From Alteromonas sp. CI.11.F.A3 (GTDB lineage Bacteria; Pseudomonadota; Gammaproteobacteria; Enterobacterales; Alteromonadaceae), in the NCBI RefSeq assembly GCF_032925565.1, contig NZ_CP136708.1, positions 3,224,001-3,288,000 of the forward strand: DNA of 64,000 bases, written 5' to 3'. Positions 1-64,000 of this stretch are shown piece by piece (positions within the stretch are counted from its first letter, which is position 1; each line of letters starts with the position of its first letter). A program made the position numbers and the translations under genes. The notes below the pieces were generated by a model, which worked only from the letters and a program-made list of their open reading frames with translations, was not told the DNA's origin and did not search any database.

Positions 1-978
1 GCTTATTAGGCACAACACCGCTTTGCCAGCATCTAGCGCTTGCTCAATGGTTTCAACTCGCCACTCTTCGGTAGTAATAGCTATTTTACTTTCTTGCGCC
101 TGACGTAAAAAATCAGCTTCTACTTGCCCAACAATATGCTTTTTGTGCTCACTTCTTACGCCGTCTGTAAATAATGGTAACGGTTGGTTGATTAACACTT
201 CTACCGTAAACCCTTCTATTTGCGCTGCCAGCGCCAACCCAACAGGGTGGCAACCACCATGGCCTGACGTCATAAATATTGTGGTCGCTGTTCGCCAAAT
301 CGACAGTTCTTTTTGTTGGTTCATTACATAGGTATCTTGCAAGGAATACATGGCCATCATTAATGCCGATGGCCCGCAGGTAAATTCAGTCGTTTGCTGA
401 TACCAAGGATAGATGGCATGAGACAAGGCTTTCGATGGCACTAACACCTTTTGCATACGCAATGCGTTTGAATGATCATCGTAATAATCTACGTACATGC
501 CAAACTGTTTGAAACCTAGACGTTGGTAAAGTGAAATAGCGCCCTTATTGTCCGCAGACACTTCTAGACGCATAAAGCGCTTTCCCTTGGCTAACGCCTG
601 CTCCCCTAGTCTTGTTATTAACTTTTCAGCTATTCCCAAACCACGGGCTTCTGGTAACACGGCAATTGAATACAGCCGAGTGAGTTGCGTGCCTCTACGA
701 AGTAACAATAGTCCATAACCCGATAGGGTCACTCCTTGTGCGGTGTGATGCTCGGCAATATAAAATTCAGCATGTTTAGCCGTAACGTAAAAACGAAAGC
801 GACGAACATTCAGCTTATCGCTTTTAAAACACGTGTTTTCGATGTGCTGTATTTGTTTCACATCCTCTAACGTAGCTTTTCTCAACTGAATGGTTATAGC
901 TGCATTCATTTCAGCCTCACGATCACTTTTATATTCAGGCGCCAGCCCACTGCTTTCAAACGCAAGTGCACCTTTCAT
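1..978 (-). CDS. GNAT acetyltransferase fused to C39-like peptidase (partial)
   Basis: This reading frame begins at ATG 978 and is still open at the window edge, so only the first 326 codons are visible. Residues about 28-165 form a GNAT fold with the acetyl-CoA loop ARGLGIAEKL near residue 111. From about residue 188 the protein becomes a C39/papain-like domain: YPWYQQTTEFTCGPSALMM places the likely nucleophile at Cys201, and GHGGCHP follows. Proteins with this fusion are known in proteobacteria next to RimK-like ligases, and they were predicted from genomics to work in peptide synthesis or modification. The start lies 2 bases behind the stop of the RimK-like gene, so the two are very likely co-transcribed and perhaps translationally coupled. 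An internal ATG at 909 is an alternative start. The substrate is unknown. Confidence 0.85.
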   Translation of the reverse strand, partial: MKGALAFESSGLAPEYKSDREAEMNAAITIQLRKATLEDVKQIQHIENTCFKSDKLNVRRFRFYVTAKHAEFYIAEHHTAQGVTLSGYGLLLLRRGTQLTRLYSIAVLPEARGLGIAEKLITRLGEQALAKGKRFMRLEVSADNKGAISLYQRLGFKQFGMYVDYYDDHSNALRMQKVLVPSKALSHAIYPWYQQTTEFTCGPSALMMAMYSLQDTYVMNQQKELSIWRTATTIFMTSGHGGCHPVGLALAAQIEGFTVEVLINQPLPLFTDGVRSEHKKHIVGQVEADFLRQAQESKIAITTEEWRVETIEQALDAGKAVLCLIS

Positions 979-980
979 GC

Positions 981-2492
981 TTATCGCCCTCGTCGCTCTA
1001 GTCTGTCAGCAAACTCCTGCATAATTAACTCATACAAGGCTTTGCCCAAATATTTGTCTTCCACCCCAGCATCTATACTTGGGTTGTCGTTGACTTCAAT
1101 CACGTATACCTGATTGCCTGAATGCTTGATGTCTACACCGTATAAACCATCCCCCACAACCTTGGCTGCTTTAATGGCTGCCTGTAAAACGGGCTTAGGA
1201 ACTTCAAAGGTTGGCATTGTTGTAAATCCACCGGATGAAAAACGCTCGCCTTGATGGTGATAAATTTGCCAATGATTACGCGCCATAAAATACTGACAGG
1301 CATAAATCGGCTTACCGCCCAACATACCAATACGCCAATCAAACTCGGTAAATATATACTCTTGAACCAGTACTAAGGCCGATTCAGCCAACATTTCAAC
1401 CAAGCGAGCTTTTAACACATCGCGGTTTTCTGCTTTGTGCACACCACGAGAAAACGAGCTTTCCGGTAACTTCAATACCAAAGGTAAGCCGAACTCTTCA
1501 ATAAGCTTATCGCAGGTTTCATCATCAGAATTCGACACAAACGTAGCCTTCGGTGCCGGTACTTTTTGATACGTAAACGCATCTTGTAAAAACACTTTGT
1601 TGCAACAGCGCAATATAGACTGAGTATCATCCATCACTATCACCCCTTCTCGTTCAGCCGCTCTGGCTAAACGGTAGGTGTGGTGGTCTATTGCCGTAGT
1701 TTCACGAATAAATAATGCATCATAGTGCCCCAAATCTTCAGGCGACAAACGTGAAACCACATCCGCTCTAAACCCCATCTTTTCAGCGGCTTTTACAAAG
1801 TGGCGAATCGCTTTTTCGTCGCTAGGTGGCGTCGATTCATCAGGGTTAACCAAAATAGCCATATCCCAACGAGTGCGCTTACTTGCTTTAGTCGCACGCC
1901 ATTGTTTCGTGGTGTAGCTTTCTAATTGTGCAATACACAACTGCTGTTGTTTGCTATCTAGCGCAGTAAAGGGCTTAGCCGCAATGTCAGCAAAGCCAAC
2001 CACGTTGTGTTTGCCACTTACCTTTTTACTGTCCTTTTTGTTTTCTTGTATGTCCGCACGTAAATCAGACACTGACATGGTAAGTAGCAAAATCGGACAT
2101 GGATACTTTTCAAACGCTTGACGCGCTACACGCTTAAACCGCTGATCTTTAACTTCACCAAAAAGTACCAATAAAGGCGCAGCAGGAATGTCAATATTAT
2201 CAACGGGTAATGACAACGCAAAAGGCAGTCTATCCACACTGCGTGCTTCTGCTAGTCGAAGGTCGTTAATGGTATTTACGCCGGGCAATACCAAGTGATT
2301 GCGCGCCTGTGCTAACAATGAACAGTAATACCCTTGGCTTAAATAACGGGTGGTGTCACACAGGTTTATTACCCGTATTTTTGGTTCATTAAGTTTCGGA
2401 AATTCCGCCAAGTAATCTTGAAAGGTAAGTACCGTTAACGCTGTTTCGCTAAATGGCGTAACATCGTCAGCCACAATCAACGTATTGTGCAT
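981..2492 (-). CDS. RimK-family ATP-grasp ligase with RLAN-type N-terminus
   Basis: The 503-residue protein has a C-terminal ATP-grasp domain (about residues 295-495). The nucleotide/Mg2+ region includes LPLVLKLPESSFSRGV, VLVQEYIFTEFDWRIG and the closing EVNDNPSID, as in RimK-type carboxylate-amine ligases. The first 200 or so residues resemble the N-terminal module of the long RimK-like proteins, not the short RimK that glutamylates ribosomal protein S6 (about 300 residues). The family joins an amino acid to a carboxylate through an acyl-phosphate. Together with the downstream GNAT/C39 fusion it looks like a two-gene peptide-ligation system; the target is not visible. A second reading frame inside it is a shadow. 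Confidence 0.88.
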   Translation of the reverse strand: MHNTLIVADDVTPFSETALTVLTFQDYLAEFPKLNEPKIRVINLCDTTRYLSQGYYCSLLAQARNHLVLPGVNTINDLRLAEARSVDRLPFALSLPVDNIDIPAAPLLVLFGEVKDQRFKRVARQAFEKYPCPILLLTMSVSDLRADIQENKKDSKKVSGKHNVVGFADIAAKPFTALDSKQQQLCIAQLESYTTKQWRATKASKRTRWDMAILVNPDESTPPSDEKAIRHFVKAAEKMGFRADVVSRLSPEDLGHYDALFIRETTAIDHHTYRLARAAEREGVIVMDDTQSILRCCNKVFLQDAFTYQKVPAPKATFVSNSDDETCDKLIEEFGLPLVLKLPESSFSRGVHKAENRDVLKARLVEMLAESALVLVQEYIFTEFDWRIGMLGGKPIYACQYFMARNHWQIYHHQGERFSSGGFTTMPTFEVPKPVLQAAIKAAKVVGDGLYGVDIKHSGNQVYVIEVNDNPSIDAGVEDKYLGKALYELIMQEFADRLERRGR

Positions 2493-2831
2493 GTAATTCG
2501 CTTCTAAATAATATTAAGTAAGTTACAATTCGAGTAGTGCAGCATGAGGAATAATACTCACCACCACTCAAGTAAGAATGGCGCTGAGTTTACGCCTAAA
2601 GTGAAAATTGCAAAGTGAATTGAGCACGGCTTTTTTTCATCGTTAAGACAACGAAAACTTATCTATCACATTGGATTATTGATGGCGTAGCGCAGTTGTT
2701 CGTTAAAAAGCGCTAGGCGATGATTCAAGCTCAGCTAAAATAAGGCGATAGCCGAAGATAATTGTCGTTTTCACTTAGCTTTTTTATAAAAAAACTGCGA
2801 ACAGATTTCAGAAAAACAAGTAGGAGATTGT
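2493..2831. other. Intergenic region between divergent genes
   Basis: This 339-base AT-rich stretch separates the RimK-like gene (reverse) from the antiporter gene (forward) and should hold both promoters. AGGAG at 2822-2826 is a good ribosome binding site for the antiporter. I saw no convincing gene, terminator hairpin or repeat. Confidence 0.6.
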
Positions 2832-3800
2832 ATGTTATTAGCCAGTTTAGCCATTCTTGTGGGGCTACCGGTTTTGCTATGGAGCGCAGGGAAATTTGTA
2901 GGCGGCGCAGCATCTGTCGCTAATCATTTTGGGGTGTCTCCCCTTCTAATTGGCATGCTCATTATTGGTTTTGGAACATCAGCACCTGAAATCATTGTCT
3001 CAATCTTTGCAGCCATTCAGGGGAATTCAGGTATTGCGCTAGGTAATGCCTACGGCTCGAACATCGCTAACATACTGCTTATTTTAGGATTAACCGCGCT
3101 TATCAGCCCTATAGCGGTTAAATCGAACATTATTAAAAAGGAAATTCCTGTATTGCTGGGCATTACCTTTTTCGCCTCATGGCAGGTGCTAGACCAATCG
3201 GTTTCAAAGGATGATGCTTTTTCATTACTTGGCCTTTTTGTACTGCTCATTTCGTGGAGTATTTGGCATGGTATGCAAGGCAGTAAAGACAAACTTGCCG
3301 ATGAATACAGCGAGGAAATAAACGCATCTGAAGGTACAATCAAAACCCATATAATATGGCTTCTTACGGGTCTATTACTGCTAGTAGCCAGTTCTCGCAT
3401 GTTGGTGTGGGGCGCTGTTGAAGTGGCTACCTACTTTGGCGTTAGCGATACCATCATTGGCTTAACCGTTATTGCGATTGGAACCTCGTTACCTGAGCTT
3501 GCTTCATCGCTTATTGCAGTGAAAAAAGGTGAACACGATTTAGCATTAGGTAATGTTATTGGCTCTAACATGTTTAACACATTAGCCGTGGTGGGTATTG
3601 CAGGTACTATTCAGCCTATGACCGTAAGTGCTGACTTCTTATATCGCGATGTGGTCGTGATGTTGGCAGCAACCGTAGCACTGTTTATATTTTGCATAGG
3701 CTACAAACGCCAAGGGCGCTTAAACCGAGTAGAAGGCGGAGCATTTGTGGCAGCTTATGCCATTTACACCTATTGGCTCATTAGCATCGCCTTTATGTAG
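2832..3800 (+). CDS. Calcium/sodium antiporter, YrbG/CaxA type
   Basis: This 322-residue inner-membrane protein belongs to the Ca2+:cation antiporter superfamily. It shows the two internally repeated alpha motifs: GFGTSAPEIIVS with GNAYGSNIANILLILG in the first half, and AIGTSLPELASS with GNVIGSNMFNTLAVVG in the second. About ten hydrophobic segments are present, with a short charged loop in the middle (KDKLADEYSEE), typical of YrbG-like exchangers. An AGGAG site sits 5 bases before ATG 2832. The family exchanges cytosolic Ca2+ (or other cations) for Na+ or H+; the ion specificity cannot be told from sequence. Its last 8 bases overlap the convergent gene on the other strand. Confidence 0.9.
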   Translation: MLLASLAILVGLPVLLWSAGKFVGGAASVANHFGVSPLLIGMLIIGFGTSAPEIIVSIFAAIQGNSGIALGNAYGSNIANILLILGLTALISPIAVKSNIIKKEIPVLLGITFFASWQVLDQSVSKDDAFSLLGLFVLLISWSIWHGMQGSKDKLADEYSEEINASEGTIKTHIIWLLTGLLLLVASSRMLVWGAVEVATYFGVSDTIIGLTVIAIGTSLPELASSLIAVKKGEHDLALGNVIGSNMFNTLAVVGIAGTIQPMTVSADFLYRDVVVMLAATVALFIFCIGYKRQGRLNRVEGGAFVAAYAIYTYWLISIAFM

Positions 3801-4188
3801 CGACTCCCATGGTAGTGGCCAGCGTAATAAGGCTAATAACAGCTATGCTGGCCAATACGAATAAATTAAAACCAAACTGATCACCCTGCCGCCTGCTGCG
3901 GCGGGCGCGCATTACAATACTTACCAAACTTACCAACAAACATACTTGCAGCATGATTTGCATGGCTTTTACATATTCAGCCGACCATCCTGTGTCGCCT
4001 TCAATGCCCCAATATTCTTGAACACCGCTGATAAAATCGGGGCGAGCAAAGTGAAATAGAACCAAGGTGACTACTAGTGCTAACCACCCTATTACATTGA
4101 GGGCCAGCATCACGCGAAAGAAATTCGTTTCGGTTCTAGGTCTTGAACGTCGCTCTTCAACACCGTACGGATTATATTTATTTCCCAT
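3793..4188 (-). CDS. Hypothetical membrane protein, 131 aa
   Basis: I do not recognise a named family. The protein has a polar, arginine-rich N-terminus (NPYGVEERRSRPRTE), then three hydrophobic segments at about residues 27-47, 72-92 and 108-128, separated by an acidic loop and the basic stretch RARRSRRQGDQ. That pattern predicts a small inner-membrane protein with three helices. It is convergent with the antiporter gene and overlaps its 3' end by 8 bases, which argues against a strong terminator between them. The next gene upstream on the other side is asnS, divergently transcribed, about 290 bases away. Confidence 0.75.
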   Translation of the reverse strand: MGNKYNPYGVEERRSRPRTETNFFRVMLALNVIGWLALVVTLVLFHFARPDFISGVQEYWGIEGDTGWSAEYVKAMQIMLQVCLLVSLVSIVMRARRSRRQGDQFGFNLFVLASIAVISLITLATTMGVAT

Positions 4189-4480
4189 TTGTCACTCTGT
4201 TCTCTGGCATCCCGCTTTAGGTTGAGTATACTAGCGTGCTATTGGATTATGCGTTATTAGCGGTATTTATTTTTAGTCTTCTCGTAAACGCCATTCTCGC
4301 GTTTTTGAAATGACTAAGTGCTATCTCGCTTTTTCAGGATGAAAATTCTAAAACATGCTGAATTATCGGCAGAAAATCCAAAAGATTGACGTAAAAACCA
4401 TTATTAGTGCAAATGCACATTGTTGTTGCTTGTGGACAATGACACAAAACAGCATAAATCAGTGAGACGGAGAAATTAAC

Positions 4481-5878
4481 ATGACGCATGCGCCCGTTGT
4501 CGACGTACTTAAAGGTAAGTACGCAGTTGGCGAATCGGTAACCGTTAAAGGTTGGGTAAGAACACGCCGCGACTCTAAGGCTGGGTTATCTTTTATAGCA
4601 CTACACGATGGTAGTTGCTTTGACCCTATTCAAGTGGTGGCACTGAGTTCTCTGTCAAATTACGCTGACGTACAGCGTTTAACAGCAAGTTGCTCACTAT
4701 CAGTGACTGGTGTGGTAAAAGCCTCTCAGGGCCAAGGCCAATCAGTAGAAATTGAAGCCACTGAGGTTGAGGTATTAGGTTGGGTAGAAAACCCAGATAC
4801 TTACCCAATGTCAGCGAAGCGTCACAGTATCGAGTACTTAAGAGAATACGCTCACCTGCGCCCTCGCACTAATGTAATTGGTGCGGTAACGCGTGTGCGT
4901 AACTGCTTATCACAAGCTATACATCGCTTCTTCCATGAGCGCGGCCATTTTTGGGTATCTACTCCAATTTTAACGGCAAGTGACACAGAAGGCGCTGGTG
5001 AAATGTTCCGCGTATCTACATTAGATATGATGAACCTGCCATTAGACGACAAAGGTAACGTTGATTACTCAGAAGATTTCTTCGGTAAAGAAACCTACCT
5101 TACTGTATCAGGTCAGTTGAACGTTGAAACCTATTGCACAGCCATGTCTAAGGTTTATACCTTTGGACCTACTTTCCGCGCTGAAAACTCAAACACCTCT
5201 CGCCATTTGGCTGAGTTCTGGATGATTGAGCCGGAAGTTGCCTTTGCTGATTTGAGTGATATAGCTCAGTTAGCGGAAGACATGTTGAAATATGTGTGTA
5301 AAGCCGTGCTTGAAGAACTGCCAGATGACATGAACTTCTTTGCTCAACGCATCAAGAAAGATGCCGTTGAACGCTTAGAAAAGTTAGTGAGTTCTGATTT
5401 TGTTCGCATGGATTACACAGACGCTATCGATATTCTACAGAACTGCGGCAAAACATTTGAATTCCCTGTTGAATGGGGAATTGATTTATCTTCAGAGCAC
5501 GAGCGCTATTTAGCCGAAGAACACGTTGGCGCGCCTATTATTATGCAAAACTATCCTAAGGATATTAAAGCATTCTATATGCGTATTAACGACGATGGCA
5601 AAACCGTTGCCGCTATGGACGTACTTGCACCAGGTATTGGTGAGATTATTGGTGGTTCACAGCGTGAAGAACGCCTTGATGTTTTCGACGCCCGTTTGGA
5701 AGAAATGGAATTGTCGAAAGAAGACTACGCTTGGTATCGCGACCTTCGCCGTTATGGCACCGTGCCACACTCTGGTTTCGGACTCGGTTTCGAGCGCCTA
5801 GTCGCTTATGTTACTGGTATGCAAAACGTGCGTGATGTTATTCCATTCCCACGTACACCAGGTAACGCTAGCTTCTAA
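4481..5878 (+). CDS. asnS: Asparagine--tRNA ligase
   Basis: This cytosolic class II aminoacyl-tRNA synthetase charges tRNA-Asn with asparagine. The 465 residues match the usual length (E. coli 466). An OB-fold anticodon-binding domain covers about residues 1-110 ([18 protein letters not shown]). The catalytic core follows with motif 1 around [15 protein letters not shown], motif 2 [20 protein letters not shown] and motif 3 [10 protein letters not shown] near the C-terminus. The start ATG 4481 lies behind GACGGAG. It is monocistronic: a strong hairpin terminator follows 24 bases after the stop, and about 290 bases of non-coding DNA precede it. Confidence 0.98.
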
Positions 5879-5901
5879 ATTGCGGTTAATTTTGTGTATA
5901 T

Positions 5902-5929
5902 AAAGCCAGCACCTTGTGCTGGCTTTTTT
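5902..5929 (+). terminator. Rho-independent terminator of asnS
   Basis: An 11-bp stem (AAAGCCAGCAC with GTGCTGGCTTT, loop CTT) runs into a T tract. Because the left arm starts with A residues it may also stop transcripts coming from the reverse-strand gene at 6015. Confidence 0.9.
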
Positions 5930-6014
5930 ATTATTTGTATTCAACGTGACTTGCTTTTAATCGTTCCATGCTTGCCTATTAAAGCCTATCTAATAAGATA
6001 TAGCTAAGGACTGT

Positions 6015-7040
6015 CTAAGGCGTAACGCTATTACCAATGGCCGCTGAACGACACGGTATTACCGTATAGGTATAGCCAACCTCATCATTTTCCAAAGGCC
6101 TGATAGTTAAAATTTCATAGTCGTTTAATTCCACAATCCGTGTACCTTCTGGAATAGCGCAACGAGAAAACTCATCACTTTCATATTTAAAGATAAACTC
6201 AGCCAGCAATTGCTTTTGCATAAGTTTAAACTTCGCACCTTGGGCAGCAAGGTCAAAGCTAGTCTCTTTTTCTTCTTCCGTTGTAGCTGGCGAGGCAGTT
6301 TCTGGTAATGCTGTTGCGTTATCGAGTTGGGCAACATTTACACCTCTATCTCCTACTTCTAAGTTTGTTGACACGACCTCAGAGGGCGTGTCTGAGAAAA
6401 GGCTTATCGGCCCAGACACCATCGACATCTCATCTATTATTATCAACACCACTATCATCCATACATAGCGAACTAAAGCAGTGGTGAACACAAACCGGTA
6501 GTCTGGCGCATGCCATAAGCCATGAACACCAAAAGGCTTCAGCAAAAGTAATACGAGTAAATACAGCGGCATAAGCAATTGAGCAAACACTAGCGCTAAT
6601 AGCGTGGTAAAGAAAAACCAACTAGGAAACATGAGGATAATGGCAAAATTATGACTGTACGGTAGTGATGCGGCGCTTACCCCCGAAACACTATTAACTA
6701 ATCCACTTGCCGAGGCCAACGCAAAATTAGCAATTATGGCGTAAATGAAAAGAATTAAGGCTTTGCCCGGCAAGCTATTCCATACCAACATGAACCTTGG
6801 CCAGAATTCATAAAGAATGGCGATCGACACCAATACACCGATTACGACATTAAAGAAGACACCCTGAACATCAAAGAACAGTGCACTAAAAAATACCAAG
6901 GTTGCAGCAGTATAACAACGCTGCGCCAAATTCAGGCTTTTCCAAAACGTCGCTACCCTTGGAACTCGTGCTAACAAGCCTCGCCTCATTATGCGCTTGA
7001 ACACCCCTAGGCGGCGCTGGATTTGAATTATTATGCTCAT
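6015..7040 (-). CDS. Hypothetical multi-pass membrane protein, 341 aa
   Basis: No family recognised. The protein begins with a basic amphipathic stretch (about residues 1-35, RRLGVFKRIMRRGLLARVPRV). About five or six hydrophobic segments follow between residues 45 and 220, including a long one around QLLMPLYLLVLLLLKPFG. The last 120 residues are soluble: an acidic, Thr/Glu-rich linker (ATTEEEKE), a helical part, and a compact C-terminal domain with two cysteines (SRCAIPEG, VIPCRSA). Such architecture suggests an inner-membrane anchor with a small domain on one side. ATG 6989 is an alternative start. It is divergent from pqiA, but nothing ties it to that function. Confidence 0.75.
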   Translation of the reverse strand: MSIIIQIQRRLGVFKRIMRRGLLARVPRVATFWKSLNLAQRCYTAATLVFFSALFFDVQGVFFNVVIGVLVSIAILYEFWPRFMLVWNSLPGKALILFIYAIIANFALASASGLVNSVSGVSAASLPYSHNFAIILMFPSWFFFTTLLALVFAQLLMPLYLLVLLLLKPFGVHGLWHAPDYRFVFTTALVRYVWMIVVLIIIDEMSMVSGPISLFSDTPSEVVSTNLEVGDRGVNVAQLDNATALPETASPATTEEEKETSFDLAAQGAKFKLMQKQLLAEFIFKYESDEFSRCAIPEGTRIVELNDYEILTIRPLENDEVGYTYTVIPCRSAAIGNSVTP

Positions 7041-7242
7041 GTAATGTCTTATATTGTGATTATTTTTAGTTGTAATTATCAGCGAAGCTTCCCGCTAACC
7101 GTGGAATACGCTATTCTGTTAACAATTACATTTCAACGGTTTAACCGTCGTTTTTATAGTTTGGGTTTACAATCCGGCGCTAAAGCTCGGTTCTACAGTT
7201 CAATGTTTCCATTTAGAATAAGGCGTTTGTTTTTTTACCCCT

Positions 7243-8385
7243 ATGACTGAAGGTACTAGGTTAACCCTCGTTTGCGAACAATGCCATCATCGCGTTGTTT
7301 TGCCAGAGTTAAATCATCGGGAACGAGCAATATGTCCTCGATGCCATCATACCTTGCTCACATTCAAGAGAAATGCGAGCGAGCGGCTTTTGGCATTTTC
7401 AATAAGCGCGTTTGTTTTTCTAGCCCTATCCCTACCTTTTAACTTTTTGACTTTTAAATCAAGTGGTCAGAAGCATAGTATCGATCTTCCCGGTGGTCTT
7501 TCCGTGTTAATGGAAAACGACTATTTATCCTTGGCCATTATTACCGGCCTAGCGACACTAATTTTACCCGGCATGGTGCTTTTAGGTTTTATTACCCTTG
7601 GGTTAGCACATTTAAACAATGCGAGAACGCCATTTATTAAGCGGATGTTTTATTGGGTGAGAGCCCTGCTACCGTGGAGTATGGCGGAAATATTCTTAGT
7701 GGGAACATTAGTTAGCTTGATAAAAGTCACCGAACTAGCCGATGTCGCTATTGGTATGTCTTTTTATGCGTTTATTGGCTTCACCGCATTTATGGCTCTA
7801 TCAATGTCTAACTTCGACAGTACAGGGTTTGCATTGTGGCTACACGAAGGCGAGTTACCACCGCCAAAACCTTTAGAAGAAAAACAAGCCAGTGGCAGTA
7901 TACAACGCACTTGGGCACTGCTGCTTACGTCATCCATTTTATATATACCCGCCAATGTATTACCCATCATGCGAACAGAATTTTTCGGCCAAGAAACCCC
8001 AAATACCATTATTGGTGGCGTAATTACGCTTTGGGAGGGGGGCTCATACCCCATCGCCATTATTATTTTAGTGGCAAGCGTAGTAGTGCCAGTCGCCAAA
8101 ATTATCATTCTTTGTTGGTTGAATTTAAGTGTTCAACTTGGCCGAACGGGCTCTACACAATTACGCATTCGCTATTACCGCATAACCGAAGCTATTGGCC
8201 GCTGGTCAATGATTGACGTTTTTGTGGTCGCGGTATTAGTTGCACTAATTCAGATGGGCAATACACTTTCTATTTTTCCTGGCCCCGCAGCGCTTGCGTT
8301 TTGTGCGGTGGTCTTCACTACGATGATAGCCGCTATGACATTTGATTCACGGCTTATTTGGCAGCACTGGAAACAACTACCATGA
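7243..8385 (+). CDS. pqiA: Paraquat-inducible protein A (PqiA)
   Basis: PqiA is the multi-pass inner-membrane partner of the PqiB MCE protein, which forms a conduit thought to carry lipids between inner and outer membrane. The 380-residue protein shows the N-terminal zinc ribbon (CEQC at about residue 10, CPRC at about 31) and two blocks of membrane segments. The second block opens with RTWALLLTSSILYIPANVLP, highly typical of the family. Unlike E. coli PqiA (417 residues), the second CxxC...CxxC ribbon before this block is absent: the linker reads GELPPPKPLEEKQASGS and contains no cysteine. The stop codon overlaps the pqiB start (ATGA), so the two are translationally coupled. Confidence 0.95.
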   Translation: MTEGTRLTLVCEQCHHRVVLPELNHRERAICPRCHHTLLTFKRNASERLLAFSISAFVFLALSLPFNFLTFKSSGQKHSIDLPGGLSVLMENDYLSLAIITGLATLILPGMVLLGFITLGLAHLNNARTPFIKRMFYWVRALLPWSMAEIFLVGTLVSLIKVTELADVAIGMSFYAFIGFTAFMALSMSNFDSTGFALWLHEGELPPPKPLEEKQASGSIQRTWALLLTSSILYIPANVLPIMRTEFFGQETPNTIIGGVITLWEGGSYPIAIIILVASVVVPVAKIIILCWLNLSVQLGRTGSTQLRIRYYRITEAIGRWSMIDVFVVAVLVALIQMGNTLSIFPGPAALAFCAVVFTTMIAAMTFDSRLIWQHWKQLP

Positions 8386-10016
8386 CAGAAGAGGCAAAAA
8401 TCACGTCTACAAAATCAATCTCTCGCATATGGATTATTCCCATATTAGTGGTAGTGGTTGGTGGCTGGATGGTTTATCAGCAATGGAAAAATCAGGGGCC
8501 TCTGATCACCATAGAGTTACAATCTGCCACTGGCATTGAAGTTAACAAAACCCCCATCAAAGTACGGGATTTAGATGTAGGGCAAGTGAAAAAAATCACG
8601 CTAAAGCCCGACTTAGATGGTGTACTAGTTACGGCTCGTATCGATGCTAATGCCTCTCACCTTCTTACTGATAAAAGTGACTTTTGGGTAGTTGCCCCGC
8701 GGATTAGTTTTTCAGAAGTATCAGGCCTAAACACCTTACTCTCTGGAAGTTATATCGCCATGGCTGCGAATGACAGCGGTAAAGAACAACTTAATTTTAT
8801 CGCCCTTGAACGCCCTCCGGTAACACCAGCCGGCACCCCAGGGTTACATGTGATTTTGCAAAGCGATGATGAATTTGCTTATAAACCGGGTGATCCCATC
8901 ATTTATAAAGGTTTCAAAGTGGGTGAGTTTGAAGATGCGGTGTTTAATATTGAAGAGCGTGTGGTCTACTACGATGCATTTATTGAAGCCCCTTACCATA
9001 AGCTTATTACCGAAAATACGCGTTTTTGGGATGTGAGCGGGGTAAAGCTTAAGCTTGAATCCAGCGGCGTCAAAATGGAAACAGGCAGTTTAGAAACTCT
9101 GTTAGCCAACGGTATTACCTTTGGTGTTCCTGAAGGGGTTCAAATCGGTGAACGTGTTGTTGAAAATGCCTTTTTCACAATTTACGGCGATATAGCTACT
9201 GCCTCAAATGCCCGCTACAAACTTGCCGCTGAATACGTGCTTTTGGTTGATGAAAGTGTTCGCGGGCTTACCGTCGGCGCTCCCGTCGAATACCGAGGCA
9301 TTGAAATCGGTAATGTAACGGCTATTAACTCGTTTCCTGCCGTGGAAGGCAACATACTTGAACGTGATTATCCTATTCCCGTCATCATTAATATCTACCC
9401 TGGAAAGGTGAGACAACCTGACACCGAAGAAGGCCTAAATGCCATCAAGCAAACCATGCGTAATTGGCTTCGTAAAGACTTAAGGGCCACCCTTCGAATG
9501 GGTAATGTACTCACTGGCGGCCTTTTTGTAGACTTACAACATGTCTCAAAACCCGATGACAGTGACGAGATAGCGGTGCTGAATGGTTACGAAGTTATTC
9601 CAACCGTGTCTAACGAGTTTACGCAGATTACGCAAAAAGCAGATGCTATTTTAGACAAGATAAATCAATTGCCGTTGGGTGACATGGTATCGAATGTGCT
9701 ATTGGCTGTAGAAGACATGAAGCTGGCTGCCCAATCTGTTGAAACAGCAAGTGATGACTTTGATTTGCTTATTGAAAATGTCGATACCGAGCTGCTCAAT
9801 ACTAATTTAAATCAAGTATTGGTTAGCTTGGACAGCTTGTTAAAGAATTACAGTGAAGGTGGTTTGAGCCAATCTGAAATCAAAGAAACGGTAGATACGA
9901 TGCAAGATACCATGCGTAATCTTCAGCCTTTATTATTGAAGCTAAATCAGTCACCGAATAGTTTAATTTTTACTGATAGCAATAGCTCTGGTATTGAACC
10001 AAAAGCAAAAAATTAG
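8382..10016 (+). CDS. pqiB: Paraquat-inducible protein B, MCE-domain protein
   Basis: This is a periplasm-spanning MCE protein anchored by one N-terminal helix (SRIWIIPILVVVVGGWMVYQQW). Three MCE domains follow, beginning around GIEVNKTPIKVRDLDVGQV, GDPIIYKGFKVGEF and GAPVEYRGIEIGNV. The C-terminal part is helical, as expected for the needle-forming segment of PqiB. I chose ATG 8382 over the in-frame ATG 8358 because it forms the ATGA overlap with the pqiA stop and gives an N-terminus like E. coli PqiB; the product is then 544 residues (E. coli 546). It works with pqiA and the lipoprotein PqiC just downstream. Confidence 0.95.
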   Translation: MTEEAKITSTKSISRIWIIPILVVVVGGWMVYQQWKNQGPLITIELQSATGIEVNKTPIKVRDLDVGQVKKITLKPDLDGVLVTARIDANASHLLTDKSDFWVVAPRISFSEVSGLNTLLSGSYIAMAANDSGKEQLNFIALERPPVTPAGTPGLHVILQSDDEFAYKPGDPIIYKGFKVGEFEDAVFNIEERVVYYDAFIEAPYHKLITENTRFWDVSGVKLKLESSGVKMETGSLETLLANGITFGVPEGVQIGERVVENAFFTIYGDIATASNARYKLAAEYVLLVDESVRGLTVGAPVEYRGIEIGNVTAINSFPAVEGNILERDYPIPVIINIYPGKVRQPDTEEGLNAIKQTMRNWLRKDLRATLRMGNVLTGGLFVDLQHVSKPDDSDEIAVLNGYEVIPTVSNEFTQITQKADAILDKINQLPLGDMVSNVLLAVEDMKLAAQSVETASDDFDLLIENVDTELLNTNLNQVLVSLDSLLKNYSEGGLSQSEIKETVDTMQDTMRNLQPLLLKLNQSPNSLIFTDSNSSGIEPKAKN

Positions 10017-10178
10017 CGAATTAGAATAGTAATAGAAACTTCGCTATCGAAGCACTAAAGCTCGATTGAGTATTGTGGATTACCTAAACAAGCAAATACT
10101 CACGTGTGAAAGCTTCTGAGAAAGTTAATGGTTAAGCTCGTAAATAGCAAAGTAGTATTTAAGTACTATAGGATAATA

Positions 10179-10793
10179 ATGAACAATTTTATTAATGACA
10201 GGAACGCGCTCATTAGCATTGTGAATAGAACAAGGTTAATACTTGCTTTACTCGTTGGCGCTTCGCTAATAGGCTGTGCATCATCTGGCAGTGCGTTGCA
10301 ATATTACTTGCTTCATTCCACTACTTCGCCCTCTGCAACCCAGCATGCTTCCAGCCCTCACCCTTTATTAATTAACAAGATTGTCTTACCCGATTATTTA
10401 AAGCAAAGAGGCCTTGTTTATCAAACCAGCTCTACCAATTTACATATCGCGACAGAGCATCTTTGGGCCGAGCCCCTCGATGAGGGTATTACCAAGTCAT
10501 TAAAAGCAGCGCTACGTACCCAGGGTGTAATGTTAGTTACCCATAATGTGAATGCTAAAGATATCAATGACTATTTAACCCTTCAGATAGATGACTTTAT
10601 CGCTACATGGCAAGGCGATATTATTCTGAGTGGGCAATACGTTATAAAACATATTGATGATTCGCAATCAGCAAAGGATTTTGAGTACATACTCCCGCTT
10701 GCTGTTGATGGATTTCCCGCCAGCATTGAAGTGATGCGAGAAGCCATTTATGTGTTGGCCGACGATATAGCTAACGAAGTAACTAAAAGATAA
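10179..10793 (+). CDS. pqiC: PqiC-like outer-membrane lipoprotein
   Basis: The protein carries a lipoprotein signal with the lipobox SLIGC (ALLVGASLIGCASSG). It then has the ABC-transport auxiliary fold typical of PqiC/YmbA: LQYYLLHST, LLINKIVLPDYLKQRGLVYQTSS and HLWAEPLDEGITKSL. In E. coli, PqiC is the outer-membrane partner that docks the tip of PqiB. ATG 10179 is preferred because AGGAT lies just upstream and the signal peptide has normal length. An in-frame ATG at 10128 would add 17 residues. About 160 bases separate it from pqiB, so it may have its own promoter. Confidence 0.88.
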   Translation: MNNFINDRNALISIVNRTRLILALLVGASLIGCASSGSALQYYLLHSTTSPSATQHASSPHPLLINKIVLPDYLKQRGLVYQTSSTNLHIATEHLWAEPLDEGITKSLKAALRTQGVMLVTHNVNAKDINDYLTLQIDDFIATWQGDIILSGQYVIKHIDDSQSAKDFEYILPLAVDGFPASIEVMREAIYVLADDIANEVTKR

Positions 10794-10805
10794 ACATTTT
10801 TATTT

Positions 10806-11915
10806 ATGCTTAATGCCCTTAAAAAGTTTGTAGAACTTGGAACCGATAGCGAGTTATCTGACGACCTAAACCGTCGAATCAGAGTCGTTAATATGTTTTC
10901 GGCTGTGGGTATGGCTGCTACCTTTATTCTTGGCTTTAGAGCGCTTTTCGCACAAGATGCTTTTTTAGCGTGTGTTTTGTTTTCAGCCTCTATCCTATTT
11001 GCAATATCTCATAAATTACAATCGACGATAGGGGCAAAGCGAGGCAGCTTTATTTCGGCGTTGGTCTTACTTGCCTGCTTAATGTCACTGATGTTAATAC
11101 TGGTCGTTACTGGCGGTAATGAGAGTACAGGACCGCTTTGGATATTTACCGTTCCCTCTGTCACTATGTTTTTCGCGGGCTTTCGTCGGGGGATTGTGGC
11201 GTTAAGCGGCTTTACTACCGCAATAATTATTATTCTATTCGCTCCTGATAATGCCCTGTTAGTTTCCGAGTACTCTTACGAGTTTAAAACTCGCCTACTC
11301 TACTCTTTCATCACCGTTTCTTTCCTCTCGGCATTTTATGAATATAGCCGGCAGCGAAGTTACAATACCGCACTGTATTTAAGCGAACAGTTCGAGCGTC
11401 AAGCCAGATATGACCCCCTTACAACATTGCTAAACCGCCGAGGTGGTCAGCAGCAGCTTGAGCAAGAACTCAGCAGGTTACAGCGAAATAAAAAGCCGTT
11501 TTCTATTGCGCTCGCTGATATTGATAGATTCAAGTCTATCAATGACACCTTTGGGCATGACGCCGGTGATGAGGTATTAAAACAGGTAGCAGATGCCTTT
11601 CGCCGTCGATTACGAGTACAGGATGGACTCTCACGATGGGGCGGCGAAGAGTTTTTGTTTATTTTCCCAGAAACTGATGAGCAGGATGCTAAAACGGTTA
11701 TCGAGCAAATAAGAGAAAATCTAAGTGCAAAAGCGATGCTGGTTGATGGCAAGTCTCATCGAGTCACATCAAGTTTTGGTGTATGCGAAATTACATCGTC
11801 AATGACCCTCACTACTGCGTTAAACTTAGCCGATCAGGCGTTATACCAAGCAAAAAATGACGGCAGAAATAGAGTGTGTAGCGCATCAGAGCTTAAACGC
11901 AAAACTAGCTGCTAG
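10806..11915 (+). CDS. Membrane-bound diguanylate cyclase (GGDEF)
   Basis: The first 190 or so residues contain about six hydrophobic helices without a recognised periplasmic sensor. After a short linker follows a complete GGDEF domain with DPLTTLLNRRG, ADIDRFKSINDTFGHDAGDEVL and the active-site signature RWGGEEF at about residue 277. The GGEEF variant is compatible with cyclase activity, and the metal-binding Asp of ADIDRFK is present. No clear I-site (RxxD) was seen five residues before the signature: the sequence there is RVQDGLSRWGGEEF, where RVQD does fit RxxD, so product inhibition is possible. The gene starts only 12 bases after pqiC, which hints at co-transcription, but no good ribosome binding site is visible. 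Confidence 0.9.
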   Translation: MLNALKKFVELGTDSELSDDLNRRIRVVNMFSAVGMAATFILGFRALFAQDAFLACVLFSASILFAISHKLQSTIGAKRGSFISALVLLACLMSLMLILVVTGGNESTGPLWIFTVPSVTMFFAGFRRGIVALSGFTTAIIIILFAPDNALLVSEYSYEFKTRLLYSFITVSFLSAFYEYSRQRSYNTALYLSEQFERQARYDPLTTLLNRRGGQQQLEQELSRLQRNKKPFSIALADIDRFKSINDTFGHDAGDEVLKQVADAFRRRLRVQDGLSRWGGEEFLFIFPETDEQDAKTVIEQIRENLSAKAMLVDGKSHRVTSSFGVCEITSSMTLTTALNLADQALYQAKNDGRNRVCSASELKRKTSC

Positions 11916-12084
11916 CGCACCATCAACTTACGTTGATCCCCTTCCAAATCCTTTTCAAGTAGAGGTATTCCTCACACTGAGTCTTTACATTTATTGACTC
12001 ACGTTTCGTTACAATTGATGAATAACTCAGACACAATTTGGCGTTAAACTACACTCCGCTAATTTTTTCAAAAAAGACCCAATT

Positions 12085-13239
12085 ATGAAATGGATGAAAT
12101 TCATACTTCCCGTTGCCATCTTGGTAGTAAGTTATTTTATAATGAAAGGCATTGAAGCATCGGCTTCAGATTCAGCCATAACAGAAGCGGTAGACACTCG
12201 TCCCACCGTCACTATCGAGCAGATAGATGTCGAAAGCTCTGTTATTACATTATCTTCTTACGGCGAAGTGCAGCCGCTCGAAAGTACTAACCTAGCCGCT
12301 CAGGTTTCTGGCGAAGTGGAGTCTTGGAATCCCAACTTTGTAAGTGGCGGTTTAGTTCGTCGAGGTGAGTTATTGTTCTCGGTAGAAAAAGATGCCTACG
12401 AGGCAGCGTTATTACTTGCGCAAGCTAACCTTTCCAGTGCTCAAGCTCAATTAATACAAGAACAAGCACAAGCAGATGTAGCGGCACAAGAAGCCAAATC
12501 TATGCCTGATGCCAGAGTCACTGACTTGTATCTTAGAAAACCACAAGTCATGAGCGCTCAGGCATCCGTTAAATCTGCAGAAGCCCAACTAAAGATTGCC
12601 AAGCGTGACTTAGATAATTGCGAAGTGACAGCCCCTTATGATGCCCTAATTATTTCTAGAGATATTAGTACTGGTGATTATGTTACCCAAGGGATGACCG
12701 CAGCGGTTATCTATAATATTGAGCAGGCTGAAATCACTTTCCCTATCGCAGGCTTCGACCGTATATTCTTAGATGAAAACACCTTGGGCGCCAAAGCGAT
12801 ACTTACCCTAGATGATTTAAGCAAAACACAAATTACGGCCACTATCCACCGCGACACTGGTATTATCGATAGTGCCACCCGCATGACGCATTTTGTCGCC
12901 AGAATTGAAGACCCCTACGCCTTAAATCAAAACAACCCTATTGTTAAATTCGGTACATACGCCACGATTAGCTTTGAGGGTAAAAGGCTAGAGGATGTAT
13001 ACCGTATTCCTCAGGAATTAGTGACCAACCGTACGCTTTGGACAATTGATGACGAAAGCAAGTTGGTCTCGCAAAAAATTGAGGTTATTCGTGAAGATGG
13101 CAGCGACTTTCTTATTCAAGGTAATTTCAACCCTAACAAAGTGGTGATGTCATTACCTGAATATCCGCAAAATGGCATGGAAGTAAAAATTATCGATAAT
13201 AGCGCTGATATTGTGGCAAACAGCGACACCGCTGAATAG
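12085..13239 (+). CDS. RND efflux periplasmic adaptor (MFP), first pair
   Basis: This 384-residue membrane-fusion protein has an N-terminal signal anchor (residues about 5-22). A split biotinyl-lipoyl domain follows (GEVQPLESTNLAAQVSGEV and, after the hairpin, DLDNCEVTAPYDALI), with an alpha-helical hairpin rich in Ala/Gln at about residues 105-175, then beta-barrel domains. It bridges the inner-membrane pump encoded 11 bases downstream to an outer-membrane channel. No TolC-like gene is adjacent, so a shared channel from elsewhere is likely. No dedicated regulator is beside it. The substrate cannot be deduced. Confidence 0.92.
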   Translation: MKWMKFILPVAILVVSYFIMKGIEASASDSAITEAVDTRPTVTIEQIDVESSVITLSSYGEVQPLESTNLAAQVSGEVESWNPNFVSGGLVRRGELLFSVEKDAYEAALLLAQANLSSAQAQLIQEQAQADVAAQEAKSMPDARVTDLYLRKPQVMSAQASVKSAEAQLKIAKRDLDNCEVTAPYDALIISRDISTGDYVTQGMTAAVIYNIEQAEITFPIAGFDRIFLDENTLGAKAILTLDDLSKTQITATIHRDTGIIDSATRMTHFVARIEDPYALNQNNPIVKFGTYATISFEGKRLEDVYRIPQELVTNRTLWTIDDESKLVSQKIEVIREDGSDFLIQGNFNPNKVVMSLPEYPQNGMEVKIIDNSADIVANSDTAE

Positions 13240-13250
13240 GAGCGCCGCCA

Positions 13251-16200
13251 ATGAATAAAACGAATTCTGAAACCGGCATTATCGCGTGGTTTGCCAATAA
13301 TGCAGTCGCCGCTAACCTTTTAATGATATTTATCATTTTAATGGGGTTGGCCAGTTACTTTACCATTCAGCGCCAAATGTTCCCTAACATCGAAATTAAC
13401 TACATTACGGTGTCTGCACAATATCCTGGTGCTTCTCCCCAAGAAATAGAAGAAAGTATCCTTATTAAAGTAGAAGAATCGTTAAAGGACGTAACCGAAA
13501 TTAAAAAAACGGTAGCCCGTGCTTTTCGAGATTCAGGAACAGTGACATTAGAAATTGATACCGATGAAGAACTCACTGATGTTCTTGATAAAGTAAAACT
13601 AAGAGTTGACGGTATCGCCACCTTCCCTGCCGGTATGGAACCGGTAAATATCTCTCAAATTGAGTTCCAACAAGACGTTATTGAAATGCCTTTAGTGGGC
13701 GACTTGCCCCTTCCTGAACTTAAAGTTATTGCCAAAGATATTGAAGATGAGTTACTTCAACTAGGTAATGTTTCCTTGGTAGAAATATCGACACCTGACG
13801 ATGAAATAGCGATAGAAATAAAGCCGGAAATGCTGCGCAAATACAGTCTTAGTATTGCCGATGTTAGCCAGGCAATAAGTAACTATTCAACGAATATATC
13901 GGCTGGGCAACTACGTACTAACGCCGGAATCATTTCTGTTCGAGTAGAAAACCAGTATTACAGCGGCACCGAATTTGCTCAAATTCCCGTGAAGATAGGC
14001 ACAGCGGGTGCAAAAGTTACCTTAGGTGACATAGCGACAATTAAAGATGGCTTTACCGAAGGGGAACGCTACTTCAAATATAATGGTAAAAATGCCATTT
14101 ATATGTCGGTAAGTGCAACTAAATCTCAAAATACTATTCCTGTTGCGAACACCGTAAAAGCCTATATTGAGCAACGGAATAAAACTCTCCCAGATGGGGT
14201 GAGCTTAGAAATACTGGTCGATATGACTTACTACTTAAATGCTCGCTTAGACATGATGCTAAAAAACCTGTTTCAAGGCTCAATTCTTGTCGCCTTGATG
14301 CTTACCCTCTTTCTTCGCTTTAAGCTAGCATTATGGGTAATGGTAGGCTTACCCGTGTGCTTTTTAGGCGCAGTAATGCTGATGCCTATTTTTGGTATTA
14401 GCATTAATATTCTTTCGCTATTTGCCTTCATAATGGTGCTGGGTATTGTAGTCGATGATGCCATTGTTATAGGGGAAAGTGCCTATACCGAAATAGAAAG
14501 CAAAGGTGGAGGTATCGATAACGTAGTACGTGGTGCAAAGCGTGTTGCAACGCCAGCCACATTCGGTGTTTTGACAACCATTGCGGTATTCGCCCCGTTT
14601 ACGCTAAGTAGCGGCCCTGAAGGAGCCTTCTTCTACAATATCGCTATTGTGGTTATATTCTGTTTAGCCTTCAGCTTAGTTGAGTCAAAGTTGATATTGC
14701 CTGCGCATATTGCCCATACCCATTTTACACCTATCAAGAAAGGTAGCTGGCGGGATAAATTTAACACGCGATTCTACGGCTTTGTAAACGGGCCTTATAA
14801 GCGGACGGTTGAGCGTGCGCTAAAATGGCGTTGGGCGGTGTTTTTTCTCTTCTTTGGTATTTTGATGATCAGCATTGGGCTAATCAACGCGAACTACGTT
14901 CGTATGGTGCCTAACCCGAAAGTACCGCATGACTTCCCTAGCGTTCGCATCGAAATGAATGAAAACGTGTCGGATGCAACTACCATTAGCGCGTTAAAGA
15001 CCATAGAAAAAACCATCTTAGATGTTGAAGCGCAGGTTATTGATGAGTTTGGCACCGGTATGATTCGAGACAGGCTTGCCTTTAACAATGAACGCACCCA
15101 AGGGCAAATTCTGACGCCTTTAGTGCACGAAGATAAGCGCCCTATTGATACTTTTGAATTAGCAAGGCGCTGGCGTGAAGCCATACCTGAAATTCCCGGC
15201 ATGAAGTCATTTACTGTGATTGATGATGTTAATGGGGGTGGCGAAGATGGCGAGTTTGGCTATCTTTTATTTGGCTCAGATATCAATACATTGAACGCGG
15301 CAGGATTGAAGTTTATTGAAATGCTGCAACAGCAAGATGGCCTATTCGATGTTAGTTCAACCATAGATCCTGCCAGTAAAGAAGTGCAACTGGTTATGCT
15401 GCCCGTAGCCTATGATTTAGGTTTAACGTTATCTGACATCGCCTCTCAAGTTGGGGCTAGCTTCTATGGCGGCGAAGCCCAACGGGTTATTCGTAATGGC
15501 GAAGAAGTGAAGGTAATGGTGCGATACCCTGAACTTACCCGAGAGCGGTTTGCTGATTTAAAATATACCGTTATTAAAACACCTCAAGGACGTGATGTCT
15601 TACTTGGCGACGTAGTATTGTTGGAAGAAAAACCTGGAATTAGTTACATTCGCCGTGAAGGTGGTTATCGCAGCGTGTATGTGTGGGGAAATATTGACGA
15701 AGAAGCGGTAGAGCCGAACGAAGTAGTCGAAGAAATTCGCGAAAAACTACTTCCACAACTTCAAGAAGAGTTCCCATCGGTAATGACTGAGTTGGGCGGC
15801 GATATTGAAGAACAACAAGCGCAGCAAAGTGAGCAATTATTGTTTTTCTTAGCGGCAATGATTATGGTTTATATCCTTTTGGCTGTGCCGCTTAAAAGTT
15901 ATGGGCAACCGCTTATCATCATGTCGGTTATTCCGTTTAGCTTTACTGGGGCTATATGGGGTCACTTCTGGCTCGGTTTAGATTTAAGCATGATGTCTAC
16001 TTTTGGCCTGATAGCCGCCGCAGGTGTAGTAATAAATGATTCCCTCGTTATGACGGATTTTGTCAATCAACGCCGGGCACAAGGTTATAGTGTAAAAGAA
16101 GCAGTAACAGAAGCAGGAAGTGCTCGCTTTAGGGCTATCACACTGACTTCTATTACTACCTTCGCCGGTGTATTGCCTATTATGTTTGAAAGTAGCCTAC

Positions 16201-16406
16201 AAGCTGCGTTCGTGGTGCCCATGGCGGCCGCTCTTGGTTTTGCCGTACTTTACGCTACGCTGGTAACGCTGATATTAGTGCCGTGTTTATATTTAATACT
16301 ACTCGATTTAACCATTCCGTTTTCTTGGATAAAAAGTCGGATTTTCAGACAAAATCAGGTGTTAAATATGGATGTTAATACTGAGATTGGAATGGAAAAT
16401 AAATAG
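13251..16406 (+). CDS. RND multidrug efflux permease, first pair
   Basis: This 1051-residue inner-membrane pump belongs to the HAE/AcrB superfamily. The N-terminal TM helix (NAVAANLLMIFIILMG) and the porter domain opening (YPGASPQEIEESILIKVEE) are standard. The TM4 proton-relay aspartates appear in GIVVDDAIVIGE, and the second half repeats the fold with the GVVINDSLVMTDF counterpart. It uses the proton gradient to export small hydrophobic compounds through the adaptor encoded just upstream. GGAGCG before ATG 13251 is the ribosome binding site. A hairpin terminator follows about 30 bases after the stop. Confidence 0.95.
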   Translation: MNKTNSETGIIAWFANNAVAANLLMIFIILMGLASYFTIQRQMFPNIEINYITVSAQYPGASPQEIEESILIKVEESLKDVTEIKKTVARAFRDSGTVTLEIDTDEELTDVLDKVKLRVDGIATFPAGMEPVNISQIEFQQDVIEMPLVGDLPLPELKVIAKDIEDELLQLGNVSLVEISTPDDEIAIEIKPEMLRKYSLSIADVSQAISNYSTNISAGQLRTNAGIISVRVENQYYSGTEFAQIPVKIGTAGAKVTLGDIATIKDGFTEGERYFKYNGKNAIYMSVSATKSQNTIPVANTVKAYIEQRNKTLPDGVSLEILVDMTYYLNARLDMMLKNLFQGSILVALMLTLFLRFKLALWVMVGLPVCFLGAVMLMPIFGISINILSLFAFIMVLGIVVDDAIVIGESAYTEIESKGGGIDNVVRGAKRVATPATFGVLTTIAVFAPFTLSSGPEGAFFYNIAIVVIFCLAFSLVESKLILPAHIAHTHFTPIKKGSWRDKFNTRFYGFVNGPYKRTVERALKWRWAVFFLFFGILMISIGLINANYVRMVPNPKVPHDFPSVRIEMNENVSDATTISALKTIEKTILDVEAQVIDEFGTGMIRDRLAFNNERTQGQILTPLVHEDKRPIDTFELARRWREAIPEIPGMKSFTVIDDVNGGGEDGEFGYLLFGSDINTLNAAGLKFIEMLQQQDGLFDVSSTIDPASKEVQLVMLPVAYDLGLTLSDIASQVGASFYGGEAQRVIRNGEEVKVMVRYPELTRERFADLKYTVIKTPQGRDVLLGDVVLLEEKPGISYIRREGGYRSVYVWGNIDEEAVEPNEVVEEIREKLLPQLQEEFPSVMTELGGDIEEQQAQQSEQLLFFLAAMIMVYILLAVPLKSYGQPLIIMSVIPFSFTGAIWGHFWLGLDLSMMSTFGLIAAAGVVINDSLVMTDFVNQRRAQGYSVKEAVTEAGSARFRAITLTSITTFAGVLPIMFESSLQAAFVVPMAAALGFAVLYATLVTLILVPCLYLILLDLTIPFSWIKSRIFRQNQVLNMDVNTEIGMENK

Positions 16407-16436
16407 TACCGCCGCTCATTTTGCAGTACGTGGACT

Positions 16437-16467
16437 GCGCGGTTGATTACTATCAACCGCGCTTTTT
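16437..16467 (+). terminator. Strong hairpin terminator after the first RND operon
   Basis: An 11-bp perfect stem (GCGCGGTTGAT with ATCAACCGCGC, loop TACT) is followed by TTTTT. It closes the adaptor-pump transcript. Confidence 0.93.
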
Positions 16468-16476
16468 AAAGAGTGT

Positions 16477-16617
16477 TTATTCTTGCAAAAACCGTATCAG
16501 CTCACTATGCCTAGGCTCTCCCAATAGTGGCATAGGACCGCTACCATAAGGAATATAGGCCACAGGTGTTAAGCGATTCGCTGCAGGTCTAGCTTTTGCT
16601 GGAATGAGATTCGCCAT
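16477..16617 (-). CDS. Possible small ORF, 46 aa, overlapping the DoxX gene end
   Basis: An ATG at 16617 opens 46 codons that overlap the last 29 bases of the DoxX gene in another frame and end just beyond the RND terminator. The peptide is polar and proline-rich at its start (ANLIPAKARPAANRL) and ends LGEPRHSELIRFLQE. I do not recognise it. It could be a real small protein coupled to DoxX, the frameshifted tail of a former longer gene, or chance. Confidence 0.2.
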   Translation of the reverse strand: MANLIPAKARPAANRLTPVAYIPYGSGPMPLLGEPRHSELIRFLQE

Positions 16618-16966
16618 TGCGAACCACAAAAATATAACTCACCAGTATCGCTAATATTAAAGCCGGTATTACATTGGCGACAGCATCATAAACAACATGA
16701 AAATAAATAGCGCCAAGCATAATAATAAACAAACCGACACACGCATAAATGCTGGTTCGGCGTAACCATATCCCCACGGCACCGGCAACTTCACATGCCC
16801 CAATAAAATAGCCGAACCACAACGGCAACCCCATTGCTGCGAACGACATGTGCATCTGTTCTACACCGGCTAATTTTGCTAAACCAGCAGACGCAAACGC
16901 CGCACTTGCTAAGCCTAAGCTCACCCACATTCCTACTTTCTTTGCTTTGCTCAAGACCTTCTCCAT
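16589..16966 (-). CDS. DoxX-family membrane protein
   Basis: This 125-residue protein has four hydrophobic helices and the family pattern SAGLAKLAGVEQMHMSF...LPLWFGYFIGACEVAGAVGIW. DoxX-like proteins are small inner-membrane proteins linked to redox or membrane-stress functions; the precise role is usually unknown. GAAGG-like purines (GGAGAAGG read on the reverse strand) precede ATG 16966. The gene is divergent from the LysR regulator at 17083, which is therefore a likely controller of it. Confidence 0.85.
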   Translation of the reverse strand: MEKVLSKAKKVGMWVSLGLASAAFASAGLAKLAGVEQMHMSFAAMGLPLWFGYFIGACEVAGAVGIWLRRTSIYACVGLFIIMLGAIYFHVVYDAVANVIPALILAILVSYIFVVRNGESHSSKS

Positions 16967-17082
16967 TAAAATTCATAGCTAATTACTATTAACTTGCATA
17001 AAGCTTAAGCAAATAAATTAATAAATAATATTGAATGTATTTTAATAACTAATAAACTTAAAGTTTATGTTTTGGACCCAGC

Positions 17083-17985
17083 ATGAAACTTGAACAATTA
17101 ACTATGTTTCAATCTGTAGCTGAACTAGGCTCGCTCAGCAAAGCCAGTGTTAGACTACATAAAACCCAACCTGCAATTAGTCAGAGTATTAAGCAATTAG
17201 AAACCACGTTGGGCATTACTTTGTTTAATCGGTCAGCCTATCGGTTAACCTTAACAGACGAAGGGAAAGTGCTATATCAACAAACTTTGCGGGTTTTAGA
17301 TGAAGCCAACTCATTGCGTAATATCGCTCACAATATTGCTTCGGGTAACGAAACCAGTATAACGTTAGCAACCGAGGCAACTTACAATTTAAAAGGTATT
17401 GTTCCGATACTCGCCAATGTACAAAAGCAATTCCCTAATACACAATTGATCCTTAAACAGGAATATTTAACTGGTGCACTTGAAGCTCTACTTCAGCAAA
17501 ATGCCACCTTTTGTTTATCTCCGTTAACGCCAGATCTCCAACAAAACAATCAAATAGATAGGCACATGTTAAGTTCAGGCCGACTCGTTAATGTGGCATC
17601 ACCGCAACTCATTGCAAGACATCCTAGGTTGCATACAAGTACTGAGTTAATTAACGAGTATCAAATCGTGGTGCAAGATTCAGGGAAAGGTTCACTGAAT
17701 AAAAGTTGGGGTGTACAAGATGGGCAACGATGTTGGTACGTTAATGACTTCGCGACAAAAAAGATGCTTATTGAAAGCGGCATGGGCTGGGGGAAATTAC
17801 CCGGACACCACATTCAGAGAAGTATAGAAAATGGCAAGTTGGTACAATTACAACTAAGCGATACCGACAATTCAATAACTTTCGATTATTACATTATCAA
17901 AAATAAAAAACAGTATTTGGGCCCGGTTGCACAAACTTTATGGGAGCAATTTAAAAACTATACTATTAACACATTGGTTCAATGA
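17083..17985 (+). CDS. LysR-family transcriptional regulator
   Basis: The 300-residue protein has the N-terminal winged helix-turn-helix of LysR regulators at residues about 1-60 (MKLEQLTMFQSVAELGSLSKAS, then TQPAISQSIKQLETTLGITLF). A periplasmic-binding-protein-like effector domain follows. It faces the DoxX gene across about 116 bases of AT-rich DNA, the usual arrangement for a LysR regulator and its target. The inducer is unknown. Confidence 0.92.
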   Translation: MKLEQLTMFQSVAELGSLSKASVRLHKTQPAISQSIKQLETTLGITLFNRSAYRLTLTDEGKVLYQQTLRVLDEANSLRNIAHNIASGNETSITLATEATYNLKGIVPILANVQKQFPNTQLILKQEYLTGALEALLQQNATFCLSPLTPDLQQNNQIDRHMLSSGRLVNVASPQLIARHPRLHTSTELINEYQIVVQDSGKGSLNKSWGVQDGQRCWYVNDFATKKMLIESGMGWGKLPGHHIQRSIENGKLVQLQLSDTDNSITFDYYIIKNKKQYLGPVAQTLWEQFKNYTINTLVQ

Positions 17986-18030
17986 CACGCTATTAAAGCA
18001 ACTCACGTAATTTCTAAATGATGGGAAAAG

Positions 18031-18660
18031 TTATGCAGGTTGTTGCGAGCTAACCTCGTACCGACACAAAATAAGTGCGGCCGTACTTTTAGCAATATCT
18101 AACTTTCGGGCATCAGTTAAAGGGTCTTCTAGCTTAAACAATTGAGGCCAAAAACATTGCCCTTTTACAAGGCTATCCAACTCTTCAACCACTTGGTCAA
18201 TGTCATCAAAATCCATACGGTTATCTTTTTTAGCGGCTTTTAACCACCGATATATGGCTTTTTCTTGTGCTTGAAGTTGAGCAACTTCATCTTTTAAACG
18301 GTTGGGCTCATAAAAAAAGTGACCAATAGCAACGCGGGCCAACTCTAGGTGTTCATCATCGCTCATAAAGTTTATGTCGGCCATAATAAGGTCTGTGAGT
18401 TGGTCGGCGATTAATATTTCTGCGTTATAGGGTGCACCTATATCAACAAGGGCAGATTGCCACTGCTCTTTAATGAGATGCATCACCAACTCTTCTTTCG
18501 CTGAGAAATGGTTGTAAACTGTTCTTTTAGACACGTTCGCTAGCTCAGCCAGTTTATCCATACTGGTTCCGTTTACGCCAAACTCTTGAAATGCCTGCTT
18601 TGCCGCTTGAATAATGGCATCTCGCTTAACATCGCTTCGGGTACGTGTAGTACTAGTCAT
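18031..18660 (-). CDS. TetR-family repressor of the second RND pair
   Basis: The 209-residue protein has the TetR N-terminal helix-turn-helix at about residues 10-58 (RDAIIQAAKQAFQEFGVNGTSMDKLAELANVSKRTVYNHF). An all-helical ligand domain with the conserved FYEPNRL region follows. It is transcribed away from the adaptor-pump operon at 18817-22938. The shared intergenic space holds two copies of a probable operator, so it most likely represses the pump and itself until a pump substrate binds. The ligand is unknown. Confidence 0.93.
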   Translation of the reverse strand: MTSTTRTRSDVKRDAIIQAAKQAFQEFGVNGTSMDKLAELANVSKRTVYNHFSAKEELVMHLIKEQWQSALVDIGAPYNAEILIADQLTDLIMADINFMSDDEHLELARVAIGHFFYEPNRLKDEVAQLQAQEKAIYRWLKAAKKDNRMDFDDIDQVVEELDSLVKGQCFWPQLFKLEDPLTDARKLDIAKSTAALILCRYEVSSQQPA

Positions 18661-18693
18661 AGTTTTTGCTGTCTAAAAATATTATGCGACCAT

Positions 18694-18755
18694 TTTACAC
18701 TGCGCAGTTTACTTTTCAATGGATGATCTTTAAAATGCACCGCACAGTTTACTTT
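18694..18755. promoter_or_regulatory. Twin operator boxes between tetR and RND adaptor
   Basis: Two boxes that agree at 14 of 16 bases, CTGCGCAGTTTACTTT (18700-18715) and CCGCACAGTTTACTTT (18740-18755), lie exactly 40 bases (about four helix turns) apart. The first contains the perfect palindrome ACTGCGCAGT. Position and symmetry suit TetR binding; the second box would cover the promoter of the adaptor gene. Confidence 0.65.
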
Positions 18756-18816
18756 AATTATAGTGAATATAGTCGTCTATACTGTGTTCACCACAAATAC
18801 GGATCGAAAAATTCTT

Positions 18817-19890
18817 ATGCCCATTTCGCGAATTCGTCACCTTGTTGCGTTTACTGCTTTGTCTGTTCTCACCCTTGCTGGGTGTACAACAGAGAATGAC
18901 ACTCAAGAGAAAACCATCGCCCCCCGCTATGTGAAACTTGCCGAGGTGAGCACTGTTCCTGCCTTTGATGAATTTACCTTTCCGGCAGTGGTTTCTGCGG
19001 TGAAAACGGTAGATCTTAGTTTTGAAGTGTCAGGTCGGTTGGTACAAACCGATTTAACGACGGGTAACGATATTGAAGAAGGAAAGCTGTTAGCCACCAT
19101 TGACCGACAGCCCTTTGAGCGCCGAGTTGATGAACAACGCACTCGCTTAGAACAATCTAAACGCGAATTAGATCGTATTGAAAAAATGTATGCGCAGAAA
19201 CTAGTAGCGCAAAGTACTCTTGATACAGCAAAGACCACCTATGAATTAGCTGAAATAGAACTAAAAACGGCAAAGCAAGATTTAAGTTATACGCAGTTAT
19301 ATGCCCCTTTCGATGCCAAGGTTTCTCAGCGTCTTGTTGAAAACAATAGTTTTGTAGCTGCAGGAACTCCTATTGCTCGTCTACAAGATGTTTCTAAAAT
19401 TTACTTTAATATCAATGTTCCTGAAAGACTACTCACTGCGAATCTTAACCGTGGTATCAAGCAAGCTAGTGCGTCATTAACGACTGAAGAAACACAGTGG
19501 TATCCCGTTAATTATGTAGAACATAACACTCAGCCCGACCCAGTTTCACAAACCTACGAAGTGGTTTTTGCTATGGAACCACGGGAAGATTTACCCCTCA
19601 CTCCGGGTGCACGAGCCGTTGTGAAAGTAAGTTTACAAGGTTCGCCATTTCCCGATGGTGTAGTGGTTCCGGTGCAGTCATTAGTGGGTGATAAAGCCTC
19701 TGGCTTTGGCGTTTGGGTTTACAATGAAAGCAGTAAGTTAGTAAGCAAAGTCAGCGTAACCGTCGAACATATTCACGAAGATTTCGCGGTAATTAGTGGT
19801 TCATTGAAGCTGGGTGAGAAGGTGGTTGCGGCAGGTGCGACCAAAATGCGAGCCGACATGAAAGTCCTCCCTTACGAGGGAGAAAAGTAA
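18817..19890 (+). CDS. RND efflux periplasmic adaptor lipoprotein, second pair
   Basis: I place the start at ATG 18817 because it gives a clean lipoprotein signal ending in the lipobox TLAGC; an upstream in-frame ATG at 18763 would put 18 extra residues before it. The mature part is a standard membrane-fusion protein: a lipoyl half (SFEVSGRLVQTDLTTGNDIEEG), a helical hairpin at about residues 95-150 (LEQSKRELDRIEKMYAQKLVAQ), and the second lipoyl half DLSYTQLYAPFDAKVS. It sits 3 bases before the pump gene. Confidence 0.92.
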   Translation: MPISRIRHLVAFTALSVLTLAGCTTENDTQEKTIAPRYVKLAEVSTVPAFDEFTFPAVVSAVKTVDLSFEVSGRLVQTDLTTGNDIEEGKLLATIDRQPFERRVDEQRTRLEQSKRELDRIEKMYAQKLVAQSTLDTAKTTYELAEIELKTAKQDLSYTQLYAPFDAKVSQRLVENNSFVAAGTPIARLQDVSKIYFNINVPERLLTANLNRGIKQASASLTTEETQWYPVNYVEHNTQPDPVSQTYEVVFAMEPREDLPLTPGARAVVKVSLQGSPFPDGVVVPVQSLVGDKASGFGVWVYNESSKLVSKVSVTVEHIHEDFAVISGSLKLGEKVVAAGATKMRADMKVLPYEGEK

Positions 19891-19893
19891 GTT

Positions 19894-22800
19894 ATGGATA
19901 TCGCTCGTTATTCAATTGATAAACCCGTAAATGTATGGCTCATGGTGGTAATACTGCTACTGGGCGGTATTATTGCAATGACCAATATTGGTCGTTTAGA
20001 AGACCCAGAATTTACGATTAAGCAGGTGAAAGTTTACACCAGCTATTCGGGCGCGGGAGCCGAGAAAGTGGAACGGGAGGTTACTGAACCACTCGAAATT
20101 GCTATTCAGCAAATGCCACAACTCAAAGAGCTCACCTCAATATCTTCACCAGCTTTATCCGAAATTACCGTTGAAGTAAAAAGTAACTATGACAGTAATG
20201 AGTTACCTCAAATTTGGGATGAACTCAGAAAGCGTCTGCGAGACGCAGCGACATCCTTGCCAACGGGCGCACAAGACCCTGTAGTTTTCGACGATTTTGG
20301 CGATGTTTATGGGCTTTATTACGCCCTAAGTGCGCCCGACTTTACCACCAGCGAGTTACGGGAATTTGCACGATTAATTCGAAGAGATCTCCTCACTACT
20401 GAAGGGGTGGCAAAAGTCACCGTAAGTGGTGTACAGACTGAACAGATAGTGGCCTATGTGAATCCTTATCAGCTAGCTGGTTTAGGGATTTCCTTTCCTG
20501 ATTTAACCTCGCTGTTTGAAGATAACTTGCGCCCTTTTAACGGCGGCAGGGTTTTGGTAGATGAAAAGAACGTACGTTTAATTGTGGAGCGGGCGCCGGA
20601 TAAAATTAAAGAAATATCTAACCTTTCTTTAGTTATACCTGGTACCAATCGCTCTATTCGTGTTTCTGATGTGGCCACGCTTAAGTTAGAGCCTGCCGAT
20701 ATACAATCGCAGCTTATTCGTTATAACGGTAAAGAAGCGCTAACCGTTTCGATTTCAGCGTTATCTAACGTAAACATAGTAGATGTAGGCACGCGGGTAA
20801 ATGCCAAAGTTGACCATTTACTTAATACCCTTCCGGTGGGTATTACCCTTACCCCTATTTACGACCAAGCCGCGGTAGTTGATGAGTCGGTAGATGGTTT
20901 TATTGCCAATCTTGTGATGTCGGTAGTTGTAGTTACCCTTACGTTATGCCTATTTATGGGTTGGCGCTCTGGTGTGGTAGTGGGCACGGTGCTGCTGGTG
21001 ACAGTGCTAGGCACTATTCTCATCATGTGGCTAATGGATATTCAGCTTCAACGTATATCGCTTGGCGCTATGGTTATTGCGATGGGGATGTTAGTAGACA
21101 ATGCCATTGTAGTCGCCGAGGGAATGATGCTGAGAATGGCAACAGGCGCATCGGCAAAAGATGCCGCTAGCTTTATCGTAAAACGAACTCAATGGCCTTT
21201 ATTGGGGGCAACGGTAATAGGTATTGCCGCGTTCTCCGGTATTGGATTATCTGATGATGCTACGGGCGAATTCCTCTATTCCTTGTTTGCCGTAGTCTTA
21301 GTTTCATTACTGATGAGTTGGGTACTTGCTGTTACTTTGGTCCCCGTGCTCGGCGAGTTAGTGTTCCGTAAAGGTGTGAAGCAAACGGATGGTGACGAAC
21401 CGACTATGATGCAGCGTTGGTTCACTAAAACGCTTACTGGGGCACTAAAACTGCGTTGGGTAACCATTGCCGTACTGTTGGTCATTACCGTGGTAGCCTA
21501 TGGCAGTTTCGGTATGGTTAAGCAGGGCTTTTTCCCTCCTTCAAACGCACCGCTTTTCTTTGTGCATTATTGGGGCCCTCAAGACCGTGATATTCGTGCT
21601 ACCGAAGATATTATTAAAGAAGCAGAACAACGTATTTTAGCGCAGGAAAATGTAACGGCAGTTACTACCATTATTGGCCAAGGTGCCGACCGCTTTACCC
21701 TTACTTACGCCCCTAAAAGTGCCAATGAAAACTATGGCTTTTTCATGATAAGGGTAAACGAGTTAGAAAATATTCCCGCCGTTCAAGAAAAGCTTTCCGG
21801 CTTGCTCGATAATATCGATCTTGATGCTAACTTCTACCAAGAACGTATGCAATTTGGCCCAGGCTCTGGTGCTAAAATTGAGGCTCGATTCTCAGGCCCT
21901 GATGCCGAAGTGCTCAGAACCTTAGCTGAAGAAGCAAAAGGCATGATGTTGGCTGATGGTAATATCAAAGATGTTCGACACAATTGGCGTGAAAAAGGTG
22001 TTGCTATTAATACCCAGTACGATAATTACAATGCGGGTATTGCCGGCGTGTCGCACTCAGATTTCAGTCAAACCGTACAATATGCCAGTAGCGGATTGCG
22101 GTTAGGGAGTGTGCAAGACGGAGACTATGCCTACAGTATTGTAGCGAAAATGGGACAGCCTGATGACACTGCCATTCAATCAGTTAGAGAAAGCCAAGTG
22201 TGGTCGTCTCAGCAACGTCAGTACGTGCCTTTTACCCAAGTGTCGAGCGGCTTAGATATTGTTACAGAAGAGCTTCGCATTCACCGAAAAGATAGATTAC
22301 GTACTATTACGGTAGAAGCTGAGCCTGGCGACAATGAAACTGCTGCAAAAGCATTTGCCCGTATTCGCCCTCAAATTGAAGCGATGGACATCCCTGCTGG
22401 TTATGCCCTTGAATGGGGTGGTGAGTTTGAAAGCTCGAGCGAAGCGCAAGCTGCACTTGGTGCGGGTTTACCTGTGGGTTTCTTAGTCATGTTTATCATT
22501 TCAGTATTGCTATTCGGTCACGCTCGACAGCCGCTTATTATCTGGTTAGTGGTGCCTATGGCGATTGTGGGTGTCGTGACAGGACTTTTGTCGACAAACA
22601 TGCCGTTTGGCTTCATGTCACTTCTTGGGTTCTTAAGTTTATTCGGCATGTTAATTAAAAATGCCATCGTGCTTATCGAAGAAATAGACTTACAGATTGA
22701 AGAAGGGCTAGAAATTAAAAAGGCTATAGTGGAAGCGACGTTAAGCCGTTTGCGTCCTGTAACGCTAGCCGCTTTAACCACTATTTTAGGTATGGCTCCA

Positions 22801-22938
22801 CTGTTATTCGATGCGTTCTTCGCAGACATGGCGGTAACCATTATGGGTGGACTAACCTTTGCCACCATTCTCACGCTAATTGCAGTACCTGTGCTTTACA
22901 GTATTTTGTTTAAGGTGAGTTATCGAAAAGCCAGTTAG
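19894..22938 (+). CDS. RND efflux permease, second pair
   Basis: This 1014-residue pump of the AcrB superfamily is of the shorter type, with IDKPVNVWLMVVILLLGG at the N-terminus and YSGAGAEKVEREVTEPLE in the porter domain. The TM4 aspartate lies in AMGMLVDNAIVVAEGM; only one of the usual two Asp residues is present there, because the second position is Asn, which is common in this subfamily. The gene follows the adaptor directly and a terminator follows the pump. The outer-membrane channel must come from elsewhere. Confidence 0.94.
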   Translation: MDIARYSIDKPVNVWLMVVILLLGGIIAMTNIGRLEDPEFTIKQVKVYTSYSGAGAEKVEREVTEPLEIAIQQMPQLKELTSISSPALSEITVEVKSNYDSNELPQIWDELRKRLRDAATSLPTGAQDPVVFDDFGDVYGLYYALSAPDFTTSELREFARLIRRDLLTTEGVAKVTVSGVQTEQIVAYVNPYQLAGLGISFPDLTSLFEDNLRPFNGGRVLVDEKNVRLIVERAPDKIKEISNLSLVIPGTNRSIRVSDVATLKLEPADIQSQLIRYNGKEALTVSISALSNVNIVDVGTRVNAKVDHLLNTLPVGITLTPIYDQAAVVDESVDGFIANLVMSVVVVTLTLCLFMGWRSGVVVGTVLLVTVLGTILIMWLMDIQLQRISLGAMVIAMGMLVDNAIVVAEGMMLRMATGASAKDAASFIVKRTQWPLLGATVIGIAAFSGIGLSDDATGEFLYSLFAVVLVSLLMSWVLAVTLVPVLGELVFRKGVKQTDGDEPTMMQRWFTKTLTGALKLRWVTIAVLLVITVVAYGSFGMVKQGFFPPSNAPLFFVHYWGPQDRDIRATEDIIKEAEQRILAQENVTAVTTIIGQGADRFTLTYAPKSANENYGFFMIRVNELENIPAVQEKLSGLLDNIDLDANFYQERMQFGPGSGAKIEARFSGPDAEVLRTLAEEAKGMMLADGNIKDVRHNWREKGVAINTQYDNYNAGIAGVSHSDFSQTVQYASSGLRLGSVQDGDYAYSIVAKMGQPDDTAIQSVRESQVWSSQQRQYVPFTQVSSGLDIVTEELRIHRKDRLRTITVEAEPGDNETAAKAFARIRPQIEAMDIPAGYALEWGGEFESSSEAQAALGAGLPVGFLVMFIISVLLFGHARQPLIIWLVVPMAIVGVVTGLLSTNMPFGFMSLLGFLSLFGMLIKNAIVLIEEIDLQIEEGLEIKKAIVEATLSRLRPVTLAALTTILGMAPLLFDAFFADMAVTIMGGLTFATILTLIAVPVLYSILFKVSYRKAS

Positions 22939-22965
22939 TTTATAAAGCGCAAACTAGCTAAAAAT

Positions 22966-22996
22966 AAAAAAGGTGCGTATAGACGCACCTTTTTTA
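22966..22996 (+). terminator. Terminator of the second RND operon
   Basis: The stem GGTGCGT/ACGCACC with loop ATAG is flanked by an A run on the left and TTTTTT on the right, so it can also work for the reverse-strand CBS gene. Confidence 0.9.
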
Positions 22997-23049
22997 TTAT
23001 TGTAATCATTGAGCTCGTTGTCGTTTTAACACCTCACTCAACTAAGCTT

Positions 23050-23472
23050 TTAACCTTTCTTTGCATTCACCCTTGCTTCCATAAAGCGCATGACATCTCG
23101 CCAAGATACAATGCCAATAGGACATCGTTTCTCATCAATGATGGGGATACAAGAAATCTTGTTTTCATTGAACAAAGAAATTGCATTAACTATTGAATCA
23201 TTTGCACGAAGGGTTAATACGCTTCGTGTCATAATCTGATGCGCCTTTTTCTCCAGTGTCGCTCTGTCACGAAAACGCTCATTAACGGTATTAGCAAAAG
23301 GGCTAGTCGCCTTTAATACGTCACGGTCTGAAATGATGCCCTGCAATTGATTTTGATGCACGACGACTAAATGATGAAACCCGGTTTCAGCAAACAAGGT
23401 TTGTATCAATTCTAGGCTATCATCCATGTGCACACTGACTACGCGTGTTGACATGATGTGCGACAAACTCAT
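23050..23472 (-). CDS. CBS-domain pair protein
   Basis: This 140-residue protein is essentially two tandem CBS motifs: MSTRVVSVHMDDSLELIQTL with HLVVVHQNQLQGIISDRD, then MTRSVLTLRANDSIVNAISL with CIPIIDEKRCPIGIVSWRDV. Such pairs bind adenosine nucleotides and act as energy or redox sensors, often modulating partner proteins. No partner is apparent: the neighbours are a pump operon and an alcohol-dehydrogenase-like gene. It probably has its own promoter in the 85-base gap upstream. Confidence 0.88.
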   Translation of the reverse strand: MSLSHIMSTRVVSVHMDDSLELIQTLFAETGFHHLVVVHQNQLQGIISDRDVLKATSPFANTVNERFRDRATLEKKAHQIMTRSVLTLRANDSIVNAISLFNENKISCIPIIDEKRCPIGIVSWRDVMRFMEARVNAKKG

Positions 23473-23557
23473 GGCATTCCTTTTTCATTGACCCAAGCAA
23501 TGTCTATTTTGCTCAATAAAGGCGCAGCGCGCAACATTACTGCCTCAATGTGTCGAA

Positions 23558-24568
23558 CTAAAGACTCACGCAAATTTTACCGAAGTGCTTACCCGATGCC
23601 TCAAAAGTAAAGGCATCTGATAGTCTTTCAAGGGCAAATGTAGTATCGATGACAGGTTTAAAGTTCATGCATTCTAAGGCACTGACAAAGTCCCACTGGT
23701 TTTTATTACTCCCCACAATGATGCCAGTTAACCTAATTTGCTTTCGCATAAGGGTAGCCGTTGGAATATCACCCTTAATACCGGTTAAAACACCAATAAG
23801 TACAATACTTCCCCCTACTCTACAGGCATGAATAGATTGGCCTAAAGTGGCTGGCCCACCAACTTCAACCACGTGGTCGACACCTTTTCCGCCAGTCCAT
23901 TTGGCAACGGTTTTGCCCCACTTTTCGTCCGTTTTATAGTTAACTGTGAAATCTGCACCCAAGGCTTTTGCTTTCTCTAATTTATCATCTGAGCTTGAGG
24001 TTATTGCTACTTTCGCCCCCATTGCTTTGGCAATTTGAAGCGCATAGATAGACACACCTCCAGTGCCCAACAACAGAACCGTATCGCCTGCTTTCAAGCC
24101 ACCTTCAACCACTAAAGCCCGCCACGCAGTTAGTCCTGCTGTTGTGATAGTAGCCGCTTCTTCGTGAGACCATCCTGAAGGTGCTTTAGTAAACCATTGC
24201 TGCGGCTTTACCACGACTTCCTGGGCGTAACCGTCAATACCATCTCCGGGAGTGCGACTAAAATCACCCACCGTTGGTGCGCCGCTTAACCAGTCAGGAA
24301 AGAAGGTAGAAACCACATGGTCGCCTGGAACAAACTGTGTAACGTCTTCCCCTACTTCTACAACGACGCCCGCGCCGTCAGACATAGGAATTCGGTCACC
24401 CTCTGTGGGAATAGCGCCTGTCGCGACGCTGTAATCATGATAATTTAAAGAGCTAGCATGGATCCTTACTTTAATTTCGTCATTGCCGACGACGGTTGGC
24501 TCTGTTTCGTTTGCGCAGTAGAGCGGCGCTAAGCCTTCACTGTTGTCTTTCAAACGCATTACTTTCAT
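23558..24568 (-). CDS. MDR-family NAD(P)-dependent oxidoreductase
   Basis: The 336-residue protein belongs to the medium-chain dehydrogenase/reductase family. It has a GroES-like N-terminal half (SLNYHDYSVATGAIP, MSDGAGVVVEVGEDV) and a Rossmann half with the dinucleotide loop LLLGTGGVSIYALQIAKAMG. The Cys that binds catalytic zinc in alcohol dehydrogenases is replaced (LNYHD), and no structural-zinc Cys cluster is visible, so it is more like zinc-free quinone or enoyl reductases. TTCCTTCC on the forward strand after the start corresponds to a GGAAGG ribosome binding site. Substrate unknown. Confidence 0.88.
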   Translation of the reverse strand: MKVMRLKDNSEGLAPLYCANETEPTVVGNDEIKVRIHASSLNYHDYSVATGAIPTEGDRIPMSDGAGVVVEVGEDVTQFVPGDHVVSTFFPDWLSGAPTVGDFSRTPGDGIDGYAQEVVVKPQQWFTKAPSGWSHEEAATITTAGLTAWRALVVEGGLKAGDTVLLLGTGGVSIYALQIAKAMGAKVAITSSSDDKLEKAKALGADFTVNYKTDEKWGKTVAKWTGGKGVDHVVEVGGPATLGQSIHACRVGGSIVLIGVLTGIKGDIPTATLMRKQIRLTGIIVGSNKNQWDFVSALECMNFKPVIDTTFALERLSDAFTFEASGKHFGKICVSL

Positions 24569-24947
24569 AAGATTTCCTTCCTGATTAGCAAGTGAAGATA
24601 GTTTAGGGGATGTTTACAGTTGCGAGTACAAAATACCAATAGCGCTAAAAAAGGCGCAACGCAACAAATGAACATAAGTAAATATGACCTCTTGATTAGT
24701 ACAAACATGAGGATATTGACGATTAATTAAAGGCGAGAGGAAAAATAAAAACCCCTTGGCGAGCATAACTGCCAACGCCAAGGGTAAAAGTGCGCAAAGG
24801 GAAAGCACTTAGGAGAGCCCTTAGGGAAAGTAAAGGTACAAATTTAAAAGTTAATACAAAAACTTATATTAGAGCTGATGTAATTGCTTATACATAAACT
24901 CTTACAAGCTCTCGTAGAATAGCTAGGTCAAAGCCAGTCACAAGTGC
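24569..24947. other. Intergenic region with one terminator
   Basis: This 379-base region lies between two reverse-strand oxidoreductase genes. Its only clear element is the hairpin at 24743-24784, listed separately. It should also carry the promoter of the 23558-24568 gene. An open frame across it is interrupted in sense by the hairpin and does not look coding. Confidence 0.6.
24743..24784 (-). terminator. Terminator for the quinone oxidoreductase gene
   Basis: Read on the reverse strand, the 9-bp stem CCCTTGGCG/CGCCAAGGG (loop 14 nt) is followed by TTTTTATTTTT. It lies about 160 bases beyond the stop of the gene at 24948, giving a long untranslated 3' end. Confidence 0.8.
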
Positions 24948-25943
24948 TTAAGAGGCTACATCAATAACGATTTTGCCCATAGCCTTGCCGCTTGCTAAGC
25001 GCGCATGTGCATCACTCGCTTGCTCAAGGGTAAACGTCTCGCTATCTAATACTGGAGTTAACGCGCCTGCATCAACAATATCTGTAATAGCGCGTAATAT
25101 CGCTCCGTGATTTTCACGTTTGTAGTTGTGGATCATAGGGATAAGCATGAACACAACATGTAAACTCAAGCCTTTGAAATGCACAGGGGTAAGATCTGTT
25201 TCAATAAACGACACCGTCGTCGCCACCTGGCCGCATAATTTTGCCGCTTCAAAAGAGTTGGGTAAGTTACCGCCACCCACAGAATCGTAAACCACATCGA
25301 AACCAGCACCATCGGTATGCTTAGCGACGTAATCAGCCACTTTTTCTGAGCGAAAATCAATGTAAGTCGCACCGAGCTTTTCAATCAGTGAAGCTTGTTC
25401 ATCTGAGCCGCCAGTAGCAAATACAGTCGCACCAAAGTGACGAGCCATTTGAATAGCAAGATGACCTACGCCGCCAGCGCCGCCATGCACTAATACGTTT
25501 TGCCCTTTTGCGGTTTGCGCGCGGGCTAAGCCCTCATACGCAGTAATGCCAACCAAAGGTAGGGCGGCTGCTTCACGCATCGACAACGATTTAGGCTTAG
25601 GTGCAATTAGACGAACATCGGCTAACATTAATTCAGCTAAGGCACCTTGCAAGTCGGCTAGACCACCTGCGCAACCATAAACTTCATCACCTACGCTAAA
25701 GTTATCTACGTCTTCTCCAACGGCTTCAACTGTACCGGCGAAATCCATACCCAACACACCGCCGGGTAGTTTAGGAGAAAATGGTAGGTCTTGACCCATT
25801 TCACGTATCATGGTGTCTACTGTATTCACGCTGGTTGCCGCAATACGCACAATGACGTGGCCCGCTTTAATTTGCGGCGCATCTATTTCAGTGGCAGTGA
25901 ATACTTCAGAGCCACCAAATTCGTTAATAACCATCGCTTTCAT
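24948..25943 (-). CDS. Zinc-independent quinone oxidoreductase-like MDR protein
   Basis: From ATG 25943 the protein has 331 residues and starts MKAMVINEFGGSEVF, the usual opening of NADPH:quinone reductases (QOR). An upstream in-frame ATG at 26021 would add 26 hydrophobic residues that no family member needs; GAGG lies upstream of 25943. The cofactor loop is HGGAGGVGHLAIQMARHFGA. Such enzymes reduce quinones or unsaturated carbonyls with NADPH. It is divergent from the LysR regulator at 26054, its likely regulator. Confidence 0.9.
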   Translation of the reverse strand: MKAMVINEFGGSEVFTATEIDAPQIKAGHVIVRIAATSVNTVDTMIREMGQDLPFSPKLPGGVLGMDFAGTVEAVGEDVDNFSVGDEVYGCAGGLADLQGALAELMLADVRLIAPKPKSLSMREAAALPLVGITAYEGLARAQTAKGQNVLVHGGAGGVGHLAIQMARHFGATVFATGGSDEQASLIEKLGATYIDFRSEKVADYVAKHTDGAGFDVVYDSVGGGNLPNSFEAAKLCGQVATTVSFIETDLTPVHFKGLSLHVVFMLIPMIHNYKRENHGAILRAITDIVDAGALTPVLDSETFTLEQASDAHARLASGKAMGKIVIDVAS

Positions 25944-26053
25944 GTGAGTTAGCCTCGTTGCGTTAAGTTCGAGACTAATAATAGCCACTAGCCAGGCATA
26001 TGATAATTGGGTTATAAACACATACAGTTTTTAGATTTTATTGATAATCCATT

Positions 26054-26971
26054 ATGAACATCGATCACCTTAAGCTTTTTGTACGTATCGCCAATACCAA
26101 TAACATCAGTGTGGCTGGACGTGAATTGAATGTTTCACCGGCCGTGGCCAGCGCTCACATCAATAAATTGGAAGAAAATTTGGGTGTGCGACTTATTCAC
26201 CGCACCACGCGTAAAGTGTCGTTAACCGATGAAGGAAAACTTTTTCTACCTCACGCTGAAGAAGTGTTATCAAGTATTGAAATAGCCCAAGCGGCGGTTG
26301 GCGTTGGCTCGCAAACGCCACAAGGTACATTGCGAGTAACCGCGCCAGCTTCTTTTGGTCGCCTACACTTGGTACCTGCAATGGAAGAATTCTTAGCAGC
26401 GTATCCGCAGTTAAATATCGATTTTCGCTTTAGTGACAGCATTGTAGACCTGATAGAAGGTGGATTTGATGTAGCGATTCGCGACGCCGTGCTTCAGGAC
26501 TCAAATCTACATGCTAGAAAACTTGCCGATGACAAGCGGATTATTGTTGCTTCACCTGCTTATATTAAAAAATATGGCGAGCCTGAGACTCCTCAAGACA
26601 TACCTAAGCATGCAGCTGTGAACCTTATGGGTTTAGAAACATGGGAGTTCAATACGCCGCAAGGCGTTGTATCTATAAAGCCAAACACGCGTATCCGCAT
26701 GGATAATGGTGAAGCGGTACGAGATGCCGCGATTGGTGGTAATGGGTTAACGCTTACCGCCACTTGGTGTAGCTATCCGTATCTTCAAAGTGGCCAGCTA
26801 GTCCAAGTATTGAAAGATTACCCACTAACGGCTGAATGCGCACTATGGGCGGTATATCCCAGCAACCGTTTATTAGCGCCCAAAGTGCGGGTGTTTATCG
26901 ACTTTTTAAAGGATAAGTACAGTGGCGAACCTTACTGGGACAAAGCGTTAAAAGAAGCAGGCCTAATTTAA
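26054..26971 (+). CDS. LysR-family regulator, divergent from QOR gene
   Basis: The 305-residue protein opens with a LysR helix-turn-helix (MNIDHLKLFVRIANTNNISVAG...SPAVASAHINKLEENLGVRL). Its effector domain is of the CrgA/AaeR-like type: LRVTAPASFGRLHLVPAMEEFL, IEGGFDVAIRDA. Regulators of this subgroup often control a neighbouring oxidoreductase gene in response to electrophiles or aromatics. Only about 110 bases separate its start from the QOR start. It ends shortly before a strong terminator. Confidence 0.92.
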   Translation: MNIDHLKLFVRIANTNNISVAGRELNVSPAVASAHINKLEENLGVRLIHRTTRKVSLTDEGKLFLPHAEEVLSSIEIAQAAVGVGSQTPQGTLRVTAPASFGRLHLVPAMEEFLAAYPQLNIDFRFSDSIVDLIEGGFDVAIRDAVLQDSNLHARKLADDKRIIVASPAYIKKYGEPETPQDIPKHAAVNLMGLETWEFNTPQGVVSIKPNTRIRMDNGEAVRDAAIGGNGLTLTATWCSYPYLQSGQLVQVLKDYPLTAECALWAVYPSNRLLAPKVRVFIDFLKDKYSGEPYWDKALKEAGLI

Positions 26972-26985
26972 GGAAAACAACGTTA

Positions 26986-27016
26986 AAAAAACCACAGTAC
27001 ATAGACTGTGGTTTTT
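26986..27016 (+). terminator. Terminator of the LysR gene
   Basis: The stem ACCACAGT/ACTGTGGT (loop ACATAG) is flanked by A6 on the left and T5 on the right, and can serve both strands (also the cytochrome b561 gene). Confidence 0.9.
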
Positions 27017-27079
27017 CTAAATAGCTATAAATTGCGGTTCTGACGTACGGCTAAAAGTTTTGATATTGAGTGTTAATCA

Positions 27080-27640
27080 CTAAATACTTTTGCCTAACAT
27101 GCGTCTTAGCGTACCGTCCTTATCCACTATGTGATGCTTTAACGCGCCGGCCACGTGAAGGACAACCGCGCCAATCAACACATACCCTAGATAATGATGC
27201 ACCGTACCGCCAACTTTAGAGAGCTCATAATTTATCGGCAATGTTTTTTCAGGATCTTCTACGCTGAAATTTTGAGCAAAGACTTCTAGCCCAAATACAG
27301 ATAAACCATGGCCGCCAAGTACTGAAGTCATAAGCCCTGATATTGGCATAAGCAGTGTGCTAAGAATGAGTACCCAATGAATCACTTTAGCCACACCATG
27401 CACTAAATTAGAGTAATTTCCTGCTGCCGTGGGCCAACCATTTTTTAACCGCCACGTTGCTCGAGTTAATGCAATGAATAGCACAATAAAACCAAAAGAC
27501 TTATGCCATGAAAATACCCAATAAGCGTTTTCTTCTACCATATAAACGCCAGAGGCCAGCATGCCAATAATGATTAAGCCAACAAGCCAATGTAGAAATA
27601 TGGTGGTAGGTGAAAACTTTTGATGTGAATCGTACTGCAT
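27080..27640 (-). CDS. Cytochrome b561
   Basis: This 186-residue inner-membrane dihaem cytochrome has four TM helices and the expected histidines: FLHWLVG in helix 1, WHKSFGF in helix 2, HGVAKVIHW, and in the last helix HHYLGYVLIGAVVLHVAGALKH (abridged). It passes electrons from quinol, probably to superoxide or other acceptors, as in CybB/YceJ proteins. I chose ATG 27640 because GAGGA lies immediately upstream; a GTG at 27658 is an alternative that adds six residues. The gene lies just beyond the catalase gene's 3' region, both on the reverse strand, suggesting an oxidative-stress setting. Confidence 0.9.
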   Translation of the reverse strand: MQYDSHQKFSPTTIFLHWLVGLIIIGMLASGVYMVEENAYWVFSWHKSFGFIVLFIALTRATWRLKNGWPTAAGNYSNLVHGVAKVIHWVLILSTLLMPISGLMTSVLGGHGLSVFGLEVFAQNFSVEDPEKTLPINYELSKVGGTVHHYLGYVLIGAVVLHVAGALKHHIVDKDGTLRRMLGKSI

Positions 27641-27658
27641 ATTTTCCTCGGGAAACAC

Positions 27659-27980
27659 GACGGTTAATAATGTACTTCAATATAGAAGAATTTTGTAATT
27701 AGATACTAATACCTTTTTAGAGCCTTACTATTTTTTCAACGCAAATGGTTTTGCATGAATGCGCAAATTGCTAGGGGAAGCCCATAGGCCTTTTTAGGTA
27801 TTCTAAATTAAAAACTTAATTTAGCACGGGGAAATTTACTTGGATATGGGGGGATACGCCTACAAAGCGCCCCCCCTAGATTAATGACTAGACCGAGTTC
27901 CCAGTGCCGATAGCAACGTCGACAATGGGAACTTTGTCAATAGAAGCTTTGTCAATAGGAGCTTTGCCAAATTAACGCCC
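27659..27980. other. Intergenic region between catalase and cytochrome b561 genes
   Basis: The region is 322 bases long. Its catalase-proximal part contains a 15-bp tandem repeat in frame with the catalase gene (see the separate entry). The rest is AT-rich and must include the cytochrome b561 promoter. No further gene seen. Confidence 0.6.
27930..27974 (-). repeat. Three 15-bp tandem units behind the catalase stop
   Basis: Units AACTTTGTCAATAGA, AGCTTTGTCAATAGG and AGCTTTGCCAAATTA lie end to end. On the catalase strand and in the catalase frame, after the catalase TAA and a second TAA, they read as KAPID-KASID-KVPIV-like pentapeptides until a TAG at 27888-27890. Confidence 0.8.
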
Positions 27981-30050
27981 TTAGCCTCTGGCCCAGTAGC
28001 GAATGTCACGAAGTTGTTCGATAAACGCATCGGATTTCATATTTGCGATATCAAGCCATCCATCATCCATAGCGTCACCCAGTCCAGCCGCTTTAATTAA
28101 AGGCATTGCCTCAGCGGTGTAACCTACAAACTTTTGATGAGCCTGTGCATCTGAAATAAAGTCTTTTGCTTCAGGTTTCATTGATAGAGATTTTGCACCA
28201 TCTTCTGAAAGTAACAATAGTACTGCATCGTAAAGCACCGATGGCCCACCATCTATTTTTTGATGCGCCGCGATATGCTTGCCTTTGCTACATGTCACCC
28301 CGCCTACTTTAGGAGCCACTAGTTCGAACATCGCCCCTTCGGCAATAAGCGAATCGATCACATTTGAAAGCGTATCTCCATCAATACCATCTGAAACAAG
28401 AATACCTAATTTGCGTCCTTTGAACGTGCTTGGCGGATTTTTCAAAATACTGAGTGCATCAGAGACTGGTAAGTCTTCTCTGGTTGGCATAGCCGCTTCT
28501 GCAGGTTCAGGCATCTCTAAAAAGCCAAGTTCTTGTGCAACGCTCTCTGCTAAGGCCTTATCAACATTCAGTAAATGAGAAACAACACGCTCACGAATAG
28601 CTAACCGCTCAACCTTCGACAATTCAAATGCGAATGCATCGCGCATATGTTTTTGTTCTGTGTCAGTCTGGCTGATATAAAACTGTCTTGCTTGACTGTA
28701 ATGATCCGCAAAGGTTTCTGAACGATAGCGTGTTTTACTGCCTTCCATCGGCTCCGCATGAGATTGATAGCCCGTCTCGGGACACGCTCTAGGGTTGCTT
28801 TCATCAGCATCCCACGAATTGGGTTCGTAGTTAGCCCGGCCTTTCGGATTTTGCATCGCCATGTGCCCATCTTGCTGAAAATGGCGCATAGGACATTTGG
28901 GTGCATTTATAGGAAGCTGCGTGAAATTTGTACTGCCTAGGCGTTTTAATTGGGTATCTAAGTAGGAAAAATTTCTACCTTGAAGTAAAGGGTCGTTCGT
29001 GAAGTCCATACCCGGCACGATATTTTGGGTACAAAATGCAACTTGTTCGGTTTCTGCAAAGAAGTTATCTACCACTTTGTTCAGCACCATTTTGCCTATT
29101 ATTTTCACAGGTACCTGCTCTTCAGGAATAAGCTTAGTGGCATCCAATACATCAAATTCAAAATTATCTGCAAAGTCTTGGTCAAATACCTGAATGCCCA
29201 GCTCCCATTCAGGAAAATCACCAGCCTGTAGCGCATTCCACATATCTCGGCGGTGAAAATCAGGATCTGCACCGTTAATTTTCAGCGCTTCGTTCCATAC
29301 CACCGATTGCAAACCTTGCTTCGGTTTCCAATGAAATTTAACGTATTTCATTTCACCTTCGGCGTTAATAAACTTAAAGGTATGCACACCAAAGCCCTCC
29401 ATGAAGCGGAAAGAACGAGGTATGGCGCGATCTGACATGGCCCACATCAACATATGGGTAGATTCTGGCGATAAGCTGGTAAAGTCCCAAAAGTTGTCAT
29501 GGGCAGTTTGTGCTTGAGGAAAGCCGCGGTCAGGCTCCTGTTTTGCAGAATGAATCAAGTCAGGGAACTTGATGGCATCTTGGATAAAGAATACGGGAAT
29601 ATTATTACCCACCAAATCCCAGTTACCTTGTTGAGTGTAAAATTTTACGGCAAACCCGCGTACGTCTCTAGCTAAGTCTGGTGAACCTTTATTACCAGCA
29701 ACGGTAGAAAAGCGCGTGAATACAGGCGTTTTTTCGCCTTTACGCTGGAAAATATCTGCTGAGGTAATATCTGACAATGATTCGTAAGTTTCAAAATACC
29801 CGTGGGCCCCAAAGCCTCTAGCATGCACCACACGCTCGGGAATTCGCTCGTGATCGAAGTGAAAAATCTTTTCTCTAAGTACGTGGTCTTCTAAAACGGT
29901 AGGCCCTCGCTGGCCCGCTTTAAGAGAATTTTGATCGTCGTGGACGGGGCAACCTTGCGCCGTCGTCATAGTAGGGTGTCCATTACCCGCGGTTTGATGC
30001 AACTCTCCGCCTTTTCCTTTCTGTCCTTGGTATTTAAACGATTCAGCCAT
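27981..30050 (-). CDS. katE: Large-subunit catalase HPII (KatE type)
   Basis: This 689-residue monofunctional haem catalase converts hydrogen peroxide to water and oxygen. The catalytic His is in [14 protein letters not shown], the distal Asn region is [17 protein letters not shown], and the proximal Tyr is in [15 protein letters not shown]. The last 150 or so residues form the DJ-1/amidotransferase-like domain of large catalases ([32 protein letters not shown]). E. coli HPII has 753 residues; much of the difference is at the N-terminus. A hexanucleotide repeat lies about 220 bases before the start, and the in-frame repeat tail follows the stop. Confidence 0.96.
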
Positions 30051-30270
30051 TTCAGTTCCTTATAGAGATAACCTAATTGATTGCGTTGTAACAACGGCTT
30101 AGGATGAAACATGCATGTTTCATAACTGTATGAAGCAAGGAGAATTCCACATAAAATTATTAAACAAAATTAGCAACTTATGTGATAACCCACTTTTAAT
30201 CGTTAAAATAATTACAAATAGAGGGAATATTTTACAGGGGATATAGGAGGCGATAACAACCCGAGTGAGG

Positions 30271-30320
30271 TGGCAATGGCAATGGCAATGGCAATGGCAA
30301 TGGCAATGGCAATGGCAATG
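30271..30320. repeat. Hexanucleotide repeat (TGGCAA)8
   Basis: Eight perfect TGGCAA copies plus TG lie 221-270 bases upstream of the katE start. The unit is a multiple of three and sits outside coding DNA, so copy-number change would alter promoter spacing, not a reading frame. Confidence 0.97.
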
Positions 30321-30364
30321 AAAATAAAGAGGGAGAAAACTAAAGTAAAAAAAATGCCGAATAG

Positions 30365-30391
30365 GTAAAACACACCAAGTAACCTGATGTG
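30365..30391 (-). terminator. Weak terminator after the SDR gene
   Basis: On the reverse strand, CACATCA pairs with TGGTGTG (one G-U) around a 7-nt loop and is followed by TTTT. It is located just past the SDR stop at 30424. Confidence 0.45.
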
Positions 30392-30423
30392 CTCTACTCA
30401 AACATGCTGATTTTAGATAAATT

Positions 30424-31230
30424 TTAACTTAAGTGACTAGCTACAATAGATTCAATCACGTTAACTAATTGCTCTCTATTTGCTGAGTTTTCACCAAATG
30501 GATGTGCAGGCGCAAACTGATTGTTGTCATTATCGAAATATTCACCTTTCACGTTAGCAAACCTATCACCAAGCGCAGCTTCCACAAATATTTTCGCACC
30601 AATTGCTAAATCGCCACCGGCTACCCCATAAGCTTCCTTCACCATTTTACTCCCAAGCAAAGATTTAGGGTTAACAGATACAAACAATGGCCCTGTTGTC
30701 TCATATTTTTCGGCAAAAAAGCGTGTCCACATGGTAATAGCAAGCTTGCTTTGTGCGTATGCCATACCATCACTCATAGAAGGGCCTTGACTTAGCAGGT
30801 CAAAATTAACAGGGGCTTGGGCTGCAGATGACACGTTTACTACTCGCCCACCACTTGGCATAAGTGGTAACAAACGTTTGGTAATGATGAACGGCGCAAT
30901 CGTATTTACCATGAAGCGTACGTCTAAGCCTGCGCTTGTTTCAATTGCAGGAGAATGAAACACCCCAGCATTGTTAATAATAACGTTTATAGCTGAAAAC
31001 GCGTCTGTCACACGAGTAGCAAAATTATCTACTCCTTTGAAGTCGCTTAAATCTGCAACGAAACTAGTAACCTGTATTGCAGGATAATCGGCACATAGCA
31101 TTTGTTCTACATGCTTTAATTTGTCGGCACTTCTTCCGTGAATGACCAAATTATGCCCTTCGTGAGCCAATAATTTAACGGTTTCAAGACCAATGCCGTC
31201 GGTCGCGCCTGTCACTAATATTGTTTTCAT
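30424..31230 (-). CDS. Short-chain dehydrogenase/reductase
   Basis: This 268-residue SDR has the cofactor motif TGATDGIG at about residue 7, the NNAG motif (VIINNAGVF), the catalytic Ser in VVNVSSAAQ and the YxxxK pair in YAQSK. The basic residue in IHGRSADKL suggests NADPH preference. Its ATG overlaps the stop of the upstream flavin oxidoreductase gene by 4 bases (ATGA), so the two are translationally coupled and probably act on one pathway. Substrate unknown. Confidence 0.9.
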   Translation of the reverse strand: MKTILVTGATDGIGLETVKLLAHEGHNLVIHGRSADKLKHVEQMLCADYPAIQVTSFVADLSDFKGVDNFATRVTDAFSAINVIINNAGVFHSPAIETSAGLDVRFMVNTIAPFIITKRLLPLMPSGGRVVNVSSAAQAPVNFDLLSQGPSMSDGMAYAQSKLAITMWTRFFAEKYETTGPLFVSVNPKSLLGSKMVKEAYGVAGGDLAIGAKIFVEAALGDRFANVKGEYFDNDNNQFAPAHPFGENSANREQLVNVIESIVASHLS

Positions 31231-32243
31231 CCGTTCATTCCCTCTTTTTTCAAAATAGTTTGATGACTAAATTCGTCAGAATGGAAATGCGGTAACACCA
31301 TTTCCGACAGTTTCTGTAACGTTTCTTCAACTGGTGTGCGATTAAATCTAAGGTTTAGCGCTACGTGGTTAACGCCACTGTCTCGCAAGACTAAAAGATA
31401 ATCTAATAAGCTGTTTATCCCGCAGCGAACACCTAAATGTATTGGTGATACCGGTGAATTATCGTTTGCGTCTACATCAATATAAAGCGGTTGCATTACC
31501 GGCTTGCTTCGTTTGGTAAAGGTATTTACACGTGAGCGATAACTATCAACCACGTGAGCTTGAATTTTTGGGCTTCTGGGGTAAGTAATTAACCCGTCGA
31601 GATGCTCTGCTCCCCAATTCGGCGATTGTTGAGAGCCCCCTGTGATCATCATAGGAAAGCGTTCTTTGTGTGGCTTAGGCAGTAAATCCAAGGTGCCATT
31701 TACATGACCAAAGCTGTTGTTGATTTGACCGTACCCCTGCATCATGCGTTTAATATATTCCACACTTTCACGGAAGCGTTCGCCTCTGTCATCAAACCCT
31801 CGGTTAATAGCAGGGTATTCTTCAGGTCTATCTCCTGAGGCCACACCTAACACTAACCGCCCGCCGCTGAGTACATCGATACTTGCCGCAGCCTTAGCAA
31901 CTTGTGCGGCATGACGTTGAGGAAGTACTAAGGATGCTACACCTAGCGTAACTGTTTTAGTTAACCCTGCAAGCACGCCAAGATATACAAAAGGGTCGTA
32001 TACCTGCCCTGCATCGCCAAAGGTTGGTACATTAAATAAAACATCTCTTATCCACACGGCCTTGAAGCCTAAGTCTTCTGCAAGCTTCACTCTTTTTATA
32101 TGGTCTTGCATAGTGGGCACAGGCCCATATGGGTAAGATTCGATTGGCACAACTAAGCCTATCGACATACGACCATTGTTAAAGACATTGCAAAAGCCAT
32201 TATTTATGTTCGCAAAATTAAGCGCGTTTGACTCGGTACTCAT
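31227..32243 (-). CDS. LLM-class (luciferase-like) flavin oxidoreductase
   Basis: The 338-residue protein is a bacterial-luciferase-like TIM barrel: FKAVWIRDVLFNVP, VTLGVASLVLPQRHAAQVAKAA, LSGGRLVLGVASGDRPEEYPA. The family binds FMN or F420. Marine proteobacterial members most likely use FMNH2 from a separate reductase, although that is family knowledge and not visible here. It is the first gene of a two-gene operon with the SDR downstream. A 290-base non-coding stretch separates it from asd, which is divergently transcribed. Confidence 0.88.
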   Translation of the reverse strand: MSTESNALNFANINNGFCNVFNNGRMSIGLVVPIESYPYGPVPTMQDHIKRVKLAEDLGFKAVWIRDVLFNVPTFGDAGQVYDPFVYLGVLAGLTKTVTLGVASLVLPQRHAAQVAKAAASIDVLSGGRLVLGVASGDRPEEYPAINRGFDDRGERFRESVEYIKRMMQGYGQINNSFGHVNGTLDLLPKPHKERFPMMITGGSQQSPNWGAEHLDGLITYPRSPKIQAHVVDSYRSRVNTFTKRSKPVMQPLYIDVDANDNSPVSPIHLGVRCGINSLLDYLLVLRDSGVNHVALNLRFNRTPVEETLQKLSEMVLPHFHSDEFSHQTILKKEGMNG

Positions 32244-32535
32244 TTAGGCTGCTAGGGTCTGAAAAACTGTTAGGAGAAGACTACCTTCCTATAGCATGAA
32301 TGATAATTAAGCATTTTAAGAATTAGTTTCAACAAAACATTGATAATGTGCTTACCAAATGTGATTCACTTATATCTATAACGTAATATTTCTAAAAACT
32401 CGCTAGCCAGCGTTTTAAATTGTTTATAGACTGCAGGCATAATAATGAAAATGCGACAGGTATAGGGTTGGCAGGGTGATATCACCGTTAGTTCAACATG
32501 AATACACAGTTTAGTTTTATAGGGTTCTCAAGTTA

Positions 32536-33660
32536 ATGTCTCAACAAAAAGTAGGTTTAGTGGGCTGGCGCGGTATGGTTGGCTCAGTGTTAATGCAGCG
32601 CATGCAAGAAGAGCAAGATTTCGCGCACATTGAACCCACATTTTTTACCACTTCTCAAAAAGGCCTTCCTGCGCCAGACTTTGCAGGTGCTAACGCAGGT
32701 GTACTAGAAGACGCCTTCGATATTCAAGCGTTAGCTAAGCAAGATATTATTATTACCTGCCAAGGCGGTGACTACACCAAAGAAGTGTACGCTTCACTGC
32801 GCGATACGGGCTGGAATGGATACTGGATAGACGCAGCGTCTGCGCTTCGTATGGAAGACGATGCGGTCATTATTTTAGACCCTGTAAACCGTAAAGAAAT
32901 TGATGCTGGCGTAGAAAATGGCATTCGCACTTTCGTAGGTGGAAATTGCACGGTATCGCTAATGTTGTTAGCGCTAGGCGGCTTGTTCGAGAAAGACTTG
33001 GTTGAGTGGGCTTCACCTATGACCTATCAAGCTGCTTCAGGTTCAGGTGCTAAGCATATGCGTGAACTTATTAGCCAAATGGGCGCTATTCACACGAATG
33101 TAAAAGCAAATTTAGATAATCCAGCCTCTGCTATTTTAGACATCGATAAGCAGGTTGCTGAATTTATCAGAAGTGATGATTACCCTTCTGAGCAATTTGG
33201 TGTACCGCTAGCAGGCAGTTTAATTCCTTACATTGATTCACAGTTGCCATCTGGGCAAAGCCGTGAAGAATGGAAAGCACAAGCTGAAGCCAACAAAATT
33301 ATGGGCTTGTCTGAGCAACCTATTCCAATTGACGGAATTTGCGTTCGTGTAGGCGCGATGCGTTGTCACAGTCAGGCTATCACCATCAAGTTAAAACAAG
33401 ACTTGCCGGTTGAAGAGATTGAGGAAATTCTTGCTGAGCATAACGAATGGGTGAAAGTGGTCCCTAACGACCGTGATGCCACAATGCAAGAACTCACGCC
33501 AGCGAAGGTGACGGGAACACTGTCTATTCCTGTAGGTCGAATTCGTAAATTGACCATGGGGCCTGAGTATATTTCAGCCTTCACTGTTGGCGATCAATTA
33601 CTATGGGGTGCTGCAGAGCCGCTTCGTAGAATGCTGCGTATTGTTCTTGGTAAAGCTTAA
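32536..33660 (+). CDS. asd: Aspartate-semialdehyde dehydrogenase
   Basis: This cytosolic enzyme reduces aspartyl phosphate to aspartate semialdehyde with NADPH, the branch point to lysine/diaminopimelate, threonine and methionine. The 374 residues agree with the gammaproteobacterial form (E. coli 367). The N-terminal NADP motif is [14 protein letters not shown]; the catalytic Cys lies in [16 protein letters not shown] near residue 135; the active-site His region is [13 protein letters not shown]. It is single and closed by a strong terminator. I looked for a lysine-riboswitch-like leader and saw none. Confidence 0.97.
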
Positions 33661-33712
33661 TCATCCAACGCTTAAAATTACAATGATGTAAACACCTCAA
33701 TAAATAACTACC

Positions 33713-33744
33713 AAAGCCCAGCTTTTTCTAAGCTGGGCTTTTTT
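33713..33744 (+). terminator. Terminator of asd
   Basis: The stem AAAGCCCAGCTT/AAGCTGGGCTTT (loop TTTCT) is followed by more T. It is symmetric enough to act on both strands. Confidence 0.93.
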
Positions 33745-33840
33745 ATGCAATGCTTTTTGTTTAGGTGGGTCCGTTTTTTGTTCAGAGGTTATCTATAGCA
33801 GCCTAATTATGTACCCGTGCTTCTATTTCTTTTCAGAGCG

Positions 33841-34197
33841 CTATTCCTTTTCAGACCAAACGGCAAATTCATTACCACCAGGTTCAATGAAATGAAACCG
33901 GCAGCCCCCTGGAAATTCAAAAATAGGCTTATTCACGTCGCCACCAGCGCCTTCTACCTTGCTTAACGTTTGCGTAATATCAGCACTGTAAAAAACTAAT
34001 AACGCGCCGCCATTTTCTGTAATGCCAGCATGCTCAGCTTTAAAAAAGCCCCCGTCTAATCCTTGGTTAGTAAATGCCGTGTATTCAGGCCCGTAATCGG
34101 TAAATGACCAACCAAATACGGTTTCAAAAAAGCGTTTAGTACTGTTGATATCCAATGTACCGAACTCAACGTAGTTTAGCTTTTCATGTGTTGCCAT
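33841..34197 (-). CDS. VOC/glyoxalase-superfamily protein
   Basis: The 118-residue single-domain protein has the beta-alpha-beta-beta-beta pattern of vicinal-oxygen-chelate proteins: YVEFGTLDINSTKRFFETVFGW at the N-terminus and RFHFIEPGGNEFAVWSE at the C-terminus. The latter includes the Glu position that often binds metal. Such small proteins include glyoxalase-like enzymes, resistance proteins and non-enzymatic binders; function cannot be assigned. AGGAAA precedes ATG 34197. Confidence 0.88.
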   Translation of the reverse strand: MATHEKLNYVEFGTLDINSTKRFFETVFGWSFTDYGPEYTAFTNQGLDGGFFKAEHAGITENGGALLVFYSADITQTLSKVEGAGGDVNKPIFEFPGGCRFHFIEPGGNEFAVWSEKE

Positions 34198-34321
34198 GGT
34201 TTTTCCTCATCTATTCAGGTAGATATGGTGAATACTGTAGTGTTAGCGGCTAATATTCCGTATTATTAACGCGTTAATGTACGTCATCTTCAATAATATA
34301 AAAGCCACATGGAAGTATTAA

Positions 34322-36094
34322 ATGCAAGCTCCTGATTATTCAAACTACAGCCTTGCCGAACTTGAAGATGTGTTAGCCAACATCGACAAAGAGCAATATC
34401 CCGATAGAGTGTCAGCCGTGCTCAAGGAAATAGCCTTAAGACAACCCTTAACAAGCAAAACCGAAACGTCTCAACATCAAGATAGTTCTGATCCTCAAAA
34501 TACTGCCAATCACAACCCAGCATTAGCGGAAAATAGTTACGATGACGAAGCATTGCATGCAAACTGGCTAATTCGTTTTTGGAAAGGCCAAGTATCGTTA
34601 CCTATCAGTTATTGGGTGGTTGGCATTTTAATAACACTTGGTGCACTTGCGCTAAGCTCATTTGTTGAACTTAAAATAGAAAGTGCATCTTCGCGAGCTG
34701 AGCTTGGTATATACATGATGCTTTTGTACGTGGTGTTAACACCCGTGGTTATCTGGCAATCGGTTGGCGTAATTCGCTCTGCCATCCGTCACCCTCATCG
34801 CGGTGGCTCTGCTGGTTGGGCAACAATGGCGATAATAATGACAGTAATAGGAATGATAAATTTCACTGTAGATTTCTATCGGTCAGGGGTACCCATCATT
34901 ACTGAAAGTGTCTCTTTAATTGGCGCTGAATCCACCTATCCCTCTACCAAGTTTAGGGTTTTAAATAATGGTACCGAGCTAGAACTTTATGGCGGTATAG
35001 AAATTGGCTCCGAACTACTGCTGCTAGATGTACTGAAACAGAATGAAAACATAACAACAATACACTTACACAGTATTGGCGGAAGACTTATCGGCGCGAC
35101 TCGTCTTGCTGCTGTAGTCAAAAAATATGGGCTTAACACATTTGTGAAAACCTCGTGCTCTTCGGCATGCACTATTGTGTATTTAGCGGGAAAAGAAAGG
35201 CTATTGGGTGAAGACGGCGTGCTGCAGTTTCACGCTCCCGCATTAGGCGGCAAGTCTATGCATGACAACACAGAGTTAAGTTCCGCGTTTGACCAAGCGT
35301 ATAAAGATGCCGATGTTCCGAATTGGTTTGCGAAAAAAATACAAAATACGCCGAATACTGAACTTTGGGCTCCTTCTCACAAAGAACTTTTACGAGCAGG
35401 TATTGTCAGTAAAGTAGTGGACAGTAGCGCCTACGGGTTCAGTGGCTATGAAGACGAAAGCGAAATAAACACGCAAGCAGTAGAGTCTGGTTTATTGACT
35501 CATGCCTACTTGGTTGCCATGAAAGACAAAGATCCAGATACCTACTATCGAATTGTCGCTATAAATGAAGAAGGTTTACGGGAAGGCGCTTCTATTAATG
35601 CTATTGCAACTCGAGCAAGAGCGGTGTTTGAAGCAAGAATTACGCATTATATCGCTCATGGTAGTGATGCCGACATCGTTAATTATTGGCATGTGATGAT
35701 AAAACAAATGCAAGAGCTTCAAGGGCAATATCCCCTTGCCTGCGCCGCATTTGTGTATCCCGATGAGGTGCCACTAGAATACCATGCCGGGAATGAAGCT
35801 CAGCTATCGAGCGAAGTAAAGGCACTTGAGCTTGAGGTATTGGCAAAGCTAATTGCACATCAGCAGGTAAGCCCCTCTTTGTATTCTGATGAGGAAAGTG
35901 GTGACATCATCACGAATTTAGTTAAAGGCATGCAGGATAGCAGTGAGGCACATTTTGAGGTGGTAGCAGCGCCTAAAGACTTTCTCGAGTCACCAGATAT
36001 TATGTGTGGCGCTGCCATAGAAATTCAGCAGCGATTTATCGATTTTGAAATCCAAAAGGCCGCTAAATTACTAAGAACTATTAGTGCTCAGTAA
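34322..36094 (+). CDS. Membrane protein with ClpP-like periplasmic domain
   Basis: This 590-residue protein starts with a soluble N-terminal part (about 1-85: DYSNYSLAELEDVLANI, then a Gln/Asn-rich linker). Three hydrophobic segments follow at about 98-118, 132-152 and 162-185. Around residues 200-370 it carries a ClpP/crotonase-like fold of the COG3904 kind: TIHLHSIGGRLIGATRLAAV, then VKTSCSSACTIVYLAGKERL and LQFHAP, with the Ser of SSAC a candidate nucleophile. The C-terminal 220 residues are helical and unfamiliar. It may be a membrane-tethered protease; no substrate is suggested. The next gene, 49 bases on, is a lipoprotein in the same direction. Confidence 0.75.
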   Translation: MQAPDYSNYSLAELEDVLANIDKEQYPDRVSAVLKEIALRQPLTSKTETSQHQDSSDPQNTANHNPALAENSYDDEALHANWLIRFWKGQVSLPISYWVVGILITLGALALSSFVELKIESASSRAELGIYMMLLYVVLTPVVIWQSVGVIRSAIRHPHRGGSAGWATMAIIMTVIGMINFTVDFYRSGVPIITESVSLIGAESTYPSTKFRVLNNGTELELYGGIEIGSELLLLDVLKQNENITTIHLHSIGGRLIGATRLAAVVKKYGLNTFVKTSCSSACTIVYLAGKERLLGEDGVLQFHAPALGGKSMHDNTELSSAFDQAYKDADVPNWFAKKIQNTPNTELWAPSHKELLRAGIVSKVVDSSAYGFSGYEDESEINTQAVESGLLTHAYLVAMKDKDPDTYYRIVAINEEGLREGASINAIATRARAVFEARITHYIAHGSDADIVNYWHVMIKQMQELQGQYPLACAAFVYPDEVPLEYHAGNEAQLSSEVKALELEVLAKLIAHQQVSPSLYSDEESGDIITNLVKGMQDSSEAHFEVVAAPKDFLESPDIMCGAAIEIQQRFIDFEIQKAAKLLRTISAQ

Positions 36095-36143
36095 TTAATT
36101 TATATATCAGTAGCTAATAGCTACATCTACCACGGATTAAAAG

Positions 36144-36989
36144 ATGAAAAAGTTATGGCTTGTTATTGGTTTCTTAGTACTGACAGGGTGCTCGTCTAAG
36201 CTTGCATACAATAATCTTGATTGGCTTATTTATTGGTACATGGACGATTATGTAGAGCTTAACGATTCACAAGAAGCTATTTTCGATATTAAGCTTGAAG
36301 GGTGGATTGATTGGCACAGAGAAGAACAATTGGCTTTATATTTGGCCCAACTAGAGCAGATTACCAAAGAGATAAAACAAGATAAATTAAACAAAGCTGT
36401 TATTGCCAATCATCTAAATCAGGCTAATGAACACGTAATGACCTTACGTTCAAAACTAGCGCCTGAGTTAGCAGAACTCGCTTCCCGCTTAAGTGACGAC
36501 CAAGTTATTTATTTGTTCGCTGCCATCCAAAAAGAAAACGACGAAGAGCAAGAAGAGCTTGATGAGTACGACTCAATGTCTGAAAGTGAAAGGCTTGAAA
36601 AGTTAATTGAGAATTTTGAGGAAGGTTTTGAAGAAAATTTGGGTGATTTAACTGACGAGCAAAAAACCATGGTGGCGAACGCCGCACCTCACTTTGCCCG
36701 TACCCGTGGAAACTGGCTTGAATACCGAATAACCATGCAGGATGAAGCCCGCCGACTATTTGCAAGCAGACAAAACACTGAAGCATTTCAGCAGAAGCTA
36801 ACCCATCTACTGACTCACCCCGATGACTACCGCACCGAAGAGTACTTATCGCGCAGAAAGGCAAACCGAGAAGCTTATTTGTCGCTGGCCGATGAATTGG
36901 TTAAGACAATGACCGCTAAACAAAAGTCACACCTTTTAAAAAGGCTCAACAAGATTATTGACGACATAAAGGATCTTCAAGACGATTAA
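36144..36989 (+). CDS. DUF6279-like lipoprotein
   Basis: The 281-residue protein begins with a lipoprotein signal and lipobox LTGC at about residue 16. A conserved start of the mature part follows (YNNLDWLIYWYMDDYVELND), then a long, charged, helical body (KENDEEQEELDEYDSMSESERLEKL). This matches lipoproteins of the DUF6279 type, whose function is unknown. Gene order suggests co-transcription with the ClpP-fold membrane protein. The stop lies only 10 bases from the end of the convergent PanE-like gene. Confidence 0.8.
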   Translation: MKKLWLVIGFLVLTGCSSKLAYNNLDWLIYWYMDDYVELNDSQEAIFDIKLEGWIDWHREEQLALYLAQLEQITKEIKQDKLNKAVIANHLNQANEHVMTLRSKLAPELAELASRLSDDQVIYLFAAIQKENDEEQEELDEYDSMSESERLEKLIENFEEGFEENLGDLTDEQKTMVANAAPHFARTRGNWLEYRITMQDEARRLFASRQNTEAFQQKLTHLLTHPDDYRTEEYLSRRKANREAYLSLADELVKTMTAKQKSHLLKRLNKIIDDIKDLQDD

Positions 36990-36999
36990 TAGCGATTGG

Positions 37000-38055
37000 C
37001 TAGCTAACTGCTATCGCTTCTTGTAATGCAGCTGCGCTTAACATAGGCGACCCATCACTTGCACTTTCAGCCGCTTTAATGAGTTTTACTATTGCTGCAT
37101 TCGCTGGGGTATTCACATGATGGGCTAAACCTAATGCGACAATTTCGCCATTAAGGTAATCGACTTCAGTTTTTCTATTTAGCGCTAAATCTTCATACAT
37201 AGAGGAACGGGCTTGAGGGTCAATTTTTAACGTGGCAGCAGCCACTTTTTTAAACAAGAAGTTAGGCAATGACATAATGTAAGGCATAAGCTTCGGGACG
37301 ACCTTCCCTGTTTTAGCCGGCTCAATACCAGCCGCTTTCATTGTCGCTAGTGCCTCTTTTAAGACTACCGCCATTACCTTTCGATAGGCACTGTCATTCA
37401 ACTGCTCAAGCAACGGCCTACCAGAAAGGGCATTTACGGCGTTATTCAAGTTCATAAGCAGCTTGCCCCACTGCACGCTGGATAAATCTGTATACACGTT
37501 TACCGGTAAATCTGCGCGCTCAAATAGAGTGACTAAGTCACCCGCCTTGCCTGAACCGTCTTCAATACACAAATCGCCTTCCGTGCCGCAATGAAAATGC
37601 CCGTCGCCCTGCCCCAACACGTTAAATGGAACCATGCCTTTCATGACCGTATGATTCGGTAAGCATTCTGATAGCACTCGTCCGTTTCTTACCCCGTTTT
37701 GAAAGCTGATGACAACCGGATTATCCTTCAACGGATCGCTATTTTCATATTGCGCAATAAGCGACGCGGCCTCTTTAGTATCACCACTTTTTACGCACAC
37801 TAAAATATAATCAGCGCGCGCCATTACCTCAGCATTTTCAGTAAAGCTAATATCTGCCGGTTTAAGTTTGGTATTCCTGCCCCGCCAATCGGTTAACGTT
37901 AAGCCGCTATTCGCAATTTGACTTTTAAGTCTTGCACGGCCAATCAAGTTGACATTCGCGCCGATAGACAGCAGACAACCACCTAAATAACACCCAATGC
38001 TCCCAGCGCCCAATATAACGATATTCGCTGTGTTTGCTGTTTCTATCTTGCTCAT
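37000..38055 (-). CDS. Ketopantoate reductase-family protein (PanE-like)
   Basis: The 351-residue NADP-dependent reductase has the N-terminal Rossmann loop ILGAGSIGCYLGGCLL. The middle shows SFQNGVRNG and KLLMNLNNAVNAL (with the conserved Lys and Asn). The helical C-terminal domain contains SSMYEDLALNRKTEVDYLNGEIV, the typical substrate-binding stretch. Members reduce 2-dehydropantoate to pantoate for coenzyme A; paralogues with other substrates are common, and this one is longer than E. coli PanE (303), so panE itself is not certain. It shares direction with glpT upstream. Confidence 0.85.
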   Translation of the reverse strand: MSKIETANTANIVILGAGSIGCYLGGCLLSIGANVNLIGRARLKSQIANSGLTLTDWRGRNTKLKPADISFTENAEVMARADYILVCVKSGDTKEAASLIAQYENSDPLKDNPVVISFQNGVRNGRVLSECLPNHTVMKGMVPFNVLGQGDGHFHCGTEGDLCIEDGSGKAGDLVTLFERADLPVNVYTDLSSVQWGKLLMNLNNAVNALSGRPLLEQLNDSAYRKVMAVVLKEALATMKAAGIEPAKTGKVVPKLMPYIMSLPNFLFKKVAAATLKIDPQARSSMYEDLALNRKTEVDYLNGEIVALGLAHHVNTPANAAIVKLIKAAESASDGSPMLSAAALQEAIAVS

Positions 38056-38124
38056 GATTAACCTGCTGCCAGATTTAAATACAACTAAATACTACAATAT
38101 CACCCGATAAATAAACCTTATCAC

Positions 38125-39483
38125 CTAGCTTACTGAAGACGTTTCTTTACTTTTTAAATGCGCAATCTCATGTTTAACCGTAAAGCCGATTAGCACAATG
38201 GCACAAATACACCCACCAGTAAGCAGTATAAACCCGCCATTCCAACCAAAATAATCGACGGTAAAACCTAAGGCAATGTTGGCGATAACAGCACCACCAA
38301 GGTACCCAAACAGCCCTGTTAATCCGGCTGCCGTACCTGCGGCTTTCTTCGGTACTAACTCAAGCGCGTACAAGCCTATTAGCATAACAGGGCCATAGAT
38401 TAAAAAGCCGATAGCCATTAACGCTGCCATGTCGACTGTGGGGTTACCAGCAGGATTAAACCAATACACCAGTACCGCAATCAGTACTAATACCATGTAC
38501 AAAATAGCAGCGGGTGAGCGACGACCTTTAAACCATTTGTCACTGATGTAACCGCATAACAACGTACCTGGAATGCCCGCCCACTCATACAAGAAGTACG
38601 CCCATGAACTATGCTCGAAGGAGAAGTCTTTCACCTCTGACAAATAAGTAGGTGCCCAATCTAAAACACCATATCGAATGAGATAAACAAACGCATTTGC
38701 GATAGCGATAAACCACAGGAGTTTGTTGTTTAATACGTAGGTAACAAAAATTTCTTTAGCACTGAGTTCTTGCTCATGCTTTTCTTCATAATCAAGGGGA
38801 TAGTCGTTGCGATGTTCTTCAATAGGCGGCAAACCACAACTTTGCGGTGTATCTCGTAAGGTCAAAAAGACAAAACCGGCGATTAATGCAGCAAAGGTTG
38901 CGGGTACGTAAAAAGCGCTATGCCAATCATTAAACCACGCCATTCCCAAAATAAATAAGGGGCCAATAAGTCCGCCGCCAACGTTATGCGCAATATTCCA
39001 GACCGAGACAATTTGCCCTCGTTCATTCCCCGAGTACCAATGCACAATAGTACGACCACAGGCGGGCCACCCCATACCTTGCACCCAGCCATTAATGAAA
39101 AGCAGCAGAAAGATAATCGCGATGCTTTGTGTTGCCCATGGAACAAAACCAAAAATAAACATGACCAAGGAAGACAGTAGTAAGCCTGTCATTAGAAAGT
39201 ATCTAGGATTGCTTCTATCAGAAACATTGCCCATTAAAAATTTACTTAACCCGTAAGCAATAGAAACCGCAGACAGTGCAAAACCCAACTCGCCTTTTGT
39301 GAAGCCTTGCTCTTCAATTAAATAAGGCATGGCCAGTGAAAAGTTCTTTCTTACCAGATAGTAACCCGCATAGCCCACAAAGATACTGAGGAATATTTGC
39401 CATCTAAGCTTTTTGTAAACTGGATCTATATCTTCCTCGGGTAACCGAGTTTTATGTGCTGCAGGTTTAAAAAATCCAATCAT
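38125..39483 (-). CDS. glpT: Glycerol-3-phosphate transporter (GlpT)
   Basis: This 452-residue MFS antiporter takes up glycerol-3-phosphate in exchange for phosphate. The similarity to E. coli GlpT is evident along the whole chain: [71 protein letters not shown] and [17 protein letters not shown]. The binding-site Arg in YYLVRKN and the Arg in [12 protein letters not shown] are present. No glpQ, glpD or glpR is nearby, so it stands alone here. Its neighbour upstream (divergent) is a hybrid histidine kinase about 400 bases away. Confidence 0.95.
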
Positions 39484-39884
39484 AAAAAGCTTCCAACTAT
39501 TTGGCGAATAAACTATTTTTTTGTGGCTGTATTCTGCTTTTAGAAAGTTAATAAAACAAGCATATATCTGAATTAATCATTGAGGGGTGCAATGTAGCTG
39601 ATACATAACATTCGTTCGGTAGACCAGATTGAACTTCAACCATAATTTTCATGTTGTAGGGATATCATCCATGGAAGGTAAGATGACAAAGCAATGCTTC
39701 AGCGGAACATAGAACAACTAAGCTAAATTTATTAGACTAAAGTCTGAATTTTAAATGACCCGACGGTTAATTCCCCTAAATTCAGGACATGGCGTTTTAT
39801 CTCTGCTAATTTGCAAGAAGTGAATTTAGTTCGTTGGTGTTAGCTCAAGCCTAGCAGCCACCTAACAAGACGTAAGAAAATACT
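39484..39884. other. Intergenic region between glpT and hybrid kinase gene
   Basis: This is a 401-base region between divergent genes and should contain both promoters. I found no gene, terminator or clear operator. It is AT-rich. Confidence 0.55.
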
Positions 39885-42413
39885 GTGCTATCCATTACCC
39901 AATTTTCTCTTAGAGTTCTAGCAATTGTAAGCCTTTCTGCCTTTAGTTATATGGCGTGTGCCGATGTACTGGCCGAACTTGAATCGTTAGATTCACGGGT
40001 TAACACCGAAATCCCTATGCCCATTGGCGAAGTAATATCGAAGCTAGAAACACGATTACTCACTTCCGACTTAACGTTGCACGAAAAAACTAAAATCGCG
40101 GGTAGATACGTTCAACTAAAACTCAAATTACATCACACAGCGCCCGATGATGTGATGACAATCCTTGAATCTTTAGTCGCTGAAACGGCAGATGGATTAA
40201 TCATTAAGTTAGGGCTCGCAAGGATGGTTGGCATTAATGCAAATTATGACCTGTCTTATCAGATGTTCGGTGAAGTCATTCAATCTCCCGCTGCCAGCCC
40301 GTCTGTTAAGGCTATGGCGATTGCGTATCTCATCCTTTCATATAATGAAGGGCAAGTTTTCGCTTCAAGCGTTAACTTATTAAACACTCTTAACGAACTG
40401 GTTCATGAGAATAACCTTGCCTATGCTAAAGCTCTTTACCACTACATGGCCGCAGATTATTACCACTCAGTTAAGTCGTTCGATATAGCCTTTGAGTACT
40501 ATGAAAAATCGTTAGCAGAGGCCAAAACGCTGAAAGAATGGCCACTTGTCAGTGACAACCTGTATGCCATTGGTATTTTGTTTAGAAATATGGGCAACTT
40601 CGATAAGGCAATTACCTACTTTGAGCAGACCATTGAATCTGACAGTAAGATAGACATTAATTACGCAGAATACATTGCCGTATATGGAATGGCGTCTACC
40701 TATTTTCGCACTGACAATATTGAAGAAGCGTTGAAACTGGCTGACAGAGTTACTTCTCACCCGCTCACTACCTCTTTTTACGATAGCGAAATTTATAGAT
40801 TAAAAGCGAAGGCGTTGATGGAACGCGGGCGTTTAAGCGAGGCAAGAGTGGCGCTTGAGCAGTCTCGCAGCACCTATGATGATTACCGCGTAGGTGAAAA
40901 GACCACATGGCGGGCCGAACTTGAAAAGCTCGCATCACAAATTACCGCTAAAGAAGGTGACTTTGAAACGGCATACAAAGAGTACGAGGTATACCATAAT
41001 GAATATCTTGAGGCTAAAAAGTACGAAGATTTAGAACTATTAGAAAGCGCAAATTTAGTTTATGAAATAGAGCAGCAAAAAGAAAAAACTACACTACTAG
41101 AAAAAGAAAACCGGGCTATTTCAGAACTGCTTAAAGCCAGAGAAGCAGCTCAGCAAACACAAAAGCTCTTCACCCGCTGGCTTGTAATTTTTATTGTATT
41201 AACACTTGTTACCCTTTTTATTATTTTAATTCTGCTTAAAAAGGCACGTAAGACTAACGCGCTCTATATTTCTGCGAAGGAAAAAGCCGAACTTCATAGC
41301 AGGCTTAAAACAGAGTTTATTTCAAACATAAGTCACGAAATCAGAACCCCATTGAACGCCATCATTGGTTTTGGGCAAGTGCTAACAGACAAGTTAGAAG
41401 ATAGACAAACTAAAAAGCTAACAAGCCAAATTGTTAACTCATCTGAAATGCTTCTGCAGCTTATTGATGACTTGCTCGATTTCTCTAAAATTGAAGCCGG
41501 CAAGCTAGTGCTAGATTACGGCCCTTATAATTTACGTCAAAGCATACGAAAGCTACTTGATATATTCCACGCGCAGGCAAGCAATAAGGGGTTAACCATT
41601 AAGCTAAATATCGACAAAAATCTTCCCAAAGAAATGATTTTTGATGAACTTAGACTTAAACAAGTGCTTGCCAACCTAGTCAGTAACTCGATCAAATTCT
41701 CAAGCGCAGGGATTATAGAAATAGGTATAAAAGTTAAACAGAAAGACGGCACCCACTGCCTATTCGACGTATGGGTACAAGACAACGGTATTGGCATTAG
41801 CGAGTCTCAGCAGGAAAACCTATTTCAACCATTCATTCAAGCTGAAAGCTCAACCGCACGAAAGTATGGTGGTTCAGGGCTAGGTTTGAACATTTGCAAT
41901 AAACTATTAGAGCAAATGAATTCTAAACTTCATGTGGATAGCGACATGGGCAAAGGTGCCCGCTTTTACTTTACGTTAGAATTGAGCCATTCCATAGGTG
42001 ACGAGTACATCCACAACAAAGAAGCCGCGCAGTTAATTACACAGTTCAAAAAAACACGGGTGCTATTGGCCGAAGACAATGACATAAACGTTGAGGTTAT
42101 AACGGCAATGCTAAACTCCACAAACCTACAAATACTTCGAGCTCCCAACGGAAACGACGCTATTCACAAATTATCTCAACAGTCGTTTGATGTTATTTTA
42201 ATGGATATACAAATGCCGGAGATGGATGGATACGAGGCCACTAGGGTTATACGGCATCAAATGAATGTCACCTTACCTATTATTGCGTTAACAGCTAATG
42301 CTATGCAGCAAGACATAGATGCCTGTTTAAATGCAGGCATGGACGACCACGTCAGCAAACCTATTCGAAAAGAAAAATTGCTAGAGGTGTTAGATAAATA
42401 CCTCAACGATTAA
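39885..42413 (+). CDS. TPR-containing hybrid histidine kinase
   Basis: The 842-residue protein starts at GTG with a signal peptide ending near MACA. A periplasmic array of TPR-like helices covers about residues 25-410 (for example FDIAFEYYEKSLAEAKTL, FDKAITYFEQTIESDSKI). A coiled coil and one TM helix follow at about 425-447 (LVIFIVLTLVTLFIILILL). Then come the HisKA domain with FISNISHEIRTPLN (His near residue 484), the ATPase domain (NLVSNSIKFS, DNGIGI, GGSGLGL) and a receiver domain with the phospho-acceptor in ILMDIQMPEMDGYEATR near residue 772. There is no output domain and no adjacent regulator, so phosphate likely passes to a partner elsewhere. The signal is unknown. Confidence 0.92.
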   Translation: MLSITQFSLRVLAIVSLSAFSYMACADVLAELESLDSRVNTEIPMPIGEVISKLETRLLTSDLTLHEKTKIAGRYVQLKLKLHHTAPDDVMTILESLVAETADGLIIKLGLARMVGINANYDLSYQMFGEVIQSPAASPSVKAMAIAYLILSYNEGQVFASSVNLLNTLNELVHENNLAYAKALYHYMAADYYHSVKSFDIAFEYYEKSLAEAKTLKEWPLVSDNLYAIGILFRNMGNFDKAITYFEQTIESDSKIDINYAEYIAVYGMASTYFRTDNIEEALKLADRVTSHPLTTSFYDSEIYRLKAKALMERGRLSEARVALEQSRSTYDDYRVGEKTTWRAELEKLASQITAKEGDFETAYKEYEVYHNEYLEAKKYEDLELLESANLVYEIEQQKEKTTLLEKENRAISELLKAREAAQQTQKLFTRWLVIFIVLTLVTLFIILILLKKARKTNALYISAKEKAELHSRLKTEFISNISHEIRTPLNAIIGFGQVLTDKLEDRQTKKLTSQIVNSSEMLLQLIDDLLDFSKIEAGKLVLDYGPYNLRQSIRKLLDIFHAQASNKGLTIKLNIDKNLPKEMIFDELRLKQVLANLVSNSIKFSSAGIIEIGIKVKQKDGTHCLFDVWVQDNGIGISESQQENLFQPFIQAESSTARKYGGSGLGLNICNKLLEQMNSKLHVDSDMGKGARFYFTLELSHSIGDEYIHNKEAAQLITQFKKTRVLLAEDNDINVEVITAMLNSTNLQILRAPNGNDAIHKLSQQSFDVILMDIQMPEMDGYEATRVIRHQMNVTLPIIALTANAMQQDIDACLNAGMDDHVSKPIRKEKLLEVLDKYLND

Positions 42414-42483
42414 CAAGGTATTTATCTCGAATTATACATCATCCGCTTCTACATTATGCGTGTCCGCCCTTGTCAAAAGCGAT

Positions 42484-43260
42484 CTAATACCTAACAAGGG
42501 TTCGCGTTTCAATACTCTTACGAGGCTTAGTTGCAGTAGTATCGCCTTCCATATCGAGTGCACTATGCGCCAAATGAGGCCTTCCATGATTATCGTAAAT
42601 ATTAAATATAATCGCTTCTTCAGGGGTCATTTCTGATTGATAAAACCACTTATGCGCTTTGTTTTCAGCCACCCCTAATATTTGCCCTTTTCGATCGGGG
42701 TACTCTAGCTCTATGTTCATCCAATCGTCTACTTGCATCGAACGTGGACAAATAAACCCTAATGGAGAAGAAGGAATTTTATATTCTACCGGCCGCCAAA
42801 TATTTACAAAGCCAAAGTGCCCTTGTTGAAACTCACGGGCTCTTTGCGCACCTATAATATCCACTAGCCGTTTCGCAACTCCTCCCTCACTATAATCGTT
42901 GTGAGCATTGCGGGCAGGTCTTCGCGTAGCATTGGGATCATCAATACGTACCGTATGGTCAAAAACAATCACTTCTTTTGCTTCTATCTGCTGCTGGAGA
43001 ATGACGGTAAGCTCACTTTCATATTCGCTCGCCCACGCTTCAGACTCATCAAATGCATTCACCTGCGTCGGTGAATTTATAAAAATGATCCCGTCTTCAT
43101 CGAAGTTCACTGAACACGTTTTTTTTCGTATGTCAGTAACGCGCACCTTAACTGAAACTAATTCTGGTGAAATCAAATTTCCAACAACGCCGTCTACATC
43201 GAAATGAAATGTCTGAACGTCGTTACTTTTGACATGATAGTTTACTGTGGCTGTGGTCAT
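42484..43260 (-). CDS. CmcJ/NvfI-like Fe(II) oxygenase-family protein
   Basis: I place the start at ATG 43260, where AAGGAG lies 9 bases upstream; an in-frame ATG at 43443 would add a 61-residue tail without support. The 258-residue product shows an HxD iron-binding pair (NAHNDYSEGG, His120/Asp122), VNIWRPV, PLGFICP and a distal His in the DNHGRPHLAHSAL region. This set is typical of the CmcJ/NvfI group, known from cephamycin and fungal meroterpenoid pathways but mostly uncharacterised in bacteria. It is convergent with the hybrid kinase gene. Substrate unknown. Confidence 0.75.
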   Translation of the reverse strand: MTTATVNYHVKSNDVQTFHFDVDGVVGNLISPELVSVKVRVTDIRKKTCSVNFDEDGIIFINSPTQVNAFDESEAWASEYESELTVILQQQIEAKEVIVFDHTVRIDDPNATRRPARNAHNDYSEGGVAKRLVDIIGAQRAREFQQGHFGFVNIWRPVEYKIPSSPLGFICPRSMQVDDWMNIELEYPDRKGQILGVAENKAHKWFYQSEMTPEEAIIFNIYDNHGRPHLAHSALDMEGDTTATKPRKSIETRTLVRY

Positions 43261-43619
43261 ATAAAAGCACTCCTTAAAAACGGTAAACGGTATAGATTTC
43301 CCCGATGCGAGGGAATATAGGTTTTTAAGGGCGATAGATAAATGGGATACAGGTATAAACAGAATTCTGAAAATGAAGATAATAGTCAACCACAGTGGCT
43401 GATAAACCACTTGAACTTTACCCTGACTGACATCAGAAACCACTTTAAGGCATTACTTATGGAAGTATTTAACCAGTCTTTACATTTCCTCAATGGCGAG
43501 CGTTGAGAGTTTACTTTATGATCTTTACATTACTAGCATGACTGCTTTTTTCATCGATATTCAGTCAGCGAAGAACTGCTCGCATGACGAATTTTTTTAA
43601 GTGGGAAGGATCAACATCA
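43261..43619. other. Intergenic region between CmcJ-like gene and metal-type block
   Basis: This 359-base region contains the promoters of two divergent genes. AAGGAG for the CmcJ-like gene lies at its left end and GGAAGGA for the DUF6152-like gene at its right end. A longer in-frame extension of the CmcJ-like gene crosses it but has no signal or ribosome-site support. Nothing else seen. Confidence 0.55.
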
Positions 43620-45341
43620 ATGTGGAATCTACGATGCCTATGTGTACTTGTAGCGCTTATTATACCGAATGTGGCCTTTGCCCATCATGGAAGTAGTGGG
43701 CAATTTGAAACCAATAAAACGATTGAGTTGTCTGGCGAGATTACTCGGGTACGGTTAGTAAACCCGCATGCCTATGTGTATTTCGATGCTACGAACGACG
43801 ATGGCAGCGTGACTAATATGCGTTGTGAACTGCAATCAGGCTCGTTACTTAAACGTAGAGGTTGGAACACCGAACAATTCAAAACAGGCAGTGCTATTAC
43901 CCTATTAGGCTCTCCAGATAGGAACGACCCAACTACCTGTTACATGCAACAAATTACTTTCGAAAATGGGATAACAGCCACCCGCAATAGTGTGTTTAAC
44001 GATGATGGCAGTTTGGTGGCCAGTGATGACGGTAACGCTTCATCACAAACTCAAAGTGAAATTGTTGAACAACGCTCTATTACTCGCACCGACGGTACGC
44101 CTAACATTGAAGGAAACTGGGCAATGGTGCGAAAAGTAGGCAGTAGACCGGGCGGTGGCGGCTCTTTCGCACAGTTAACCGCAGCCGGTGCTTTGGCGGT
44201 TGAAGGGGCAACGCAAGATGAAAACCCAAGATACCAATGTGAACCCACGAATATCATCATGGATTGGTGGTTTGATCTTATGGTTAATAAGATTGAGCAA
44301 TCAAGCAACCAAATAAACTTAACTTACGGCTTTATGAGCCTTGAGCGCACTATTTACCTAGATGGCACCGCAATGCCCGCAAATTACGAGGCTAATCGCG
44401 CAGGGTTTTCAACCGGTGTATGGGAAGGAAATACATTAGTGGTAACCACTACAGGGTTTGACGAAGGATGGTTGATGGCTCCCATGGGCGGCAACGCCCG
44501 CCCTCCTCGTCCTGAAGGCGCGCCTGATGGAAAAAGTGGCCCACCAGGAGGCCCAAGAGGCAATGGCGGGCCACCCTCACCGGCTAAAAATAGCAGTGAG
44601 CTCGTGATTGTAGAACGTTTCTCTCTAAACGAAGACGGCACGGTATTAAAACGCGAATATACCATTACCGATCCGCTTTATCTCAAAGCCCCCATGACAG
44701 GTTCAGATGAAGTGACCTTTACACAAGACAGCTATCAGCCTTATGACTGTGACGACCTTACTGCCGAACGAGGCTCAGGCAATCTTGATCCCAGCGCCAC
44801 AGCACCTGACAACAAAGCTACAGGTAATGATGTTTCAAAAAGAGACGTTTCAAAAAGCGGCAACGTAAACGGTCAATCTGTAATGAGCACCCTTTACAAG
44901 CTTGAAGATTCAAAGGTAGGTCAAACCATATCGAGTACACAGTGGGGCTACCCTATTGTGCTGTCCTTACACGCAATAGGCATGGCTACCATGGTCGGCA
45001 TTGCGCTTATGTTGACCCTTCGCGTGCTAGGCTTCGCTTCAGCCATTCCGGTTACCGCAATGGCAAGCTACTGGAATGTTGCTTTAACTGGGTTTGGCAT
45101 TAATTTAGTTTCAGGTGTGGCGCTATTTTGTGGAAACGCTTCAGAGCTTTATTTCAACTGGGCATTTCGCATTAAAATTCTATTGGTTATTGCTGGCCTT
45201 GTACTTACATGGCGGTTAGTCACCATTTGTATAAAACAAACTGACAAGGTGTCGACTAAGCACAAAAAGCTTGCTGCTATTGCCATGGTCAGTTGGGTGG
45301 CCGCAATTATTGCTGGCCGGTTAATCGGCTACATGTCTTAA
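43620..45341 (+). CDS. DUF6152-like/DUF6644-like fusion protein
   Basis: From ATG 43620 (GGAAGGA upstream) the protein has 573 residues. A signal peptide ends VAFA and the mature chain begins HHGSSGQFE. A DUF6152-like domain follows at about 22-120 (GEITRVRLVNPHAYVYFDA, SGSLLKRRGW, with two cysteines in MRCELQ and TTCYM). The middle has a lipocalin-like GNWAMV region and a proline/glycine-rich segment at about 285-325. The last 150 or so residues form four TM helices like DUF6644 proteins (YPIVLSLHAIGMATMVGIAL). I infer a periplasmic metal-related binding module joined to a membrane domain. It opens a five-gene same-strand block. Confidence 0.72.
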   Translation: MWNLRCLCVLVALIIPNVAFAHHGSSGQFETNKTIELSGEITRVRLVNPHAYVYFDATNDDGSVTNMRCELQSGSLLKRRGWNTEQFKTGSAITLLGSPDRNDPTTCYMQQITFENGITATRNSVFNDDGSLVASDDGNASSQTQSEIVEQRSITRTDGTPNIEGNWAMVRKVGSRPGGGGSFAQLTAAGALAVEGATQDENPRYQCEPTNIIMDWWFDLMVNKIEQSSNQINLTYGFMSLERTIYLDGTAMPANYEANRAGFSTGVWEGNTLVVTTTGFDEGWLMAPMGGNARPPRPEGAPDGKSGPPGGPRGNGGPPSPAKNSSELVIVERFSLNEDGTVLKREYTITDPLYLKAPMTGSDEVTFTQDSYQPYDCDDLTAERGSGNLDPSATAPDNKATGNDVSKRDVSKSGNVNGQSVMSTLYKLEDSKVGQTISSTQWGYPIVLSLHAIGMATMVGIALMLTLRVLGFASAIPVTAMASYWNVALTGFGINLVSGVALFCGNASELYFNWAFRIKILLVIAGLVLTWRLVTICIKQTDKVSTKHKKLAAIAMVSWVAAIIAGRLIGYMS

Positions 45342-45352
45342 GGAGGTTACCT

Positions 45353-45871
45353 ATGAATTTATTACTTTCGTGGGTTATCGACACCCTTAATGCTAGCCCT
45401 ATCAGCGGTTTTGTTATGGACAATGCCGTCGTGTTCCCAGTTTTAGAAATGGCACACTTTTTAGGTTTGTGTTTACTTTTTGGTTCACTGCTTGTTGTTG
45501 ATTTGCGAATGGTGGGCTTTGCCAAGGCTGTGCCCATCAAGCAGGTAGACATATTTTTACGTTGGGCGTTAATCGGTTTCGCTATCAATGTGGTTTCGGG
45601 CTTGCTTTTTGTTATCGGTGACTCTGACAGATACCTTGTGAATATTGCATTTGGGGCCAAAATGGCCTGCATTTTATTGGCGGGCGTTAACACCTTGTAC
45701 TTTATAAAATGTATTAAACCGCAAATGGCCAGTATGCCCATGTCTGCTAGCGCGTTGAACACCCCAGCGCAACTAGGTAAAAATGCCTATGTGGTAGCCT
45801 GGTTATCACTGTTCTTGTGGACCAGCGTTATTATTTTAGGCCGCTTTATTCCTTATGTGGAAACGCCCTAA
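45353..45871 (+). CDS. DUF6644-like membrane protein
   Basis: The start ATG 45353 is fixed by a perfect AAGGAGG seven bases upstream; the longer frame from 45293 overlaps the preceding gene. The 172-residue protein has four TM helices and the pattern FPVLEMAHFLGLCLLFGSLLVVDLRMVGF, much like the C-terminal domain of the preceding fusion. The two may form a heterodimeric membrane unit. It ends one base before the next gene. Function unknown. Confidence 0.75.
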   Translation: MNLLLSWVIDTLNASPISGFVMDNAVVFPVLEMAHFLGLCLLFGSLLVVDLRMVGFAKAVPIKQVDIFLRWALIGFAINVVSGLLFVIGDSDRYLVNIAFGAKMACILLAGVNTLYFIKCIKPQMASMPMSASALNTPAQLGKNAYVVAWLSLFLWTSVIILGRFIPYVETP

Positions 45872-46588
45872 TTGGCTAGGTTGAAGTGTGCACCGGCTCT
45901 GTCAGCCTTTTCTTCAACCTTACTACCAGCCTTGCTTTTAGCTGGCCTCTTAGCTTGTCTGTTAGTGTCACCGGTGGCATTTGCCCATGGTGTAGCACAG
46001 CAAGATCAAGGCTTTATAGCCAATGCCTTCGGTGTTCACATTTGGCCCTTTATGTATTTGGGCGCCAAACATATGGTAACTGGATACGACCACCTGCTTT
46101 ATCTTGTGGGGGTCATTTTCTTCTTATCGAAATTTCGCGATATAGCCATATTTGTAAGCCTTTTTGCTTTAGGACACTCCATTACACTGTTGGTAGGTGT
46201 GCTGTCTGGTCTTCAGGTAAACCCCTATCTTATTGATGCCATTATTGGCATATCTATTTGTTATAAAGCACTGGAAAACCTTAGTAAATTTCACTTTTTA
46301 AACCCTAAGATAGCCGTGTTTGGTTTTGGGTTAGCTCATGGTTTTGGGCTTTCAAGTAAACTACAAGACTTAGCATTGTCAGCGAACGGACTTATACCTA
46401 ACATGCTGGCATTTAACTTGGGTGTCGAAATTGGCCAATTGTTGGCCCTTGTAATTCTGCTTAGTAGCTTATCCTGGTTACGTAAACAGCCCCACTACCC
46501 AGCTATTTCAAACACTGTGAATATAGGACTATTTGGTGCAGGGCTTATGTTTTTCGGCATGCACATTACCGGCTATTTGTTGCGCTGA
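45872..46588 (+). CDS. HupE/UreJ-family membrane protein
   Basis: Translation appears to start at TTG 45872, directly after the preceding stop. A hydrophobic signal ends PVAFA and is followed by HGVAQQ. The membrane part carries the family signature GAKHMVTGYDHLLYLVGVIFF, whose His residues and Asp are the proposed nickel site, as well as LGHSITLL and AHGFGLSSKL. The 238-residue length fits. HupE/UreJ proteins accompany hydrogenase or urease and are believed to import nickel or a related metal; neither enzyme is present here, so the metal is open. The tight packing suggests translational coupling. Confidence 0.85.
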   Translation: MARLKCAPALSAFSSTLLPALLLAGLLACLLVSPVAFAHGVAQQDQGFIANAFGVHIWPFMYLGAKHMVTGYDHLLYLVGVIFFLSKFRDIAIFVSLFALGHSITLLVGVLSGLQVNPYLIDAIIGISICYKALENLSKFHFLNPKIAVFGFGLAHGFGLSSKLQDLALSANGLIPNMLAFNLGVEIGQLLALVILLSSLSWLRKQPHYPAISNTVNIGLFGAGLMFFGMHITGYLLR

Positions 46589-46749
46589 CATGTATGAGAC
46601 ACGCATGAGTTATGCCTAGGGTAATGCATTTGGGTAATGCCAATGGCATAAAAGATGCCATGAAAAATACATAAGAAAGATTACAGATAGAGTCTAAAGA
46701 AAGCATTAATACTGCGGCAATAGAAACCGCAGTGAAGGAAAAATAAATA

Positions 46750-47427
46750 ATGACATTGTTGAACAAAATAATACTCACCACCGTCGCAGCTGGCGCTATT
46801 TTAGTGGTGGCTATTTTGCCCGCAGAGTATAGCATCGACCCTACAGGTTTAGGCAGTAAACTTGGCCTTGTGAACATCGCTAAAAGTGATGCTTTAGAAG
46901 CTGAGCTTTCACAAGATAAAAACGCTAACCGTTTTGATGTACAAGACTTAACGTTGTCATTTAACATTGGCGAATATGATCCCACCGCCGAGCGTATAAA
47001 CGAGTCGATACAAGGGCTTATTCATCTTGAAGATACGCCGTTTAAATCAGAAACCTTTGATATTGAAATTGAAGACTACGGCGAAATAGAACATAAATTC
47101 ATTATGCCCGCTGACAGTACATTCGTTTATAGCTGGGAAGTACTTAATCCTAGTGGCGAAGGCGTGTATTATGATTTTCATGGCCACCCCTCAAGCCAAG
47201 ACGCTACCAACTACCCTGAAGGGTTTGAAATGGCCTACGCCAGAGGTGAAGGTACTAGCCAAAATGGCGCTTTCACAACACCTTTTGCTGGCTACCATGG
47301 CTTCTACTTTATGAATATTGAACAAGGCCCTATTACGGTTAGGATTACCGTGAGCGGCTACTGGAAAGAACATAAAGAAATGTTTCGTGCGGTAGATGGC
47401 AAAGTGATAACCAAAGTGCCTTTTTAG
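46750..47427 (+). CDS. Transmembrane anchor-type periplasmic protein
   Basis: The 225-residue protein has one N-terminal TM helix (KIILTTVAAGAILVVAILPAEY) and a beta-rich periplasmic domain with aromatic and His residues (YYDFHGHPSSQ, AGYHGFYFMNIEQGPITVRI). I know similar proteins only as 'transmembrane anchor proteins' next to HupE/UreJ-like genes; no activity is known. The HxH in FHGHP is a possible metal ligand. It is separated from hupE by 160 bases. Confidence 0.7.
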   Translation: MTLLNKIILTTVAAGAILVVAILPAEYSIDPTGLGSKLGLVNIAKSDALEAELSQDKNANRFDVQDLTLSFNIGEYDPTAERINESIQGLIHLEDTPFKSETFDIEIEDYGEIEHKFIMPADSTFVYSWEVLNPSGEGVYYDFHGHPSSQDATNYPEGFEMAYARGEGTSQNGAFTTPFAGYHGFYFMNIEQGPITVRITVSGYWKEHKEMFRAVDGKVITKVPF

Positions 47428-47560
47428 ATAGTGCGTTTTAGGTTCTATGATCCTGCGCTTTGCCACAACAACCATGCTATTTTGCTAAGGTAAAGACTGG
47501 GTGCGTCAGTTTTTACCGCATCACTACATCATCCTTAATACTCTACTTCGGTTAGTTTAG

Positions 47561-48709
47561 GTGATGGTCATTTTGGAAAAAGACGCAACAAAAATAAATA
47601 TTCACGTAATAGGCGTGGGTGGCTGTGGTGGTAACGCTATTAGCAATATGTCTTCCGATTCGGGACACAGCAACATTAGGTTTAGCTCGATTAATACAGA
47701 TATTTCAGCGTTAAACCAGTGTCAGGGTTTTTCGCGTGCGCATTTACATGAACATTTACATGAGCATTCACGAGAGCACTCACAAAAGCATGAAGTAGTG
47801 TTGATTGGCGAGCACACTACCAAAGGTTTCGGTGCAGGCGCTAACCCTGAAGTAGCGAAACATGCCGCTGAACATAGTATAGAACTGTTAAAAACCCTGA
47901 TTGCCGACGATACCCTCATTATTGTTATAGCAGGGCTTGGTGGAGGTACCGGCAGCGGTGCTACTTCCGTGTTGTTAGATTTGGCAACAGAAATGGGAAT
48001 AGATGCCCTTTGCTTTGTTACCCTACCCTTCAAATCTGAAGGGGATAAACGCAAAGAGATAGCGTATCACGCTCTTGAAGAGATTAAGCGTAAAGCCAAC
48101 GCAACATTGGTGCTGTCAAACGACGCACTAATCACTGCGCTCGATGCAACCGTAGGTATTATTAGCGCCTTTCGGCACTGCGACACACAAATGCAGCGAA
48201 TTGTTGAATCCATCATTACCATGCTAACCAGCACGGGTTACATCAATGTAGATATCAACGATTTTAGCCACATTCTATCACTTGAAGGTGATACCGCCCT
48301 TGGCGTTGGCGTGGCTCAAAGTGATGAAACGCTTTGTGATGCATTAAGTCATGCTTTAAAAAATCCATTGGTGCAAACCAACCACATTAGGGGCACGCAA
48401 GGCGTGATAGTACAGCTAACTTGTCAACAAGAGCCCAGTATTTCAATGTATGAAAGTATGCTGGCTGAACTACAAACCTTGATAGAAAGCTCTCAAGCAT
48501 TAATTATTAGTGGCGTTACTATCAATGAAGCACTCCCCCACTGTGCTGAGGTATTTGTTATTGCGACAGGCATTCCACCCGATGAACAACGCGAACCTAC
48601 CTCTGAGAAGATAGTAGAGATGAAACGGCCAAGACTATCTCAACCCTATAATGGCAAGGGAGAATATCTAGATACTCCGACCTTCGTTAGGCTTAAAGGT
48701 AAAGGTTAG
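47561..48709 (+). CDS. Divergent FtsZ paralogue with His-rich insertion
   Basis: The 382-residue tubulin/FtsZ-fold GTPase keeps all core elements: VIGVGGCGGNAISNM at about 16-30, the tubulin signature GGGTGSG at 127-133, the T7 catalytic loop NVDIND at 229-234, and a C-terminal EYLDTPTFVR (368-377) that mirrors the FtsZ peptide DYLDIPAFLR that binds division proteins. The linker before it is very short. An insertion at 61-77 is built of HLHE/HSRE-type units and holds seven histidines. The true ftsZ would sit in the dcw cluster, absent here, so this is a second copy. ATG 47564 and TTG 47573 are alternative starts. It follows the HupE-type block by 133 bases. Confidence 0.85.
   Translation: MMVILEKDATKINIHVIGVGGCGGNAISNMSSDSGHSNIRFSSINTDISALNQCQGFSRAHLHEHLHEHSREHSQKHEVVLIGEHTTKGFGAGANPEVAKHAAEHSIELLKTLIADDTLIIVIAGLGGGTGSGATSVLLDLATEMGIDALCFVTLPFKSEGDKRKEIAYHALEEIKRKANATLVLSNDALITALDATVGIISAFRHCDTQMQRIVESIITMLTSTGYINVDINDFSHILSLEGDTALGVGVAQSDETLCDALSHALKNPLVQTNHIRGTQGVIVQLTCQQEPSISMYESMLAELQTLIESSQALIISGVTINEALPHCAEVFVIATGIPPDEQREPTSEKIVEMKRPRLSQPYNGKGEYLDTPTFVRLKGKG
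47741..47794 (+). repeat. 12-bp tandem units coding the His-rich insertion
   Basis: Four 12-bp units, CATTTACATGAA, CATTTACATGAG, CATTCACGAGAG and CACTCACAAAAG, then CATGAA, encode the repeats within the FtsZ-like protein. The first two differ by one base, which suggests recent duplication; the last two have diverged. Confidence 0.9.
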
Positions 48710-48816
48710 AAGGGAAAAGTGAAAGGATAAAAGCTAAATGGGGAATACTAAAGGGAAGGACTAAAAATTAACGACGACTTACTGTAAGAGTCAGAACAAG
48801 AGAGTATGTTTTCGCA

Positions 48817-49824
48817 CTAATTACAGTAGGTCTGGTAAAGGCTTTCAGATAAGTCAGCAAAATATTTTCGAAGTGTTAAGGGGGCTACAACTTCAATATT
48901 ACTCCCTAGTCCTCTTAAAAACGCGCGAAGTTTACTATCATCGGTCACCGTTGCCATCAACATCGATTTTCCAGCAATCGTTGAGCTAAAAATAGCCTGA
49001 TCTTCAGCCAGCTTGTAGCCGTGTAATAAGAAAAAAGCACTGTCGTTGATAAGCAGCTTCAATTTCACCTTTTCAGGCGTTGATACTAGTTCAGCAGATG
49101 AGTTTTTCTGGAAGTCATTGCTTTGCTGGCAATCATTGTCTGTTACTTCGACATTTCGAATAAAGTTTATAGGTAGGGAATAGCGCCTAGTATGCAAAGA
49201 TCCAAACGTACAAATGAAAATCAAACGACCATTTTGCTGAATTAACCCCATAGGGTTAACCTTGTCATAGTGCTTCCACACCGCTTGCTTTGCACGTTTA
49301 AAAAGACGTTTTATATCGGCATTTACCTGCTTTTTATAAAACAAAGCGGTTTTTAAACGCGCTAACGTAACCGGGTCGATATCTGGTGGCACTAAAGGTT
49401 GTGACACTTGCACGTTACTCACCGACTTTGACCAATGCTGCAAAAGCGAGTCGTTATCATGGGCTAATATTTGCTCAGCCTTATTGAAGTAAGGCTGTAG
49501 CTCTTTCAGTGTTGTATTCGGAAGGGTTTCACTAGATTGCTCCAATACATTGAACGCAAGGGCGGTGTTACCGTCCATCAAGCTTAAGTTCAATTTCTTG
49601 AAACACGCATTAATATTCCAGCCAAAGGGCTTCGAACGTTTATCGACTTCTAGCCCGAATAAGCCTATCTGCTCAAGACTTTTTAAATCTCGCTGCACCG
49701 TGCGCATATCTATATTCGCATGACCACTGTTTTGCAGGTTGTCCAGAATCTGTCGGCTAGACACCTTACGAGGTGCGCGGGGTATAAATTGTAGAATGTC
49801 TAATTTTCGCTGGAATGCACTCAC
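48817..49824 (-). CDS. WYL-domain transcriptional regulator
   Basis: The 335-residue protein has an N-terminal winged helix-turn-helix of the DeoR/YafY type (QRKLDILQFIPRAPRKVSSRQIL, then MRTVQRDLKSLEQIGLFG). A WYL-type ligand domain lies at about residues 175-260 (VNPMGLIQQNGRLIFICTFG), and the C-terminal WCX-like extension ends with LRGLGSNIEVVAPLTLRKYF. WYL regulators respond to nucleotides or DNA damage signals. A perfect inverted repeat lies 42 bases upstream of the start and is a likely operator. Confidence 0.88.
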   Translation of the reverse strand: MSAFQRKLDILQFIPRAPRKVSSRQILDNLQNSGHANIDMRTVQRDLKSLEQIGLFGLEVDKRSKPFGWNINACFKKLNLSLMDGNTALAFNVLEQSSETLPNTTLKELQPYFNKAEQILAHDNDSLLQHWSKSVSNVQVSQPLVPPDIDPVTLARLKTALFYKKQVNADIKRLFKRAKQAVWKHYDKVNPMGLIQQNGRLIFICTFGSLHTRRYSLPINFIRNVEVTDNDCQQSNDFQKNSSAELVSTPEKVKLKLLINDSAFFLLHGYKLAEDQAIFSSTIAGKSMLMATVTDDSKLRAFLRGLGSNIEVVAPLTLRKYFADLSESLYQTYCN

Positions 49825-49865
49825 GGTTTTCTGCCTGTAATTAACGTTTTCATTATCGTAAATAC

Positions 49866-49892
49866 TTGCTGCGACAAAAAGTGTCGCAGCAA
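49866..49892. promoter_or_regulatory. Perfect 11-bp inverted repeat, probable WYL operator
   Basis: TTGCTGCGACA and TGTCGCAGCAA are separated by AAAAG. The repeat lies between the WYL gene and the divergent CotH gene. No T run follows, so it is not a terminator. Dimeric binding by the WYL regulator is the simplest explanation. Confidence 0.65.
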
Positions 49893-50070
49893 TCGTAAAA
49901 TTGTCTCATGACGGTGAGTTAACCTAAAATGAATTCTTTACAAAACGATAATTCCTCAAAGTCTCCAATAATACTGCACCCTTTCTCCACCTTTTTGCAG
50001 TAGCTTCCTTCCATACTGAACTATTACCTTTCACGCTATAAGGCGATTGAAAGAGCTCAATGGAGTGCTT

Positions 50071-51582
50071 ATGCGAAATCGACTTAAATTAACTTTAGAC
50101 CCAGCGTTCTGCAAAATTCAACGGTTTGATTTTATTGCTGTTATGTTCACTGCACTGCTATTTTTAACCGCATGTGGCAGCAGTAGTAGTAGTACGGTTG
50201 AAGATGAGACCGTTGCTGAAGACATTGCTGACATTGTTGCTGAGGACACTGCTGAGGACAGCAGCTCAGATACCACAGAAATTACAGACACCGACTTTGA
50301 AGCAACGGACTGGACTGATGAAACTCACAGTAAAAATGTAGACCCGAACTTTGAAGAAGTGTTTGATGACAGCGCGGTAAAGCGATTAGATTTTGTTGTC
50401 ACCGAAGCGCGTTGGCAAAGTATGTTAGACGATATGACCGACACCTATGGTGAATTCGGGCAAAGCACTAACAGCGCGGGGTTAACTGATACCGATGAAA
50501 ACCCGATATTTGTGCCAGCTGACATTTATTACGAAGGTACTCAATGGTATCGAGTTGGCATTCGATTCAAGGGAAATTCGTCGTTACAATCAAGTTGGCA
50601 AGCAGGTATTTTAAAACTTTCTTTCAAACTAGATTTTGATGAATTTGAAGACGACTACCCTCAAATAGATAATCAACGTTTTTATGGCTTTAAGAAACTT
50701 AGCTTAAAAAATAACTATGATGACGAATCACTTCTACGCGAAAAAGTGGCTGCAGATGTATTTAGAGATGCAGGCTTAGCCGTTTCTCATACTGCCTTTT
50801 ATACCTTGTATGTCGACCACGGTAATGGACCCGAATATTTCGGTCTTTACACCTTGGTAGAGGAAATTGACGATACGGTTATCGACACACAGTTTTCTAG
50901 CGATGATGGAAACTTATACAAACCAGAAGACAGTGGTGCGGATTTCGTAGAGGGTTCATTTAACGAAGAAAGCTTTGAGAAGAAGACAAATGAAGATGAT
51001 GAAGATTGGTCTGATATCATCGCATTGTTTGACGCATTACATGATGATACCGCAACAACAGCACCTGCCACATGGAGAGAAAATCTAGAGGCAGTGTTCG
51101 ATGTAGATGGCTTTTTAAAGTATTTAGCAGTGAATGGCATCATTCAAAATTGGGACACCTACGGCAGAATGACGCATAACTATTATTTGTATAACGATCC
51201 TGATACATCAAAACTAACGTGGATCCCTTGGGATAACAATGAAGCGTTCCAAGATGGAAAACAAGGTGGTGCGTTGAACCTAGATTTCTCAAACCTTAGT
51301 TCAAGCAGTTGGCCGTTAATTTCAAAACTACATGCCGATGACGTATACAAGGCTCGTTACAACGACTACTTATTAGAAGTCATTGGCGACGCGTTTGAAA
51401 CCAACACCATTCAAGCAACTTACGACTCGTATTCAGCACTCATTGAGCCTTATGCAACAACCGAGTTGTCAGGTTATTCTTATTTAGAAAGTGCGAGCGA
51501 CTTTTACAATGCAGTGCAACAGTTAAACGAACATGCACAAGAACGTTCAGAAGCGGTTGATACCTATTTAGACAGTCAGTAA
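50071..51582 (+). CDS. CotH-kinase-family lipoprotein
   Basis: ATG 50071 (GGAG upstream) is preferred over TTG 50047. The 503-residue product has a lipoprotein signal ending FLTAC, then a low-complexity Ser run and an acidic linker (about 30-95). The CotH domain follows: RLDFVVTEARWQSMLDDM, GIRFKGNSSLQSSW, GFKKLSLKNNYDDESLLREKVA, EYFGLYTLVEEIDD and LTWIPWDNNEAF. CotH proteins are atypical secreted kinases, known in spore coats but widespread in bacteria. In the last motif the family usually has WDxD; here it is WDNN, so one metal ligand may differ. A terminator follows. Confidence 0.88.
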   Translation: MRNRLKLTLDPAFCKIQRFDFIAVMFTALLFLTACGSSSSSTVEDETVAEDIADIVAEDTAEDSSSDTTEITDTDFEATDWTDETHSKNVDPNFEEVFDDSAVKRLDFVVTEARWQSMLDDMTDTYGEFGQSTNSAGLTDTDENPIFVPADIYYEGTQWYRVGIRFKGNSSLQSSWQAGILKLSFKLDFDEFEDDYPQIDNQRFYGFKKLSLKNNYDDESLLREKVAADVFRDAGLAVSHTAFYTLYVDHGNGPEYFGLYTLVEEIDDTVIDTQFSSDDGNLYKPEDSGADFVEGSFNEESFEKKTNEDDEDWSDIIALFDALHDDTATTAPATWRENLEAVFDVDGFLKYLAVNGIIQNWDTYGRMTHNYYLYNDPDTSKLTWIPWDNNEAFQDGKQGGALNLDFSNLSSSSWPLISKLHADDVYKARYNDYLLEVIGDAFETNTIQATYDSYSALIEPYATTELSGYSYLESASDFYNAVQQLNEHAQERSEAVDTYLDSQ

Positions 51583-51600
51583 ATACCACCGTCTCTTATA

Positions 51601-51628
51601 AAATAAGTGCCTTTAGGGGCACTTATTT
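51601..51628 (+). terminator. Terminator after the CotH gene
   Basis: AAATAAGTGCC pairs with GGCACTTATTT around TTTAGG. It is followed by only a short T run, so its strength is moderate. Confidence 0.75.
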
Positions 51629-51728
51629 TCGTTATATCTAGTCTCTTCCAATGACAACAGCTCACCCAATAGACAAAACATACATTACAGTACATTATGT
51701 AGCAATACATATACTATTTGGAATAGCG

Positions 51729-51935
51729 ATGGGAATTGTTAAAATATCTGATGCACTGCACGACGATGTACGTAAAACCAGTGCTGTTATGGAACGTTCT
51801 ATAAACTCACAGGCAGAATTTTGGATGAAAGTCGGTAGGTTAGCAGAGCAAAATCCAAAGTTAACGTACGACCAGATCATTGAATTGGAGATGCGTTCTC
51901 AAAATGTGTCTTCAGTAAGGTTGGTCAGTGAATAG
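51729..51935 (+). CDS. ParD-like antitoxin-family protein
   Basis: From ATG 51729 the protein has 68 residues: MGIVKISDALHDDVRKTSAV, then MERSINSQAEFWMKVGRLAEQ. This matches the ParD-like family, which has a ribbon-helix-helix type N-terminus; the upstream in-frame ATG at 51651 would add a hydrophobic stretch foreign to the family. The last 8 bases overlap the GTG start of the methionine aminopeptidase gene, so the two are coupled as in toxin-antitoxin pairs, but no classical toxin is present. It may regulate its partner's expression or activity. Confidence 0.8.
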   Translation: MGIVKISDALHDDVRKTSAVMERSINSQAEFWMKVGRLAEQNPKLTYDQIIELEMRSQNVSSVRLVSE

Positions 51936-52698
51936 CCTCGTAAAGTCTCCAAGTGAAATTGCGCTCATGCGAGAATCTGGCAAATTATTGGCGAAGGTCT
52001 TCAGCGAGCTAGATAATTTTGTTGCCCTTGGCATTACTACCCTTGATATTGATAACTTTGTGGAACGTTATATTGTTGAATGTCTCGATGCCAGGCCCGC
52101 TAGCAAAGGGCAGTACGGTTATCAATTTGTACTTAATAGCTCTGTGAATGACGTGGTTTGTCACGGTGTTCCCTCTGCAGCCAAAAAGCTCAAAAATGGC
52201 GATATCGTCAACATAGATATTACCCTTGAAAAAAATGGCTATATTGCCGATAGCAGCAAAATGTACGCTATTGGCACTGTGTCACCTATAGCGAGTAAAT
52301 TAGTTGATGTAACGTATGAAGCTATGTGGAAAGGCATAAACACCGTTAAGCACGGCTCGACAATTGGTGATATTGGCTTTGCTATTCAACAGCATGCGCA
52401 GAAACATGGTTACAGTGTTGTTCGCGATTATTGTGGCCACGGTATTGGGAAAGAAATGCATGAAGAGCCTCAGATTCTCCACGTTGGTAGCGCGGGAACT
52501 GGGCTGAAATTGGAAGCAGGCATGACATTCACAATAGAGCCCATGATTAATCAAGGAACCTATAAAACAAAGCTTAAGAAAGACGGCTGGACCGTTGTGA
52601 CAAGAGATAAGAAGCTATCGGCTCAATGGGAACACACGGTCTTGGTAACAGATACTGGCGTGGAAGTATTAACGTTAAGGCCTTCTGAAGCAAGATAA
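51928..52698 (+). CDS. map: Type I methionine aminopeptidase (second-copy type)
   Basis: The 256-residue enzyme removes the initiator methionine from new proteins. All five metal ligands are visible: Asp in NIDITL, Asp in IADSSKM, His in DYCGHGIGKEMHEEPQI, Glu in TIEPMIN and Glu in SAQWEHTVLVT. It starts at GTG 51928 with AAGG seven bases upstream and overlaps the ParD-like gene by 8 bases. The housekeeping map usually lies before rpsB; here neither rpsB nor tsf is near, so this is probably an extra copy tied to the ParD-like protein. Confidence 0.92.
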   Translation: MNSLVKSPSEIALMRESGKLLAKVFSELDNFVALGITTLDIDNFVERYIVECLDARPASKGQYGYQFVLNSSVNDVVCHGVPSAAKKLKNGDIVNIDITLEKNGYIADSSKMYAIGTVSPIASKLVDVTYEAMWKGINTVKHGSTIGDIGFAIQQHAQKHGYSVVRDYCGHGIGKEMHEEPQILHVGSAGTGLKLEAGMTFTIEPMINQGTYKTKLKKDGWTVVTRDKKLSAQWEHTVLVTDTGVEVLTLRPSEAR

Positions 52699-52788
52699 TA
52701 GGCGCTCTGGTAAACTGCCCTACTATTTCGCCATATTTTAATTACACCTATTACCGAAGCGTTTTTAGCTCACAACGCCGAGGAAGGG

Positions 52789-53145
52789 TTAGCTGTTGAT
52801 GGTTAATGGAAATTTTTCAAAGCTAACACCTTCGTGGCCTGACTGCATAAAATTGCGAATGTTCGCGTGGTCATCACCCTCTGGATTTTTTAAAACGTCG
52901 ACACGATAAAAAGCACCAAACAGCGCCAAGGTTTGTGCTTGGCTAAGTTGAAGGTGCTGCCCTAGCGCGAGCAACTTGCAAGAACCATTGTTTTGGTTTG
53001 CCTCATTGGTTACTTCGCCATTGGTAAATGCCGTGGGCGTGAAAGTAAATGCACTATCGATAAGGGCAATAACATCACCAAATTCAACGGTTTCGGGAGA
53101 GTCATTAAGGTGCGCTTTTAGTGCATGAACATCGTTATATTTCAT
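52789..53145 (-). CDS. HopJ-family protein
   Basis: The 118-residue protein from ATG 53145 matches the HopJ family: FGDVIALIDSAFTFTPTAFTNG, NEANQNNGSCKLLALGQ, FYRVDVLKNPEGDDHANIRNFM. The family takes its name from a Pseudomonas type III effector, but homologues are common in free-living marine bacteria and have no known role; no secretion system is nearby. An upstream in-frame ATG at 53247 lies inside the diguanylate cyclase gene and is not needed. It may be co-transcribed with that gene, 50 bases upstream. Confidence 0.88.
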   Translation of the reverse strand: MKYNDVHALKAHLNDSPETVEFGDVIALIDSAFTFTPTAFTNGEVTNEANQNNGSCKLLALGQHLQLSQAQTLALFGAFYRVDVLKNPEGDDHANIRNFMQSGHEGVSFEKFPLTINS

Positions 53146-53194
53146 ATGAAAATTCCGTACCTGAACTGAAAAAAATGAAGGTTTAAAATTGTGT

Positions 53195-54706
53195 TTATAA
53201 GGCTGAATTAGCCTGTTCGCCACCGAACACCACTTGGTTTCGGCCATTCTCTTTAGCTTGCAGTAGGGCTTTATCGGCTCTATCGATAATAGATTCCGGT
53301 TTGTTGTCGGTCGACGCTAAGGTAGCTACGCCTAAACTAACGGTAACCTGGAACACCTGTGATGATTTATCCAAGGCAATCTCCAGCTTACTTACTGCTG
53401 CTCTAACACGCTCGGAAATAGTCAGCGCTTGTTGGCATGAAGTGCCGGGCAAAATAGCAATAAACTCCTCGCCGCCAAAACGACCTGGGGTGTCATAATC
53501 CCTCAACGCACTTTTAACCGCGTCGGCAATCGCTTTGATAACCTTATCTCCCACTAAGTGGCCATAGGTGTCATTGACTTGCTTAAATCTATCAACATCG
53601 ACCATAATGATGCTGAGTGTGCCTTGTGATCGCAACGAACGGTTGTATTCACATTCCAGTTGCTCGAATACTTTTCGCCTATTATACAAACCGGATAACG
53701 GATCTAAATTTACCAAGTTAATCAGTTGCCTGTTCTTCTCTGACAGTTTTTGATTGACGCCTTTAATCGTGTCATACCAGAAAATCATCGCCCGGTAACC
53801 TAAATAAGATAGGGCCAGCATCACCGCGAGTAAGATGAAAAGCGGATACGATAAACTATCTACGGTGTTTTGTGCTTGCATTAAATTCATACTTTCGCCA
53901 CCGGCCCAGTCGATAGAGGCCATTTGTTGCAGGCTGATATAGCGCCCAGTACCAACAAAGCACAACACTACGGTAATAAAGCCGCTTATCATTGCGATAA
54001 TGGAGCCTTTGGCATTGTTCAGGTTAAGACTGCTATTTTTCACCTCGGCTAACTGCAGTCGCACCGCGGGGCCAAAAAAGTACAGAATTGGGGCGACTAT
54101 CAGGCAGGTTTGCAGCCAGCCGCCAAACCACCAGCCTAACCATACAGGGTAAGCGACATTTAGCCCTACATTGTTGGTTAAAGCCCAAATAAATGCGCCG
54201 ATAGAGCCGGCCAATGACGCCACCAAGGCAATCATGAAAAAGCCCACCAAAGACTCTAGACCATTCAAGTCTTTGCTTATAGGAGTTGCCCGGTAAAACA
54301 TGGCGTACATCGCCAAGCCAATTGGATTCGAGAATGAAAAAACAACAATCCACTCTATTGGCATACCGCCCAAAAGCGCTACGCAAAATGTGGAAAAATA
54401 AGCGGGCATGGCAGCCCACCAAAAGCCAAACCACACCACCAAGGGCACACAAAACAGCATAGGAATATAAATGGTAAGGTAAATAGAGGTCGTACCTAGG
54501 TCGACCGCAATACCTGTCCATTCAAAGAGCCGGGTTAAGATGCCAGAAGGTATAATAATTACACATAGCGCCAACCACAGCAGCAACACTGCCCGGGGCT
54601 TTGAACCGGCCTGCCACATGGTAAAGGGTTTGAACCTGATAAACGTATTACCAAGTGGGAGGTTAATACGTGAACTTTCATCACTGATATTGGGGGTTTC
54701 CAACAA
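53195..54706 (-). CDS. MASE1-type diguanylate cyclase
   Basis: The 503-residue protein has an N-terminal membrane domain of about eight helices with the MASE1 look (AVDLGTTSIYLTIYIPMLFC, GFWWAAMPAYFSTFCVALLGG, VWLGWWFGGWLQTCLIVAPI). It is followed by a GGDEF domain: DPLSGLYNRRK, VDVDRFKQVNDTYGHLVGDKVI and the active site RFGGEEF. The preceding RDYDTPGRFGGEEF has RDYD, which fits an RxxD inhibition site. It synthesises cyclic di-GMP in response to an unknown signal. It is the second diguanylate cyclase in the window. Confidence 0.93.
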   Translation of the reverse strand: MLETPNISDESSRINLPLGNTFIRFKPFTMWQAGSKPRAVLLLWLALCVIIIPSGILTRLFEWTGIAVDLGTTSIYLTIYIPMLFCVPLVVWFGFWWAAMPAYFSTFCVALLGGMPIEWIVVFSFSNPIGLAMYAMFYRATPISKDLNGLESLVGFFMIALVASLAGSIGAFIWALTNNVGLNVAYPVWLGWWFGGWLQTCLIVAPILYFFGPAVRLQLAEVKNSSLNLNNAKGSIIAMISGFITVVLCFVGTGRYISLQQMASIDWAGGESMNLMQAQNTVDSLSYPLFILLAVMLALSYLGYRAMIFWYDTIKGVNQKLSEKNRQLINLVNLDPLSGLYNRRKVFEQLECEYNRSLRSQGTLSIIMVDVDRFKQVNDTYGHLVGDKVIKAIADAVKSALRDYDTPGRFGGEEFIAILPGTSCQQALTISERVRAAVSKLEIALDKSSQVFQVTVSLGVATLASTDNKPESIIDRADKALLQAKENGRNQVVFGGEQANSAL

Positions 54707-54987
54707 TGGGATCGCCTTAAGAATGCTTTACGAAGAGACCTTACCCCATCTGCTGACGTTGCGCATACACCGGCCAACAAGATGTGCTTGCTATGGCCTG
54801 TAAGATAACCCGATATCGATAAAAATACCACCTGCGACATCTTTCAAAAAATGACTATTTGAGCCTTAGCGTACAGCCATGCCCGGCGCCAATGAAGCTG
54901 CAACGTTAAATACTCATCGCAGTTTAAAGCAACGATATTTATATGTAGTACAATGCCGTTTAAATCAAACGTTTTAAAGAGTCGCCA

Positions 54988-56691
54988 ATGATAGATGATC
55001 AAGAAAATAAAACTGAACAGCTAATTCACACTATTAGCGACCTTGCAAAATACGTTGATTATTCGTTTCTTAATAGCCTAGTGGTAGACCCACAAGCACA
55101 AGAAGATGGCAAAGAGCATAACCCGAGGCAGGTATTCTCTGGGCATTATGTACCGGTAACACCAACCCCCATAGAAAACCCCACATACGTTGCGCATAGT
55201 CACACTTTCTTTGAAGAATTAGGGTTTGATAATAGCCTTGCCCATACGCCTGAATTCATGCGCTTGTTTTCGGGTGACATGTCTTCCCTCCCCTCTGCAA
55301 TAATGCCCTATGGGTGGGCTACTGGCTACGCACTGTCAATTTATGGCACCGAATATGTTCAGCAATGTCCATTTTCAACGGGCAATGGATATGGAGATGG
55401 TCGAGCACTGTCTGTACTGGAAATTGTTACCAACAAAAAGCGCTTTGAAATGCAATTAAAGGGCGCGGGAAGAACGCCATACTGTCGAGGGGCGGATGGC
55501 AGAGCAGTATTACGCTCCAGTGTTCGAGAGTTTTTAGTACAAGAGCACATGCACGCATTGGGCGTTCCTACGTCTCGTTCTCTTAGTTTATTTATGTCTC
55601 AGTCGGAAACCGTCGACAGACCTTGGTATTTAGAAGGCTCGAACTCTCAAGACCCTGAAGTTATGGTGCCAAACTTGGTGGCCATCTCAACCCGTGTGGC
55701 CCCTTCATTTATTCGCGTAGGTCAGCTAGAGCTTTTTGGAAGACGTGCAAGAAGCGACCAACACCCTACTGCTTTGGAAGAGCTTCGGCTTCTAACCGCA
55801 CATTTGATTGAACGTGAATATAAAAATGATATCGATACAGCGCAATCATTTGAAGCTCAGCTAGTGGCTCTTGCTACTGCGTTTCAAGACAGGCTTACAT
55901 CGCTTGTCGCCCATTGGGTTCGAGTGGGTTACTGCCAAGGCAATTTCAATAGCGACAACTGCGCGGCGGGAGGATATACATTAGATTATGGGCCATTTGG
56001 ATTCTGTGAGTTGTTCGACCCGGCTTACCAACCATGGACTGGTGGCGGCCGTCATTTCTCGTTTCTTAACCAACCTGTAGCGGCAGAAAAGAACTTTGCT
56101 ATGTTTTGTCGCGCCATCGAACCACTGCTAGCAGATACACCAAAGGAACTAGAAGCATTGCGCGATGTGAACCGCAACTTTGCCACTGTCATGCAAGAAA
56201 AAATGGATAACATGTGGGCCGCAAAACTCGGGCTTGCGGTTTACAACAATGACCTTTTGCTGCAACTATTACACTTAATGATGCGCACGGGCGTGGACTA
56301 TAACTACTTTTTCAGAGAATTAGCGAACCTTCCGAATGATGTTGAATCGCTTGCATCGAGCTTTTATGCTCCGTTAAAAGAAGACATGATTTCCCAGTGG
56401 AATGAATGGCTTCAACAATGGCGAACTCAACTTGAAAAGTCGGGGGATATTAACGAAAGCGCGACAAGAATGAAGCTCACCAACCCTAAGTTTACATGGC
56501 GCGAATGGTTAGTGGTGCCGGCATATAAAGAGGCGGAAGTGGGTACTTTCAATCGCATTCACGCACTGCAAGAGGTGCTTACCAAGCCTTACGAAGAACA
56601 ATCAGCACAAACAGAAAGCGATTATTACCGTTTACGCCCTAAAGAATATTTTGGTGCTGGCGGTATTTCTCACTATAGCTGTTCTTCGTAG
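54988..56691 (+). CDS. selO: Protein adenylyltransferase SelO (YdiU)
   Basis: The 567-residue pseudokinase-fold enzyme transfers AMP to protein hydroxyl groups, in bacteria as part of the redox response. The family blocks are clear: [23 protein letters not shown] (shortened here), [55 protein letters not shown] and RHFSFLNQP. The C-terminus ends SCSS; eukaryotic SelO has selenocysteine at this Cys, and the redox-active Cys is retained here. It is longer than E. coli SelO (478), through an extended N-terminus. The glutaredoxin-like gene next to it is convergent. Confidence 0.95.
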
Positions 56692-56751
56692 AAGGTGAGC
56701 CCTTTTAGTAGGGCCACCAGTTACAGTGAAGTTAGATACTACTGCGAGCGA

Positions 56752-57132
56752 TTACTTTGCTTCAACAAAGCGCGCTTCTAAATAACCGATAATCGCTTTA
56801 GAGTCATATAGCCACTCAACGCCATCGTTATTTTCAATTCGAAGACATGGCGTTTGAATTTTTCCGCCGCCTTGTAACAACTCCTCTCTGTACGGCGAAC
56901 CCTCTGACACATTTCGCTTTTGAATAGGCACATTATATTTGTACATTGCTCGGCGAGTTTTAATGCAAAAAGGGCAACCAAAAAACTGGTATAAAGCCAA
57001 TTTTTGGCTCTCTTCAGCCACTTTCGTTTGTTTTTCTGGCGAACGTTTTAGCTTAGTGCCACGGGTAATGACATCTATAAAAGCAATAATGGCCCCGAGT
57101 AGGTTGCGAATTAGGTTGATAAAGAATTTCAT
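56752..57132 (-). CDS. Membrane-anchored glutaredoxin-like protein
   Basis: The 126-residue protein starts with a hydrophobic, probably membrane-anchoring segment (FINLIRNLLGAIIAFIDVI), then a linker. A glutaredoxin/thioredoxin fold follows with the redox pair GCPFC at about residue 53-57, a cis-Pro region IQTPCLRIEN and YDSKAIIGYLEARF. It should reduce or sense disulfides with glutathione. It is convergent with selO, a gene linked to glutathionylation, which may be chance or a shared redox theme. Confidence 0.85.
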   Translation of the reverse strand: MKFFINLIRNLLGAIIAFIDVITRGTKLKRSPEKQTKVAEESQKLALYQFFGCPFCIKTRRAMYKYNVPIQKRNVSEGSPYREELLQGGGKIQTPCLRIENNDGVEWLYDSKAIIGYLEARFVEAK

Positions 57133-57635
57133 TTTGTGGCTCTACTAACGAATGATAAAAATAAAAACGCGATTGTACTACTTGGTGCCATGCTTTGATA
57201 ATTAAGATCATGAAATTTATTCATGTCTTGAATGTGAAAGTCTGCACATTCAAAGGGCTATTAATTTTGGTACGTCTATAGGCTGAAATTTTATCATGCA
57301 GGAAGTTGTTTTATTGATATCACACCTCAACAGCACCAGTTTTTGAAAGCTGCGTCTGCGATTCAAAGAAAAAGCATAAAAAATATATACTTGAATGAGC
57401 TTTGCCTAATAATAAAGAGCAAGCTTATAGTGTATTAGTTTCTATTTATAAATGGTTCTATGTAGTCAATATACCTGCTTGTGCTTGATGTAGAGTTCGG
57501 CGCAGTCATAAATCAATCCAATATGGCCATCCATACAATCTTGAGTAATTGGGCTTATTCAACCATTTTTTGCACAACACAAACTTTAATTCTTTCGAGT
57601 GAGTGGGTCATTATCAAGTAATGCCAACTTTAGAA
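57133..57635. other. Long intergenic region before the aromatic cluster
   Basis: This 503-base AT-rich region marks the change from general genes to the aromatic catabolism cluster. It contains the inverted repeat at 57228-57253 and a 22-codon open stretch on the reverse strand (57466-57534). No complete gene, tRNA, att-like repeat or IS end could be confirmed. It may be a scar of insertion. Confidence 0.55.
57228..57253. repeat. 9-bp inverted repeat
   Basis: TTGAATGTG and CACATTCAA are separated by AAAGTCTG. No T run follows on either side, so it is not an intrinsic terminator. It could be an operator or a chance palindrome. Confidence 0.5.
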
Positions 57636-58523
57636 TTACTTAATATTTCCTTGCTGCCGAAAAGCTCGGGCAGTAACGCCTACCATTTTTTTAAAATATC
57701 GACTGAAATAAGCCGGGTCGCTAAAACCAAGTTGTGCTGATATTTCTTCTACACTCTGTTTGGTATACACCAAACTGCGTTTGGCTTCTATGAGTAACCT
57801 TTGGTGGATTATGGATTTGGGTGAGCCATGTAATAAGGTTCGACATAGGCGATTAAGTTTAGAAACGGAAATATGCAAATGCTGGGCATAGTCTTTGACA
57901 GTTAAATGGTGTTGATAGTGTTGTTCGATTAAGGCGCGGAATTTTAGCAGTATGTCTGACTCTCGGCTGGCGTTACTTAATGTCATGTCTTGTAAACGTT
58001 GCTGGCGCAATACTGTAACTAGAATCATTTGTACTAGATGATTAACCGCAAGATTTTGCGCTACTCCATCGGCTGTTAGTTCATGTTTAAGTAGCTTAAT
58101 GTAATTGCAAAAGTGTGAAATTTGTTCAGCATTCTTAAATTTTAGCGTTTGGGGCCGCCAATCCAAAGCGGATAACTCACTTATATTGGTGTCGCTCTGC
58201 CCATTCCCAGCTAATAATGAGTCATTTAGAGATAAAACAAAACCTTGGGTATTTGACGCAAAATGAAAGCCATGCACTACCCCTGCTGGAATCAATACCA
58301 ACCAATCGCCTTGCAACTCATGATGTTTATCGTCTAAATCAACAGTCCATTGACCGTTAAACACGGCAATAATTTGCGATAACCTGTTATGTCTATGCGG
58401 GGCGATTTCCCAGCCAAGACCGCGACTTCTTGTTGCAATATCCTCCACATGGGCCACATTTGGCTCTTGGCGAATAAAAGCTTCTCCATATAAATCGTAA
58501 AAGGGAATGGTGTTATCGATCAT
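57636..58523 (-). CDS. pobR: AraC-family activator, probable PobR
   Basis: The 295-residue protein has an N-terminal cupin-like sensing domain (APHRHNRLSQIIAVFNGQWTV, LIPAGVVHGFHF) and two C-terminal AraC-type helix-turn-helix units (LTVKDYAQHLHISVSKLNRL and VEEISAQLGFSDPAYFSRYF). It is divergent from pobA, the arrangement of PobR activators in Pseudomonas that bind 4-hydroxybenzoate. I infer that it activates pobA in response to that compound; the gene symbol rests on context. Confidence 0.85.
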   Translation of the reverse strand: MIDNTIPFYDLYGEAFIRQEPNVAHVEDIATRSRGLGWEIAPHRHNRLSQIIAVFNGQWTVDLDDKHHELQGDWLVLIPAGVVHGFHFASNTQGFVLSLNDSLLAGNGQSDTNISELSALDWRPQTLKFKNAEQISHFCNYIKLLKHELTADGVAQNLAVNHLVQMILVTVLRQQRLQDMTLSNASRESDILLKFRALIEQHYQHHLTVKDYAQHLHISVSKLNRLCRTLLHGSPKSIIHQRLLIEAKRSLVYTKQSVEEISAQLGFSDPAYFSRYFKKMVGVTARAFRQQGNIK

Positions 58524-58646
58524 AGGAAACTCATTACCACTCTTATATTAGAAATTATCAATGTGACGCAAAAGTACAATAACTTAGCTCGGATGTGAAT
58601 TCCTAATTATTGTTTTATTGGCCATGATAGTTAAAAGAGATAATGA

Positions 58647-59873
<1,227 letters not shown>

Positions 59874-59900
59874 ATGACGCAGTACCGTTATTTCATAACT

Positions 59901-60593
59901 TTACATGACGGTTCTAGATGATTCTTTATCGAATAACTCTGAGTAGGCCAAGGTAGCATGAGCATGCTCTTTCATCAGGGCTTCAGCACGAGCACCTTGA
60001 CCATTCACCAAAGCATGATAGACGGCATGATGCTGAGTATGAGCATAAAACAAACGTCGGTATTCTTGTTGCATTTGTTTGGGATTAAAGGCCAATGAGC
60101 TAACAGAGGCAAAAGGTAGATGCTCACTGAGCGCTAAGGCCGCACTAATAGCGCTGTTACCACTAGCAGCAATAATTAAGGCATGAAAACGCATATTCAT
60201 TTCATGATACTTTTCAACATCTTGTTCTGCTAACACGCCATTTTCAAATAACTCGTCACCCGCCAGCAAACAAGCCTGTATTTCCTCTTTAGTGCTTTCA
60301 CTGAGCCCCGCTTCTGCCGCTTGTCTTGCCGCTAAACCTTCAAGTACGCCTCGCACTTCAACCGAGTCTACTATTTGAGCCTGGGTGACGTTCCTCACCT
60401 GATAACCGCGGCGAGGTAACTTTTCAAGCAAACCTTCTTGAGCCAGTGCGCGAAAAGCAATGCGCACTGGGGTGCGCGAAATACCCAAACGTTCTGCAGT
60501 GGGGATTTCAGCCAAACGTTCGCCAGCACTAAATTCCCCTGAAATAATCATATCGCGCAAAATTCTAATGACCGATTGCCCATCACGAACCAT
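59901..60593 (-). CDS. vanR: GntR/FCD-family repressor, probable VanR
   Basis: The 230-residue protein has the GntR winged helix (IRILRDMIISGEFSAGERLAE and ERLGISRTPVRIAFRALAQ) and a C-terminal all-helical FCD ligand domain with metal-type His residues (YHEMNMRFHALIIAASGN). It is divergent from vanA. The space between them contains three copies of ATTGGATCCAAT (one with a final A), the operator sequence known for VanR of Caulobacter. I infer that it represses vanA and itself until vanillate binds. Confidence 0.9.
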   Translation of the reverse strand: MVRDGQSVIRILRDMIISGEFSAGERLAEIPTAERLGISRTPVRIAFRALAQEGLLEKLPRRGYQVRNVTQAQIVDSVEVRGVLEGLAARQAAEAGLSESTKEEIQACLLAGDELFENGVLAEQDVEKYHEMNMRFHALIIAASGNSAISAALALSEHLPFASVSSLAFNPKQMQQEYRRLFYAHTQHHAVYHALVNGQGARAEALMKEHAHATLAYSELFDKESSRTVM

Positions 60594-60652
60594 GTTTTAC
60601 CCTTATAAATTGCAATGTACCGCTGCTTAATAAAATCTGCTGGAAACAGTGT

Positions 60653-60664
60653 ATTGGATCCAAT
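60653..60664. promoter_or_regulatory. VanR-type operator 1
   Basis: A perfect palindrome ATTGGATCCAAT lies 60 bases upstream of the vanR start. It matches the VanR operator known from Caulobacter and probably mediates autoregulation. Confidence 0.85.
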
Positions 60665-60758
60665 TAAAAAAAACAGTATTAACCAATAAGTTGAATTACC
60701 CCTTAACAACGATAAAAAACACATTAAAAATTCGATATTTAGTTTATCACCGCACCGC

Positions 60759-60770
60759 ATTGGATCCAAT
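60759..60770. promoter_or_regulatory. VanR-type operator 2
   Basis: A second perfect ATTGGATCCAAT lies about 85 bases before the vanA start, 106 bases (start to start) from operator 1. It is suited to control vanA. Confidence 0.85.
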
Positions 60771-60811
60771 AATAGTCGAGTAGACTTGAAATTTAGTCTA
60801 AAAACACTATT

Positions 60812-60823
60812 ATTGGATCCAAA
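60812..60823. promoter_or_regulatory. VanR-type operator 3
   Basis: ATTGGATCCAAA, one base off the palindrome, lies 53 bases (five helix turns) downstream of operator 2 and just before the vanA start. It would block the vanA promoter or leader. Confidence 0.82.
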
Positions 60824-60843
60824 GTTAACCAATTGTAAAAATT

Positions 60844-61902
60844 ATGACTCAACAAATTTTCCCCCTAAATACTTGGTATGTGGCCTGCACACCTGACGAA
60901 GTGCAAGATCAACCTTTCGCTCGTAAAATTTGTAATATTTCCTTAGTTTTATTTCGTAATCTGGATAACGAAATAAGAGCCCTTGAAGATTTTTGCCCCC
61001 ACAGAGGGGCAGCATTGTCATTGGGTAGGATTGAAAACGGTCAGTTAGTCTGTGGCTATCATGGGTTACGTATGGGCGATAAAGGTAAGGTTGAGTCAAT
61101 GCCTAATCAACGAGTACAGGGTTTTCCCTGTATTAAAGCTTACGTTACTGTTGAACGTTATGGTTTTGTGTGGATATGGCCGGGCGATCAAACACTGGCA
61201 GATAGCAGTTTAATTCCCGAACTAGCATGGGCAACCAATAAAGATTGGACCTATGGTGGCGGTTTGTTTCATATTAATTGTGACTATCGCCTAATGGTGG
61301 ATAATCTGATGGATCTCACCCACGAAACCTATGTACATGCCTCAAGCATTGGCCAAAAAGAAATAGACGAAGCGCCGGTTTCTACAAAAGTGGAAGGCAA
61401 CCAAGTAGTAACTAGTCGCTTTATGGATGATGTGTATGCACCGCCTTTTTGGCAAAACGCCCTTCGCGCTAATGACTTGGCCGATGACGTAAAAGTGGAC
61501 CGCTGGCAAATCTGCCGTTTCGATTTACCTAGCCATATTATGATTGAAGTGGGTGTGGCTCACGCAGGCTTAGGCGGATATCACGCCCCACAAGCATTCA
61601 AAGCCAGCAGTATAGTAGTTGATTTTATTACGCCGGAAAGCGACACATCAATTTGGTATTTCTGGGGTATGGCGCGTAACTTTAAACCCCAAGATCAAAA
61701 ATTAACGGATTCTATTAGTGAAGGTCAAGGGGTGATTTTCTCTGAAGATTTAGAAGTATTAGAGAAACAGCAGCAAAACCTGCTGCTGCATCCTGATCGC
61801 AAATTGCTGAAGCTAGATATTGATGCAGGCGGCGTAAAGGCGCGACGGTTAATTGATCGAGCTATTAAACAAGAACAACTCCTTGCTCCCAAAGCACCTT
61901 AA
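60844..61902 (+). CDS. vanA: Vanillate O-demethylase oxygenase subunit
   Basis: The 352-residue Rieske non-haem iron oxygenase demethylates vanillate to protocatechuate and formaldehyde. The Rieske centre reads CPHRGAAL and CGYHGLRM (two Cys, two His), and the mononuclear iron site is DLTHETYVH. The start MTQQIFPLNTWYVACTPDEV agrees with VanA. It is controlled by the divergent vanR through the three operators. The reductase gene vanB, which normally follows directly, is missing: only 220 bases remain before the convergent hydrolase gene. Electrons must come from a reductase elsewhere, or the enzyme is inactive. Confidence 0.95.
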   Translation: MTQQIFPLNTWYVACTPDEVQDQPFARKICNISLVLFRNLDNEIRALEDFCPHRGAALSLGRIENGQLVCGYHGLRMGDKGKVESMPNQRVQGFPCIKAYVTVERYGFVWIWPGDQTLADSSLIPELAWATNKDWTYGGGLFHINCDYRLMVDNLMDLTHETYVHASSIGQKEIDEAPVSTKVEGNQVVTSRFMDDVYAPPFWQNALRANDLADDVKVDRWQICRFDLPSHIMIEVGVAHAGLGGYHAPQAFKASSIVVDFITPESDTSIWYFWGMARNFKPQDQKLTDSISEGQGVIFSEDLEVLEKQQQNLLLHPDRKLLKLDIDAGGVKARRLIDRAIKQEQLLAPKAP

Positions 61903-61922
61903 AAACTGGAGAATTCTGTAGC

Positions 61923-62030
61923 ATGATTAAAATGCCAGATATGGTTTATGCAGCGCTTGAATATACTTATTACCGTGCGTTTGCTTTAAGGCGCGTCAAC
62001 AGGGTGAAGATTTGCAATAAAATAGTCTAA
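61923..62030 (+). CDS. Possible small ORF after vanA, 35 aa
   Basis: GGAGA lies ten bases before ATG 61923, exactly where vanB would begin. The 35 codons end at TAA 62030, and the peptide (MIKMPDMVYAALEYTYYRAF...) does not look like VanB to me. It may be a deletion remnant or chance. Confidence 0.25.
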   Translation: MIKMPDMVYAALEYTYYRAFALRRVNRVKICNKIV

Positions 62031-62035
62031 ATGTA

Positions 62036-62074
62036 AAAACATCGGGAAAGCAATAATGCCAGCCCCGATGTTTT
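62036..62074. terminator. Bidirectional terminator between vanA and MBL gene
   Basis: AAAACATCGGG pairs with CCCGATGTTTT around a 17-nt loop. T and A runs on both sides let it work for both convergent genes. Confidence 0.85.
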
Positions 62075-62122
62075 ATCAAATAACCTGAATTGTGTTTAGA
62101 TAATTGGTTTTACTGCCCAAGT

Positions 62123-63109
62123 TTATTTTTGCAAGGTAAAACGATCTAGGTCGTTAGCGATAGTAATATCACCCTTATAGAATTCAGCTACTTCATTGGT
62201 GTATTTTTCAAATTCAGCAGGTGTCACTAAACCAGGTGCCATATGCGTTACCACTAATTTTTTGACTTTAGCCTTGGTAGCTAATTGACCCACATCAGCC
62301 GGTACTAAATGATGTTTAGACAAATGTTGCTGCATGTGGCCAAGAGCTTTGGCTGGCATCATCGGGTTCATGCGTTTTACCAAATTTACTGTATGTTCAA
62401 CGTCCATCATTTCACTAATCAATAGATCAACGTTCTGTGAGAGCAATTCAACAGCTTCACTCGGCCCAGTATCACCGGTATACACAACGCTATAGTCAGT
62501 CAATTCGAACTTAAATGATAGGGCTTGAAATTTATCATACTCCTCGCTGCCTTTTGGCCAGCTGTAATGACTATTGCGGATAACACTGAGGTTAAATCCA
62601 TCAAAATCAATGCGTGAACCATCTGTTACTTCTACCACTTTAACATGACTACTTGGCGGCGGGGGCACTTGACCAGGTACTCCATAGTGGCCTAATGCGC
62701 CATAGGTCATATAAGCAAATATCCCATCTACGGTTTGTTTTGTGCCCGGAGGCCCGTAAATAGTTAATTCACTTTTAGTTTCAGTTTGCCAGCGTAAACT
62801 CAAAATAGCAGGAAGTCCGCCAGTGTGGTCAAAATGAAGATGGCTTAAAAAAATTGCATCAACCTTTTTAATATTCAAGCCAACTTTAGCTAACTGTCCA
62901 GCGGTCCCGTCGCCCGCATCGACTAAATAGGTCTTTCCATTAACTAACAAAGCATTTGCTGGTTGTGAGTGAGTCGCATTAGGAATAGGTCCAGCCATTG
63001 TACCCAGAGTTATCCATTCATTTTTTGTATTTGTTTCGCTGGCCGCCAAAACATGACTAAAAATACTCGCACCAATAAGTGTACTAACAATAATTTTCGA
63101 CAGCTTCAT
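62123..63109 (-). CDS. Exported MBL-fold metallohydrolase
   Basis: The 328-residue protein has a signal peptide (about residues 1-22, ending VLAA) and a metallo-beta-lactamase fold. The zinc motif is [11 protein letters not shown], preceded by [15 protein letters not shown]; later metal ligands lie in [10 protein letters not shown], and [12 protein letters not shown] and VVTHMAPG provide more histidines. It resembles RNase Z/arylsulfatase-like enzymes, but with an export signal it likely acts in the periplasm. Its place in an aromatic cluster suggests hydrolysis of an ester or sulfate of an aromatic compound; this is inference. Confidence 0.88.
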
Positions 63110-63506
63110 TAATTTATCCTCTAATAATTCCTATTTATAGGTCCTGCAAATGGCGCTTCTTTCACCGCCATAATAATTAGTTAAATGCTAAAGCTCACAA
63201 ACCTCAACACTTATTTAACACTTCATTAACTATACGTTACAAGGAACTATCGTGATAATTGATTTTATAGATACAATTAAGCTGTTATTGAAATACTTTT
63301 GAACTATTTACTATCAGTTTTCATGATAGTTAAAATCAGATTAATCCATTTTTAATATATACAAATATACAACATGCTTTTAACATAAACCTTTAACCAG
63401 CCTACTTAGTGTTAGTACTTGAATTCTGCATTACTCTAGAAAACAATCGTGTAATGTATGTAATAAAGGGTATTGAGGCTTAGTAAAAACATTTGGATAT
63501 ACCTTT
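63110..63506. other. Intergenic region before the MFS gene
   Basis: This 397-base AT-rich region lies between divergent genes. It contains the inverted repeat ACTATCA-GTTTTCA-TGATAGT at 63310-63330. The right arm lies in a 14-mer (63322-63335) that also occurs upstream of pobA. No gene seen. Confidence 0.55.
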
Positions 63507-64000
63507 ATGTCGACTCACCTCGCTGATGTAAACCCAACAAATAATCAAGCCTCTGCTAAACACGGCATTATTCTTATTCTGGCAGCTATCATGCCGCCAA
63601 TGGCAATTATTACTCTAATTCCTATTTTGCCTCTATTGATGAAAGAGTTTTCTGATGTTCAAGGATCAGCGTTTTTAGTTCCTATCGCCCTGACTATTCC
63701 AGCCCTATGTGTTGCGTTATTTTCGCCTTTAGCAGGCTGGATTTCAGATAAGATGGGTAGAAAGCCAGTATTGATATCAGCACTTTTGATTTACGCGATT
63801 ATTGGTTTAGTACCTTATTTTCTAACCAACCTAACACAGATTATTATCGCAAGAGTTATATTGGGTATTGCGGAAGCGGCTATAATGACAGTAGCAACCG
63901 CGCTAATTGCTGACTATTTCAAAGGTAAAGCGCGGCAACGTTGGGTATCTATCCAAATAGCGTGTGTAAGTTTAAGTGCTATTGTACTGATTGCTATAGG
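63507..64000 (+). CDS. MFS transporter (partial, runs off the window)
   Basis: ATG 63507 opens a frame that is still open at the window end (164 codons visible). The first helices (IILILAAIMPPMAIITLIPI) and the MFS motif A (GWISDKMGRKPV) between helices 2 and 3 identify a DHA1-like transporter. The next helices are LISALLIYAIIGLVPYFL and IIIARVILGIAEAAIMTVAT. Location after pobA and vanA suggests aromatic acid uptake or export, but the DHA1 type does not look like PcaK, so the substrate is open. Confidence 0.88.
   Translation, partial: MSTHLADVNPTNNQASAKHGIILILAAIMPPMAIITLIPILPLLMKEFSDVQGSAFLVPIALTIPALCVALFSPLAGWISDKMGRKPVLISALLIYAIIGLVPYFLTNLTQIIIARVILGIAEAAIMTVATALIADYFKGKARQRWVSIQIACVSLSAIVLIAI

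Follow-up and report, generated by a model that had tools for sequence, protein, structure and literature searches.

A second FtsZ protein encoded in one genome is known from the magnetotactic bacteria (FtsZm) and from Agrobacterium (an extra FtsZ), and we know of no WYL-type partner for either of them. In a few bacteria, extra ftsZ copies are located away from the division cluster and have possibly become subfunctionalised (PMC9871819), and production of a linker-less FtsZ is dominantly lethal in Caulobacter (PMC6994171). DriD of Caulobacter is a WYL-type transcriptional activator that is turned on by single-stranded DNA (ssDNA) (PMC12340889, PMC4211646) and drives expression of the division inhibitor DidA without the SOS response (PMC4211646, PMC12340889). 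The DriD operator, ATACGAC(N7)GTCGTAT, overlaps the -35 element and lies at a fixed distance from the -10 element (PMC12340889).

In this study, we analysed an Alteromonas locus in which a second ftsZ gene, here termed ftsZ2, lies next to a gene for a WYL-type regulator. Like the DriD-DidA system, this locus combines a WYL-type regulator with a division protein as its putative target, and its predicted operator has the same core, CGAC-N7-GTCG, over the -35 position and at a fixed distance from the -10 hexamer. However, DidA likely acts on FtsN and leaves FtsZ rings undisturbed, and DriD has further targets (PMC4211646, PMC12340889), whereas the putative target here is an FtsZ paralogue in a two-gene unit. 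The mycobacterial ssDNA-activated WYL regulator PafBC resembles the regulator in fold and acts at a -26 promoter motif, below the -35 position (PMC11804915), but it is a heterodimer that controls a whole regulon. BrxR and CapW match the fold as well, and BrxR also uses inverted repeats as binding sites (PMC9122601). In contrast to the proposed role of the regulator studied here, both are repressors of defence genes, and the CapW site covers the -10 element (PMC9122588), whereas the operators described below lie over the -35 position.

Results

ftsZ2 encodes a divergent FtsZ paralogue

The window, that is the whole 64,000-nucleotide stretch of DNA that was analysed, contains the following features of ftsZ2 (window positions):

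47561..48709, plus strand: ftsZ2, second FtsZ-family gene, 382 aa (ORF, domain, motif and fold evidence)
47624..47626, plus strand: codon for Cys22 of the T1 nucleotide loop; this residue is Cys in 52/52 clade paralogues and Gly in canonical FtsZ except L086
47740..47791, plus strand: 12-bp tandem repeat encoding a His-rich insertion, in 4/31 aligned copies
48662..48691, plus strand: codons of the division peptide EYLDTPTFVR, a tail of the FtsA/ZipA-binding type

The open reading frame starts with GTG, directly followed by ATG, and is intact over its whole length. FtsZ2 matches the Pfam families Tubulin (113.4 bits, cut-off 33) and FtsZ_C (45.1 bits, cut-off 27), but scores below the cut-off of the equivalog model TIGR00065 (228.9 versus 295.2 bits) and is therefore not classed as an FtsZ orthologue. 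FtsZ proteins carry motifs for GTP binding and for completion of the active site of the neighbouring subunit, and contact FtsA/ZipA via a tail of the EYLDTPTFVR type. The first-pass annotation had reported a GTP signature, a T7 loop, a division peptide, a short linker and a position outside a division cluster, and each of these was recovered: GGGTGSG at residues 127-133, NVDIND (NxDxxD) at residues 229-234, EYLDTPTFVR at residues 368-377, a linker of 29 aa against a median of 58 aa in 39 canonical copies, and a distance of approximately 2 Mb to the canonical ftsZ. As far as can be judged from the sequence, the GTP-site motifs of FtsZ2 are intact. The genome, represented by one contig, encodes two tubulin-domain proteins (canonical ftsZ at C1:1294918, ftsZ2 at 3271561), which share 28% identity over 356 aligned positions. 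The predicted structure has the FtsZ fold (pLDDT 73.9, pTM 0.72) with 7ohk as top structural match (E 6.0e-33), and among PDB sequences bacterial and archaeal FtsZ matched far above entries such as 4b45, 3zid and 7evh; the tree described below covers FtsZ2-type and canonical FtsZ proteins. Compared to canonical FtsZ (TIGR00065), FtsZ2 thus keeps both Pfam domains, GTP signature, T7 loop, tail and fold, but differs by its sub-cut-off score, by Cys for Gly in the T1 loop and by an often short linker, and its gene lies away from the canonical ftsZ and is absent from most relatives.

The repeat within ftsZ2 comprises 4.3 copies of 12 bp with 77% matches. The His-rich stretch noted in the first-pass annotation is present, but its size had to be corrected: relative to the other Alteromonas copies the insertion comprises 20 residues with six His, not 17 with seven, and the seventh His lies just past it and aligns with a His in the other ten Alteromonas-type copies. 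That the repeats are young was borne out, as a 99% identical protein has 16 instead of 20 inserted residues and the four carriers differ by units of four residues. All carriers, 4 of the 31 aligned paralogues, are close Alteromonas relatives. In the model, the insertion (residues 57-74) has a pLDDT below 50 and connects a helix (48-52) to a strand (77-81). The insertion is thus a recent lineage-specific loop expansion that holds little functional information. The genes upstream of ftsZ2 (43584-46588; DUF6152, DUF6644, HupE/UreJ) are present at the four closest ftsZ2 copies and not generally; one cluster of this type also occurs at L101. Elsewhere in the window, a perfect hexanucleotide repeat (TGGCAA, 30271-30320, 8.3 copies, 100% matches) is a possible slippage site, and the sole listed frame of at least 60 aa over it is a 93-aa minus-strand ORF with a His-Cys repeat.

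FtsZ2 proteins form a separate clade under purifying selection

This second FtsZ was found in 13 of 59 Alteromonas genomes. In the family scan, 24 of 295 genomes and 9 of 52 genus codes had a match of at least 207 bits, and the next match, at 163 bits, is canonical by tree. In the order scan, at least 25 of 394 genomes carry FtsZ2, belonging to seven family codes (f1, f2, f6, f16, f20, f21, f25). FtsZ2 thus occurs in relatives within genus, family and order; its absence from relatives had been named by the first-pass annotation as evidence against its reading. The order count is composed of 23 genomes above 318.4 bits, the score of the best hit with a canonical T1 loop, together with G495 (T1 Cys, inside the clade) and G379 (inside the clade in a second tree); one of the order carriers, G442, has a broken copy.

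In a tree for which the program warns of long branches, 52 FtsZ2 proteins formed one clade (support 100/100) apart from 12 canonical rows (99/97), and FtsZ2 did not group with the canonical FtsZ of its order. The set was confined to proteins of 340-480 aa core length; copies with stops and fragments (first copy of G325, G065, G442, L116) and the tail-less proteins of G219 and G379 were left out, and the latter two fell inside the clade in a later tree. GGGTG[ST]G, NxDxxD and, by a permissive pattern, the tail core are kept in 52/52 clade members; counted over 54 members, the tail core is present in 52, of which 51 retain the final Arg. Linkers range from 15 to 77 aa in the clade (median 32.5), compared to 54-72 aa (median 58) in the 39 canonical proteins, which are mostly from Alteromonas. 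Since these 39 were chosen by GVGGGG in the T1 loop, the finding of Gly in 39/39 follows from the selection. We therefore also counted without prior classification: above 318.4 bits, Cys is found in 51 of 52 proteins, the remaining one being a fragment that lacks the T1 loop, and at or below this score 40 of 44 have Gly, two have Cys (L172, L086) and two are without such a loop. L172 falls inside the clade; L086 (G100) falls with canonical FtsZ, so that the T1 Cys alone does not define the clade. The Cys was also considered as a possible redox switch. Pairwise dN/dS of FtsZ2 was 0.07-0.17 in six comparisons, indicating purifying selection.

A phage or plasmid origin and an apparent duplication were rejected. 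Twenty-four phage records matched, all with less than 60% identity, and one among the matches listed is a 290-kb bacterial contig; among 102 candidate stretches from viral contigs, one codes for a relative (31%); and the best of 115 plasmid records are Pseudoalteromonas large replicons. The impression that nearly all f21 genomes have two FtsZ proteins arose from a second match to a C-terminal piece of the same gene (G380, G399, G504, G611, G431); in addition to this piece, G431 carries a true second gene, and G541 has a C-terminal piece and a 53-bit fragment.

Some further copies were observed. One Alteromonas genome (G030; L053:6156-7850) encodes a third FtsZ-type protein of 564 aa that adjoins a DUF6161 protein, and another (G014; L054:7469-7681) contains a 71-aa FtsZ remnant. 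The clade member at L181 (G431) is without a WYL gene and lies in a gene row with TOTE conflict-system domains and ankyrin repeats. At L281 (G379), the tail-less FtsZ2 is followed by a protein resembling Sir2.

A WYL-type regulator is the recurrent partner of ftsZ2

48817..49824, minus strand: WYL-type transcription regulator, 335 aa, convergent with ftsZ2 (profile, fold and neighbourhood evidence)

In an all-against-all gene comparison of 34 loci and two others, this regulator was the one recurrent neighbour of ftsZ2. Pfam gave weak HTH and WCX traces in the window's regulator (WCX 18.4, cut-off 23.9) and no PF13280 (WYL) match, whereas a distant WYL partner of ftsZ2 (G219) has PF13280 at 47.3 bits; PADLOC reported a WYL match. 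The predicted model, in which the domains are poorly packed (pTM 0.31), matches the wHTH-WYL-WCX fold class. Foldseek ranked DriD first (E 3.9e-12) with PafBC, CapW and BrxR close behind, and VIA-align placed DriD, CapW and BrxR level. No match to DriD or the solved WYL proteins was found by sequence, including a WYL profile search against PDB sequences. The regulator has dN/dS values of 0.03-0.07 (six pairwise comparisons).

The 13 Alteromonas genomes with ftsZ2 are the same 13 of 59 that carry the WYL gene (at least 64% identity, at least 481 bits), and the two genes are adjacent in 13/13. None of the 46 Alteromonas genomes without ftsZ2 has a close WYL relative (best 102 bits), and at the corresponding site of one genome without the pair (G018) both genes survive as decayed fragments. 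At least three gene neighbourhoods harbour the 13 pairs, counted after merging those with shared neighbours (L010, L005). Outside the genus, the two genes lie together in f6 and f25 and, as broken copies, in f16, and in f20 they lie at a short distance from one another; in G296 the contig starts within the ftsZ2 tail, adjoining the regulator, and three inspected regions of Pseudoalteromonas large replicons have an annotated WYL protein next to FtsZ. The two genes converge or run in one direction with the regulator leading; in one pair (L200), ftsZ comes first and the genes overlap. FtsZ2 and regulator distances correlate over 31 pairs (r 0.92; 0/2000 permutations, which ignore shared descent). 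For both genes, one pair of G325 (g38) is nearest, among the 31, to the pair of G310 (g8), which suggests that ftsZ2 and the regulator were transferred together. The module may have spread by horizontal movement. No literature on an FtsZ-WYL pair was found.

Both genes share a predicted operator at a fixed distance from the -10 hexamer

47502..47520, plus strand: operator before ftsZ2, TGCGTCAGTTTTTACCGCA, 3 mismatches to the operator of the WYL gene
47530..47535, plus strand: -10-like hexamer CATCCT of ftsZ2, 10 nt past the operator core
49870..49888, minus strand: operator before the WYL gene, TGCGACACTTTTTGTCGCA
49855..49860, minus strand: -10-like hexamer TACGAT of the WYL gene, 10 nt past the operator core

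The predicted operator shared by both genes is GCGACA-N5-TGTCGC. Alignment of upstream regions revealed TGCGACA-N5-TGTCGCA before the regulator in 13 Alteromonas loci. Before ftsZ2, 14 Alteromonas-type loci have a related site that matches less well; in the window this site is imperfect (CGTC-N7-ACCG). With up to three mismatches, the pattern occurs twice in the window, once per gene, where 0.10 matches are expected, and 0/100 shuffled windows contained two. The only perfect operator in the 4.66-Mb genome is that of the regulator, and weaker matches are no more frequent than in the control. Among 55 paralogue-bearing loci, of which L201 falls outside the clade, the operator precedes ftsZ2 in 33 of 39 loci with the WYL gene and in 2 of 16 without (Fisher 7.9e-7, the loci not being independent); controls with shuffled arms gave a mean of 1.1, and 0/295 trials reached 33. 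Of the six misses, five are pairs in which the regulator comes first and the operator precedes it, and in the sixth (L007) the site lies further upstream. One of the two operator-bearing loci without an adjacent WYL gene (L105) has a regulator 14 kb away. TANNNT stands 10 nt past the operator in 31/32 regulator promoters and 20/35 ftsZ2 promoters, and YANNNT in 33/35 ftsZ2 promoters. No sigma-70 consensus pair overlapping either operator was found, nor a LexA-like box with at most one mismatch upstream of ftsZ2 or the regulator.

A search of 394 genomes by promoter alone yielded 36 sites in 35 genomes compared to 3 control sites. Of 30 loci that were read, 24 have the site directly before a WYL gene; three of these are from genomes from which the pattern was derived, and 20 belong to genus code g85. 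With its fixed -10 spacing, the operator is specific enough for such switches to be detected from the promoter sequence only. In these 20 g85 genomes (L249-L268), a WYL gene has the same operator and -10 spacing, and the order scan found no second FtsZ in g85 genomes. Likewise, no ftsZ2 was found in three inspected regions (L279, L280 and L208, an Aeromonas caviae record). The regulator of L249-L268 and L208 may have another target. At L282 (G134), the operator precedes a Sir2-resembling protein and then a distant WYL gene; this protein and that at L281 presumably belong to the Sir2 family, judging from a reading of their sequences. In a single case (L283 near 6336, G083), a perfect operator with TANNNT lies 49 nt before a 1154-aa frame, which we take to resemble recC; a recC-like target would fit a DNA-damage regulator.

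Discussion

The functional clue to ftsZ2 is held by the regulator and the shared operator, both of which lie beyond the interval covered by the first-pass annotation. Gene pairing, co-occurrence and a shared operator with fixed -10 spacing were observed, the regulator has a fold for which DriD is the best Foldseek match, and FtsZ2 combines intact FtsZ motifs with purifying selection. We propose, with a probability of about 50%, that the pair of ftsZ2 and WYL gene constitutes a self-contained module for division control that is triggered by ssDNA and has a modified FtsZ as effector. The earlier suggestion of a division-modulating tubulin is therefore retained and has gained support.

According to this model, ftsZ2 and the convergent WYL gene would be acquired and lost together. 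The WYL protein would be a DriD-like activator, bound by ssDNA that arises from damage or phage replication. It would bind GCGACA-N5-TGTCGC across the -35 position, 10 nt upstream of a weak -10 hexamer, and turn on its own gene and ftsZ2 without a need for LexA. Because operator core, promoter position and fold class are like those of DriD, whereas CapW is a repressor that covers the -10 element, the regulator would activate its own gene and ftsZ2 in an ssDNA-dependent manner. In this model, ssDNA as the signal, activation rather than repression, and an effect on division are inferences. With its motifs, FtsZ2 would be equipped for GTP binding, for completing the active site of an adjacent subunit and for contact with FtsA/ZipA. 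Newly made FtsZ2 might then join or compete with the Z ring, and potentially pause or reshape constriction until the DNA is safe. Since linker-less FtsZ is dominantly lethal in Caulobacter, short-linker FtsZ2 produced on demand could stall constriction. The choice between a pause, a replacement and an arrest of infected cells is one that we infer.

A replacement is the less probable course, in which FtsZ2, induced under stress, would serve as a spare that does not stop division but sustains or moves it when the normal Z ring is impaired. The purifying selection and the presence of GTP signature, T7 loop and tail core throughout the 52 aligned clade members would suit such a spare FtsZ, but the T1 loop, the linker and many canonical-invariant positions are changed, and the gene is absent from 46 of 59 genus genomes and from most of the 295 family genomes. 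We also regard it as rather unlikely that the pair is an anti-phage module, with a WYL protein of the BrxR/CapW type as infection sensor and with FtsZ2 either blocking division of infected cells or diverting, as a decoy, phage proteins directed against FtsZ. The tie of CapW and BrxR with DriD in VIA-align, the defence-type genes near some copies (McrC family, DUF262, HipA) and the TOTE conflict operon around one copy speak for such a role. However, seven genes neighbouring the pair in the window showed no restriction or defence domain in Pfam apart from a ParD-like antitoxin (PADLOC was applied to the FtsZ2 and regulator proteins), the viral contigs yielded the single 31% relative among 102 candidate stretches, and the operator lies over the -35 position, whereas CapW sites overlap the -10 element (PMC9122588).

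Two further explanations are very improbable. The metal-responsive tubulin suggested by the first-pass annotation could be reconciled with six His inside the insertion and one beside it and with the HupE/UreJ-type gene upstream of ftsZ2, but the insertion is found in 4 of 31 aligned paralogues, is young and variable in length and forms a low-confidence, probably disordered loop, and a HupE-type cluster occurs at 5 of 36 compared loci; the proposed metal role is therefore unsupported. A neutral or decaying duplicate of ftsZ would explain internal stops in the copies of two relatives and the decayed remnants in one further genome. Yet the dN/dS values, the conserved motifs and the co-occurrence of regulator and operator with ftsZ2 argue against it, and a recent pseudogene copy, the counter-reading named at the outset, does not agree with 28% identity to the host's own FtsZ. 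Loss of SulA as an explanation for ftsZ2 was rejected as well, since SulA (PF03846; E. coli as positive control) was matched in 1 of 59 Alteromonas genomes and the 58 without a match offer no contrast.

Conclusions

Returning to the ssDNA-triggered division-control module, it is tempting to speculate, at slightly less than even odds, that gammaproteobacteria possess a mobile, LexA-independent DNA-damage checkpoint that has a modified FtsZ instead of a small inhibitor as its effector, in that a WYL switch activated by ssDNA floods the Z ring with short-linker, Cys-loop FtsZ2 subunits. If true, second bacterial FtsZ genes would gain a defined regulatory logic and a testable role, DriD-type control would extend to a target of the tubulin family, and a division checkpoint would be available to Alteromonas, where 1 of 59 genomes has a match to the SulA family.
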